Both the position numbers and the translations under genes were made by a program. Below are positions 1 to 64,000 of a stretch of DNA of 64,000 nt, piece after piece. The notes beneath the pieces are model-generated. The model worked only from the letters and a program-made list of their open reading frames with translations. It was not told where the DNA came from and made no database searches. Source of the stretch: Aptenodytes patagonicus (Eukaryota; Chordata; Aves; Sphenisciformes; Spheniscidae); assembly GCF_965638725.1 (NCBI RefSeq), contig NC_134951.1:75209068-75273067 (forward strand), given 5' to 3'. Every line of letters begins with the position of its first letter. The first letter of the stretch is position 1.

Positions 1-335
1 GTCATTAATTGCCATACTGAAGTAACGTACCCATCCAATTTAGAAAAATGCCAGAAAAGTCCTGAGGATCATTATAAAAGCACAGTTTTCATTGATACGC
101 TTTGGAGCGTGGGACTGTACGCTGTGTTTTGCTTCCCAGAGGGCACAGCAGGGAGGAAGACAAAAGTAGATTTATGGCACTGATGCCACAGGAGGACCCT
201 GCGTGGTGTCAGGGGACTCCCTGAAGCCACTCCATGACCCAGGCCACGCTGAGTACAGGGCATGGGCCATGTCATCTCTCAGCACAACATCTACAGAGCT
301 GCATCTCTGGTCCAGGTTGGTGTTATTTCAGTAAA

Positions 336-385
336 TACAGCAAAGTATTATTACCATTACTACTATTATTATTGTTACTATTTTC
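336..385. repeat. Imperfect trinucleotide repeat (ATT/ACT)n
   Basis: The segment is built of interrupted ATT, ACT and GTT triplets, an ordinary degenerate microsatellite. It produces the Leu-rich run seen in one short frame, which is therefore not a protein signal. Confidence 0.7.
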
Positions 386-879
386 TAATTTCACCTGCCG
401 AGTGGGAAAAATACTGATTCCATCATTTCTGTGATTATTCCTATGACTTTTTCTCCCACAATCCTTTCCCCACACGGAGTTTTGTTTGTATGTTTCTGAG
501 CCTTTTGCAGCGATGAGCCACTTCAGAGAACTACAGAGCTATCTTTATTTAGCAGGGGACTTTGAATTAGGCAATTAAACTGGGCTGCAGTTGTTTGCCT
601 TGCAGAGTGGCCATTTTCTCTTGCTATTTTTTTTGGCAACCTTCATGTTGATTTTGTGGCTGAAGTTCTGCAGTGTTCATCCATGTCTGTGCTTGTCACC
701 TGCCTTTGCATCTAACAGTACAATTCTGTCTCCTGGAAAGTTTTTTCCTGGGCTTCCCCTCAGCAGAGGGGACCTCACTGCACAGAGGGGAAAGGCTGCA
801 TCATCACCCGTTTGACCTAGAAGTTGCCCCAAGCTGGGCTTGGGGAAAACGTTGAGCTAAAAGCAGGTGAAAGGGAGGG

Positions 880-930
880 GAAAAAACCCAAAACAAACAA
901 ACAAACAAAAAAACCCAAAAAAACCAACAA
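880..930. repeat. A-rich (CAAA)n simple repeat
   Basis: Repeated CAAA units are interspersed with A runs and CCC interruptions. It is a low-complexity tract with no other visible structure. Confidence 0.75.
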
Positions 931-2054
931 AACCAGAAATAGGCCCTGAAATTTGGGAAGTAATCCCAGGGCAGCTCTGTTTATAACTCCTTCCTGACTC
1001 GTTTCTGTAGACAGGCAAAAGGTCCTGCTCTCCCAGCACAGATAGGGGAAGGCTCAGAGTGGAGCCGTGCTGGGGCACCGTTTAGGGCAGGTCATGTCGG
1101 TGCTGTCTGCAGAGCCATGTGGCAGCTTTGGATGTGCAAAGCACTGCCATTTCCCCACAATGCTACACCCATGCCCACTGCATTCTGGCATGCCTGGAGG
1201 CTGCGGGGACGCAGGCAGGCCACAGTGTGGCTTGCAGAAGTCTTCCTGCTGCCTGTTCTTCAGATGTCCATCCTAACCCCACTCCTCTTTTCTGTGCCCA
1301 GCATAAAGCCTCAGGATGAGAGCCAGCCCCACCGAGGTCAAAAGCAAAACTCCACTTGAGCAGATGAAGTTCAGCCGGTGCCTGGAGCCACACAGTGGGT
1401 CTCCTCATTCTTAAAGCAATGTCCCAGCCTTAACGTCTGTGGAAAAAAGACTGAGCAAATATGCAACTTTTGAGCAGTGTGAAGGCTTAGAAACAGAAGA
1501 AAAACATTTTTCTTTTGGATGTGATGCATCTTAGAGGGAGGGAAAGTTGGCTTGCAATATCTGAATACCTGGGCAGTACCTAAGGGCCACTTTCACAATG
1601 GGCTGGCACTAATCTAAGTCCATGCCTCCAGGTCCTCAGCTGCATAGTCGAACTGCTGCTGGTGCCAGTGTGAGCACTCCTGCAGCTGCACAGTCATCCA
1701 GACCAGGGACCTGATCCACCAGAAAACATCCCTTCCTCGGGTGAGGTAGGGAAGAAGGACTTGACTCCAATACAGCTGATGTGGTTGCATGAATACCCAG
1801 GAGGTAGCAAGTAGAGATACTTGGGCAGGGGGCAGGAGAAGGTGAGATAGCCCATTTTGGAAGTAGCTAGTGCTTAAGTCAACATAAAATGATTGTTAAG
1901 TCATGTACTCAGGTAGCAAAGTGTGTGCACCCATTGTGTTTTCAGAGCATAATGCTGGACCTCACCAAAATGAGGTTATAGATCACACTGTAGCATATCG
2001 TTAGCCAGGACAAAATAAATTCCAGTACTCATATAAAAGATTCACTATGAAATT

Positions 2055-2140
2055 CATAAGGGGAATGAGGCACTCAAGTTGATTGCCCCAAGGAAGTGGA
2101 GCGTCTCCCTTTGTGGCTATTTAAGAACAGGAAAAACATG
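2055..2140 (+). mobile_element. Short, very degraded CR1 LINE fragment
   Basis: The string reading GCCCCAAGGAAGTGGAGC, followed by a TATTTAAGA-like stretch, matches the order of blocks seen in the clear CR1 copies in this window (GCCCAGGGAAGTGG, then CATCCCTGGAGGTATTTAAAAGA at 7336-7383). Only this short part of the 3' ORF end is recognisable, so this is probably an ancient copy. Chance similarity cannot be excluded. Confidence 0.4.
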
Positions 2141-5100
2141 GACGAGGTGCATCTCTGCTTCCCAGCTCCCCTTTTCCGTGATTCCACAAAAAATACCATC
2201 ATCAAGGTATTCTAAAACAGTTTAAAAATCCAAATGCATTCAAATATATCAACATACATCTCAGCCAAAGAAAGCATCAAAGCCATCAATACGTTATTCA
2301 ATAGCTACATCTTTGTCCCCATGCTTCACTGGGGATGTCCCACGTGTTCGAGGCCTCGCCAGCAGCGAGCACAGTGTAGAGTCAAAGCAGCTACCTAGTC
2401 CAAGCACCAGTAAAATCCTTGAAATCATTGTTCTTTCTCTCCTGAACACTTAACATTTTTTGAAATCTATAACTGAGACACCAGTTCGAGGACAGCTTTA
2501 GGGTAAGTTCATCACAACTACTCCATTTGTAGCAGTACGGTCCCTCAGCGAGTCGGTCACTCATGTCTTCCCTTGCGCACCATGACCTCTGACAACCACT
2601 AGAAACAGATGTTTGGATTTCCATAACACTTATTCACTTCTCAGGTCCACTTCATGTGCTCTTGCTAATAATGGAACAGGTTTGATTTGGAGCAAATTTA
2701 GCCTTTATAGCCAGCTAGGTCAAGGAACTATCAGGTCTTTATTGATTGTCCTTTTGAGATTTTTTTCCCATCTATTTATCTGGGAACCATTTCACTTGTG
2801 CAGGGCTTTTCTTACATTTACTGGGCACGGGAAATCAATAGAGTGCGGGAAACAAAAATCTTGATGGTTCATCAATATTTCAGGCCCCATCAACAATGCA
2901 TTCAATTTTATTCAGAAAGGGATTGGAAATTTTGCTCAGTTTGCGGCTTTGGAGCGGAGCCAGTCCCATTCAGCGAAACCGAAGCCTCGAGTAGGTGACG
3001 GTGCCAGATGCTCCCGCTGCCCCTCGCTGCCACCCAGCCCGGCAGCCCCACGTACAATGCCACCCCTGCAACCACAGAGGGCTGTAGAGCAACAGGGGTT
3101 TCACATGATTTATTTGCTTCTCCTGCACTTAATATGGCAAAGGGCCCTGCCAGTGTGGCAGGACGAAAGGAGCGGGTGATTTCAGTCTCTCTCAGAGACT
3201 TTGGGCCAAAGCTCTTGCCCTTCTGCTTACAGATGGCACTGACCATCGGGGGAGCAAAAATTCAGAGTCTTTACTGAGAATCCCTCCTTTCCTCAGGGCT
3301 GGCTTTTATGTTGCTGATTTTTTTTCACCTCAAAGACACAAAACATTATCCAGAAAAATGGACTTCATTTTCAGTAAAGACAAAGGCAGCAGTAAGTCAG
3401 GCATAATAGACTCAAAGACATTTAGAAAGACATGAAAACTTATTTCTTTGCAAGTGTGCTACAGCTTTCAGTTCTTTATTCTTTTTGGTTCTTTTCTTTG
3501 CAAGATTATTGCAGCTTTATCTTTGCTTAGTAAATGGTGGGCATTTCAGTGGCTTAGACTACAGTAGCATTTTGAGGGCCTCTAAGGCAAACTCCAACAG
3601 GATCATATCTTGTCCTCATATTTTCTTCTCTGCAGAAGTTTAATTTTCTAAAACTAATCTCCCCAGTTTCTCTCTGTATTTTCTGTGTCACTGTTTCATT
3701 TAAGGCTCAACAGTCTTCTACCCATTGAAAGTGCACCTGATTGACTAATGGAACAAGCATCATGATTCTGGAAAAGTATTTCCAAAGCATGTATATTCTT
3801 GTTCGGCTCACGGTGTTTCTCTCAGTGGGAGAGTTACTATGCTTAGACAAACATGTTATGTACCAGTTAGTCAGGTACCCTGGTGATTACACGTAGCTTT
3901 TTAAAGGAACATCAGGCCTTTTTGTGCAGTTTTGACTTGCTTTTATGTACTTTTTTGGCAGCTTGCTCTTTGTACTTTTTTTTTCCCCAAACTGCACCAT
4001 TGTTTTCAAGAGTCTTAGAAAATTAGATATGAATGTTTTGATTTTATTCTTCCTGTTCAATAATTATGCACTTCCCTCTCTATTTTTGCTTTCCTCCCAT
4101 TCCAATGTGATTAATGTACAGCAGCACAAAAATAAATCTTGCAATTACTGAAAACGCAGTTCAGGGCTACAGTTTCCAGAGATCAAAAAAAGAATAACCC
4201 ACAAAGAAATGGATGTTTGATTTTTACTTTCTGGCAGGCAAGGCAACACGCGGAGTCAAACATATAGTTAGGAGCTAGCTAAGATGGTAAGCCACAGCCT
4301 TCGAGAAGAGGCTGCGTGGACTTGTGCTGTGCAGCAAAAGCCCCGGGAGGGATGCTTCCCGAGGTGACCGCAGGGAAACCCCGGACTCTGCTGCCCTGTT
4401 AAAGGCAGGACACAACATGGTTTTTTCCACCGTGGCTGTTTTACACGGGTGGGCAGGGGTGCACTCCGCTCCCCCACTTTCTACATGCCTGGTGTGACTT
4501 CCTCTGCCTGCAGCTGCACTGGGGACCCCCTCTGTCAGCTGAGGGGGGCTCGGCAGCGACCCTGCGCTGTGGTTCCCACCGTCCCCCGTTGCTCAGGCAC
4601 AGCCTGGCCTCTGACACCTGGAAAGCTGCGGATGTCAGAAAAGCCTTTTGCACTTTTTTGCCCTCCTTGGGATAAACGGCGATCCTGAACTGTGGGCAGG
4701 CTGCCCAGAAAGGCAGGCAGACTTGGAAAGGGAGACTAGGGCTTTGTCTTTAACACTTCCCAAGGAAAAAAGATGTTTTCTTTACTTTGGAGCAAATCAT
4801 GGGCATAAATTTGCAGGAGAGACTGGGCATGGCAGTTTTACTGCAAGAAAAACTCAGTGAGGTAAAGCACTAAACTCTGCCTCTTCCTCTTCTCTCCAAA
4901 CACCCTTTCAGGCTAAACTCGTTTATTCTGTACTAAAGCTGATCCACATATTGGGTTTGGTTTTTTAACCTCAGGACACTTCATTCATGTGAGGTACCCC
5001 AAGGTGTAAAATACACCACTTTTAAGATTAAAAAAAAAAAAAAACACAACAAAAAACAAGCCCTGTGTTGGACTGGATGTTGCTCATTTTAAACTCTTCC

Positions 5101-6905
5101 ATCCAGGTTACTCTTGTTTTCTATGAAGCCTGCATGCTGAAAAGCACTCCTTCCATCCTTTAGGTCATGAAACACCAAGGAGTAAGTGGTATATAGCTGC
5201 TGTGTAAGCCAGGTTTTAGGAAGAACTAACATTTAGCCAGGAACATCACAGGACGAGAGTAGCAGGAAGATGCTGAAGGAGATGCTTCTCGAGGGCCAGA
5301 GAAAAGCCTGAGGGTACGGAGGGGGCCTAAGCTTCTCCATTTGCAATAGCACTGGAGAGATCACTGGTGGATCAAGGCAATTATAGGAGAGGACAAAGAG
5401 AAAGACTCACCAGGGAATGCTGAATGTATTTTACATTATATATATTACGTGACATATGCAGGTAGTTACACAGACTTTTGAGGGTTAACTCCACGCCCTG
5501 AAATTCCCTTATAATAACAGTAAGTATCACACACAGATAAAATCTGCTGTGCTACATCATTCTTTCCACCCCCCCGCCCCGGGAAGAGAGTATGAAAGCT
5601 GTCAGGGCTGGCATCCACGCAGTCCGAAGGCTGGTTCCCCCTTCCACATCCCCAGGCTCGTCGTGCACACACCTTCCTAATGGACTAGAATTGGCTTAAT
5701 TTGATCTTGACAAAACAAAATTAAGTAAGCGCAAAACCACTGAAGTTATTATAGAGAATGTCTTTCTGAATCATATTTAGCTTCATGCCATGCCAGGAGA
5801 TAATCTCCAGCTAAACCCAGCCTCAACTGAAAAGAAATAGGGAACCAATTCAGCTCAGTATACTTCGGATCTCAACAGCACAGTAGCTACAACTACTACC
5901 CACTCTTAAAACCGCCTCCTTTCCCAGGCCATTTTAGGAAGCTAATCTGGATGATCAGCCTCAAAATTGATTTCAACTTTCAGGTGCAGTTGACTTATTA
6001 AATTTAAAAAAATATCTTTTTCAGAGGTCTCTCATCTACCATAGGTTTAGATTATCTAAACATGGCTATCCTGCCATGTTTAGACTGCCCGTTCAACTGC
6101 CCATTCCACTGCTTTCCCAGCTTGATCAAGTTGATCATACAGAGATAGAAAACAGTTTTGTCTTTGTTGCAGAACAACGAGATATAAGGGTATTCGACTG
6201 ACAGCAGTTGTGATTAAATTGTGATTAAAATAAATTCACATTCAGATGTCAGATCAAATCCTGAGTAAGTGTAAAATCATTATAACACTGTTGAATTCAC
6301 TGAATTTCTGCCCATTTTCATCAGCTGAGGCTCTGACTAGAGCTGGACTCTTCTGAGTAATCTTCAGCTCTCTATTACTAATAAAATTAGTAATTTGCTT
6401 TTCCAAACATCTTGCAATGTTTCTATCCATTCATTTAAGTAGACTTCCTCTTCAACGTTTCTTGTAGTTTGAACATGAAGCAGGGATCCTGCACTAATTC
6501 TTGCTGAATCAGGGCTTAGTGCATATACTACCAATCACTTTTCTCACAAGAGTGCTTAAAATAGCAGCTTCAGCCCATCTGAGCTCACTGGGAAATCTGT
6601 CAGCAAATTTCATGTTTCTATTATTACAAGACCAATTTTAGAACCAGAAAAAAAATCATAGCAGTGATAAAGCTCCAGGGAGTTTTAAAAGAATCCAGGT
6701 GGAGACGGGTCAGCATTGGAAATACTTTAACAACAAAGTGCTGAAATTTCAGGGTGAATTCACTTTTAACATGTTCATATCATCTTGAATTGGCTTTCCG
6801 CAAACATTTGGGCAATTAAAATGTTGATTGACAGCAGTGCTTACACTTAATTTCTTATGAACCTGCATATGCAAGTATTCATGGTTAATGAGCTTCGCAT
6901 TAGCA

Positions 6906-7503
6906 TTTTGTATCAGAAATGGTGTGGCCAGCAGGAGTAGGGAAGTGATCTTCCCCCTGTACTCGGCACTGGTGAGGCCCCACCTCGAATACTGTGTTCA
7001 GTTTTGGGCCCCTCACTACAAGAAGGATGTCGAGGTGCTGGAGCGTGTCCAGAGAAGGGCAACGAGGCTGGTGAGGGGTCTGGAGAACAAGTCTTCTGAG
7101 GAGCGGCTGAGGGAACTGGGGTTGTTTAGCCTGGAGAAAAGGAGGCTGAGGGGAGACCTCATCGCTCTCTACAACTACCTGAAAGGAGGTTGTAGCGAGG
7201 TGGGTGTCGGTCTCTTCTCCCAAGTAACAAGCGATAGGACGAGAGGAAATGGCCTCAAGTTGCGCCAGGGGAGGTTTAGATTGGATCTTAGGAAAAATTT
7301 CTTCACCAAAGGGGTTTTCAAGCACAGGAACAGGTTGCCCAGGGAAGTGGTTGAGTCACCATCCCTGGAGGTATTTAAAAGACGTGTAGATGTGGTGCTT
7401 AGGGACATGGTTTAGTGGTGGACTTGGCAGTGTTAGATTAACGGTTGGACTCGATGATCTTAAAGGTCCTTTCCAACCTAAATGATTCTATGAATCTATG
7501 ATT
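6906..7503 (+). mobile_element. CR1 LINE, 5'-truncated, sense strand
   Basis: This is a 3' fragment of a chicken-repeat-1 type non-LTR retrotransposon. The + frame from 6888 to 7415 encodes the C-terminal end of the CR1 ORF2 product without a stop, including blocks such as [14 protein letters not shown] and [14 protein letters not shown]. The 3' UTR follows and ends in the typical GATTCTATGAATCTATGATT tail. The reverse-transcriptase catalytic region is absent because of 5' truncation, so the copy cannot be autonomous. ATTAGCA occurs at 6899-6905 and again at 7501-7507, a possible short target-site duplication, although part of it could belong to the tail repeat. The undamaged frame suggests a comparatively recent insertion. 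Confidence 0.93.
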
Positions 7504-8824
7504 AGCAATTACTCTTGCTAGAAATGCTCACACATTTCTGAGTTTAGGAAAGCAGGTAGGTGTCCGCCTAGATCCATCCCCATTGTGGGCAGTATCAAAG
7601 TGTGTGCTTACATCCCAAAGACCTCCTCCAGGCACAGTTCTAAATTCGTCTGTTGACGTGCGGGACCCCAGAACTGAAGCTGTAATGAGACTGGGGGAGG
7701 TGGAGACTGGGTGCCATATGACTTAACCAACTAGTAAGCTTAAATAGCTGACATCTTGCTATTGCCCAGAAACTTTAAAAAAACATAAACACAAGTGGTT
7801 GAAAAATTTCTCATAATACATATTGACAGAAATCACAAATCCTTGTAGATGTTCTATAATTAAGGAGCATCCATTATTTAGTCACTTCTGTCAAACATCA
7901 CTTTAAAATCAGACCAGTCTAGCACTTGGATTTTTTTTCGTGTGATCAAGCTGTTTTAGACAAGACTGCAGGCACCCTGCTTAATAGCAGAAGATAAAGG
8001 AGTTCTGATACGTTCCTAAAAGAGAAAAGTGGAGCAAATTCCTCAACATCTATGAGCCCTATGTAGTAGTAAAAAATTAGGTAACTAACTCCTAATGCCT
8101 TGGCTAGTTGTTGTGTTGAAGGGAAAGTCTGATTGAAATGCACACACTCACCTCCTGGAGTAGTTTTCTGGGCTCTGTAGTCCTATTTCAACCACGTTAT
8201 GGGGTGTCTTAAAGTCCCTCCCAGTGCAGCACAACACTGAGATGGTCACAGCAGTGCTGCTGAACTGACTTACTCCTGACAGGGCAGCAGGAAACAAGCC
8301 AGTATCTGAAGAAATTTTAAATAATGTGAAGTGGCTGGTTTCAGTTGGGAACTGAAGTAAAAATAGAATTAAACTCTAATAACTTGTCACGCCTGTGAAA
8401 TCTGAAGGCTGAACCATGCATTGCAGATACGTCATTATGAAATACGACTTCATGGTTCTTCATGGATGTATCCCTCAGGGTCCAAACACAACTCTGCGTA
8501 GATTGTTTCACATTTGGTTGACTTTGAGCAAACCTATAAAATCTACTACTCTTGCCACAGTCAGTGTAAGAAATATAGATTATGAAGAATGTATTTAAAA
8601 CCTTATTATCCTCTTTTTTTTCAGGCTACCAAGGAGGAAGATGATAAAGAGCAGGGTGATTTACATTTACGGGCAGGTTTTGGTCTAATTTTGTGTTCCA
8701 GTCCTAGGGATAGGCATCAGGACACAGATTTATGCATCATAATTTTGGAGTACTAGTAATAAACATGCAGAAATTATTTTAAAAATGCAACAGTAATTAG
8801 GAACCTGAACACTGCATGCTGTTA
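7504..8824. other. Intergenic spacer between two CR1 copies
   Basis: No gene is recognised. A pyrimidine tract ending in CAG at about 8625, followed by a short purine-rich block and a GTGA, looks superficially like a mini-exon. It is too short to support. Confidence 0.55.
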
Positions 8825-9612
8825 TAAAGTGCAAGGTCCTGCACCTGGGTCAGGGCAACCCCCAGCATCAATACAGGCTGGGGGATGAAGGGATTGAGAG
8901 CAGCCCTGCCGAGAAGGACTTGGGGGTGCTGGTGGGTGAAAAGCTGGACATGAGCCAGCAATGTGCGCTCGCAGCCCAGAAGGCCAATCGTATCCTGGGC
9001 TGCATCCAAAGCAGCGTGGCCAGCAGGTCGAGGGAGGTGATTCTGCCCCTCTACTCTGCTCTGGTGAGACCCCACCTGGAGTCCTGCGTCCAGCTCTGGA
9101 GCCCTCAGCATAAAGAAAGACACGAACCTGTTGGAGCGGGTCCAGAGGAGGGCCACGAAAATGATCAGGGGGATGGAACACCTCTCCTGTGAAGAAAGGC
9201 TGAGAGAGTTGGGGTTGTTCAGCCTGGAGAAGAGAAGGCTTCGGGGAGACCTTATTGCAGCCTCTCAGTACTTAAAGGGGGCTTACAAGAAAGATGGGGA
9301 CAAACTTTTTATCAGGGCCTGTTGTGATAGCACAAGGGGTCATGGTTTTAAACTAAAAGAGGGTAGGTCTAGATAGAGTCAGACTATATATAAGGAAGAA
9401 ATTTTTTTACGCTGAGGGTGGTGAAGCACTGGCCCAGGTTTCCCAGAGAGGTGGTGGATGCCCCATCCCTGGAAACATTCAAGGTCAGGTTGGCCGGGGC
9501 TCTGAGCAACCTGATCTAGTTGAAGATGTCCCTGCCCACGGCAGGGGGGTTGGCCTAGATGACCTTTAGAGGTCCCTTCAACCCCAACTATTCTATGATT
9601 CTACAATTCTAT
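8825..9612 (+). mobile_element. CR1 LINE fragment, sense strand, frame-disrupted
   Basis: It starts inside the C-terminal half of CR1 ORF2 (AAGTGCAAGGTCCTGCACCT block) and runs through the 3' UTR to a TTCTATGATTCTACAATTCTAT tail at about 9585-9612. The coding frame changes several times: the [19 protein letters not shown] block is read in one frame, and the [13 protein letters not shown] block that should follow directly is read in another. Extra bases near 9115-9135 explain this shift. The copy is therefore an older or different CR1 subfamily member than the one at 6906 and has no coding capacity. Confidence 0.92.
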
Positions 9613-11794
9613 AAAACAAACAGCCTCTCCTAGGCCATAAAGAACTTCCCTTACCCATATGCTTCTTCAAAGAAAATGGAATTTATAGTCTCTAGGTATT
9701 GCTTTGAAAAATTCATGTCAATAAAGGAGTAAGACCTGAAGATAGGAAGGATTCCGAAAGAAAATTTAAGAAAAAAAAAATCTAAAGATTCTGGCTAGAA
9801 TCTGAATGTTCTGCTAATAAGCAAAAGAATTGCTAACTGGTGCTGCTGACTTGTGCTCTTCCTGCTGCATCTGCCACCATATTATTATTATTTTGCCTCA
9901 AGCATTGCTGTGGAGCTCACTTTAGCTAATGATCATGCAACTAACAGTCTGTCAACCTTAATATCTGCGGGAAACAAAACGGAATTTGTCCCTACACTAT
10001 TAGCCATGCTTTCTAAACACACTTCCTTTGGCCATATGTATTGAACATTACATTTAATGGCTGCTCTGCTATATGTCTACTGGATATGTGCAATAAAGAC
10101 AAATATTATAGGGCAGTAGGTAGAAGTCTACATAAACTTCTGTGGCATACCCTTGAAATACAAAACCACTCAGATCATTGCTCAGTTTTTGGAGTAAATG
10201 CAAGAGATGAGAAGCAGCGGGTCAGTAGACCAGCGGCCAATAAAAATGCCAATTTATTGTAAGACTCAGTTTTTGCCTGAGGTCATCTAATTACATGTAT
10301 TGTAACCACAATGAGATTTAACACAAGGACAATTAAAGCTTCCATTTTGAGGAGGTAAACAGTCTAATTCCAATGTGAATCAAAGGGGAGTACAGCCAGC
10401 TGGGATAAAATCAGAAAGGGTTCCTGATCCGTGAGATATTTATACACAGGGAGTGATTAATCTCTGTAGCAATAGCCACCCTAACCACTGCTGCTCCCAA
10501 AGCGATGGGTACCAAGCTGTGTCAGGAGAAAAGCTGGCTGCCCATTGGTGCCCAGAGCTAGCTAAGAAGGCTCAGAAGCCCGAGCCCTCTCTCTGCTCTG
10601 GTGCATTTGCTACAGTGCTGCTGAGATGACCCATATGCTACAGTGCTGCTGAGATGACCCATTTCTTATGGCAGTGAAATAATCTGTGAACTGTCAGGAA
10701 AGCACGAGAGAAGGGAACTGGGGAAAGCAAGCAGCGGATTCCTTTCAGGCAAACTATTGCTGCATCAGAGTCTGTCCCTCTAGACTATGTTTCCCTGTTC
10801 CACAAATAGCTTTGCATTAAAGAAATCAGGGAAAGTGAAATGACTACATCTTGCTTTTACCACTGTTTTTCCCTTTATGAAAGCCATTTTCACTCTCTCT
10901 CTCTCTGGTCACTTGTTTAATTGCTCAAATTTCACCCCCTTGGCTAAGAAGAGGAGAAGTACTTGAGATTTACTGGTTCGTTTCAAGTGTTCAGTGACAG
11001 AGACAGGAATCTCCCTCCTGACTTGGATTCAGGAAAACCTGAGTTTAAGACCTCCTAGCATACATCCAAATGAAATGCAAGGAACCATTTGAACCCATAG
11101 GGATCTCCACTTACTCCAAAACATGGCCTAAGGAGTAAACACTCACTGCAAGGCAATGTAAAGCTTATTCTCTACACTTCAGTTCTGCTATTTTCCAGCA
11201 ACCAAGGTTGGGGTCCTGAGTATTTAGATATTCCCACTTTGAAGAAAGTGAAAATACAGCCAATGCACTGATACCCGTTTTAGTTTTGTTTAGAATAAGA
11301 CTAAAGGATTTAATTCTTCATGCTGGAGAGTGTAATCACCGGAAGTGCTCCGAAAGGGTTGAGTACTAAATAGGTAGGCATATTAATTCTCCAAGTCCTT
11401 TAATTAGCTTCATTTCTGTTTCCACATCAGATTCTGCTTCCTTATACCTATCCCAGGGCCTTACAAAACACATTATAACTCTTTCCACGTGCTGCCACAT
11501 TTTGCTCCGTACCAGCTTTCCGCCAAAGCCGGTTTCTACCTTTCACCTTTTCTATACATATCATCCATTCCCATGCATCTCATCACTTACTGACATTTTT
11601 GTTTAACTGGAAGATCTCAGTTGTGTATCTACACTCCCTTAAAAAAAATCACCTAAAAAAACCCTACAAAGAAGATTCCTACGGAACCTTACTTTGCTGT
11701 CCTACATATATTTTGTTACATATTCTATATTATGCCATGTAGGTATGTATTTTACTGATGTAGCTTCAGAGCTGAATGTCTCAGGAATAAAGAC
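9613..11794. other. Intergenic DNA, no gene recognised
   Basis: Only short unrelated open frames are present, plus a 28-bp-period tandem duplication at 10608-10661 and a short CTCTCTCT tract near 10893. No splice-flanked exon candidate was seen. Confidence 0.55.
10608..10661. repeat. Perfect 26-bp direct duplication
   Basis: The 26-base unit beginning TGCTACAGTGCTGCTG is present at 10608-10633 and again, identically, at 10636-10661, separated by two bases. It is probably a replication-slippage duplication. The perfect identity suggests it is recent. Confidence 0.9.
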
Positions 11795-12240
11795 AGTCTC
11801 ATAGAGACAGGGGTGGTGTATATAAGCACTCAACTGGAGTACTGTGTACAGCTGTGCATATCACACGCTTTAGGAAAGATGGAGATCATCTGGAGTAAGT
11901 CTAGCGAAGGCAAGAGGAGGAGTTATGAGAAAAACGGGAAAATGGGGTTGGTTAGTCTAGAAAACGGGGGATGTGAGGTGCCTTTCAATATTTAAAACAT
12001 TATTGCAAAATAACCTGAATGAATTAATTTCCATGTGACTGAAGACAGGGGAAAAATGTAATGGGTTTATGCTACAGCATGAGAGATTTAAGATGACCTT
12101 CAGGAAAATCTTTCTAATGGTTAATGGTAGTTAAACACCAGAGTTTCCACTGGGGAGGGAGTAGAGTACTTAACTGAAGAAATAGGGGATAAATCCACTG
12201 CTTTTACAGTGGTCTTGACATAAGATTATTAAAAGTTTAA
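11795..12240 (+). mobile_element. Ancient degraded CR1 LINE, sense strand
   Basis: The piece preserves the order of CR1 3' blocks: a CAACTGGAGTACTGTGTACAG block (compare LEYCVQ in the young copies), a GGTTGGTTAGTCTAGAAAA block (compare LFSLEK), and a later stretch that aligns with the 3' end of the ORF. Stops and indels are frequent and the 3' tail is eroded. This looks like one of the old CR1 insertions common in amniote genomes. Confidence 0.7.
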
Positions 12241-15200
12241 ATGTGTTTCTCTAGAACATCCATCTCTTGCCACTCAGAAACGCAACTGGCTATAGATGAC
12301 AACTTCCTAGGGAGAAGCAGGAGCGTATCTTCAGCACAGCGAAATGTTGCTACTGCAGTCTGCTTTGCTGTAACACGCGAGGCTGTCTTTCCATTTACCG
12401 GTTGATAAAAATTCTGTGCAACAAAACTATGGACCCTTCACTCTTTCTCTTAAGTGGAAGAACAATCGTTCCAGTATTCAGGTGGCAAGTGACTTGTTCA
12501 GCTGGTTAGTAAACACTGCTAATTATGCTGTGGTTTTGAAGTCTTGAAGCCATAAATTCGCACTACTATGCTTGAGACACCACAACAGAGGCTTGAGGAA
12601 ATTAAGACAAAAATGAAAAGCAAGTTTTTGCTTTATAAATCACATGCAAAATCATCAGACTCTTCAGAAGTCTTTTTGGGTTTTCAGAGAAGTTATCTCA
12701 AGTTAGATCTTTATCTTCAAGAGTTTCATAAAAATTTAAATAAGAAAAAAGTTTAATGTAATAAGCAATCTGGCAGAGCACCCAAGAGTTGTACTACCTG
12801 AATGCTCTCCTTGGTCCCAAACCACCTGTGTTAACTTCATAGAAGTCTGATACACTATAGTCTTTTATTCATTGAAAAAGTCCTTTAGTCTAAGCAACAC
12901 ATTAGGTTACAAGTGTCACCTGGAGGTAAAAACATTCAGCATCTCTACACTAGAAATCTCAGAATAGCAAAAGGCACAGGAGCCAGTCCTGCCGCAGTCG
13001 GAACCAGGGCGGGGGCATTTTGGTCAATGAGTGAAGGTCCTGGAGAAAGCTTAACTGTGTACAAGCTTTATGAGGCATGGAAGGTATTCATTTTAAACAG
13101 TAAATGGCAGACTAAACACAAGACTAAACATAGGGCCTCATAAATAACTACATTGGCAACTTTATGTTTACATTATAAAAATAAAATTATTGCTAAATTG
13201 TGTCAATCTTTGTTACTATACAAATTCGAGTGAATAACTTTATATTCTCACTGGTGGTTACGTTCTACACACGCACACTTATTGTATCAAGAATTGCTGT
13301 TTTCATTTCCATCAACTGTTGGGATTATAAATGTTTGCACTTATTACATCCTTTTCTCTGGAAAATTAGCTGGAACCGGCAGACATACATACACACACAT
13401 TTTGACACTGAACAAAATCTGCTTAAGCTTAGCAAAGCATCTCCATTGTACAGGAAAGAATATACATTTACATATTAGGACAAGACTAATGTGGAAAAAT
13501 CCATTTGCATTTTATAGGAATGGTGTGTACTGTTTAGGAAAAAGGGGAAAATTGAGTCTGCCCAATATTTTTGCCTTTATGGTAACTGCTGTATGGGTAG
13601 TTCTTCCAAACATAAAACAAATGGGGCTTATAGTGGAATAGGGCACTTAGAGCGTAAAAGAACATTAGAATCTTGCTCTCTATTTCAGTTTAAAAAAAAA
13701 AAATAAAGTTTAAAACAAAGAGCTCCTACTTGAAGTTCCAAATTTAAAGTAAAAAGCACTTAAGAGTTAACTGCGGGTGCATATAGGAATATTGACTAAT
13801 ACTGTAAATAAAAGAGTTAAATTTTCTCCTGCTCAGAAGTAAGTAGGTATATTCTTTCTGACATTCTCTAGCCGTCTCACTGGTCCCTGCTATGCTCTGA
13901 CTTATAATCAGTATAATTTATGGAGCAATCAGTATCTCCATTTTTATGACAAAATGACATCATGTGTCCAAACGAAAGACCTCAAAGCATCTGTATCAGC
14001 ATGGCAGTAATCAAATTGCTTGGTTGCTCTGTATCACAAATAGGGAACACATCACAGGAATAAAGAGGGACGGTCACACACGGGCATAATCTGCTAGTCA
14101 GGGCATAGCCATAGTAACAAGCCTATGTGAAATATACACCGTTCAATTTTCTGCTTCCAGAGACCCAGTTAGTTTAGTATACTTAGATGCTCAGCATCTC
14201 CACTTGTCAGTCAAGCTACCATCTGCTCCCGCTCAGTGTAACCCCTTCCAGGGTACTACCACGTATCTTCAAATCCCTTCTACTTCAAAGAGTTGGAGAC
14301 AACCTCTGATCCTTTCCCTCCTGCTTTGAGCATGTCCCAGCTCCACGTTATGCAGGCTAAGAAGTGCTGTCCTGTTATAAGGTTATGTCTACATCATATT
14401 TCGAAGACAGATGCAAGTTTGCTTCAAGCTGGTAGGAAGCGAGCCAGTTCGGATGCAGAAGCCACGTGACTGCATTATCAGCACAATGCTGAGCTTGATG
14501 CAATAAGCCTGACGGAGAAACAGAATATATTAGCTGAGCTTCAGTCAGTACAGAGCACAGGCAAAGCAAGCTTACATCTGTCTGCAATCTGTCAGGCAGC
14601 TCCGTATTGTGCCTGAATCGCATAATTCCCCCTTCAGTCTTATTAGCCCACACACAAACTGAAGTAGGGACAGAAAGCTATTCTGTTTGCTTTCTACAGA
14701 CAAATTTGCTGATACTGGGCTTCTGTCAGAGATGGCACACCTGCGTAGATGGAGTTCAGCTCTGCTCTGCTGTGCCGCCATTTCTATGCCAGAGACCCTT
14801 TATACTCCGCATCTACATTTACATTTGTTCAGTTTACCAGCAAGAGATTATTTTCTGCACTGCTACCTGTTTCCACCCACTGAGAATCAGCTTGCAGAGC
14901 CCTGAAACATTTATTACAAAAAAAATTTGCAATTCTCTTTCCATTTTTGGTCTGTCCAAAAGCACAAGAGTGCTGATAATGTAAGACTTGCAGAAGCACT
15001 GCTTACTTTCAGTGGTCTAGCATCACTTAGGATGAAACCCACAGTTAGCCATTTTGAAGCACGTAAACATCATTAGACAATAAAGAGACTTCATTAACCC
15101 TTAGGACCATATACCCTGGGAGATTTTACATGCAAACTTTCCCAAGGTCCATTTTCAATGTTACATCTATTGAACATAAAAGCTGCACACTCTTTTATGA

Positions 15201-18200
15201 AGCCAGCTGCCAGATGCTCTGGCCATTGAGGGCCCTTCTTTACTAAAACTTTGAGGACCCCTGGCTTAAAGTTCTCTGTCCACAGGCATTTTTCTCTTTT
15301 TTCCCCCCCCAAAGAGTCCCTGATATATAAAAATGTCTTCCTCAAGGAGACACAAACCTGCTGCCTGCAGCATTGCGGATCAGCTCCCTGAAGTGGCTGC
15401 CTAATGCTTAGGTTGCAGCAGCACTGATTATAAGACAGCCTTGATCGCTTTTTGCACATTGTTCTCCAACATGTCTGCAAATTCCTCTCTCAAATCACAG
15501 AATTCATGCTGGAGAGATACTCACCATCCACGCTGCTTTCTTCTATAGGAAGTGAGGGTGTTATTCAGCAAAAAGTGTCTAGCTTCTCAATGGAGCAATA
15601 GAGATTGCTAACTCTTAAGTGGCATCCAAATTCAGTGAAATTAAGAAAATGAGAAGTTGCGAACAGGTTCCCAAGAACAAGTACCCATTGCAAAATCTAA
15701 CATACAGGTTTCTCCCCTCCCCATGCTCCCAGAAACATCCAGTGGCAGTTGGTCCAGGCTAGAGTAAACCGTAGGACCATCTCCAAGCTAAAGGAGAGTG
15801 CTACAGGACCAGCACGTCCATGGCGCAGCAGTACCCGGTTCTCTTTTGTGAATCCTGACCTCGTTTATCCCTGCAACACAGGATTCACCACCTCTCTTGA
15901 AGGCACATGCATCTGGCTTGACTGAATTTCCACTGCGCCAATCTGCTTCTCAAATCCTTTCAGCCAGCGAGGAACATTGGTGGTACCTGAGCAGGAATAG
16001 ACAAAGCTGACAAAAAATGCTCAGGCCATTTTGCAGTGGGAAATTATTTCATACTGTGTTTCACTCAGAAATGTCTGACAAAAAGTCTACCCCAAGAAAC
16101 TTCTCTGCCTGCTGTCTTACACAGCTTGCTAGCTAACCAAAGGGACACAAATACTTTAAGTGTGAAATCATTGCAAATATTTTTGTTCAAGAGGTTTTAT
16201 TCAGCCTTGTATGAAAGACTTAGACATCTGAACACCTGTCTTTTTATTGACAAAAAAGTCTGTTCAGTCTAATATTTGGACTGGAGACAGCCAGCTGTTA
16301 GATTGCCCTTGAAGTATGTATCGTCCTGTGACTGTACTCCATTGTCTTGCAGTCAGCTCCTCAGGCTGGAGCACTGCGCCTGCACTGTTATCCCAGCTCC
16401 ATAGGCTCTAGGAGAGCTCTGTGGCTTTGCCTGCACAACATATGGGTATCAGGGATGGCTGCTTATCCCTGCAGCTCTTGCAGAGTGAGCTGGCACCTGG
16501 TGTATCCCCATGACTTCCCACACCTACCAAATTTCCCAAGCCTGGAGTCACCAGCACTCACCAGATGCAACCCATGGTGGGGAGGGGAGCAGGAAGGGTC
16601 CTCCTCAGCGTCAACAGGGTGATGAGACACACAGGTGCAGCCGTATGCTTTAATGCTAGCAGGAATCAACCCGAGATTTTTTTGCCTAGCACAAAACCTA
16701 TTCTATCTTCTGCTTGAGAAATGTGATAAAGGCAACGAATCAGCATTGCCATGGTTGCAATGCCCAGGTGCTACAAAATCGGTCTCCCAGCCCCGGCTGG
16801 AGTGTGCTGAGAAAGTCGCTTGACCAGAAATGAATCCTGCTTCAGCAAACTCCTGGCCAGGAGCTCCTTGTGGGGGTCTGTTGGGGCAGGGCCTGGCAGC
16901 CAGGGCCTGTCCCAGCCCCAGCCAGGAGCACCAGGGCAGCCCCCACCCCGGGCACCACCCTGGAGATGGGGACAGGACGTGGGCCTGCATGTGGGCCCGG
17001 CTCGGTGGGGCCCGTGGCCAGGCAGGGCTGTGGGGAGCTGGAGACCGGCCCTGCTGCGGCATCGCTGGGGCAGGGGCTGACAGCCCCAGGGGCTGACATG
17101 GGGTCCTGGGCTGTGGGGGAGCCCCGGGGAGCCAAGCAGGGATAGTCAGGGCTGGTGGTGCCCCCGGGGCCCTGGCACCAGTTTTTTTGTATCAAATTGC
17201 TGTTCTCAGAGACTTTTCTCTCATCTGGACATGTTGATGGTCTTTTGCTGCGTCTCCCTCAGCACTCCCTGACGATGCTTGGTCATGCTTGCTCACTGTG
17301 GATCACACTCAATCACTAGTGGCACTAAAGCAGCCACCTCTCCGAGACACACATATTTTGCTCCCTTACTGCACAGCTACCCAGCCCTGCCGTTGGAGAG
17401 GTCGGCGCCGCAGTGAGGAGGTGCGCTGCATCACGCCCGCCTGCAGCTCCAGTAATAGGAATTCCCCGCCTTTCCCCGCCGGGTTTCCAGCTTTCTTCTG
17501 ACTACCTCCTTTGTCACCCGCAGACTCTCTGAATCAAAAAAATTCCCATTTCCTGGGCTCAGAAGTAGTCACTGCTCTGCCTCTCAGAGCTGCACCCGAG
17601 GGACCATTTCTGTGTCTCCTCGTCTATCCCTTGTGGTCTCCGCTACAGCTGCCCCTGAGCTGCTATGCCCTGGGAGGCTATTTCACACCCGTGCCGGGGC
17701 TCCCTGCCTTGGCACTGGTGGTGTCTCTGCTTTACAACCCACCTTTCAGCCATCGAGCTTTATTCAAAGCTTTCTACTACAGGTTACAACGGCTTCTTGC
17801 CAGATGCCTACTCATTTACAAGTAACGAGTTAGCCTTCACCTGCCTTAGTCACTGTTAACCCTCCCTGACTCACGCTCCAGTTCAAGGAGTTCAATCCTG
17901 TTGTGCTGTGGTGACATTTTATTTTAAACGTATCAATATTTTGAGCAGAGCGACCTACTTTTAAGTTAGACAGAAAGAGAGGTGGAACTAAGTTCTTCCC
18001 TGCAAAAAGGTCAACTTTGATAAACCCGGGGAACTAGGAGATGAAGCCGGTTCAGCTGAGGATCTCGAAGAATTGAATGCTCACAATGCTCCACGGTTTT
18101 TAAAGTAAAAGATGAAAACTTATATAGAACTTTTTTGTTCTCAAGAAAAGGAAAAAAAGCTGCCGGAAAGGGATATAGACTTTCGTGGATGAACAGGCAT

Positions 18201-19149
18201 ATCAAAAAAGATACTAGGACTAGACAGGGAGACACAGGGGATGGATAGGAATTATCACTAGAGAAAGCTGTTTTGTAACATCGGTAGCAGAGTTGAAAAG
18301 ACAGACCTGTCACCAGGCAAGCTGATTTAGCCCACGCTAAATCTGAGCTCTGATGAAATCGTCATTTCAGCAATATCTTGTAACAATGAGTCCTATGTGA
18401 CAGTTACGCATTTACCCTTTAGTTTCACAATCCAGTATTTTTAAATATCTTTTGTTGCTATTAGTTTGACTGCCCCTAACATTAAATCACTGCTGCTCTG
18501 GCATTCAGTACAGAACTGCCTTGTGAAATGTCTCACTCGGTAATTGCCTCCACTGCCCTTTCTTCCCAAGGCCATCATTACTGTTTTTCTCCAAGGTTTG
18601 CAAATCTGTCAGCGGCTCCCACAGTTGTCTCCCAACCGCACATTTCAGTGACCTCATCTCTGCAGGCCACAGTCTCCCTCACACTTGACATCAACTCAGA
18701 TCAACAAATCCACTCCCCAAAGCACAGCTAATTATATTCCCCTACTGCCAGAAAGCTCCAGCACGTCCCAGTGAATCCCAAATCAAACGTGGAACAAACC
18801 TAGATCTTTGCAAACAGGTATGCTCTTTGTTACTGTAGATGTCTGTGTGCACCTTCAGTTTGAGTATGGACGTCCTTGGGGCATGCTTGTGCAGCAGCAG
18901 TTTGTATCAGGCATCCTTTCATAATCATTGGGAGAGATGGCGTTTTCTGAGTTGTGACAAAAAAGATTCAGTTTGGTCCTATCTCCGTAGTGTCCCACTC
19001 AGTTGCTTTCGGATACAATCAACGTCCAAGTTCCTCTCAAAGTCATTAAGCTGCATTTCCAGTGGGACAAAGCTAACCTGAAGCTAAAGAAGCTAAGCTG
19101 CAATGGGATAAAAAGAAGGTATTCTCACAGAGAAATAAATGGTTAAAAG
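12241..19149. other. Intergenic DNA, no gene recognised
   Basis: This 6.9-kb stretch is mostly AT-rich and non-repetitive. Open frames such as 13282-13641 (+), 14607-14984 (+) and 15094-15480 (-) are not recognisable proteins and lack supporting splice or promoter context. A GC-rich block at 16830-17165 stands out and is listed separately. Confidence 0.5.
16830..17165. other. Isolated GC-rich block
   Basis: About 330 bases are strongly GC-rich against an AT-rich background and are built of CCAGGGC, GGGGCAGG and CCCCAGC-like pieces that recur loosely on both strands. CpG is rather scarce, unlike the LRP11 island, so this does not look like an active unmethylated promoter. Open frames run through it in several frames on both strands, as expected from a lack of stop codons in GC-rich DNA. 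It may be a decayed GC-rich minisatellite. Confidence 0.5.
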
Positions 19150-20045
19150 ATAGGACACAAAGGATAAAAGTCCGTGGAGGAAGATCGCCAGCAGAGTCCC
19201 AGAGGAGTACACTGATTGATCAGTGACCTAAGTGACCTGGAAAGTGGGACAAGATGAAGTAACAAAGTTTGCTGGCAGTACTAAGTTATTCAAAGAAGTA
19301 AATTTAAAGCTAAGAGCTGCAGAAGGATGTCATAATACAGAATGACTTGGAAATAAAAAGGCAGCTGAATTCAATATTGATAAATGTAAAGTAATGCACA
19401 TGGGAGAAAAAAGCCCAACTATACATATGCAATGATAGGCTCCAAAATAGCTCTTACCACTGTGGAAAGCAATCTTGAGGTTATTATAGAGAGGTCTATG
19501 AAAATGTCAGCTCAGTGCTCAGTAGCATTTAAAAGAGCAAATCAAATGTTAGGAAAGAAATGAAGACCAAACCAGAAAATATCATGATGTTACCGTACAG
19601 ATTCACAGAGTGACTGCATTTGAATAGTGTGTGCTGTTCTGTCCCCATCCTCCCAGCTCAAAAAAGTGGGAGGGAAAAAACAAAGATGCTCCAAAGTCTG
19701 GAATGGTTTTGACATGAGAAATGGTCAATGAGACCAGGAGCCTTTGTCTGGGAGGACAGAAAAGCAGGGAGGGCACATGATAAAAGTCTAAACAATCTTA
19801 AGCAGCTAGAGGGATGCAAATGGTGAATAACTGTTCGCTGTCTTCCAATATAACATCAAATGAAATCAGTAGTGGTAGTTTCGAAGAAAGCAAAAGGAGG
19901 TAATTCTTCAAACTACAGTTCAGCTGTGTAACTCATTGCCACAGGAGGCTGGGGCCACAGAAATTCTCTGTGGGGTTAAAAGATTCATGGAAAGGGAATC
20001 CATTTGAGAGTTACGAGATACAAAGACTCAGAGTTTCCCAAAGAT
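19150..20045 (+). mobile_element. Ancient degraded CR1 LINE, sense strand
   Basis: The segment retains the characteristic CR1 order at low identity. There is a GTGACCTGGAAAGTGGGACAAG-like start, an AACAAAGTTTGCTGGCAGTAC block (the FAD...KL catalytic neighbourhood), a GATAAATGTAAAGTAATGCAC block (FNxxKCKVMH), and a distal GGAGGCTGGGGCCACAGAAATT-like block. Many indels have destroyed the reading frame and no avian tail repeat remains at the 3' end. It is an old copy, clearly older than those at 6906 and 40074. Confidence 0.8.
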
Positions 20046-23000
20046 GCAGATCCTGGGAGTGTGAGAGAGGGGTCTGGTGGTGTGGTTGTGTCCTTGCTCT
20101 GTTTCTGCATCCCTTTTCCTGCTGGGCATCCATTATTGCCCAGTGCTGATGAGCTGTGGTGGGACCCACTACCAAAGTTCTGGTGTTTTAAGGTTGTCCC
20201 CTTAGGGGATCAGCGTCAGCCCCAAAGCTCGCCCTTTCCTCCTCGGAAGTGAGTGAGGCAAACTTAGCTCTGATGTCTATTTTATGCTGGAATAAAATAT
20301 AGTTTGGTCTAAGTCAGAAGGAAGGTGTAAGCTGTGTGACTTGGATTAATTTGGCATTCAGTGGGTGTGTGAACGATGACACACCCACCAATGGAACAGA
20401 TGGTCTGGGCAGCAGAAAAAATAACTAGATAGCTATAAAATAAAGCAAGCTCCCTCCAGGCAAGTTCTGATCTTTATTTCACCGGGATAAACCTGAAACA
20501 ATTTCACAGAAGGGACTGAGCTGTTTACCTCTTTCACTTGAGGTATATCTTCGGTCTTTGCCTAATTTGGCCCCTTGCTGGAATTTACTTGCTGGAATTT
20601 CATCTCCTTCTTCCAGTCTGAATTTGGCTCCTTATGTTATTAACTCTCTTGTTGAATCTCTTATACAGTGTCTATGGAGCAGCATTTAGACTGATCTCCA
20701 GAAAGGTGAAATCAGTCTTACATACATCTCTCCTCAGCCCTGCGCATCTTGGGGGCGGCAGCTGGGGTGAAGAGGTCCCGAGGCCGACAGGGCAGGAGTG
20801 ATACTTACGTCTCTGCTGGCATTGCTCAGCACCATGGGCAAGCAAAAAACCCTGAAACCTCTTTCACTTGAGCTAAATCAATCTTGAAGTTGTTGAAAGC
20901 CAGCTAAGGTATCAGTCCTTAAATAAAACCACAAGCCTAGACTGCAGTAAAAATATCTCCCTAACAGATGCATCCACTGCCTCTCCTCTTCTTCTCTTGC
21001 CCTTTCCACGTGCCCCACGTAGTTCTTTGTGCTGTGGCTGCTTTGGTGTCAGAGGCGATGACAGGGAGCACACAGGTAACACCCAGTATTGCACAAGGTA
21101 TTTATCAGATGGGTCCCAAAGCAAAAAAATTTTTACATGCCCTAAAGTGACAGCAAAATTAATGGCAATGTGATAGACAAAAGTATTCAGATTTTAAACG
21201 TAATACTAAAATGGAGAGCTCAGTGACAGAGCTTTATCCTAGAATAATATTCTCCACATTGTAGAATGCAGTTTTCTCTCTTTTCCTGTGATCTGATAGA
21301 ACTGATAAACACAGTTTATGTTATCCTAAGCATGAATGTTTGTCAATACCAACTTTAAAGTAATAAGAGCCTGATTTGATTGCAGGAAAAAAAGAATGAC
21401 TCATCTGCATTCTTGTAAATGTATCCTGTATATCTGTATACTTAAACAAGCCTAAGATATGATGATGCTATATTGTTTCCAAGTAGAAACACTACCCAGA
21501 TCTCTGTGTGGGTGGATAGGCAGTGGGTGGATATAATAAAAACCTCTATGATGTATTGTACATATCCCTCTGTTGTTTTCAATATGGTTCTGAATTATTA
21601 ATACCTAAAAATGTAGTTGTCCAGTTCTGCCCTTATGCATCATTGTTTACCTCAATAAACCTAAATTTAGCAGGAAATGCTGAATATTTAATTGTGCAGC
21701 ATAAGTAAAGAAGACTCCCAACCATTCTGGAAAGTCCCTGTTTCAGAGATGGCAACAGTCTTGGAGTGAAGTGCTTAATTTTATTTTTTATTGCTATAAT
21801 CTGCTGCTAAAGTCTTCTGATTCATGACTCAGCCACTAGATATGCTGTGATGAACTCCTCACTTTCACAAACCAGGGGGAGAAAACAGAGGGGTGTCTGA
21901 CTTCATCCTTCATATCCAGGGCATCATTTACCAAGCAGATGCAAACAAATACCTACCTGCATCAGGCATCCTAATTTAACTTTAGCTTACCTTTTCCTTT
22001 GGGACTCACTAGTGGAAGATGCTGAGTCTCCTGCTCGCTGTTTCCTTGGCTGGTTTTAGCAAACCAGGCCTCGGTGCCTGCCCCATCTGTGTTTTTCCCT
22101 TTGGGTGCTGCCTGGAAGGAAAGCTGTGTGCCTGTCCATGGGGGAGGCGCCGTGCATTTTTGCGTGGCACCCCAGACGGTGAAGACATGGCTGCCTGTGC
22201 TGGGGAGGCACCCTCAGAGTCAGCCATGAAGTGCCTGAGGTGGTTTGTAGAGCAGGATCTGCCCAGCTTGTGATGGCAGGTACTGATAGGAGATGCACTG
22301 ACAGAGGCGATGTTGATCTTCAGTTTTTGTCTGTAATTCTTACACAGGCTTTTTTCCCCCTTTGTTTTGGCACTGGCACATGTCTAGTCCCTCTCCATCA
22401 CTGCCTTTGATCTACACCTGAGTGTTTTGCAGTTATGAAAAGTCTGTGGTTAAGGCATAATTGGGCTGTTTCCTTACCCTAGATCTCCAGGAAGCCCATG
22501 GCCTCTTAAAAAATCCAAGTGTGATTCATAAGACTAGATAACTGAAGAAAAAATGTACAAACGGGGCACACCTTGCTGTGGGCCAGCATGCAAATGTACA
22601 GCTATACGCAGTGGGGCTGTACTGGGGGCAATTAGATTCGCTAAAATCACAGAAGCATCCTTGAAGAGTTGCTAAGCACCTCCAGCAAGCTCTGCTCTTC
22701 CCTGCCCCATGGCAGCCCTGCCCATCCCTAACGCAAGGGTGTTGTGGGCTAGTTGGAGGCTGCACGGCCCCCGGCTGTCCCCACATGCATCTGTAAAAAC
22801 ATTAGGATCCCTTGCCACCTGCTCACGCAGGAATTAGTGCCGTGCCTGCCCCTTCAGTGCACGCAGCCTAAACCCCTCTCTGCACACTCAGGGTCGCTCC
22901 CCCTGTACACACACACGTGCCTGGGGGGGACAGTGCCACCTGATCCCACGCAATCATGGCCGTCCATTTAAATAAAACAGGAAGCTGAAGTCGGCCTCAG

Positions 23001-24394
23001 ACCCCAGCGTGCCGCTGCCCAGTCTGGAGGACTAAATAAAGTCCGTATTTTGTGGGTCTGAGGAGGTTCATCCCTATGTATGAAAGGGCTTCACCGCTCA
23101 TCTGCTCCCTATTCTGTATACACCCTCATCTACCTCATGGACTTTAGCCCTTCTTTATTCACTACCATACAGCTTTTCTTCACTAGCAATGGATAGGTAG
23201 AACCAGAGAAAACTGCACATTTATTAGTCTTTTTAAGAAGGTACCTGTGTGTCATTGCACAAGTCAGCCGGCTGGCTCTGGCTGCAACCTCCCCTTCCTG
23301 AAACCCATCAGCCACGGGGCCCTGCGCAGTTTGGCAACACGTTTGCGTGAGGCTCGTGAGCATGGCTTGGGGTTTCAGGGAGGTGGTGTTGGGAAAAGGA
23401 TTCTACAGAAGGATAGATAAGCAGATACTGAGGCACGCTGCATGTTTCTTACACACCAGATTGTATCTTAATTCCTATCAAGACTGAGTACCTAGGCAAT
23501 TGTGAAACTTGCCCAAGCTAGCAGAGCTTTCTGCATATCATTTCTCTCCAGAACTTCAGAGATGTACAGATGCCACCTTTTGATTTTCGTTCACTTGTCC
23601 AAAACACGGTATACAAAATGGCCTACCTAAAAGTAAAAGTATTTCTAAAATGTATTTCTTAAGCATAAAGGAAAAAACCCTATTGATTATTTCTCATTGC
23701 ACTTACACCCACTTTATATGTCCTTCCAGTGTAATGCAATTTATGAATCCTGTAATTTCACACTTCCATTTGTAGATAATGATAAGCAATTTCAACATTA
23801 TAGTTAGTGCACACAGTCCGGGTCAGGTCTGCAGCTTCATCTCCAGTGAAGATAAAAGTGTTACATGTACATATTGCATCACGGAGTCATATGCACACAA
23901 TAAAACTCTGGTCTCAATCTATAATGTCTGTTGAGTAGATGGTGAGTTCCCCCCTCTCCAGAGCAGACCAGGATCAAAGTGCCGTGTTGTCCTTCCTCAA
24001 ATGAATCACAAGGTTTATTTCAGTAGAAGGTATCGCAAATTATCAAATGAAATTACTAAATTCTTATCCCATTATTTTAATGTAATCAAAGTTCAGAAGG
24101 ATGCAGGAACTTTTCTTAGCCAAACAAGAAGTAGTGCAACGCCCCTGGAAACTTGGTGGGGAAACGAGGAAAAAACAGCCTTTTCAGGACATTGGTGAGT
24201 ATGTTAATGCTCTCCCTTACCTACCACTGTACTGTATATAATGAAGGCTTTACATTCAGAAAATCTCTCTCCTCTCCTCGCATAACCAGAATAAATCAAA
24301 TCAGTTTAAAAAAAAAATTATAATTAAACCCAGGTCGCATTTAGCTGGGAGAAAGGCATGGGCTTGAAAGGGGGAGCAGAGGCACACAAGTACG
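20046..24394. other. Intergenic DNA, no gene recognised
   Basis: Short open frames only. One frame at 22019-22273 encodes a hydrophobic N-terminus followed by a Cys-rich stretch and is discussed as a curiosity in the findings. No other support for a gene is visible. Confidence 0.5.
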
Positions 24395-24672
24395 GTGGTC
24401 TGGCTGGGAGAGCTGGTCTCAACGTGCAGGGGAAGGCAGAGGAAAAGGGGCGCAAGGGCTTCGTCCTGTTTGGGAGAGGTGGCGTGTGCTGTGGGATAGT
24501 GGAAGGGAGGGCAGGGTGAAAAGGGAATAAAATGGTTGTGTCCTGCTTGGGAGAGGTGAGGTGTGATATTGCCCGGGGTAGGGAAGGAGAGAAGATGCAG
24601 AAGGGTTGTGTCCTGTTTAAGGGAGAGAGAGCGTGCAGCTAGGGAGGGGGAAAAAGAGCAAAACAGTTGTTC
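24395..24672. repeat. G-rich minisatellite, about four imperfect units of 65-80 bp
   Basis: The phrase TTGTGTCCTG followed by a TTGGGAGAGG-like block recurs at about 24461 (diverged start), 24536 and 24606, with a more diverged copy near 24397. Each is followed by a purine-rich GGAAGG/GGGAGG spacer. The units differ by substitutions and small indels. The strand bias (G-rich on +) is strong. Confidence 0.7.
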
Positions 24673-25138
24673 AATATGCGGACTTGGGGTGTGAGGAATG
24701 CAAGTTTATTTCTAGTATAAATTAAAGCTACATCTCAAAGTGCAAAAGCTACATCTCCAACTGATCAGGTTCCACTTACACAGCATCCTGATCTGGAACT
24801 GGGATATCATAGGGGAATAATTGCAACAACTGCACTGAGGATTTCCTTCAGGATGTGAAAGGTACCCAGGAATTCACTTAGAGAAAAAGTCATGCCATTA
24901 AACTGTTGAATGTGGACGTTGTTTAAGCAGATGTTTCCTTTATGCTTATTGTCGAATAAGTACAAAATCCTGTAACTGGAAAAAAATATCAGAAACAAAC
25001 AGAAACCCAATATACTATTTCTCAAATTCTAAAGCCGAAGGGTTGTGCAGGTGTTTACCCGGTGTCTCTGGGTTTGGAAAGGCAACCTGAATTAGCGTGG
25101 CTGGATGGATGTTGAAAGGCCATGAGGTACCTGGGGCA

Positions 25139-25183
25139 CTCACAACTGGGTTGTGAGTCACCCAGTTGCACCAACTGGGTGAC
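25139..25183. repeat. Two adjacent perfect hairpins sharing one base
   Basis: The first hairpin has arms CTCACAAC (25139-25146) and GTTGTGAG (25150-25157) with a 3-base loop. The second has arms GTCACCCAGTTG (25157-25168) and CAACTGGGTGAC (25172-25183), also with a 3-base loop. All base pairs are perfect. The two share the sequence CAACTGGG, which occurs in both. Function unknown. Confidence 0.9.
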
Positions 25184-28100
25184 AGTTGGGCAACCTATTG
25201 CAAGGATTTGGCGCTTTTGTTACAGGAGAAAATTATACTGGGTATTTATGCAGGCTATTGCTAAGCTGTTTAAAGCAATACACAGATTAATAAATAATTG
25301 AAATAGCTTAAAGGAATAAGAGGATAAATTTGTTGTAATCAAGTAACAAATGATGCAAAATATGGCAGGATCCCAAACGCCATTAAGAATAGGTGTGTGA
25401 CTAAGTGGCATCTTGATCAAATGCAACGCCAGCCTACGAATAGGTGTGTTATTTTCACTGAACAGCCTACAGATACTTAAGCAATACTTAAACGTATAAT
25501 ACATCTGCCGTTCCTTTCTGTGTCAGACCACTGGAGAGACAAAGGGCAAATACGCAGAGCCTCGTAGGAGGCCATGGAAGACCCAGACATTATGGAGTCA
25601 AATACCGGATTTTAAAAAGTCTTTACCTTGAGACGATATTCCGTCTCAGGACATACTGAATAGCGAGTAATACCAGTGAAATGATCCTCAGACTTGAAAT
25701 TTCAGCAACAGCTCACGAAGAGTAAGCAAAGCTGAAATGCCCTATTAATATCATAGCTGACAAAACAACACTAAAGTCTTTCCTTCTTTGTCATGCATGC
25801 TGTAACTAAAACATGAACTGGCTAACAGCACCATTCTTGAAAAAATATTACATTAGTATTTTCCTGGAGGATGCCCACTCATAACAATGGTATTTCCACT
25901 AAGGAGAGGAGAGTTTCGCTGCAGGAGCTGAGAGAATTTTCTACAAAGTATGGAAATTACCTTAATATATTTCACCTACTTTCTTCCTGAAAATAGGAGC
26001 TGAGTAACAGTTGTATAAATAAAATGTTATTATAATATAGTTAAAATACTAATTCATATAAGCATTGTTACATGGTTCTCCTGCCCCTTTTCTTGGAAAA
26101 AAGAGGGGGTAAACACATTCTTGCCTCCTCTGGATTAAAAAAGTTGCTGGCAGAAATGAAAAAGCTAAGGAAGGAGAAGAGAGGGGTTTTTTGACAACAT
26201 TAAACAAAGTACATAAGCTTTACTGAGAGCTGCTCAAAGATACCAGAAAACCCTATAGCACGTACCATTATCACTTTAATCTACCTCTCAAGTAAACTGT
26301 CAATCCCACACACTATCCAAACTTTCCATACCATCTGGCAGGAAGTTTACACAGAACCCGAGAAAATTCTTCTGATTCCAGTCCGGATGGATGGACCTAA
26401 CAGCGTGATTCGTGAGGTTGATCTAACTAAGCAATACGTTTGGATACTTGCCCCACGCATAGCCGAATTTCTTGGCCCTTGGAGAAGACATTCAGTTTTT
26501 ACTGAGAGAATGGAAAACAAAAAGCATGCATTCAAGTATTTATTCAAGTATTAGGGACCTGAACGTTTGTAGACTATATATCGGCAGAGAGCAAGAGGCT
26601 GAAGTCTGGCCCTGCTGGGAGAGATCCAGCAAGATGTCTTCTACAAGACTTACTTAGATTAGAAGAACAAATAAATTCAGTAGTTTTATCGAAATGAGCT
26701 ATTGCACTGTATGCATGTTTTATAATCAAGCGATAACAATAATGTTCTACAATCAAGTAGCTCCATAATATCCTATAGCAGCACCTCAGTAACTCTTCTG
26801 GATATGATCTGACTTCCAGTCAGGAATATGAGTTACTGGCCACACACATCTCACTCAGAGAGCTAACTTATTACACTGGTGGTACGGTCTCAGGATTAGT
26901 CCTTTGCCTTTTCTGTAGCTGCTGGAGATGTAAAAATACGGGCAGGCTTTCAACTTCAGAAGTGCCAAGCACATATGCACTACACAATAACCTGACTGCG
27001 CAGGGAAAGCCTTTTAAAATGGCTTCATGATACAAATTGAATACACTCTTACCGTGAATTGCACTGCTTCTAATCACAGTTTCCAAATTTCACATATAAA
27101 TAACTCCTGTACAAGATTAGCAACAAGAAAACCACCTGAGTGAAAAGTATACTGCATAATGCATATAAACTGCATTCATTCACAGCCCCTTATATTGACT
27201 GAAATGCTATCTGGTTAAGCAGGAATATAGTATTTTGATCAAATATATATACACAAAACATCAGTATTGCTCAAGTCCAAGTATTTTCTTTTTCTCTCTC
27301 TAAAAGAAACACAAGAAGGGACAAACTGGTTTGGTCAAACCATAAACTTGCTGGAATCTTCATGTCCTGCCAGAACTGAGCTTCAGGGGAGTTGCTTCTG
27401 AGGGTCTGAAATAACTGGTTTTTCACTGCTAGTTTCCAGATTAGCCCAGATAAGAAGTGCAGAAACACCAAGAAAATGGTGGTTATCACAATATTTCCAG
27501 GCCACATTTGAAGCAAGAAAAAAATAACTCTCATTTTAAAAGTATTTTTCAAGAATATTACCAGCCAGTTCTGGAAATTCATAATATGCAATAGCTCAGA
27601 TATGTATTCAAGCTCTGGGTGCTTATTAAATAATAATGCAATCTGAAGTGTTGGGAAAAATTGGAAATTTGCACTCCCTGAAACAAAGTCCGTATCGTAT
27701 TTAGGACCCTTTTTGGTTAATGCAACCAGTGCACCTTCATTGCACGGTTAACCTGGGTAATCTGTATCTGAGCCTAACCAAAATCCAGATATTTTCCCAT
27801 CACAATTTATATACTGTGACGGTATTTAAATTATAGGTGAGTGAGACACACTGGCTGGGGTGCTGACACCCTCTGGGGTATTTGCTCAGCCAAGTTTGTC
27901 ACCCGTGAGGATACATATGCATCCTCCGAGACACATATGGGAGAACATTGGGAAGAACGCTGGAGGATTATCTGCATTCAAGTCATTTTGCCTCAAGCTT
28001 CGCTACAAAATGTGTGATTTGCAGCCCAATTTAAAGAAAATCCCACTCTCTCATCCGTCTAAGTTAATTTAACAGCCCTCCTGCTTTGAAGTCCAGAAAG

Positions 28101-29016
28101 ACTTTTTAATGAGGACAGAAGTAAAATGCTTGGGATAAAACTCATCTAAGAGCTCCAATTAACAGGCCAGTTTCGACACACCTAAAACCCATTTCTCCAC
28201 CACTAGCAAAGCAGGAACATCACTAAACCATACCACTGATTTCACCTGGAGAGATTTCTGTGTGTGACCTACAACGCAACAGCGACAGCAGTTCTAACAT
28301 GACAGTGGCCAGAAACACGAGGGAACTGCTAGAATTGTACAGAGTGCTTGGAAAAAACCCCACAAATGCAAATATACTAATCTAAGGCAAACACAGTCAG
28401 CTCAACATGCAAAAGAGGAATTGGATTGTACCGAGTGAAAAACCAGACGAGAATATTTTTAATTGCATCATTTAATTATCCAATGCAATGACCTCAAAGT
28501 GAGTAATTAACATGAATTAATTTTTCTGTTGCAGCTCTCCTTTTGTAGGTACCTATTAGTAATTCCACTTTGCAAATAAGAGATGCAGATTATGAATCTG
28601 ACCCAAAGCCTACTAAAGCCAGAAGTCTTTTCTCAGAGCTGGGAGGGCAAGCTGTCTGATCTGCTCCGCAAGACAGAGAGAGGATCTACTGATCTTGTTT
28701 GTACACCTTTAGACCAAGAAAAAAATTTGTCCTTCCAGCTATCATGGGTTCATTTTTTCTGCCTGCAACAGAAAAATACATCAGGTCCTACTTCTTTGAC
28801 AAAATAACAGCTAGGCAAACCAATGTGGCAAGGCCATAAGATATCACTTTTATTATAAAACGTTACATTACGACCTAAGAACAGTCTTTGGCTATTTTTG
28901 AACATCGAGGTTCAGGTTTAAAACAATCCTTCACATGAATTTTATTGTCTTTCCACCTAATCATGGCTGCACTCACTTAAGACAGCAGAAGAATATGAAA
29001 GCAGCAACCCAGGCTG

Positions 29017-29040
29017 CTGAACTGAACTGAACTGAACTGC
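29017..29040. repeat. Short pentanucleotide repeat (CTGAA)n
   Basis: Four to five consecutive CTGAA units. An ordinary short tandem repeat. Confidence 0.8.
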
Positions 29041-30483
29041 ACATTTTCACCATTCTAGCTGATTTATTAAACTAGCCAATGCATTCTCAGCATTAAGAAA
29101 CAAAGCTTTATCCAAGAAAGCGGTTTAGAAAAATCATCGGGAGAGCTATCAGCTGTAACACAATGGGTTAAAATTATCAATAATGGTTGCTAGGCTCATT
29201 TCTACTGTTTAACATCCCGAGGAAAAAAACAGAGAACAGAAGCATCTGGGAAGAAAATGGAAGTAGATCTGAGTTTAAAGTGAGTTTTGTATTTTGTAAT
29301 GGAGGTTAACAGGAAGCCTTAAAAAGAACGGAGTGAAGGCAGATGACGTCTTCCGCTGCAGATCAAGCTGTCCAGTCAGCTCACGATTTCTACTGTTGCC
29401 ATGAAGTTAAACATTATCATCATTGTATTTCTGTTTTCCTGTAGAATCAATAAAGATGCGAAGAGTCTACTGCCCTTGCAAGCATTCCTGAAGCCCCGTA
29501 TTTTCTGAAGTTTTGAAACTGCCAAAACAAAAGAAGTGCCGAAAAGTTCAAAATCGTTCAAGAGCAGCATGCTAAATTCAGAGTGTATAAAGGAAGAATT
29601 CCATATAAAACTGCTCCCAACGATCAGCTAATTGGCTTCTTTTTGCCCTTTATATGAAAAATCAGAAGGAGTCACTAACAGAAAAAGGAGTGTTGGTGGT
29701 CACATCCAGTTGATTCGCTAATTCAGTGGCATCTGCAGAGCCCGCTATTATTTTGTAACCTGTTACAAAATCTTGACATTATTGATGAACATCAAGGCTG
29801 CCACCAGTTTCCATTGACTCACTCTTCATGAGCTTATTACCCAATTGATTTTTGTCAACATACCATACTGCAGAAGAACGCATGGCTGAAATAGCAATGA
29901 GTCAATTTTTCAGCTAGGTATTTTCCTTCTGGGAAGCGATCCTTTGTAGTTTTACGCGTAATATCAAAGCTTCATTTATTTCAAAAAAATCCAAGTATAA
30001 AGGATTTAGGCTGACAGTTATGTACTTTCAGCCAGTACGTGAAATAGTTTTCCACGTTTTCAATATGCAGTGGGAAATTTTTTCATTGACTGGTGGACAC
30101 AGATTATACAAATCTTTGCTTAGCTCACACCTGGGAGCACAAGTTGCTCTGCTCCAGCACAAATATAGGCAGAGTCAGTGTCTTCAAAGGTTAAAATATG
30201 CTGACTGTAAACAAATGCATAATATTGACCCATCTTCATTCTCTCAACCCTTCCCCTATTAATGGTGCTGTTTACAAGCAAAACGACTTTTTCTACTCCT
30301 AGCTTAACCTGGGCTCTGGCTGTTAAATTAGGTTTTTACTGTTTGTAAATCAGTGGTAACTCATCTCTACAGAACTGGCTGAAATTCCAGTTACAAATCT
30401 ACTGCTCTCTTATCACCTTTCCCAGAGAAGTATTTGAATCATTTCTTCAAAAAATAAAATCACAACTGTCCTTCTCCTCTCAG

Positions 30484-30624
30484 ACTGCAGTTTTACAGCC
30501 TTCATGCCTGAAGAAGCAGCTGCCAGTGCTATTGCACTGACCAGAAGGATGCTGAAGGAGCACTTGGTGGATGCCAAGTTGAAAAGAAATCTTGTGTTTT
30601 TCCAAGATCCAGCTAAGAAATGCG
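30484..30624 (+). other. Orphan exon-like ORF of unknown identity
   Basis: A pyrimidine-rich tract ending CTTCTCCTCTCAG (30471-30483) is followed by 141 open bases and a consensus donor GCG|GTAAGA at 30625. In the frame with ATG at 30504 the exon would begin with two bases of a split codon and end with one, so it is symmetric, phase 1 at both ends. The translation is helix-prone and charged, for example EAAASAIALTRRMLKEHL, then LKRNLVFFQDPAKK. I do not recognise the family. An alternative acceptor is TTTTACAG at 30498. It may be a lone exon of a non-coding or unannotated transcript, a relict of a lost gene, or chance. No partner exon was found nearby. Confidence 0.25.
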
Positions 30625-33600
30625 GTAAGAGTGGTACTGTTCTGTCAGCAGTATTAGGATTTCTTTGCTTAGCTTTACCCTACCTCTCTTTTTTCCCTGC
30701 TCACATCCATGCATGATTTTCATTTTAATGAAACAGTCAGTTCACCCTAGTACTGCCTATACCTTAGCAGCAACGATCATTATGTGACCTCTCCTCTCAA
30801 GGTGAATTTCATCTTGCACCAGGTAATAAACACAATTAATAAATTCATTTTACAGAAATGGCTCCCCCCTTCTCACCCCTACCCATCCTCGTTCTTTACA
30901 AGGAGGGGTTTTTTTACAGAAGATTTTTCCCAGTACCAGAGCCTCAGTGCTTTTTCCGTCAGAGTATCTGTGCTCACACCACGTGGTGCCTGGCTAATGC
31001 TGTGCAGCCAATTATGCAGTATCTGGGCAGAGAAGCAACCACGGCACGTATGAACATAATGTTAAAGTAATCACCTGATGTCTCTCTCTTAGCCTGATCC
31101 TTACCACTGCTGCTAGTGGGAAAGGGTCTCTAAAAAACAATCATCTCATGCCTTTTTTTTCGTTCTCTGCCTCCTTCCCTGATTTAGTAAAATACTTGTT
31201 TTGTGTTAGGCAGAATTACAGTCAGGCATGTAGAAAGGAGGGGGGGTTGTTAATAATATTCCACTTTATCAACTAGTAGAGCTCTCACTTTTTGTACGCT
31301 GATATTTAATATAGCAGTGGAAAGACAAGCACAATTATACACACTCACACACATTGCCAAGACTGGGCTTGGCTATTTTTCTCTTCTTAAAGGGGGCAAG
31401 GAAAACTGTTTACCATACTTGGACTAAAACCATCTCAAGCTGTAACTGATCGTACCTTTTTAACTTGCATCACCGTGGGATGTACACATAATCAATATGA
31501 CATGAAACATTTTCATGATTACATTACATTTTTCATTTAGGAGTTTGAAAAATGATTCCTCCTGCTGTTTTCATAACGCCGGTACCATAGCGTTACACAA
31601 TTTTGCTTGGGAGGGATGGGAAATATTAAAAAATGACAAAACACAAAAGCTGAGTTATATACCTGTAATTCCTCCGCTCCCATTTACCACCCTACCCTCT
31701 GGAATTTCTGCTCATTGCCTCGGCTCTCACTCTTACGGTCAGAAACCTGAATCTTCAAGCTGCAAAGAAAAGGTTATCACTTCAGTTCATTTGTGGGCAA
31801 ATTGCTCAAACTCAGCTGTCAATCAACGACCCACTCCAGCATCCGAGCTGATTTGTGTCTATCATGGGTGTTTACTCGACAGATTCTCACAAGCAAACTG
31901 GAGCAGAGAAAATGTGTTTAGTGACAGCATCGTGCCGAAGACACATTTTCTGCAGATAACATTTGCATTATGTGTTTGCTGTTTGCGGAGCATCTGGAAG
32001 ACATCAAATGAACAGGAGGACATATTTCTTTTTCTGAGCACGTACTCCAACAAAAAAGAAAACACGAGTCCATAGGAAAGCACTTCAGATGGGGAAGCCT
32101 GGGTGTAACTTTGCCTTTTCTTCCTGCTTCCTTTCTACCCTCTCCATTTCTTTCCATCTTATTCCATTACCTTTCTCTCCCCTGCTTTTTTTACCCCTGT
32201 TCTTCTCTTACTTTGGCAAAAATATATCTAAAGGAAGAGAAAAGCAGATGCACTCATATCTTACTCCCATAGTTTCAGTGATTTATGAATTTTGAGTATG
32301 AATAGATATTGAAACTAATCAACAGATGGTTGGAGACATGAATATTCATGAATTCTGAATCCCTGTATTACTCTGCCAGGTATTGTTTACATGTAAAGAA
32401 TATACGTGGTGTCTAATCACCACTTTTGGAAAAGAAAGCTAGCAGTCTCTTTAACTGTCCCATGTCTTATGAAGTGCACGTTTTGGACAATAAACTGTGG
32501 TACATGCATGTATCCTTCGAAAAGAGAAAAAGAACTAAAACCTGACAAATGTCTTTATGAATGGCTAATGCCCTCTGCTTGCAAATCAAACCATCCCAAA
32601 ATTTCACTTTGATGATAGGCAGGAATAAAGTGTCTTAAGTATTACTATAAACTAGATATTAATTTCGATTTGCAACTCCATCCACAACCTAAAGAAAATC
32701 TAAGGCACTCACAACAATGAACCAGTAAAGAAATGTGAAATTAACTATAAGTATGTATTTACACTTAGGCAGACATTAACATCTAGCAGCAATTTATTTT
32801 ATATAAGGAGTAAGCTGCTGCCACCTTCTGAAAAAAGCTCAGCATGACTACAAATGTCATCTTTCTCACAAGGCCAAAGCAACATGAGACACATGTTCCG
32901 AGCCAAGAAAATTAGACAACAAAGCGAGTTCCGCTCCAGCATCAATACAAAAAAATCTGCTACACTTACACGTTCTTGCTCAAGAAGCTAATCTGAGGGT
33001 GGCCTCAACACTTCCAAGCACAAATGTAAGCGTGTCACCCTTATCCCAACTCAGGAAAACGCTTTGACATCTACTTACCATCAAACAGGCAAAAGTGCCA
33101 CTGAAGCAAACCAACAGTACAGTTACCTCTCTTTAGCCATACCCTTCTTTACCTCTTAAATGCCCACCTGCTTGAAGAAGAGTCTCCCCTCCCCGGGGAC
33201 ACCTTCCAACCACGGCTTCCTCGTTGTAAAGCGACAGAAAGCCAGCGTTTCTCTCAGTGGTTTCTGCAAGAACCACCTGCCTCTCCAGAGGTGCTGTCAC
33301 CATCGCTGACAACCGGGGGCCACCTTTCTGGTAGAACGGGATACACCAAGGGTGGTGGCATGAGCAACCCTCTGTGCCCTGTAAATGGGCCCCCGCTAAT
33401 CAACACTGGCTGTGTGCTGATCCAGAACTGGGAGCTCCTGCTCAGGCAGAGGAGCCCCAAATCTTTGGTGACTGTGAGGAAGTGATGACGCATTTGCTCC
33501 CTCTGCCAACTTCAGCCATCACAGTGGTGGTCTGAGCTTTATTTACGGTTTACATTCTGGCGGCACAAGGAGTATCGGCAGGTACAACGGCAGAGCAGTG

Positions 33601-34849
33601 GCAAACCAGCGTCACTGCTGGCAAACCGGTGCTTCACACTCAGTACCTCTGTTATGGATAGATTGATCCCCTCTCCAAAAATTTCCTAAAAAATAAAACC
33701 ATGGCATTTTAGCCTGATTTTCAAAGCAAGTGAAGATTATATCATCTTACTGTCTAGCTGCTCCATCTTCCTATAACCTTGGAATGCACTGACCGGTTTC
33801 AACTAAATTTGACAGGAAATTGAAAGTCTCAAAAATATGATTTCTAGAAATTTAGAGAACCCATAGAGCACATGGCCAGAGAAAAGCAGTCTTCAAAAGC
33901 TGCACTGCTGACGGGCCAACCTGCTTCAAAGAATCACCGACCTACAGTCCCGTGATTTTGGGGAGGGGCAGGAAAACTCATAATCCGAACCATAAGCTTC
34001 ATGTGCATTTCCTGGGCAACACCCAAGGACCCACGATGGCAGAATATTAAAACAGATTTGTCGTAGAAGCAATTCGGAGTTATGCCGGGACCATGGCCTA
34101 AACCAACCCAAAAGTCTGAAGGATATTCAAAATACCCTGCCACAATGATCATTTTTTGATGCAGCTATTAAGACTTTTCCAGTAACCCAAGAAATGTACG
34201 AGTCTATGCTCAAAGGCGCTTGCAAGAATGAAACAAACCAACATGGAAACACAGAGTTACTGCTTGACCTCTCATTACTAAAGGAAAAATACATGCACCA
34301 CCCCTCTGTACGCAGTGCGAAGCCCATCACCATCTCCGTATGTTTACAGAACCAGCAAGGCCCTCATTTCATGATAAAATTAAAACAAAATTACGAGAGA
34401 TGTAAAACTGATGATTTTCAATTTTAAGCATTTCTCTAAAACTCATTTAGCCTTTGCTTCAAAAACTTGCATGAGCAGCTCTTTACCACCATCTTGGGTG
34501 GTTAAGATCCCATCTGGGATTCTTTGATAAAACTGAAGAAGTCACAACTTCGCTCGTTACATTTTTGACTATTGGGCTTTTTTTTCTTGATTTCTGAGCA
34601 GAAATGGTACACCTGGGATGGAGCCCGCCAGAGTTTCTTTTTTTGTTTTGTTTTGTTTCCTCATGTTCACACAACCACCAGCGGTTTCAGTGACCACCTA
34701 CCCCGATTATTTGCAGGTGTTACCTCGCTGCATGGAGTCCCTTCCAAATATTTATGCCCGGTGGCTTGCGGGAGTGGCAAACGACGTGCGTGCAAGTTTC
34801 CATGACGCGTTTGCCAAGGGAGCAACGTGCATTTAAGGCACGTTTTTAG
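30625..34849. other. Proximal 5' flank of LRP11, no gene recognised
   Basis: AT-rich sequence with scattered short frames, for example 31515-32075 (+) and 33291-33485 (+), none recognisable. GC content rises sharply after about 34850 into the CpG island. Confidence 0.5.
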
Positions 34850-34942
34850 AGAAACCCGCTTCTTTAAGGCGCTGGGAAGAGCCGGCGCGGAGGGGGAGCG
34901 AGGCACGCCGCCTGCCTACCCCCTTGCCGAGGGCCTCCGCGC

Positions 34943-35057
34943 CGGGGCCGGGCGGTGCGGCCCGCGGGAGGGCCGGGGCGCCGGGGCCGGGGGGCCGAGG
35001 CCGGGGCCGGGGGGCCGGGGCCGGGGGGCGGGGCCGGGGGGCGGGGCCGGGGCCGCC
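34943..35057 (+). repeat. GGGGCC-rich, G-quadruplex-prone tract
   Basis: The + strand contains many runs of four to six G separated by one to four bases, largely as GGGGCC hexamers and GGGGGGCC variants. It ends about 200 bases upstream of the LRP11 start codon, so it lies in the proximal promoter or 5' UTR. The spacing satisfies the usual G-quadruplex pattern several times over. Confidence 0.85.
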
Positions 35058-35255
35058 CCCGGGCCCGCCCGGCGGAGCTGTTCACGGCGGCGGGTGCTGA
35101 GCGGCGCCGCGCCGCCTCGTGCAGCCGGGCGGGGCCGGCGCCTCCCCGCGCCGCGCTCGCGGGTGCCGGCGGGGGGAGCCGCTCCCGCAGCTCCCGCCGC
35201 TCCCGCCGCCGCCACCACCGCTCCCGCCTGCGCGCCGCCGCCGCCGCCTGGGGCC

Positions 35256-35790
35256 ATGGCGGCGCTGGTGCTGGTGCTGCTGGCGGCGCTGGGCGGGCGG
35301 ACCGTGCTGCCGGGCGGGCGGTGCGCGGCGCCGCTGGCCGACCTGCGCTCGCAGATCTCGGGCATGGAGTCGCTGCTGGAGGAGTTTCGCCGGCAGCTGC
35401 AGCAGGAGGAGCCGGGACCGCCGGCGGCGGCGGCGACGGGCGGCGGCGGGGAGCGGTGCGGCGGCAGCAGCAGCTTCTCCGCCAGGCCCGACTCCATCAT
35501 CCGCACCAAGGACTCCATCGCGGCCGGCGCCACCTTCCTGCGGGCCCCCGCCGCCGTGGCGGGCTGGCGGCAGTGCCTGGACGCCTGCTGCGCCGAGCCG
35601 CGCTGCACGCTGGCCGTGGTGCAGGGGCCCGGCCGGCCGCGGGGGGCGGCGGCGGCGGAGCTGGGCTGCTACCTCTTCAACTGCACGCACCGCGGCCGCC
35701 CCGTCTGCCGCTTCGCCCCGCACCGCGGCTACAGCACCTACAGCCGCCGGCCCGCCGGCCTCGCCCCGCCGCCGCCCGCCGCGCCGCCGG
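35256..35790 (+). CDS. LRP11: LRP11 coding exon 1: signal peptide and MANSC domain
   Basis: The exon encodes residues 1-178 plus the first base of codon 179. Residues 1-13 ([13 protein letters not shown]) form a hydrophobic signal core. Residues 27-52 are a short amphipathic, coiled-coil-like stretch. The MANSC domain follows, with its hallmarks [10 protein letters not shown] (79-88), CLDACC (107-112), RCTLAVV (116-122), CYLFNC (138-143) and HRGYSTYS (156-163). The end of the exon codes a Pro/Ala-rich linker. The donor is G|GTAAGG at 35791. Poly-Ala and poly-Gly codon runs inside the domain probably reflect the very GC-rich island. The frame stays open upstream to 34827, but that extension would bury the signal peptide. 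Confidence 0.95.
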
Positions 35791-38700
35791 GTAAGGGCCG
35801 CCGCCGGCGGTGGGGCGCGGGGCCCGGCCCAAGATGGCTTCGCGCGGGGAGGGCGGTGCCGGCCGGGGCCGCGCCGGGCCCGGGGAGCGGCGGCCCCACG
35901 GCGGGAGGGAAATGGCGGCAGCCGGCCCCCCTCGGCGCGGGGGCGGGCAGGGCCGGCGCCGGCCCCGCTCGGCGCGGCGCCGCCATTTGCCCCCCCGCGC
36001 CGTGGGGCCGCTGGCGGGGAGGGGGAACCGTCCGCGCGGCTTCCGCGGCGCCGGGAACGGGCGCCCGGGTCACGAGGCATCGCCCGCGGAGGGGGAGACG
36101 AGGAGCGCCGGGCAGTGCCGTGCCTTTCGGCGGGCCCCCCTGAGCCGGGAGAGGCGGCCCGGCCGTGCCCGAGAGTGCGAGGGCTTTGCGGGGTGGGCGC
36201 GTTTGGAGAAACCCGGCACTCGCCCTCTGCCTGTGCAGAACCCTCGGGAGTGACCGTGTCGGGTGGCCGGTGGTTGGGAGCCGGTCGGTGGGATGAGCAT
36301 GTTCACGGGCCCCGCAACCCCGGGGGACCAGGCAGGTCCCAGGCGCGTGGATCGGGTTCCCCAGGGGAACTGCGGGAGCTGGGCACCCTGGGAAGCGTGA
36401 ACCGCTGGCACCGGCTACGGTAGCCAGCACCTAGTGCAGTAGCTTGAGAGGGATTTACGCAGCAGCCGAGCAAGAGCATACCCTTCTCCTTGGGGTTGCT
36501 GTCGAAAAGTTACCACCTAAGTGGGCTTCTCATTTGCTTAATTCAGAATTTTTCCTGCTTAAGAACTTCAGAGCTAGACTGAAGAAGAGAAGGGTATCTC
36601 ACAGGTAGTCCAGGGGCAGCATGGAGACTTTATACAACCGCCTCTGGAGTCTGGGCCACATCAAAAGCAGCAGTGTGTTCAGCCCTGAAGCGTATTTAAG
36701 AACAACTTAATCGGAGCAAGCAGCAGTAGATGAAAACAAGTCTGAATTTCTAAATTTGGAGTCTGTGTCCTAGCATCTGATCCAAAGAACTTACTCGCAC
36801 TCCCCCACCTCCTGTTGTTAAACAGTTGCATCTTAATTCATTTTGTCTTAATTTCATTACCTTCTGTTGACAATACTTTCCTAAATGTCCTCTTCTTCAT
36901 CTTCTCCAGCAGTATATCTCAACTTAAGTAATTTAGTCCCTGCATGCAACGTGACGAGAGCCTAGCGGTGGTGTGAATGAAAACTGTGTGTCCGGATGGC
37001 ACCTGCTATTGCTGCTCCCTTGGCAGGGGAGTCCGTCCAGTCCTGCCTGTTTTATGAGAATGCCGGCGGGAATCCCCTGGAGATAGGAGGGAACAGGGGC
37101 TCAATTTTTAGAGGAGTTACGATGCCTAAATATTTTTTGCAAAGTGCATGGGCAGGTAAACTAGGGAGCTATAGGGAGGAACTTGTGGCAGTAAAGATGA
37201 TCTTAAGATGCCAGAAAAACCCAAGGTATGATTTTGACATTTTCAGTGGGGGAAGTATTAGATGCTATTTATGTAGCAACTTTTGAGTAGTTATGTTTTA
37301 TAACCCTGTATGCACTTGCAAGATAGAAGGCTTAAGATTAGATTTTGCATCAAAGTCAGAGAACTAGGCTTCTCTGAAAACCTTTGAAAATACCTTCAAA
37401 TGTCCTTCATCATTTTGAACTGCCTTAATTCCATTAAAACCTGGCCCTAATGTCGAGTGCAGTTATGGCACGATATAAATAATACTACTGTTCAAATTAT
37501 ATTGTACCTATTAGAAATCTTGAATTCCTTGAACTCTTGCACTCCTGAATGCCTTGCCTTTTAGGCAGCTTTTGTGACTATCAGCACTGGGCTTGCAAGG
37601 CAATTTCAATTCCTAATCTGCAAATTGCTCTGTGTCCTGTTGGGTTTATTTAAAAGTCTGCCTTGTGGGTGATGGTGGTATCAGAAACAGGGGATTATGA
37701 CTTCTTAATGCAATTACACTGGAGCTGAAGCAGAGCCACGAAGGAGGATGAACTTTTATTGAAACATCTGTCAGCTGTGACATAGACCAGGAGAGATAAA
37801 ATTAAGATTGAATTATTTTGCTCTCTGATGTTATGTTACCACTGCATTCTTGAATTACGTTGAAAAATTAATCTGGACAGCAATGCATCACAGGGTGATG
37901 AAGGTACAACTCTTTTCCCTTACATTATTCAATCACCCCATGACTGAATTTAGGAAATACAGGAAAGAGCTTTGCATTTCAAGATTTTCTGTCACAAGGG
38001 GATCACGTTTTACCTGTTTTGTTTTTTTCAGAGTACGGTGGTGTTGAGTCTTCTACTGTTTTCTTTTTTATAATCCCAAACCAACATTTATCCATAAACA
38101 TGGTGTATTCGTAACTGCAAAATATTTCTGAGCATTAGTATACGGTGATCTCTAGGATGTTGTGGGTTTATTTATGTTAAAAATCTTCAGTAAACCAAAA
38201 CCAATTGCATATTTAATTCTGGGAGCAGTTAATGACAGATACGTATTCTTCAGATCAAGTGTATCTCTGAGTACTTCCAGAACAGTCAGCACTGGGATGA
38301 ATTTCTGGACTGAACATTCCAGTGTAAATCCGAGCCCTTCACTTTACACCCAGTTTGTGCTGGTTTAGCTGTGGATTTACTTTGCACTTCCAGGCAGTTT
38401 GTGCAGGGTTAACAATGAAACCCCGTATGCCTGTACTGAAAGAAGAGGCATATATATACTATATATGTATACTATACTTTTTGCCTTCATTAGGTAAATT
38501 TTTAAATTTTTGACGTAGAAAGAAAGAGGACTTGAGTGCCTCACCAGAAATGTCTGACTTTCCTTCTCTGATACTCACTAGCAGTGAGCAATGGAGGATT
38601 CAACAGGAAGGTAAACTGATATCAAAGAAATTCAGGAATCGGTAATAAAAAAACCTTTTATAACAAAGCCTTCATTCAGACAACTGGCTGGCAGCTTCAT

Positions 38701-41700
38701 TGTTGGCAGGCCAAATCTGTATAAAGGACGGAGGAAGCAGAACAATTTAAGCCTGTTGTGTTCTCCCCCAAGAAAAAAGGGTTGCTCATAAAGTTGCAAC
38801 CCCTTTTCTAGAAAACAGCCGGCTCCAGCATCTCAGAGTGTTGATCTGGTATATCAGTTTTATATTGCTTATTTACGCTCAATCTAAATAATCATTAGAA
38901 ATGGAAGTTAAAAGATGCTTTATGAGCTTGATTTTTCTGCTAACCTGTGGCTGATAGTCCTTTACTCCCATGAGCAGTCAGTGGTTGTAAGGCATACTCC
39001 TGAGTATGCCTCCTTGCTTTTTTATGCTGACTTCTTAGAAGCATGTATTCCCCAGATTTGGAGGCGTTTCACTCTCTAAGGATAATGTATTCCATTGCTT
39101 AAAACTTTGCTGTGGAAAAAGAGTCTTTAGCTCAATAGGCTGTCTCTTCCCGTGCCAGATGTCTCTCTGAGGCCAGGGTTTTTTTAACTAGGGGAAGAGA
39201 CAGGCTGATTTGCCACTGATGTACCTTTCTGAGGATGTTCTGGTGTCTTACAAGCAAAGGCGTGGTGCCTCCATCCTTTGGGACCAGAGGCCTGAGTGTG
39301 GTCCCTCACTCATCTTTAGCAAAGAGCTGGTATGAATTTCTGTGACCTGCCCCAACGTGAAGTGGTCCTGCCATTGCAACTCAGGCTGCTGGCGTATAAA
39401 GTTAGTTCGGGAAGAGAAGATCCTTATTGCCTAGGGCCCAGGGGAAGTGGGGCATGTCTGTGCCCCTGCAAGGCATTGATTGAGTCATTTGAACCAGACA
39501 GGTGACCTGAAACCACTTCCCAAGGTAAAAGCAGAAGAATGGGCTGTGCTGTTTCAGGTTGGTCTCTTTTTGACAGTGATCGGTAAAGTAAATAATTGTG
39601 TGAAGACTGTACATAACTCATATAGACCAAATAAAAGTTGCCATGGCACCATAACGATGGTGTTTATTAACAATGAATTTTTTTTTTTTGCACCTAAATG
39701 TTGCTTTTTAAACATACTTGGTTTTGAGAACTGAGTGTATACAAATTAGGCAAAACTTCCTGTGCCAGCTGGATGAGCAAGAACTGTTTCGTACTTTCTA
39801 TTATTAGACCCTCTTTTCAGTTATTTGTACGTTTTCCTAACGTAAGGCATTTGCCTTGAAATTTTCTATGCCTTACCTACTTCTGAGAAAAACAAGAAAT
39901 AAAAAGTTTGCTGTTTAGTCAGTGATAAAAAATTGTCCCACTGCTCCGATGAGCTCCATGCCTTCGAGCAAGTTCTTGAAACTGGAGAGGAACACGTGCA
40001 AGAGAGAATCCCTACGCTGATGGGGAAGTGCCTTTTCTTTCCATGTGCAGCTCTGCCCACACTGAGTGAAGTTCATAGAATCATAGAATCATTAAGGTTG
40101 GAAAAGACCTCTAAGATCATCGAGTCCAACCATCGACCCAACACCACCATGCCCACTAAACCATGTCCCTAAGTGCCGCATCTACACGTCTTTTAAATAC
40201 CTCCAGGGATGGGGACTTAACGACTTCCCTGGGCAGCCTCTTCCAATGTTAAACCACTCTTTCAGTAAAGAAATTTTTCCTCATGGCCAATCTAAACCTC
40301 CCCTGGCGCAACTTGAGGCCATTTCCTCTCGTCCTATCGCTTGTTACTTGGGAGAAGAGACCAACACCCACCTCGCTACAACCTCCTTTCAGGTAGTTGT
40401 AGAGAGCGATGAGGTCTCCCCTCAGCCTCCTTTTCTCCAGGCTAAACAACCCCAGTTCCCTTCAGCTGCTCCTCATAAGACTTGTTCTCCAGACCCCTCA
40501 CCAGCCTTGTTGCCCTTCTCTGGACACGCTCCAGCACCTCGACGTCCTTCTTGTAGTGAGGGGCCCAAAACTGAACACAGTATTCGAGGTGCGGCCTCAC
40601 CAGTGCCGAGTACAGGGGCATGACCACTTCCCTACTCCTGCTGGCCACACCATTTCTGATACAGGCCAGGATGCCATTGGCCTTCTTGGCCGCCTGGGCA
40701 CACTGCCGGCTCATGTTCAGCCAGCTGTCGACCAACACCCCCAGGTCCTTTTCCGACAGGCAGCTTTCCAGCCACTCTTCCCCAAGCCTGTAGCGCTGCA
40801 TGGGGTTGTTGTGGCCGAAGTGCAGGACCCGGCACTTGGCCTTGTTGAATCTCATCCAGTTGGCCTCGGCCCATCGATCCAGCCTGTCCAGGTCCCTCTG
40901 CAGAGCCTTCCTACCCTCGAGCAGATCAACACTCCCGCCCAACTTGGTGTCATCTGCAAACTTACTGAGGGTGCACTCGATCCCCTCATCCAGATCATTG
41001 ATAAAGACATTGAACAAGACCGGCCCCAGTACTGAGCCCTGGGGAACACCGCTCGTGACCGGCCGCCAACTGGATTTGACTCCATTCACCACAACTCTCT
41101 GGGCCCGGCCGTCCAGCCAGTTTTTGACGGAGCGCAGAGTCCACCTGTCTAAGCCGTGAGCCGCCAGCTTCTCTAGGAGAATGCTGTGGGAGACGGTGTC
41201 AAAGGCCTTATTGAAGTCCAGGTAGACCACATCCACAGCCTTTCCCTCATCCACTAGGCGGGTCACCTGGTCATAGAAGGAGATCAGGTTGGTCAGGCAA
41301 CCATGCCTCTCATGAACCCGTGCTGGCTGGGCCGGATCCCCTGGTTGTCCCGCACATGCCTTGTGAGCGCCCTCAAGATGAACCGCTCCATAATCTTCCC
41401 CGGCACCAAGGTCAGGCTGACAGGTTGCGGCCTTGTGTTCAGTAGATGCTTTACTGAGCTTAACATCAATGTCCTTTACAGGATATCCTTTGCAGAGGTC
41501 ACGAGCAGAAAGCACCCTGGCACTTCAGGGTGCCGGGAACATCCCATGCCCAGAGAAGGAATGAAACTTGGTCAGGGAACTGCAGAATGATACGATCGTG
41601 TGGCTAAAGTTGTCAAATGCTGACTTGTAGAACCAGATTTTACCTATCTCTCTTCCCTGCGCTGCGCGAAGGTTGCAGAGCAAATGGCTTAAACCACTTC

Positions 41701-44700
41701 TCACAGGTCGTGTCACTTAACGTACCATGGGTTTTGTTAGTCTAACCTGAATAACTCGTGGTTGGATTGGCAAAAGTACTTAGTACTCACAATTTTAATC
41801 AAAAGGAATTGTACTTTGAATATAGCAAAATGCTACGAGTCCTAAATAGTCTGAAAATCAAGCTTTGATTGTCTTATATTAGGCACTTAAAATCGGTGGT
41901 CATTTCTGATTATTTTTAATCATTATGTTATTGTGCACTGCTTCACCAGGATGCCAGCTTATGTTAAATAAGCCTTTCACTCCTGTAATGATGTATTATA
42001 AAAAGAGACTAAAAGAGTATTAAGTTAGGCAGAGTGCTATAAAAGGTGTGCAGTAACTGCCATCTGAATATGTATGTGATTCATATTTAAACTGAATATG
42101 TATGTAATTCATATTTAAATCCATTTTCCTTAGTTCAGATTAAAAAAACACACTGATGCTAACAATCCCGTTGTATTAGTGAAACATCTGTGTACGTAGA
42201 GAGGTTTTCTATGCTTCTAATATAGCAGTTATTTCCTGAAGACGTCACTGAATATGGAACAGTTAACTAAAATTTAAGTAGATACTACTTCGCTTAACAA
42301 AATGTGCACTAAGGAACATGTCCTATCTTTCAGGAAGTTGCACAGCGGTGAATCAATACCTTAATCAAGAAAAAATACGTTTTATATAAATAATCACTCA
42401 GCTTCCCCTGAGAAATAACTGAGCTTCTCTTTTTTTTGCTGAAGAAGAAGAAGAATATGACAAGCCTCCACGGTGCAGGGCGGGACAAGATATTGTGCTG
42501 CAGTCACCCGTCGACTGGGTGCTTTTGGATGGCCGAGAAAGCTCAGATGACCGTGGGATTGTGCAGTACGAGTGGACACTGCTGCAAGGTGACTCATCGG
42601 TTGAAATGAAGGTACACATGCAACCTTGCACATGGCCAGTCATTCGCAGATTGTTGTGTTCGTTATAGCACAGTTTTAAATGTAGAGCTAAAAATATTAA
42701 ATATGTTCAAATGGTTATGGCTGCCAGGCACCAAACTTAGGATGACTGTACAACTTGAGCCTTTATTTCATAGAACCATAGAGCAGCCCAGGTTGGAAGG
42801 GATCTCGAAAGATCATCTGGTCCAACCTTTTGTGGGTGAGGGAGCCTAGATGAGATTATCTAGTGCCCTATCCAGTCACGTTTTGAAAACCTCTGGTGAT
42901 GGGGACTCTACCGTGTCGCTGGGGAGGTTGTTCCAGTGGTTATTTCTAGTGTTTTATACAGTTCATCTGTATCCAGGGTGGCATGGGACAGCCAGTAGCA
43001 AACAAGTAATACTAATACTAATACTCTACTGTATTTCAGCTCTGCTCTCTTTTGCCATTGTTTGCGCTCACTGCACTTGGTTTTTGGCTTCTGTGATCCA
43101 GGTTAGAGACACCTTAGTAATTCAGTTACTGAAAATAATAAGATATTTTCACCAGCAGTCTTCTGTCAATGCTCATGGAGAAACTGCAAAGAAATATGTG
43201 ATGTAGACCTTATAAGATATCTTGAGATACTGTTTTATTGCATCTATACAATTTCGGTGCATCTGTGCAATTTGGTTTCAACTTAAAACTAACCGTCAAG
43301 AGAGGGATTCTCCATCCTACCGTTCTTTGTGAATGCTCTAGGAGCAGCAGAAAAGGAAAGGAAAAATGTCTCAAACCCATAGAGCCTACTTACAGTCTGT
43401 TCGCAGCCCACAATATTCAGGGCTCAGCAGGGACTCCACCTAGAGCAGGAGGGACATGTTAAAGGGGAGAGGGTGTGGACCGTAGTCCTTGCTGTTGCTG
43501 AGGTGCTGCTGATGGATAGGAAGAGTTTAAACGGGACAGGATGAGCAACGGGAACAGTCCAAAACCCAAGAGGCCATGTGTACCAGTGCCACCATGAGCA
43601 GTACCTGACAGTTGCTGCTTATGTCTGCTCAGCTCAGTAACATCAGAGGCAAGTTGGACAAACTACCAATATCAGCAAAGTTGCTCAAGATTTGTAATGA
43701 TGGAGCAAACCAGCATTTTGCCTAACATAAAGAGCTAGCTAAATGCATTGAAACCTAAAATTGTCATCCATGGAAAAACTCAATGGAGCAATTGGTTATT
43801 CCCTAGTCTCCTGGAGGGCAGTGTAGGTAACGCGTAGGTAATTGAAAATCACCATGTCATGGTTAGGAAACATGCTGCTGGATGAACCCTAAGAAGACAG
43901 TTGGGTGTCTCTGGTGAATAGTTGCTGAAATCTATGCACAAGTAATTTTTTATGACCATACTCCTTGCAGAAAACACAGCAGGGGTATTCAAAAGTATTA
44001 GTTCAGCCAGTGCTACGTACTTTTGCAAGTTTTATCTTCTACTGCAAGATCCACATCTGTGGAAGGGTGACTACAGTCAGCCAGTTCTGAACTACTTGAG
44101 GCTGTATTGCAATTTGAAACTATGTCAAAGACCACTGTGAGTTTGTTTATCTTCATTTATTATTTTATTGGCTTGAAAATTAAAAAGTCAAAAGGCTTTC
44201 ATAAGGAGTGCAAACAGCATAATACATAGAAAAGACCTGAATGAAGCTTTAAAAATAGTTGCTAGATATCATCTGGATAAAATGACCATTTTATTATCAA
44301 GAGTTGTTAATCTGACCCTTTGCAGCATTATTTTCTGTAAATAGCAATCAAATGCTCTTTAAAATTTTCTGTGACGTAGTAATATATCTAGAGTAACATA
44401 AAAATTAGAAGTTAATTAAAAAATTTAAAGTTCATGTTTTTACTTTTACTCAGAGTCACTCCATAAAATAGAGACCAGTCTTATATTTATTTAAACCTGC
44501 AAAATTAACATTAGTCTTGGTGATGTCTTTGTATTTGATAAATGAAAAAAATCTTGACACAGGTTTATATTTAGATAGATACTTTTCCACTGTGTTCAAA
44601 TGGGCAGGGTTTTCTCTCACAGACATGTAACCTGATGATTATCCATGTGCTGGTTTTGGCTGGGGTAGAGTTAATTTTCCTCATAGTAGCTAGTATGGGG

Positions 44701-47700
44701 CTGTGTTTTGGATTTGTGCTGAAAACAGTGTTGATAACACGGGGATGTTTTGGTTACTGCTGAGCAGTGCTTACACAGAGCCAAGGCCTTTTCTGCTTCT
44801 CACCCCACCCCACCAGCAAGTAGGCTGGGGGTGCACAAGAAGCTGGGAGGGGACACAGCTGGGACAGCTGACCCCAACTGACCAAAAGGATGTTCCATAC
44901 TATATGATGTCATGCTCAGCATATAACGCTGGGGGAAGAAGGAGGAAGGGGGCGACGTTCGGAGTTATGGTGTTCTGTCTTCCCAAGTAACCACTAGGCG
45001 TGATGGAGCCCTGCTTTCCTGGAGATGGCTGAACACCTGCCTGCTGGTGGGAAGCAGTGAATGAATTTGTTGTTTTGCTTTGCTTGCGCGTGCGGCTTTT
45101 GCTTTCCCTACTAAACTGTCTTTATCTCAACCCACGAGTTTTCTCACTTTTACTCTTCTGATTCTCAGCCCATCCCAGGGTGGGGGGGGAGTGAGTGAGC
45201 GGCTGTGTGGTGCTTAGTTGCCGGCTGAGGTTAAACCATGACAATCCATGATAATTTAATTTTTAGAGTTGAATTAATAATTGTGATTATTCATATAATC
45301 TTCAGTTGCTGTCTTTAGTGCTTTAGTTGCTATCCTGAAGTTACTGGATTTCATGTCATCTATTCTTAGAAAAGTATATGTGAATCCACAGGTACAAGGG
45401 AGAATGGGACTGTGTTTAAATAAGATAAGTTGCACTGCACTTATGTACCAAAGAATAAATAGAAGGCGCAGGAGTGGGAAGGACTGCTGTAAAGAGATCT
45501 TACCGTATTGTAGAAGGAAGCCAGTGGAAATTTTTTTTATGTTGTGACTGATTATTGCTTCTTAGTTTATTTGCTTCTCAGATTGCTACCCACATGCTGC
45601 AGCTGCACAGCTCTGTGACACTTGTGGGCAATTCTTGGGCTTTTTAAATGCTGATTATCTGGAAATCTACTGTCTAGTTTGAGCCAAAGTTTGTAAGAAA
45701 GCAGGTACAGTTGGGCATTGTTCAGGGCAGGACGGAGATAAAAAGGAAAGCACGGAGGTCACCAGAAGGAGTGGCGGCGTATTCAGAAGTCAGTGGTGTT
45801 TCTCTGGCTCTGCACTGAGAGGAGAGTTGGACTCCACGGCTCATGAGTTTTAAATACCATATTTGCTCTCCCAGCAGTCACAGTGAACAGCAGCAGGTGT
45901 TTTTTAGAGCATATTTATTTCTGTAATACAATAAAGAATAAAATTGTAGGGTGTCATATACTCCATCGAAAGGTCATCAACAGCAAGATCGGATAACTGA
46001 GTGCATTCAGATATTAGAAGAGGAAAGAAATTTCAGTTAGGAAATGCACTTACCAGATGAGAAAAATAAATTTATCAATACACCCTGCTATAAAGCTAGG
46101 TCTTGGACTCTATTATTATATTTGTCGAAAATTCCTGTTCTCTTTTAGGCATGAAAACCAACTTTAAACAAGCAAAACCAAAGGTCTTTATTGAATTTTG
46201 GTTTTAATATTAAAGATAATCACAGAGGCTTTTAACGTACCTTTCAGTTACTTATAAAGATAGCCCTATGTGCTTCATTTGTAAAAATACACTACGTGTC
46301 CAATAAAACTGCAGAGCTTCTTCGTAGTTACTGAAGTATGTGTTACTGAATCCTCAGACAGCTGGAGTTATTTGTGACTAGTAATTGTCACAAATTTAGA
46401 AAAAATTCAGCATTTGATACAAATACCATACTCATTTTACACAAACATTTCTAAATGACCATTGTACTAGTAATGCCAGTTTGGCACCTGTTTTAAATTA
46501 TCGTAAAATAAGTTATTGTACTATTTTTTTAATGATCTAATCCAATTTAAATTGTTTATGCATATCTCTCTTCCTCTCACATGACTTTCTGAAACCTAAT
46601 GTTTAGGTCACTCACTGTAGATGAACTTATTTGCAGTTCAGAGCAAGGCATGGAAATTCAGCGTGGGGTAAGGAAAAATTCAGTGGCAATTTGTAAAAGT
46701 TGCAAGTGACTACATTAAATGTCGTACTGGACAGAGGTGGGCAGTCTTACTAATAAAGCAATGCTATCAGTCACCTGATCATAAATCAATGTAAAGCAAA
46801 AGTAACTTCTGTGAATTCATGTATATTGTCTAAAGACTAACTTGATAGAGAGCAAAATATTTCACTGCCTACCCTCTCAAATTACATTTCTAACTACCAA
46901 AAAATTGAGTTAAATTTATGGTCCCATTTATTCTCCGGTGCTAAGATCCACAGCTCCAGGTAATTGCATGTACCACGAAAAACAGTATGTAAATGTCAAG
47001 CATGTTTATTTTTACAAATGGATGCAAAAAAAGACCAAAACATTACAGGTTGATACACATGCTTGATTGGGCTGACCAGACTTAAGAGAAGTATTTAACC
47101 TGCGTGAAAAGCATTGTACAGAAATGAGTTCCTTCTTCCTAGAAGTTTATGGGTGGATCCTTAATACCTGTTTTTTTCCCCGCTGTGTTTCTTTAATCAG
47201 GTACCACAGCCAGGAACACTGAAACTATCCCACGTCCAGGAAGGCGGGTATATTTTCCAGCTAACTGTGACAGACACTGCAGGTCAGCGGAGCTCTGACA
47301 ACGTCTCTGTGACCGTTCTGCCCATGGTTCATTCTGCAGTAGGTGAGAAAATGACTGGAGCCATTGCCTGTGTGACACCCAGGGTATGATGTTCAGAGCA
47401 AGGGTCTTGATGGAGGCAGAAATCTTATTCTCCGTCTCTAGTGTATTATTTTGCCCTTATTACATAATGACCTCTCTTTCAGTTTTGAATTGCTGTTTCA
47501 GGCTGAGGAAGCAAGCAAGCATCACTTGTTTGTTACAGCAATAATACTTTCAAGCATTTAAATGTTCAGCCTTGTATTGCTAATAAGCGTGCAGGGTTGG
47601 AAAAATGAAATACTGCCGTATGTATCGGGCACATCGTAACAGTTCATTGTATAGTCAGACAGTGCGTGGAACGTGACAAGGCTTGTGCTGTAGAGAAGAC

Positions 47701-50700
47701 CCAGTTAAAAGCGGTTAATAGTAGGTGTGACACACAGACTAATAATAATATTGGCCTGCATCTGTAGTCTAAAAGATGGGATGGTTTCTTGTTTTCATGC
47801 ATTTAAGCTTTTCTGTGTAATGGTTGTTACCGAAGCCTTATGTTGCTGGGGAAACTGAAACTGGAATTGACCCATTATTTTAAAACTCTGAGCTCGAGAA
47901 ACACGTAAAAAGCATAAAAGGTAGAAAGTGAGTTAGATTTTGGTGGCTGTCAATTCTGCACTCTTTAATATAATAACTTCTAATTACATTGTAATTAGCA
48001 AGTTGCTAATAGAGATCTGCTGCTCTGGAACAAAGTAAAGGTTAAACTAGCATCATGACTATGTTCAGCTGAACCAGTAATAACTTTGCTCTGCACCAGT
48101 GCAGTATCTCTATGTGAGAGGGTAGTCCCAGTGGCAATAAGCTGGTATTGCAAAAAACCCGTTATGAGTCTGTTTAATAATGCCTGTATTCCAGTAATGG
48201 ATGATAGAGTTGTATTCATTAACGTTTAGTTCAGCTAAAGCAGCCAGAGAGGTTTGGTGATTTATTTATTTGCTGCTGTGGGTATCTGTGGTATCTTCTG
48301 GGTGGAGCACGCGGAGGATTTGCTGCCTTTTTTCTTCTTCTAATTCCCCAACTCCATTTGCAATTCAAGTGCTACTACTATAGTTAAACCAGTCAACGGT
48401 GCCTTAATGCATGCAAGACTGGTGCTATTATTAGTGCTGAAGTTTAGGAGGTGCATTTTCTAAGTATGATTTTAGGGGTTTTAAATAGGCGCCTGTGTTC
48501 CTGCCGTACTTTCCTTAGCGTTGCGCAGCTTTTCGGTACATAGCAGGATAACAACCAAAGGCTGTGACCTCCTTATGCAAATCGATTTGCTGTTACAACA
48601 TTAACCAAACACTGAATTCGATAATGCTTTACAAAGCAATGAACTACACCGCTGTTGGAAAGACAAAAGCACAGATGCAAACACTTGATAATTACAAGGT
48701 CAGAACGGGTTTCAGGAAAGCTTTGAGTATGCAAAATGAAATGTCCAGGGACACTTTCCATTTCCAGGGGAATCTAAATATTAAAGCAGGCAGCAATCAG
48801 TTCTTTCTGGTGAAGGTCACTTGTGAGACCTTGCACTTAGTCCTGTTCTGGCATGTGCTGTATTGGATTTACATTGCTGATGTAAATAAATGACGAGCAT
48901 TCTTTTAGTATTTTAATTAGGTTGCAGAAAACATGCCATAAAAGATTCCATGTAGTCCATATGTGTGCGTGTAAAATAACGTATTGTCAGAAATACAGAA
49001 TGGGTATGTAGTAGGAATTATGTGTTGGAGAGATGCAGTTATAGCCATAGAGATTTAATTTATTTATTTTCAGGACTGTCCTGGGTATTTTAAGCCTGGG
49101 AAGATCTCCTTTCAGCTTAGGCCAGCAGAGTTTAAAGTGCTGTGGGGGTGCTGCACAAGGTGGAAAGTACAACAGCCTCCAGGTTGAGTATTCCTATAGT
49201 AAAGAGATTGCCAGAATAGTGATGAGGGGGTCCCAGGAACAGCTATTAGTTATATTAGCTTCTGTGTCAATATAGCGTCATATAGCTGAGTCCGGCCTTT
49301 CTTCAACTTTCTGCCTTGTTCGTGGTCCTTCTCGGCGTAGCATGCTTTTGCTTTTTCCTCGGTGCTGCAGATTTTAGTCATTGACTCAGTATTTACTGCT
49401 TGGATTTCTCTTCTGGTAATTTGGGAACTGTTTCTCAACAGCCTGTGTCGGGGTTTGCTCTCGCTACCAGTTTATCTGCGATGATGGCTGCTGCATTGAC
49501 ATCACATTTGCTTGCGATGGCGTGAGACAGTGCCCTGATGGATCGGATGAAACTTTCTGCCAGAACTGTAAGTGCACCGGGCCACAGTGTAGATTGTGAA
49601 AGTAACCGCAGCCTGAATGACCAAAGGGAAACGATGGCCCTCCTGTGGCCTCTCTCCCCGTGAGCAAGCAGCTTGCAGCCACCATAGAGCATTTCATTGG
49701 AAATAGCACATGGGAAGGTTTAATGTCCGCACACAGCAGATGCTCAGAAATGAAGTCCCTTTTCTTCAGAGCATACCAAAGCTGTCAAAGATCCCCAAAT
49801 GACAGGTTTTCTGTCAGAGTTCTCAACATTTAAAAAATCAGTTCTTCGCTTGCTTGATGATTATGGAAACAAGGACCCTGGTCTTGATCTGAAAGGGTGT
49901 CTCAGAGGTATGCTTCAAAGTGCAGTTACGCACCTTGCAAGAATCTGAAACACTGGAAATGTGAGCACGTAGGGGAACCAGTTGATTCACCAGCACTCTT
50001 GGCTTTCATTAGTCATCCTCAATACATGCCCATGCTCAGCTAAGTGAACAAAAATCATCAGTGAGTGAATTGGCACGATGGCTAACCACTCTTTCATTGA
50101 TATTTCAGTTGCTGGATTTCGCTTTAGGGTTCATGTCTATACTCTTGCTTAAGAACTGACAGCGGGCAATTGTTAACTTGCTACGTATCTGGAACTCACA
50201 TTCATCTTATGTCTGAACGTGATGAACTTGTTTAGCCTGCCTTAAGGCCAATATCACAGGGTCTTCCATCAGAACGCTCCCATTCCCTTCAATTCGATAT
50301 AAAAATTATGATTTTTGTTTCTGTTAACACAGTCAGCCCGGGCCGGAAGACCGTGACTCACGCGGCTCTTGGCACTACCCAGCAAAGGACTGTAAACACA
50401 GATGAAAAATTCTCTGCAGAAAACACCCTGAAAGCCACTGCCAGAAATCAACTGCTTTTTTCAGTGGACGCAGACATGTCTAACCAATCGCTTTCTCAGG
50501 GACCAAAGAAACAAATCAGTGGATTTGTGCCAGGTAAGAACTGAAATGAACCAGTTTCAAGAAATCTTTCTCTCTTGTGGAAGAAAATGTCTTGCACCTT
50601 AAATTTAATTAAATTGTCTTTTGGTTCCTGGCTAAGAGTAAAAATTTGCAAATGTACAAAATGCAAAAGAAGCTTGTAATAATTAAGTTACAACTAGGTA

Positions 50701-53700
50701 TTGCTTTATAAAGTCAAGTCTGGTTCTTACCAGGTGCAAAAAGAAAGTTAAAATGTAGAAATGCTAGGAAAAGAATACAATCTTAAGGAACAAAACGTGC
50801 AGTGAGCTAAATACAAATTCTGCCACAGGTTCAGCTGTGTAAGCTGATGTATAAGGCTCTTTAAATCTGTAGGGGGTACCTTCAGGAGAACATAACAAAG
50901 TACTGTTCAACTTAGATGAGAGTAATTGCATCTCTCCTGGTGCTAATCGATGACTTTTTTTTTCCCCCCTGAAGTAATGTCTTGATTATTATGGGCACTT
51001 TTTTCCTGAAGTGTGTCTCCAGGGCAGGAGAAATCTTTTATCACTATAGAGACGGCTCAGTCTTTGGTAACAAGCAACCCCAGGTCCCCAGTAGTATTGT
51101 CCGTAGTGGCTGCAAGCCTGTTGTGAGTCAGTGTGTAGTGATGTTGCAGGCAGAGTCACCGATCCTTGCCTTGGTAAAACTCCAGAAGCTGCAATGAAAC
51201 TGGTGTGTCTTTTAAGGTTCTTGCTGGTGAATTAAAATGATCTGAAATGGCACTTGAAAGAAAGCAAAACTATGTGCACAGAGCCTAAAATGAGTGCGAG
51301 ACCTCCCACTTTTATTTCTTCAGAGTTCAGACTGATTCTTGCTGCCCAAGATGCAGCTAATTATAAACAGCTTTATTTTCTTGTTACAACAGAGCAGTGC
51401 TCAGTGCCCTCTGCTGCTGACTCTTGTAAAGGGCGCTTCCCTGGTTGGCACTTTGATGTTTCTTCAGATGCTTGTGCTTCATCTGTGGAGACCGCAGAGG
51501 GAGTGAAAGCAACGTTCTTCAAGAATTTGACTGCCTTGGTGAATGTGTAGGAACTGATAGCAAAATCCTCTCTCAAATGTTTCCCCCTCTTCTGGCAGTG
51601 TAGATGACCTCGGTGCTCCTTATTGGAATGACTTAAAATTCTGAAGTATGCCCAAAACCCTTCTCGCTCGCATAGTCCGGAGTGACAGCTGATACGGGGC
51701 CACCCAAACGAAACATCAAATTGCCAAAGGGCATTGCAGGCTCCAATGGAAAGTCAGCTGCCGAGTAGGTCTCAAAAACCATTGGGCTTGTGAATCCAGA
51801 AGTAAAACCAGAATTGAGGTCACCAACTTCGGCAACCTATAATCAGAGGTTATAATTGGAAGTGCATGTAAAAGCGTGGCACTTCTGCATAGTCATTTTC
51901 TGTGTTTACCCGTTGCACAGTTACTTACTTGCACCATTTTTGCTCTCAAGGTAGCCTTTTGCACAGCAGTAGACAATAAAAGAAAAAAAATTACCATAAA
52001 ACTAAAAAAATGTGATGGGACTTCAGTGATTAGTGTACTACCAGAAGCTGTTGTAATCTTTTTAATTTCAAACAGGCAAGATTTCCAGCTGACCATGTCT
52101 GGTTTTAATTCTTGTGGTTTTAATATTGCTCTTTTGACAAGGCTCAGTCAGAATTTAATTTCAGTTAAATGATACTTAAGGATTTCCTTCTAGGACCTGG
52201 TCCTTACTGACCCAGGAGCCCAATACTTTTAACCAAAAAAGCAGCAAACAGCTCAGCGAGTTTTTAAATTGCCTATGGATCAGTTCCAAAGAGGGTGCAT
52301 GTGGTGGGACATGAAGAGGTGCTAGGTACCTGGGTCCAAAGGGCAACCGCCAAAATCTGCTCTGAGTTGCTGTCTTCTCATGCAGTCACTTAAACTCTGT
52401 AGGAGTCACATGCTGTACGTTAATGATTCCCAGAGGTCCAGAGAGGTTCAAGTCCTGCCCCACTGGTAAGCACCACAATCTTTATGGAGTTGAGGAGACA
52501 GGTATCTAACCTGTTCCTAAAAATCCACCCAGAGCCATTAATTAGATTTCTCTCCATCACTGCAATCTCAAGGAGGTTACAGACCAAATCTAATAATTAG
52601 GTGCTACAAAAATGAGAGACACAGAAACACTGGAGCAGCTCCATGAAGCCTGCCTGGAAATGCGTTCAGGAGGGCAATAATTGCTAGACGCATTTTTGAA
52701 GAGAGTTAAGCAGCACTGAACAGAAATCATACCAACCGCCTTGAAAGTTCAGCAATTCCACTGGCAGAAATCCTGTTCTGGGATGGACTGTCTCCTGAGA
52801 CAGTGCTGGACCCGCTGCTGGTGCCAAGGCAGAACCTGTGCCTCCGAGTCACACTGTAAAGGTCTTCATTGGACCAAGACAATAATGTTGCATGTTGGCC
52901 TAGAGTTGACTTTGCAAGCATCCAGGCTCCTGATACACTATTATAAATAAATTTCAAAAATAATCTTTAATGGTTTTAATGTCAACATGGTGAAAAGCTG
53001 TCTACTTAAGGTACATAGTAAGGGATATTGCTTTACAGCGGCAGCACAGGGTCCAGCTTTTCACTTGAGAGCGCTCCATTCAGGGCTACATTTGTCTTAA
53101 TTCTTAGTTGGTATTTACAGATCGTCATGGAAATGCAAGTCAGGAAGGAAAACATGATGCTCTTAGATCCAGTGACTGCAAGGCAGACTAAGAGAAGGTG
53201 TTAATGTTAAGGGTAATTTACCTACTGGAGACAGCATGTGGCACATTCTAGGTGGCTGCTAGACATGATGTTTGATGTAGGAGCTTTCAGCTGACTTTTA
53301 AAGAACAGAATTTTTTTCCCAAGAAGTTGCAGGACTGGGGAGTTGCTTTGTTTTCTTTTTTACGTTTGTTTTTATTACAGTAGTAGTTACAGTACCAATA
53401 AAGACAGGTCCCATCTGCTACTTACCTCCCCATAAGCAGCTTTCGTCTCTGAGAATCCAATAAAGATGTCCAATAAATGGACCTCCTTGCCAAGGACCAC
53501 CATATTTATCTTTTCTCCATTTTAAAAGGAGCTGGGCTGAGCTGTAATGTTTCGGGCTGTGGGATAGTTCCCTGCAGCAGGAACGAGCTTTCTGCCTATG
53601 AAGATAATACTAAGGGAGATTTGTCCCAGAGTCCATTTTCTCCTGATAGTTTCTCTGTTCCCAATTTCCCTTAAGCTGCTTTCTTTACTCCAGTAGCCCC

Positions 53701-56700
53701 TCATATTTGGCTCTGACCTGATACAAGCTTTTTAAGGATTTACGCTTAAGTATGAAAAATGTGAAAATATGCAAGTCCAAGGTAAGGACTGTTTAAAACT
53801 TCTGCCTGACCTAGCAGGGGATCTATTCACAGTAAAGAGGAGGGAAAAAAAAAACCAAAACAAACAAACCCAAAAGTCATTCATTGTTGACAATGGGTGA
53901 ATCTTGTTCTGCACTCCTGCTTTTCCAGTGGGATTCCTCTGCAGCAGGGTCACTCCAGGGGAACACCAAGTCCAACTTAGAGATAACCTCCTCAGGCACT
54001 CAGGGCATGGAGTCTTCTGCAACAGACTCATGGTTTACTTTTGCCCAAGCTGGAAGGCCAAACATTTTCTTCCGTAGTTGGGAGCAGATGCAGGAAGAGG
54101 CATTTAATGTCGATAAAGGAGTCCTTTCCCTTTGCAGACATAGCTCCATAAGTGAAGTAACCCAGACTGCATCTCCTCCAAAGGCCAGCGCAGCATTCTG
54201 CATGGCTGCCTCCAAAGTGCCCCGGCATCCTTTTCCAGGGAAGCTCTCAAGCCCAGCTGCATATTCTGGCACTGCTGCACTTGTATTACGAATGTAGCAA
54301 AAATACAGTTGCAGCAAAGCACACTGGAGTGAGCAGTGGGCTGGTTTCTAAGCAGCAATAGCCAGTCTAGCAAACATGGTCATGCAGACGGGTTGAATTC
54401 ACAAGCAGCCTGAAGATTTGCACTCCCCAGCATAGCCAACTCAAGTGTATAAATCACCATAACAGCTTTGCATTCCGCTGGCACAGGGTCTCTGCCTCTC
54501 CCCAGGCTGCCCGCACCAGCTGTTCTGCAGTACTGTTCAGGGCTGGGATGACAATGTTTGACTGAGTGCCCAAACCTTAGTCATGCTTTTGCTGCAGAGG
54601 CATCGACAGCAGTAGCCATAACCTAGATCTCTAATTTAGGGTAACTGGAAAAGGCTATAAATTGCAATTTCCTAGGCACGGACTAGAAAATGAAGAGAAA
54701 GTGAAAACAAAACGAAACCCACGTAACATGCTTTATGTCAGGCTCCTAAACCTGTTTGGGGAAATCTCTCTTTGTTTTCTAGTTGATAACAGATGAGATG
54801 TTGAGCAGTATTGACTCTGATAGCCCCTCCAGTCCTGTAAGAACAGCCACAAGTCTTAACAAAACCCTACAAGCTTTATTGAAAGGATTCTTCTCCCCTT
54901 CCAAAATTTTCCCGCTAAACTTCTCTCCAGATATATTTGCCAAATGTTTTACAAGCGGTTGACTTAAATATTCCCTCTACTCAAATGGCAGGGAAACAAA
55001 TTTATAAAACAGGCATCCAGATCTAGCCTTGTCATGCAGGCTGGAGCAGCTCTAAGAAGAGCCAATGTCTTTTGGGTATTTCCAAACTAAAGACAAACAT
55101 TCATTTAATACCATTTAGGGAAGACAGAAGCAGAAAACAGCTGCTGGTTTTGGTCTCAGTTACATTCAGGTTATTTTGCACAGCTCTGATATCATACAGG
55201 TACCTTAAAGCCAGTACAGTTTACACTTAGGATTTCCTTAAGTCCCCTTTACATGTCAGAACAACTTAAAGAGCCCGAATGAGGAGGGGGGCTGTGGCTT
55301 GGTTCTAAGGCATTTCCTAGGAGGTGAAGTCGGTGTTTATGCTCCCCTAGCCATAGTGGCAGGGCAATAAAGCCAGAGCCTGGGAGGCTGTGTTGTGCCT
55401 TAGAGTGGGGACATTGGCACTAACCTCATAGAATCATTAAGGTTGGAAAAGACCTTTAAGATCATCAAATCCAACCTCATGCCAGTATCAACGAAACAAT
55501 TTAAGCTTTCATTAACGGTCATGTGTATTTGCTGCTGCCACTAGCAGGGACGTGTTCTGCAGCGCTTCGGAGCTGTTGATGGCAGGCAGGAGTTATGCGT
55601 GGTGCATGTTCCAAGCTAATTGACTTAAACACTTCCTCAACGCCCACCACTATATGTAATTCCAATTACAACGGTTCACATTCATATTTTACAGATCTTG
55701 TAGCATAGTATGTTTCCACTGGCACCGTCACAGTTCCGAGGGCTGCCAGCAAATACAACACAGCACAGTCAAAGTGCCCTTCAGTATTTATCAGTAAAAA
55801 ACACAGAGTCATTACATTTAAAAACATAGGCGTATTTCTGATTTTTGCAAGGGTGTGTTGGTGGATTAAGCTGTCACTCTTGCGTGAAGCGTCCCTGTAG
55901 CTATTGGTGTAGGACTTCAGTGGGAGTGCAGGAGGAGGGAGTCCCAGCTGAGTTACTCTTTGCTCCTGTGAAGCAAAACTGCAGCCGCCTGCACTCCCGA
56001 GATGAACGCTTCTTAGCAGCAAACTATGCGTTGTCTCTTCTTGTGTAGTTACGATGCTCTGCTATATCTTCTGTACTACGCAAAGCTGAAGTCACTCCAA
56101 GTCATCCTCTTTGAAATGTTTTCCCCACCTATTTTTATGTCTTCCAAGTACGTAAGTTCTGCATCTGTATGTGTCAGGTAACAGGCACAATTAAGGTAAT
56201 TTGTGTAGCCAACCTATGCGTTTCCCGCTTTACAAGTTCCAAGGGTGGAGATCAACATAACTTGAAATGGCTTCATTTTCACCTATATATAACTACGTTA
56301 GTAATGTTTTAGCTCAGATTGGTCTATACCTCATTATGGAAGTTTGTAAAAGAGAATTTATATCCATCTTTTTTTTCAGTGGAAAATGACCCACTTGGGT
56401 TTGGTTTGAGATGCATTATGGTTTGCGATGCAAAATTGAATTTACATTTTAGCTTTAGTTCACATTATTTCCAAAATTCAAGTTTTACAATAGGAGCCAG
56501 AAGTTCTTAAACTGTTGGGGGTCTTTTTTATTAAATTTAAGCACTTTCACATTATTTAATTCTAGTGTCCTGTGGCTAAGGCTTCCTGAGTCACTGAACT
56601 GCAATGTTCATTTATCTTGCTTGACTTTGTGCAGATAACAGTTCCTCAGGGAAAAGAACAGATGATAAAAATGGGAATGGCATAATTGTGCCAAAAAGAA

Positions 56701-57168
56701 ATCAGCTTGGAGGTGGTCGTCCAGTCCCAGAAACAGGTAAAACTGACCACGTGAATTCATTCTGAATTATATTAGTTTTTCAGTCAGGTGCTATAGATCC
56801 AGATACTATAGTCAAGAACTGAATAATGTACTTCCATATTCTGAACTGTTCCTAACTTGTATGATCATACAGTTTAGTTTCTCAGCATGAGTTGCTCCAA
56901 ATATTAGCACATAAGTGATAGACTAGCTGTATTTTTAAAGAAAAATTTCAGGTTTTCTCTACCAATTTCTCACTGTATTAAATAAAGTGTAATTTCTCTT
57001 AACCTCGTTGTAGGTGCTGTGTTACCCTTAGCCTTAGGCTTGGCCATCACTGCTTTACTGCTGCTTATGGTTGCTTGCAGACTGCGTTTAGTGAGACAGA
57101 AGCTTAAAAAAGCTCGACCCATTACATCTGAAGAGTCCGATTACCTCATCAATGGGATGTATCTCTAA
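35256..57168 (+). CDS. LRP11: LRP11, low-density lipoprotein receptor-related protein 11 (7 exons, 475 aa)
   Basis: This is a type I single-pass membrane protein of the LDL-receptor-related group. The joined coding sequence is 35256-35790, 42445-42611, 47201-47342, 49442-49567, 50333-50533, 56635-56736 and 57014-57168, 1428 nt in total, with all junctions in frame and GT-AG. Domain order: signal peptide (about 1-24), MANSC domain (about 67-165), PKD domain (about 185-275), LDL-receptor class A repeat (283-321), Ser/Thr- and Lys-rich stalk (324-424), transmembrane helix (426-446) and a 29-residue cytoplasmic tail. Length is close to the roughly 500 residues of mammalian LRP11. N-glycosylation sequons are at N142, N268, N374 and N392. 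The start at 35256 is chosen because it has a GCCATGG context and directly opens a signal peptide. Tandem acceptors at exon 2 may shorten the protein by one to three Glu. Intron 5 contains a decayed Kunitz exon. Confidence 0.95.
38452..38477. repeat. TA-rich microsatellite
   Basis: Interrupted TA/TAC dinucleotide run within intron 1. It has no other evident role. Confidence 0.7.
40074..41440 (-). mobile_element. CR1 LINE with most of the reverse transcriptase, antisense in LRP11 intron 1
   Basis: The 3' tail lies at 40074-40100 (CATAGAATCATAGAATC read on +), and the element runs leftward-pointing to about 41440. The minus frame 41515-40442 encodes the CR1 ORF2 reverse transcriptase, including [26 protein letters not shown] and the catalytic FADD box (complement of 40949-40960), followed by the connection region. 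Two indels break the ORF. One, near 41300, moves the upstream RGM block into another frame. A one-base insertion, near 40460, moves the downstream LFSLEKRR block into another frame. The 5' part with the endonuclease is missing. Its close similarity to the copy at 6906 suggests the same young subfamily. It is non-autonomous. Confidence 0.95.
42064..42119. repeat. 28-bp tandem duplication, one mismatch
   Basis: The unit beginning CTGAATATGTATGT occupies 42064-42091 and is repeated directly at 42092-42119, with one G-to-A difference. It lies about 330 bases upstream of exon 2 of LRP11. Confidence 0.9.
42445..42611 (+). CDS. LRP11: LRP11 coding exon 2: first half of PKD domain
   Basis: The exon completes codon 179 and encodes residues to 234. 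Visible PKD features are a run of acidic residues (EEEEYD), [11 protein letters not shown] (the DGR turn of a PKD fold) and [11 protein letters not shown] (the YxW strand). The acceptor is one of four successive AAG trinucleotides after a CTTCTCTTTTTTTTGCTG tract. The first, ending at 42444, is chosen as the AG nearest the pyrimidine tract. The donor is AAG|GTACAC at 42612. Exon phase is 1 at the start and 0 at the end. Confidence 0.93.
42769..42945 (-). mobile_element. CR1 LINE 3' fragment, antisense
   Basis: Read on +, it begins CATAGAACCATAGAGCAGCC and continues with the CR1 3' UTR complement (GGTTGGAAGGGATCTC, GGTCCAACC) and the start of the ORF end (CTCTGGTGATGGGGACTC). Only about 175 bases of the 3' end are present. 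It belongs to a different CR1 subfamily from the copy at 40074. Confidence 0.9.
44646..45243 (+). mobile_element. Solo LTR of an avian ERVL-type endogenous retrovirus
   Basis: The 598-bp element begins TGTGCTGG and ends ACCATGACA, giving the canonical TG...CA termini. It is flanked by a perfect 5-bp target duplication, ATCCA at 44641-44645 and 45244-45248. The sequence of the 3' third (TGTCTTTATCTCAACCCACG, then a G-run and GTGAGTGAGCGGCTG) is of a type widespread in bird genomes. No internal retroviral sequence is present, so it formed by recombination between two LTRs. It sits in intron 2 in the same orientation as LRP11 and retains its U3-R-U5-like layout, with ACTAAA at about 45110 in place of a polyadenylation hexamer. 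It encodes nothing. Confidence 0.92.
47201..47342 (+). CDS. LRP11: LRP11 coding exon 3: second half of PKD domain
   Basis: Residues 235-281 plus the first base of codon 282. It contains the PKD strands [17 protein letters not shown] and the typical [16 protein letters not shown] ending. N268-V-S is a glycosylation sequon. The acceptor is TTTAATCAG|GTACC and the donor is G|GTGAGA at 47343. It joins exon 2 in phase 0 and exon 4 in phase 1. Confidence 0.95.
47343..49441 (+). other. LRP11: LRP11 intron 3
   Basis: The 2.1-kb intron has no recognisable repeat or exon. It runs from GTGAGA to TTTCTCAACAG. Confidence 0.85.
49442..49567 (+). CDS. LRP11: LRP11 coding exon 4: LDL-receptor class A repeat
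   Basis: Residues 282-323 plus the first base of codon 324. The exon codes exactly one LDLa module. Six canonical cysteines are C287, C294, C299, C306, C312 and C321, with the Ca2+-binding acidic cluster CPDGSDE (312-318) and D307. Two extra cysteines (C283 and C298) flank the core and could pair with each other. Both exon ends are phase 1, the standard symmetric arrangement of shuffled LDLa modules. The donor T|GTAAGT at 49568 is a perfect consensus. Confidence 0.96.
49568..50332 (+). other. LRP11: LRP11 intron 4
   Basis: A 765-base intron running from GTAAGT to GTTAACACAG, with no recognisable element inside. Confidence 0.85.
50333..50533 (+). CDS. LRP11: LRP11 coding exon 5: extracellular stalk
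   Basis: Residues 324-390 plus the first base of codon 391. The sequence is rich in Thr, Ser, Lys and Gln with no cysteine, consistent with an extended and possibly O-glycosylated juxtamembrane stalk. N374-Q-S is a sequon. The exon is symmetric (phase 1 at both ends). The acceptor is TTAACACAG and the donor is G|GTAAGA at 50534. Confidence 0.9.
51393..51546 (+). pseudogene. Relict Kunitz/BPTI-domain exon in LRP11 intron 5
   Basis: A pyrimidine tract and intact acceptor TTGTTACAACAG (51381-51392) precede an open stretch. Joined to the phase-1 end of exon 5, it reads [20 protein letters not shown]. Kunitz cysteines occur at the positions of BPTI C5 (51398), C14 (51425) and C30 (51473), with exact spacings x8 and x15, and Lys at P1 directly after C14. 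After C30 only two bases separate TGT from the TTC codon (51478) where six are expected, so the frame is lost. In the shifted frame the spacings x12 and x3 to C51 (51532) and C55 (51544) are again exact, but the C38 codon is CGC (Arg, 51493) and the aromatic before the Gly pair is Cys. Inclusion of the exon would meet TAG at 51548. A weak donor GTAGGA follows at 51547. Confidence 0.85.
55427..55484 (-). mobile_element. CR1 LINE 3'-end fragment, antisense
   Basis: Read on +, the string CATAGAATCATTAAGGTTGG, followed by AAAAGACCTTTAAGATCATC, is the complement of a CR1 3' terminus and is nearly identical to the tail at 40081-40125. Only about 60 bases inserted or survived. Confidence 0.9.
56635..56736 (+). 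CDS. LRP11: LRP11 coding exon 6: membrane-proximal stalk
   Basis: Residues 391-424 plus the first base of codon 425. The sequence is hydrophilic, Asn-, Gly- and Lys-rich, with a sequon at N392 (NSS) and a Gly-Gly-Gly-Arg-Pro turn near its end. It is symmetric phase 1, with acceptor TTTGTGCAG and donor G|GTAAAA at 56737. Confidence 0.9.
56737..57013 (+). other. LRP11: LRP11 intron 6
   Basis: A 277-base intron, the shortest in the gene, with no additional feature seen. Confidence 0.85.
57014..57168 (+). CDS. LRP11: LRP11 coding exon 7: transmembrane helix and cytoplasmic tail
   Basis: Residues 425-475 and the stop TAA (57166-57168). [20 protein letters not shown] is the transmembrane segment. 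It is followed by a basic stop-transfer region ([13 protein letters not shown]), which gives a type I topology. The tail ends [13 protein letters not shown]. It contains E465-S-D-Y-L-I, which fits the acidic dileucine sorting pattern [DE]xxxL[LI], and two tyrosines. The acceptor is CTCGTTGTAG. Confidence 0.95.
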
Positions 57169-58204
57169 AAATTGGATTTAGGTCAGTTGTTTTCTCCCCT
57201 TTCTCCTGTGTCCATGAACCTCTGCCTCTATAAAAGGACCAAAACCTTTAGTTAAGTTTCAAGCGTAGAAGCAGCCTACGGGATGAGGAACATGTTCTTC
57301 CCCTTGGGTGATAAAATAAAAAAGTGGGTAGATGCCTGCGCTCAGAAAATAAGAAGCATTCAGGCTCCAGAGAGTAGCTCCAGTTGGCTCTTGTGCAGAA
57401 GACACTGCAAGGTGGGGACACCCCAAACTGGATGTGGGGTGCCCTTGCCCTCCCCGCAGCAGTCAGGGTCCCAGCCGCAGCAGAGCATGCCCCGGGGCCA
57501 AGGCACAGGAGCAGCCAAGGCCCAGCAGCCCCAGCTGCGCTGGCTGAGGCGTAGAGGGAAGCCTGTGCCACCCTGCTCTTCTCAGTGCTGCCACCACTGT
57601 GCTCCGCTCAGGGGACCGGGACGCTCCAGACCAATGCGTTACTTCACTGTCCAGCAGAGACTGATGTGGGTACTTTCCACCTGATGCACTGGGAGTATTT
57701 TCATTAAAGAATTTATCTTGCTTTGTTAATTAAAAGCAATCGCTATCTGAGCACCAGCTTTTGTAATGGAATTTGGGATTTAAGGAACAAAGCATCTTTT
57801 TTTCATTCGTAGTTTAAACCTCTGTGCAGCTAACGGAGAGTCATGCTTACTAAATGCTAAAATGAAAAAATAGAAGTCCTCGGCGGATGAGTTCGGACTT
57901 ACCAGTGCTCGACAGCAGTCATGTGCAATCCCAGAGCTATGTCTCTCCTCGGAGCTCAGGGCTTGTTCAGCCTTTTCCACCCCTAGCTCGACACCCTCCA
58001 CAGCGTGAGAGAGCAGCACGCAGCGGCTTTTACCCGAGACGCCGGAGTGTAGGATTCCTGCTGGTTATCCCATAGCTCCCTGCAAAGCTTGAAAGCTTCG
58101 GCAACCTGCCCTCACCCCAGCAAAATTCTCATAGAATTAGAGCAAGTAATTGATATGTGTGAGTGAACTTCAGGTGTGTTAACAGTAAAATGTGTACAGT
58201 ACAT

Positions 58205-58234
58205 GTTATATATACATATATATATATACACACC
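58205..58234. repeat. TA/CA microsatellite in the LRP11 3' UTR
   Basis: An alternating TATATA run passing into ACACAC. It may be polymorphic and would form part of the long 3' UTR isoform. Confidence 0.75.
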
Positions 58235-58433
58235 GTGCTGTCTATCTTGTTTGACTGTCCAAGGATGTCACATTCATCACGGGTCCCAATAAAAACAGAG
58301 GCAAATGAGGCATGCATCTTTTCGTATGTCATCTTTTGTACCTCAGTAACTTCGAGTCAACGAGAATATTGCCGTGGTATACAAATAGTTCTTCAAGTTG
58401 CTCGGTCTTGATTACTTTATGTAAAATAGCTCT

Positions 58434-58439
58434 AATAAA
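58434..58439 (+). terminator. LRP11: Canonical polyadenylation signal AATAAA, likely LRP11 3' end
   Basis: AATAAA is followed by a T-rich stretch (CTATTTTATTCTTATATTTC), as expected around a cleavage site 10-30 bases downstream. It is the first canonical hexamer with this setting in a 1.3-kb 3' UTR. The GTAAAATAGC context upstream is AT-rich. Confidence 0.6.
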
Positions 58440-58460
58440 CCTATTTTATTCTTATATTTC

Positions 58461-61400
58461 TTGCACTGCCTTTATTTTCAGCTACCAGCTATATTTTGTG
58501 CTACAAGACCATAGCATAGGAGCAGACAGAAGTACATTTCTCCTCTCTGTGAAACAGCCTTAAAAGAAGCTGGAACATGTATGGTGGGGGGAGTTGTTGA
58601 GGTATTTTGTTGTAGGAAGACTCGGAAGAATAGGGCATCTAACCTCCAGGACCTGTCTCTCGAGCAGTACTTGAGCTGAGCAGGACAGCAGTCGCAGAGC
58701 TGGCTCTGCCAACCGCTCAGGGAATCCGGTTGCCAGTGCTCCTGGCTCAGAGCCCTCCCGCCACGTTAGGCAAAGTCTGGTTGTTCGTACTTCAGCGTTA
58801 CATTTGGTCCAGGAGACCTTCTGCTGATGCTGCCCGTTTCTAACTTGGGAGAACGGCCTCTGTTCCATCTCAGCCTACAGCAGGCACGGCAAATAGCACG
58901 AGACCCAAAAGACCGCGTTTTAAATACAGCCTTCTAGGAAAGACGCACTGCCCATCTCGTTGGGGTATTATTTCCCATCATTAAAATTTGTTTGGGGTTT
59001 TAATTAAGTATCTAATTCTCCTTCACCATCTTACCATAGCAGCAAGAAAAGTAGTCTTTTCTCACTGTGCCCATAGTGCTCCTATTACCGAAACCCATTA
59101 CTCCGGCACGCAGCCAGCAGGAGAACAAAAGGTTTGTTTTTGTTCTTCCGGCCAGGACGATGGTGAGATCCCGCACGGAGCACAAGCCAGTCAGTACAGC
59201 CGTGGTGCGAGAAGCTGCTCAGCTTTCCAGTCACTTTACCCAACCCCAGGTTTTGTTGCTGGGCTGCTGTGAGCGGAATCAACCTTCGTGGATCTCGTGT
59301 ATGACAGCCAAGAAGAAACACCTCCAAGCAGAGCTGGAGCGAGAGCAGCAGACAGCAAGCGTAGCACAGGAGTCTAGCTATCGCTATGTTATAGTTGCCA
59401 CAGTCTTCCCAGGGACTCTTCTTTCTAGGAGGGGAGATGGTGACAGTTGCTGCTGTGCAGACCACCAGCCTGAGGCCTGTTACTTCTCAGGTAATTGCAA
59501 GCTCCACAGCCGGACTGAAATAAAAAAAAGTTTGCACCTTGCCATTAAGCCTGGGCCCCGTCAGCTAAATGAAGAGCAAGACAAAGTTAGCAAGGTAACA
59601 GACTGGCTTGGCAGCTCCTGCAATTAATACACACTGGTCTCAAGAACATGTGTTTTCATTTAATAGCTTTCATGCTATTTGACTTTAAATAAGTGATACC
59701 GAACTACTGAGCCAGAGCACATCTGAGCACTAGCAGAAAAAGCTGTGGCAAGACACCCTTGTCGACATGCTGGGGGTGCTGCCCCCTTCTCCCCAGGCTG
59801 CTCCCAGCCGTTGCCTCCTCCTGACACCACTTCTGTAGCCCCTTCCCAGCCGCTCCCAAGGTTGGGGCTCTCTCTCCGATCGCAAAAGAGCACTCGGAGC
59901 AGGCACTGCTTCTACCCCATCTTCATGGTTGCATTGCTAACTGCTTTCATGGCTTCTCATGCAAACTTCAGGAGCTAGGGAGTTTTATACAGTTTATACT
60001 GCAGCAGAAGTCAGATATTCTGTGTGAAAATCATCACTGTTTGAGGTCTGTCATCTCTTTTTCCTGTCCTAAACACCAACATGTGCCTATCCACACATCT
60101 GGGAATACGCTCAGTCCACCTGTTTTTACTACCAGCATGCTTTAGACAGATAAGCAGAGAATATTGATTGCTCTGATAGCATATACCTGTGGATATTACT
60201 CCTCTGTGTATTAGGAGAGGTCATTACAATTTGTTTTGTCAGTGTATTTTAGTGTTGATCAAGATATGTGTTTTGGTTAGATCACTTTTTATATTTTCAA
60301 TTATTTTGCCCTTCAGACCAACTTACATACACTTTAGAGTACAAATTATTTCAAAGTAACAAGCAATACTTACCTGAGTTTTATCCATAATTAGAAGTCA
60401 GGTTTTTTCCGTAATGTGGGTTGCTTGCTGCCCACTTTTGCAGGGGATCCCAGCCTGAACATCCCCTCTGTAGTCTTTCCATAGCACTGCAGGATTATAG
60501 CAGGGGCAGTTCCAAAAGCACATTTGCAAAACAAAAAGGCTGAAAATGCTCCGTTTGCTTTTTAAATCCTAGATAAAGGATAAGAGTTTCAATCCCAAAC
60601 TCCACAGAGCAAGTCAGAGGCACGAACCAATAGCAACACAAACATGCCACCCCAAAACAAAGAGAGAGCCTTTCTAGTAAGCCCCAACAGAATTGAGAGT
60701 CATGCATCACCGAGGTCTACGCTTGCTACTTTCATGAGCATCAGGAATCGGGATTTTTCGGTTTCTAATGGCAAAAGCTAAAAGAGTAAAAGCAAAGGGA
60801 AAAGCTAGAAAAGATTCAGAGAGAGCTGATGGACGTAGAGACCAGACAGAGGCAATAAACACGTAGTAATTAGGACGAAAGAAAAGAGCCCATGAAACAG
60901 TCGGCTTGACCCGAGTAAGAAAAGGGAAACATGCTGTAAACAGGGAATGTTTAGAGGGAAAAAAAAAACATGTAGAAGTAACTTTGCTATGTATTTTTCA
61001 ACTAATAGTTACTCAAAACAAGTCAGAAAGTGAGAATGTAAGGCTACAAATACATTTGTACTACAACAGAAACACATGCTGAACATTGCACTCTGCCCTG
61101 GAGCTCTGAAACACAAATGAAGAGAAGTCTAGAAGGACTGAACCAGCACGAGAAGCCAGTTCAGAAACAAGTTTTTAAAGATACCTGCTAGAATTTTTTA
61201 ATTTTTGCATTTGTGAGGCTCCTGGCTGACAGTTATAAACTACTCATAAATCAATGAAAAGTGTATTTTGAGCAGGCTGAGAAAAAACAGACAAAGCAGA
61301 AGGGTTCAGTGCTGTGAAGGATTGAGAGTCACAGCTTGCAAGGATGTCATCAGCTGCTCGGCCAACAGAAATGTTTAATCCTGTTTTAAAGAGGGCAGAG

Positions 61401-64000
61401 CAACAAATTTTAACATAGTTCTTCACAACTACCAGATCCTAATGCACAAAAGAGATGCATTTAAGATATCTACATTCAAAACAAATGACTGAACAACATA
61501 GATACAGGGGGAGCAAGAAGCTTGAATGGGTGCAGGACTGGAAAGGACTTGAAAGCAGGCAGCACAATGGAAATTTGGGACCATGGGGAAAGCATCCCTG
61601 AAGGCTAATTCCGTGCACAGGAGAAGACTTTCCTGAGGTTGCGTCTATAGCCAGAGGAGACAAGCTTCTCCAGAGCTCTGATCAGAGCATTAGTCTAAGC
61701 AGATGCTCTGAATCACCCATTTCCCTAACCAGAGGCCTTTGAGAGTGTCCTCCTAGCTCATAAGGCACCTGAAACAAGTGTTACTGGTTAACCTCAGATG
61801 CCCTTTCTCCATTATAGCAAAAAAAGGATTTGGCAGAACATGGTAAACAAGATACTTAATCTGTTCATAATAAAGACACATGCCTAAACATGGCTGAAAA
61901 TAGGACTTCGGCTTCTCAGTAGCTTCAGGGAATGTTTTCAAGAATACGTAGCAGGTCAGTTCCTCAGAAGCTTATGATGAAAATGGCTGGACCACAAAGA
62001 AACATGAAAAGATCGAAGTGAGATCTCAGAGGAAGTCCATCAACAATCTTTATGAAAGTAATCTGTTGTTGCTAAAACAGAGTTTTGTTAAAAAGGCACG
62101 GGATTAAGTCTTTCCAGTTTTCAAGTTTGGTGTGATGGGACACAAAGGGACTTCTTTCCATTTCTCCTTCCTGAAGCTTTCAGGCAATTTTCAACAGGCA
62201 GCTGGAGCTCCTCCATACATATTTCAGCAATAACTATGTCCATTCAATTCGTAATTTCAAGAAATATTATTTTAGTTCCTGAGCACATTCTGCTGAGCAT
62301 CCCATTAACACCCTGCCAAGAGCGCGAGAGAACAGTAACAGCCTTTCATAGGAAAACTCAGAATGCATCAGCTGCGTTACAAATTTGTGCTGCCTATAAA
62401 ACTACCACCTGGAACAAAAAGCAGCCCTGTATGTCAAGGATGAAATGTGGGAGGCAAACAGGACACGTATAGGAAAGTTTATAGCATCTCTGCCTGCATA
62501 AGGCCAAGTTTTAGGCCAAGCTGATTTCCTCAGACCTGGCTGAGGCATGGAAACCCACCCCTTGCCACTGGGTGCTCTGAGCACACAAGCGCGTATCGAT
62601 TATAGTAAAGGCAAAAGGGTTTATGATACCTTCAGAGTGTCCGTGCACTTCCTGCAACCGGTCTTCAACCTTTCACAGTTATAAGCAGATGGACAAAAAC
62701 TCAAATGGAGCCAACGAAGGCAAACGGTATGAGCCCACAAAACCAACCTGAACCCCGTGCTTGAATCCGTCTATTGTATACCACAGCGTTTAAACTCTAA
62801 TTTACACTTCCTGATGTGTAAAGTCTGGACATCCCGAAATGCAAAAGACCAGTTTCAGACCTCATCATCTCCTGCATCCCCCTGCACACCTGCTGCCTTG
62901 TGGGGAGCACTTCCCCTCTGTGTTTTTTTGTTTGGTGGTTGCTTTGTTCTGCACAATGTGCTTGCACGACCTCATCATGCCTTTTTGTTGAGTCAGGACC
63001 ACTGCTCATTCACTTCAGCAGAATACCTCTTCCACGTCATTTGGAACAAAGGACAAGGGTTCCACAAAGGTAATTAGTATTATTCATCTTTCTAACTGCA
63101 TCATAATGTATTCCACCTCAAAAATCAGCTAAATGGAACCAGAGATACAAATCACGAGCTGGGTTTGCATTACTCTTCCTTTGCATCATGTCAAAAGCAA
63201 GAAGGAATTGCCATCATACCCTCTTTCTGCGAACTGCATTTAAATCAAATGCAGCACATCCTAGGGCACATTAACAAGTAAAAGGAAGAAAACACTGCTG
63301 TTGTAAGAATGGGTTAACACCGTTCTTTCTGGCAGGAACAGTATTAGTTCAGAGTTTTCCTCTGAGCATTTTAGTTTACCTCTTTGCGCTGATGGTTAAT
63401 TCCACAGTCCCTCCACACTCGAAAACCCTGGAGCTTGTCACCCTGTCACAAAAACACTGCACACGCAGAGAGAACTGCTGCCCGCTGGACGCTCCAGAGC
63501 CTACCACGTAGAGCCTCCCTGCTCCAGGCATTACTGCCCATTTCAAACTTGCCGACTACAAAACATTTCAGGAATCATCCAGGTGGCCTTGATCAGCAGT
63601 GCTGGTGCACACCCTCTGCGCGCTCGTCTCCCTCAAAAAAAAAAAAAAAAAATCATGTAATGGTCTCTACGCCCTCAAGTTAGCTGGCTAGTTTGAATGG
63701 AAATAGTAAATAAACAGGTAATTCCTGCTATGCAAACAGAAAGCATCCATACAGCACACCAAACTGCTCTTCTCCGCAGAGCGCCCACAGCTGTTTGTGG
63801 GTTTTCAAGATACAGGTATGGGCTCTTGGTTCCTCTGCTCAGACTCTGGAGGTCTTCTACTGCCTGATCCCTGGAAACAACCGGACGAGTGACCGTCACT
63901 GGTTCAGCCAATCTGTTCTCCCAAGTCGTTCTGGCTTAGAGGTGATCATAACAATCCCATGAAACATCACTGCACCTCTTATAAAAAGATAAGCTTGAAT
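58461..64000. other. Intergenic DNA 3' of LRP11, no gene recognised
   Basis: Short frames are present on both strands, the longest at 59067-59627 (+), but none is a recognisable protein and none has convincing splice context. In mammals the convergent neighbour of LRP11 is PCMT1. No PCMT1 exon was recognised on the minus strand here, so if synteny holds that gene lies beyond 64000, or only its 3' UTR enters the window. Confidence 0.5.
63635..63652. repeat. Homopolymer A18
   Basis: Eighteen consecutive A residues. No recognisable retrocopied gene sequence lies immediately upstream. Confidence 0.85.

Follow-up and report, generated by a model that had tools for sequence, protein, structure and literature searches.

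The window analysed here, a stretch of 64,000 nucleotides of the Aptenodytes patagonicus genome, carries on its forward strand the gene LRP11, whose seven exons were mapped with the aid of the human LRP11 sequence (Table 1). Once joined, the exons form an intact frame of 475 codons that is interrupted by introns of phases 1, 0, 1, 1, 1 and 1, in that order. Pfam searches of the joined protein revealed MANEC (2.8e-24), K319L-like_PKD and Ldl_recept_a (3.9e-7) domains, and this MANEC-PKD-LDLa-transmembrane order, followed by the LRP11 cytoplasmic tail, assigns the gene to LRP11; its last exon is 96% identical to that of human LRP11. LRP11 is classed as a relative of the lipoprotein receptors and, to our knowledge, little has been established about its function. 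When the conserved last exon was used as a query against viral and prokaryote contigs, no relative was returned. Within intron 1, an open frame on the reverse strand (40445-41524) encodes a reverse transcriptase (Pfam RVT_1, 3.5e-23) that is probably of a CR1-type LINE, while no tandem repeats or known RNA families were reported between 50300 and 57200.

Table 1. Exons of LRP11 and parts of the Kunitz relic in the window
Feature	Position	Strand	Remarks
LRP11 exon 1: start codon, signal region, MANEC/MANSC	35256..35790	+	phase 1 end; Pfam MANEC
LRP11 exon 2: PKD first half	42445..42611	+	phase 0 end; boundary after VEMK equals that of SPINT1 in the same genome
LRP11 exon 3: PKD second half	47201..47342	+	phase 1 end
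LRP11 exon 4: LDLa	49442..49567	+	phase 1-1; Pfam 3.9e-7; aligns with HAI-1 LDLRA
LRP11 exon 5: stalk, 67 codons	50333..50533	+	phase 1-1; donor G/GTAAGA at 50534
Relic acceptor AG	51391..51392	+	5 nt ahead of the C5 codon, phase 1
Relic 5' part, in frame	51393..51475	+	E-Q-C5, C14 (P1 Lys15), C30
Frame break	51476..51477	+	two bases remain, six expected, between C30 and F33
Relic 3' part, shifted frame	51478..51546	+	F33 to C55, 23 residues
Expected donor region	51547..51606	+	without phase-1 GT
LRP11 exon 6: second stalk exon, 34 codons	56635..56736	+	phase 1-1; tblastn E 0.002 (piece of human LRP11 searched in 50300-57170)
LRP11 exon 7: transmembrane helix, cytoplasmic tail, stop	57014..57168	+	

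Between exons 5 and 6, starting 859 nt past exon 5, a Kunitz domain can be read at 51393-51546 in two frames that are joined at a net loss of four bases right after C30. Its 5' part reads E-Q-C5-SVPSAADS-C14 and continues over fifteen residues to C30, and its 3' part runs in the shifted frame from F33 to C51-LGE-C55, with twelve residues between column 38 and C51 and three between C51 and C55. Compared with the six-cysteine Kunitz pattern (8, 15, 7, 12, 3), the spacings of 8, 15, 12 and 3 hold, the interval of seven is broken by the four-base loss, and five of the six cysteines are present, since the codon of column 38 is CGC at 51493 and encodes arginine. Columns 35, 37, 41 and 43 are occupied by Cys, Asp, Ser and Ser, respectively. 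The first-pass annotation had described a disabled Kunitz exon at these very positions, and its coordinates and details proved exact on re-reading, including the four cysteine spacings, the lysine at P1, the net deletion that leaves two bases where six are expected, and the replacement of C38 by arginine.

The whole domain thus has no single open reading frame. The frame that passes through the acceptor and the 5' part (51236-51550, forward strand) is open for 104 codons from stop to stop and terminates at the TAG at 51548-51550. One arm of an 18-nt inverted repeat (51445-51462 and 51710-51727, 94% complementary) lies in the relic and may be a chance occurrence; a second 18-nt inverted repeat (50524-50541 and 50723-50740, 83% complementary) is so placed that it could cover the donor of exon 5 once transcribed.

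Starting the exon at 51393 in phase 1 gives E-Q-C, and this phase-1 acceptor stands at the same distance of 5 nt from C5 as those of both SPINT1 Kunitz exons, KD1 and KD2. In a survey of the genome that took the best-scoring AG within 40 nt for each Kunitz domain, the 5-nt spacing was found in 10 of 29 domains and the phase of the relic in 23 of 29. Scored with a splice matrix, the relic acceptor reaches 2.44 and ranks 29th among the 505 AGs between 50534 and 57013, directly ahead of the working exon-7 acceptor, which scores 2.38 with the same matrix and ranks 30th. Downstream, no phase-1 GT donor was found in the 60 nt after C55. Among the Kunitz domains of the genome, 26 of 29 have a GT candidate at no more than 40 nt, and for 21 of these the best-scoring candidate lies in phase 1. 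Since a phase-1 donor is missing, the relic cannot be spliced in as it formerly was, and its inclusion would shift the frame; together with the frame break at 51476-51477, the absence of an in-phase donor identifies the element as a relic and not as a living Kunitz member. With regard to splicing, the first-pass annotation was likewise borne out: the acceptor is intact and in the correct phase, the exon-5 donor and its phase 1 are in place, and the donor damage that had been called probable corresponds to the missing phase-1 GT.

The Kunitz likeness was evaluated with a one-break profile scan of both strands, for which a profile was built from 11 Kunitz domains whose sequences came from PDB outputs, with HAI-2 KD1, APP and TFPI domains among them; one frame break was allowed, between column 3 and about column 46, with a shift of 1-6 in either direction. 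Unaided, the scan returned 51398 as its best site, with a shift of -4 after profile column 26, which is C30, and a score of 29.5 bits. Among 100 order-3 Markov windows the highest score was 0.8 bits, and among 100 column-permuted profiles run on the real window it was 2.0 bits, corresponding to Gumbel p values of about 8e-8 and 8e-7, respectively. In a local, gap-tolerant scan the relic again came first, with 29.7 against 19.9 for the next site elsewhere in the window and a maximum of 22.1 over 64 random 16-kb single-strand stretches. The first-pass annotation had proposed a search with the Kunitz HMM as a check. In that search the 5' frame alone gave 19.7 bits (PF00014, E 9.5e-4), under the 21-bit cut-off, and the read-through relic, with XX at the break, gave 29.1 bits (E 1.2e-6) and cleared it. 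The subthreshold score of the 5' frame is what could be held in favor of a chance resemblance, but the margins over both sets of one-break controls and over the random stretches reject that origin, and we consider its probability negligible.

Comparison of the host gene with SPINT1, which encodes HAI-1, revealed a close structural correspondence. The alignment of LRP11 to the ectodomain of HAI-1 reaches E 9.7e-35 and is colinear over MANEC-PKD and LDLa, and both genes share the MANEC-PKD-LDLa order and a transmembrane helix. SPINT1 of this genome (C7) shows phase 1 at the end of its MANEC exon, phase 0 at the split within PKD, phase 1 at the PKD end and an LDLa exon of phase 1-1, so that the phases of its four corresponding introns equal those of LRP11 introns 1-4 (1, 0, 1, 1). 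Three boundaries fall at the same residue in both genes, namely the PKD-internal intron after VEMK and the two borders of the LDLa exon. The linkers that hold intron 1 and the PKD end differ between the genes by one to a few residues. Because the sequences are colinear and the intron phases are shared, we regard LRP11 and SPINT1 as paralogs of common descent. The PKD domain is also related to that of KIAA0319L (E 2.4e-28; Pfam K319L-like_PKD), and LRP11 exon 1 weakly matches the KIAA0319 N-terminal model, below the cut-off of that model.

The correspondence extends to the slot of the relic, as SPINT1 likewise has a Kunitz exon after LDLa (KD2). In SPINT1, however, two Kunitz exons are intact, KD1 before LDLa and KD2 after it, whereas LRP11 here has one dead relic that, unlike in the SPINT1 layout, is flanked by stalk exons on either side. 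A counterpart of KD1 was sought in LRP11 intron 3 (47343-49441), between PKD and LDLa, where no Kunitz remnant was detected; the best local score there, 14.2, was also attained in 93 of 200 random stretches as long as the intron, and a KD1 relic in this intron was accordingly dropped. The MANSC-PKD-LDLa-Kunitz-TM layout proposed in the first-pass annotation is therefore supported by the colinearity with SPINT1, yet it has to accommodate a stalk exon of 67 codons before the relic and another of 34 codons after it. Similarly, the set of modules that had been attributed to SPINT1 holds, with the amendment that HAI-1 has two Kunitz domains; a review gives the domain order of HAI-1, with the LDLRA domain between the two, and describes HAI-2 as having neither MANEC nor LDLRA (PMC12940448).

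To place the relic among Kunitz domains, its read-through was compared with PDB chains by phmmer. The best matches were a chain with both HAI-1 Kunitz domains (1.3e-12) and the three-domain worm inhibitor SmCI (1.8e-12), followed among others by HAI-1 KD1 chains (best 7.6e-9), boophilin (9e-8), APP (3.1e-6), HAI-2 (7.3e-6) and bikunin (1.3e-5). Thus HAI-2, APP and bikunin belong to the same Kunitz family as the relic but score below HAI-1, and no TFPI chain appeared among the best 60 of 61 matches. A search of the genome itself (1.35 Gb, 618 contigs) yielded 64 candidates, all of which were scored; 29 of them were Kunitz matches at E <= 1e-3, and the relic was not one of these. Of the 29 domains read from 25 stretches, 26 have 51 residues and three have 52, and the 26 were compared with the relic. 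Over 49 sites, the domain labeled L031 shares 19 residues with the relic, SPINT1 KD1 17 and L010, which is APLP2-like by resemblance, 16, and the remaining ones of the 26 share at most 15. L031 lies with two further Kunitz exons, L019 and L013, within 40 kb of the same genome (C14:552773-589739). In the 11-domain panel, worm SmCI3 shares 17 of the 49 residues and human HAI-1 KD1 16, with APP, HAI-2 KD1 and HAI-1 KD2 tied at 15 and the rest at fewer.

By most scores the relic is therefore nearer to KD1 (16 of 49 for the human domain, 17 for that of the same genome) than to KD2 (15 and 13), although SmCI3 and L031 are ahead of human HAI-1 KD1 in plain identity. In BLOSUM62 scores against 26 own-genome and six other domains, a set without SmCI, human HAI-1 KD1 ranked highest (105), followed by own SPINT1 KD1 (96), L031 (95) and HAI-2 KD1 (94). 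A WAG tree of these 32 domains and the relic placed the relic with KD1 at a bootstrap of 72, whereas trees of the 26 own-genome domains and the relic (WAG, LG and JTT) gave no KD1 grouping, with supports of 11-39. The trees thus disagree on the subfamily of the relic. A KD1-like relic in the slot of KD2 could reflect a reordering, or a divergence of KD2 in SPINT1. At the reactive site, the relic has P1' Gly, P3' Phe and P4' Pro in common with HAI-1 KD1 and differs at P1, with Lys for Arg, and its former bait loop was probably trypsin-like. The P3' phenylalanine, which the relic carries in our alignment, has been named as a specificity determinant in HAI-1 (PMC12940448).

The state of decay was assessed at 14 near-invariant columns, in each of which no more than one of the 11 panel domains deviates. 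Eight are kept in the relic (C5, C14, C30, F33, G36, G40, C51 and C55) and six are altered (12, 35, 37, 38, 41 and 43). According to the codon reading, each of the six altered residues can be reached by a single transition, and changes of this kind in the core would match what is expected of unconstrained decay. The relic is free of stops and has one indel only, a somewhat milder decay than the lost core residues suggest. A simulation of neutral decay, which depends on the assumed indel ratio, CpG weight and ts/tv, favors about 0.15-0.3 substitutions per site, so under these settings the loss would be old. Avian DNA accumulates substitutions at a rate near 2e-9 per site per year, and the simulation combined with this rate would very roughly put the age of the relic at ~75-150 million years, a figure to which we attach little weight.

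These observations are very probably explained by the decay of a phase 1-1 Kunitz/BPTI exon that was resident in LRP11, a gene sharing with SPINT1 an ancestor of MANEC-PKD-LDLa-Kunitz-transmembrane layout. The main competing account, in which a Kunitz exon from another Kunitz gene reached the LRP11 locus in this lineage through exon shuffling or as a retrocopy and then died, with an ancestral LRP11 that had none, appears improbable. It could draw on the trees, in which the relic finds no settled place (own-genome supports 11-39), and on the nearest own-genome domain by identity being L031 (19 of 49) and not SPINT1; against it, the slot, the phase and the 5-nt acceptor spacing agree with those of the paralog SPINT1, the top BLOSUM score belongs to human HAI-1 KD1, and none of the 26 comparable own-genome domains is a close source. 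A recent insertion from another locus, named in the first-pass annotation as an outcome that would overturn an ancestral loss, is disfavored by the same comparison, and for want of any close copy among those 26 domains it was discarded as the source of the relic; an old insertion that has since diverged is a conceivable form of this improbable account.

A further reading would have the exon partly alive, in a minor transcript that uses the acceptor and yields either a frame-shifted exon subject to nonsense decay or, by internal polyadenylation, a secreted LRP11 that terminates at the 51548 stop codon. The acceptor indeed scores like the working one of exon 7, the frame from the acceptor to the TAG is unbroken, and an AATAAA, obtainable by chance, occurs at 51975-51980. 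With no phase-1 donor within 60 nt and the core Kunitz residues gone, however, we judge this reading, in both of its versions together, highly unlikely.

Under the preferred explanation, a decayed resident exon, LRP11 and HAI-1 would derive from one gene encoding MANEC-PKD-LDLa-Kunitz-transmembrane. If so, the ancestor of this LRP11 would have carried a Kunitz domain on its stalk, with LDLa on one side and the membrane on the other; we infer this ancestral domain from the relic and the paralog. The Kunitz domain would then have been disabled by the loss of the splice donor, the four-base frame break after C30 and core substitutions, among them the one that removed C38, which pairs with C14. 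Skipping a phase 1-1 exon preserves the reading frame and does no harm to the rest of the gene, and the remainder of LRP11 stayed intact, as a receptor-like protein that lacks the inhibitor.

Titles, abstract openings and passages of the open-licence literature yielded no report of a Kunitz domain in LRP11, and the gene does not occur in passages of the review that gives the HAI-1 domain order (PMC12940448). A MANEC domain in Lrp11 is mentioned in work on eel lipoprotein receptors, where the word Kunitz is absent from the main text (PMC9935665). LRP11 also occurs among eggshell membrane data (PMC6811977), and a table in a C. elegans paper sets AMBP, LRP11 and SPINT1 together beside the gene F32D8.7 (PMC7693530), a hint that LRP11 is placed with Kunitz genes in tables of homology.

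The dead inhibitor exon in the right slot and the shared intron phases link LRP11 to the HAI-1 family of membrane inhibitors, and the origin of LRP11 becomes testable through the same intron across vertebrates. The locus also provides a clear example of a domain lost through the decay of one symmetric exon while the remaining gene stayed intact. A broader proposal, which we consider evenly balanced between being right and being wrong, is that LRP11 is a disarmed sister of HAI-1, that the ancestor of both was a membrane-anchored Kunitz inhibitor directed at trypsin-like proteases, and that the LRP11 of some living vertebrates keeps a working Kunitz domain. If this is true, LRP11 with its Kunitz domain would be a regulator of matriptase- or HGFA-like proteases in those species, and LRP11 of the present lineage would be a receptor stripped of its inhibitor.
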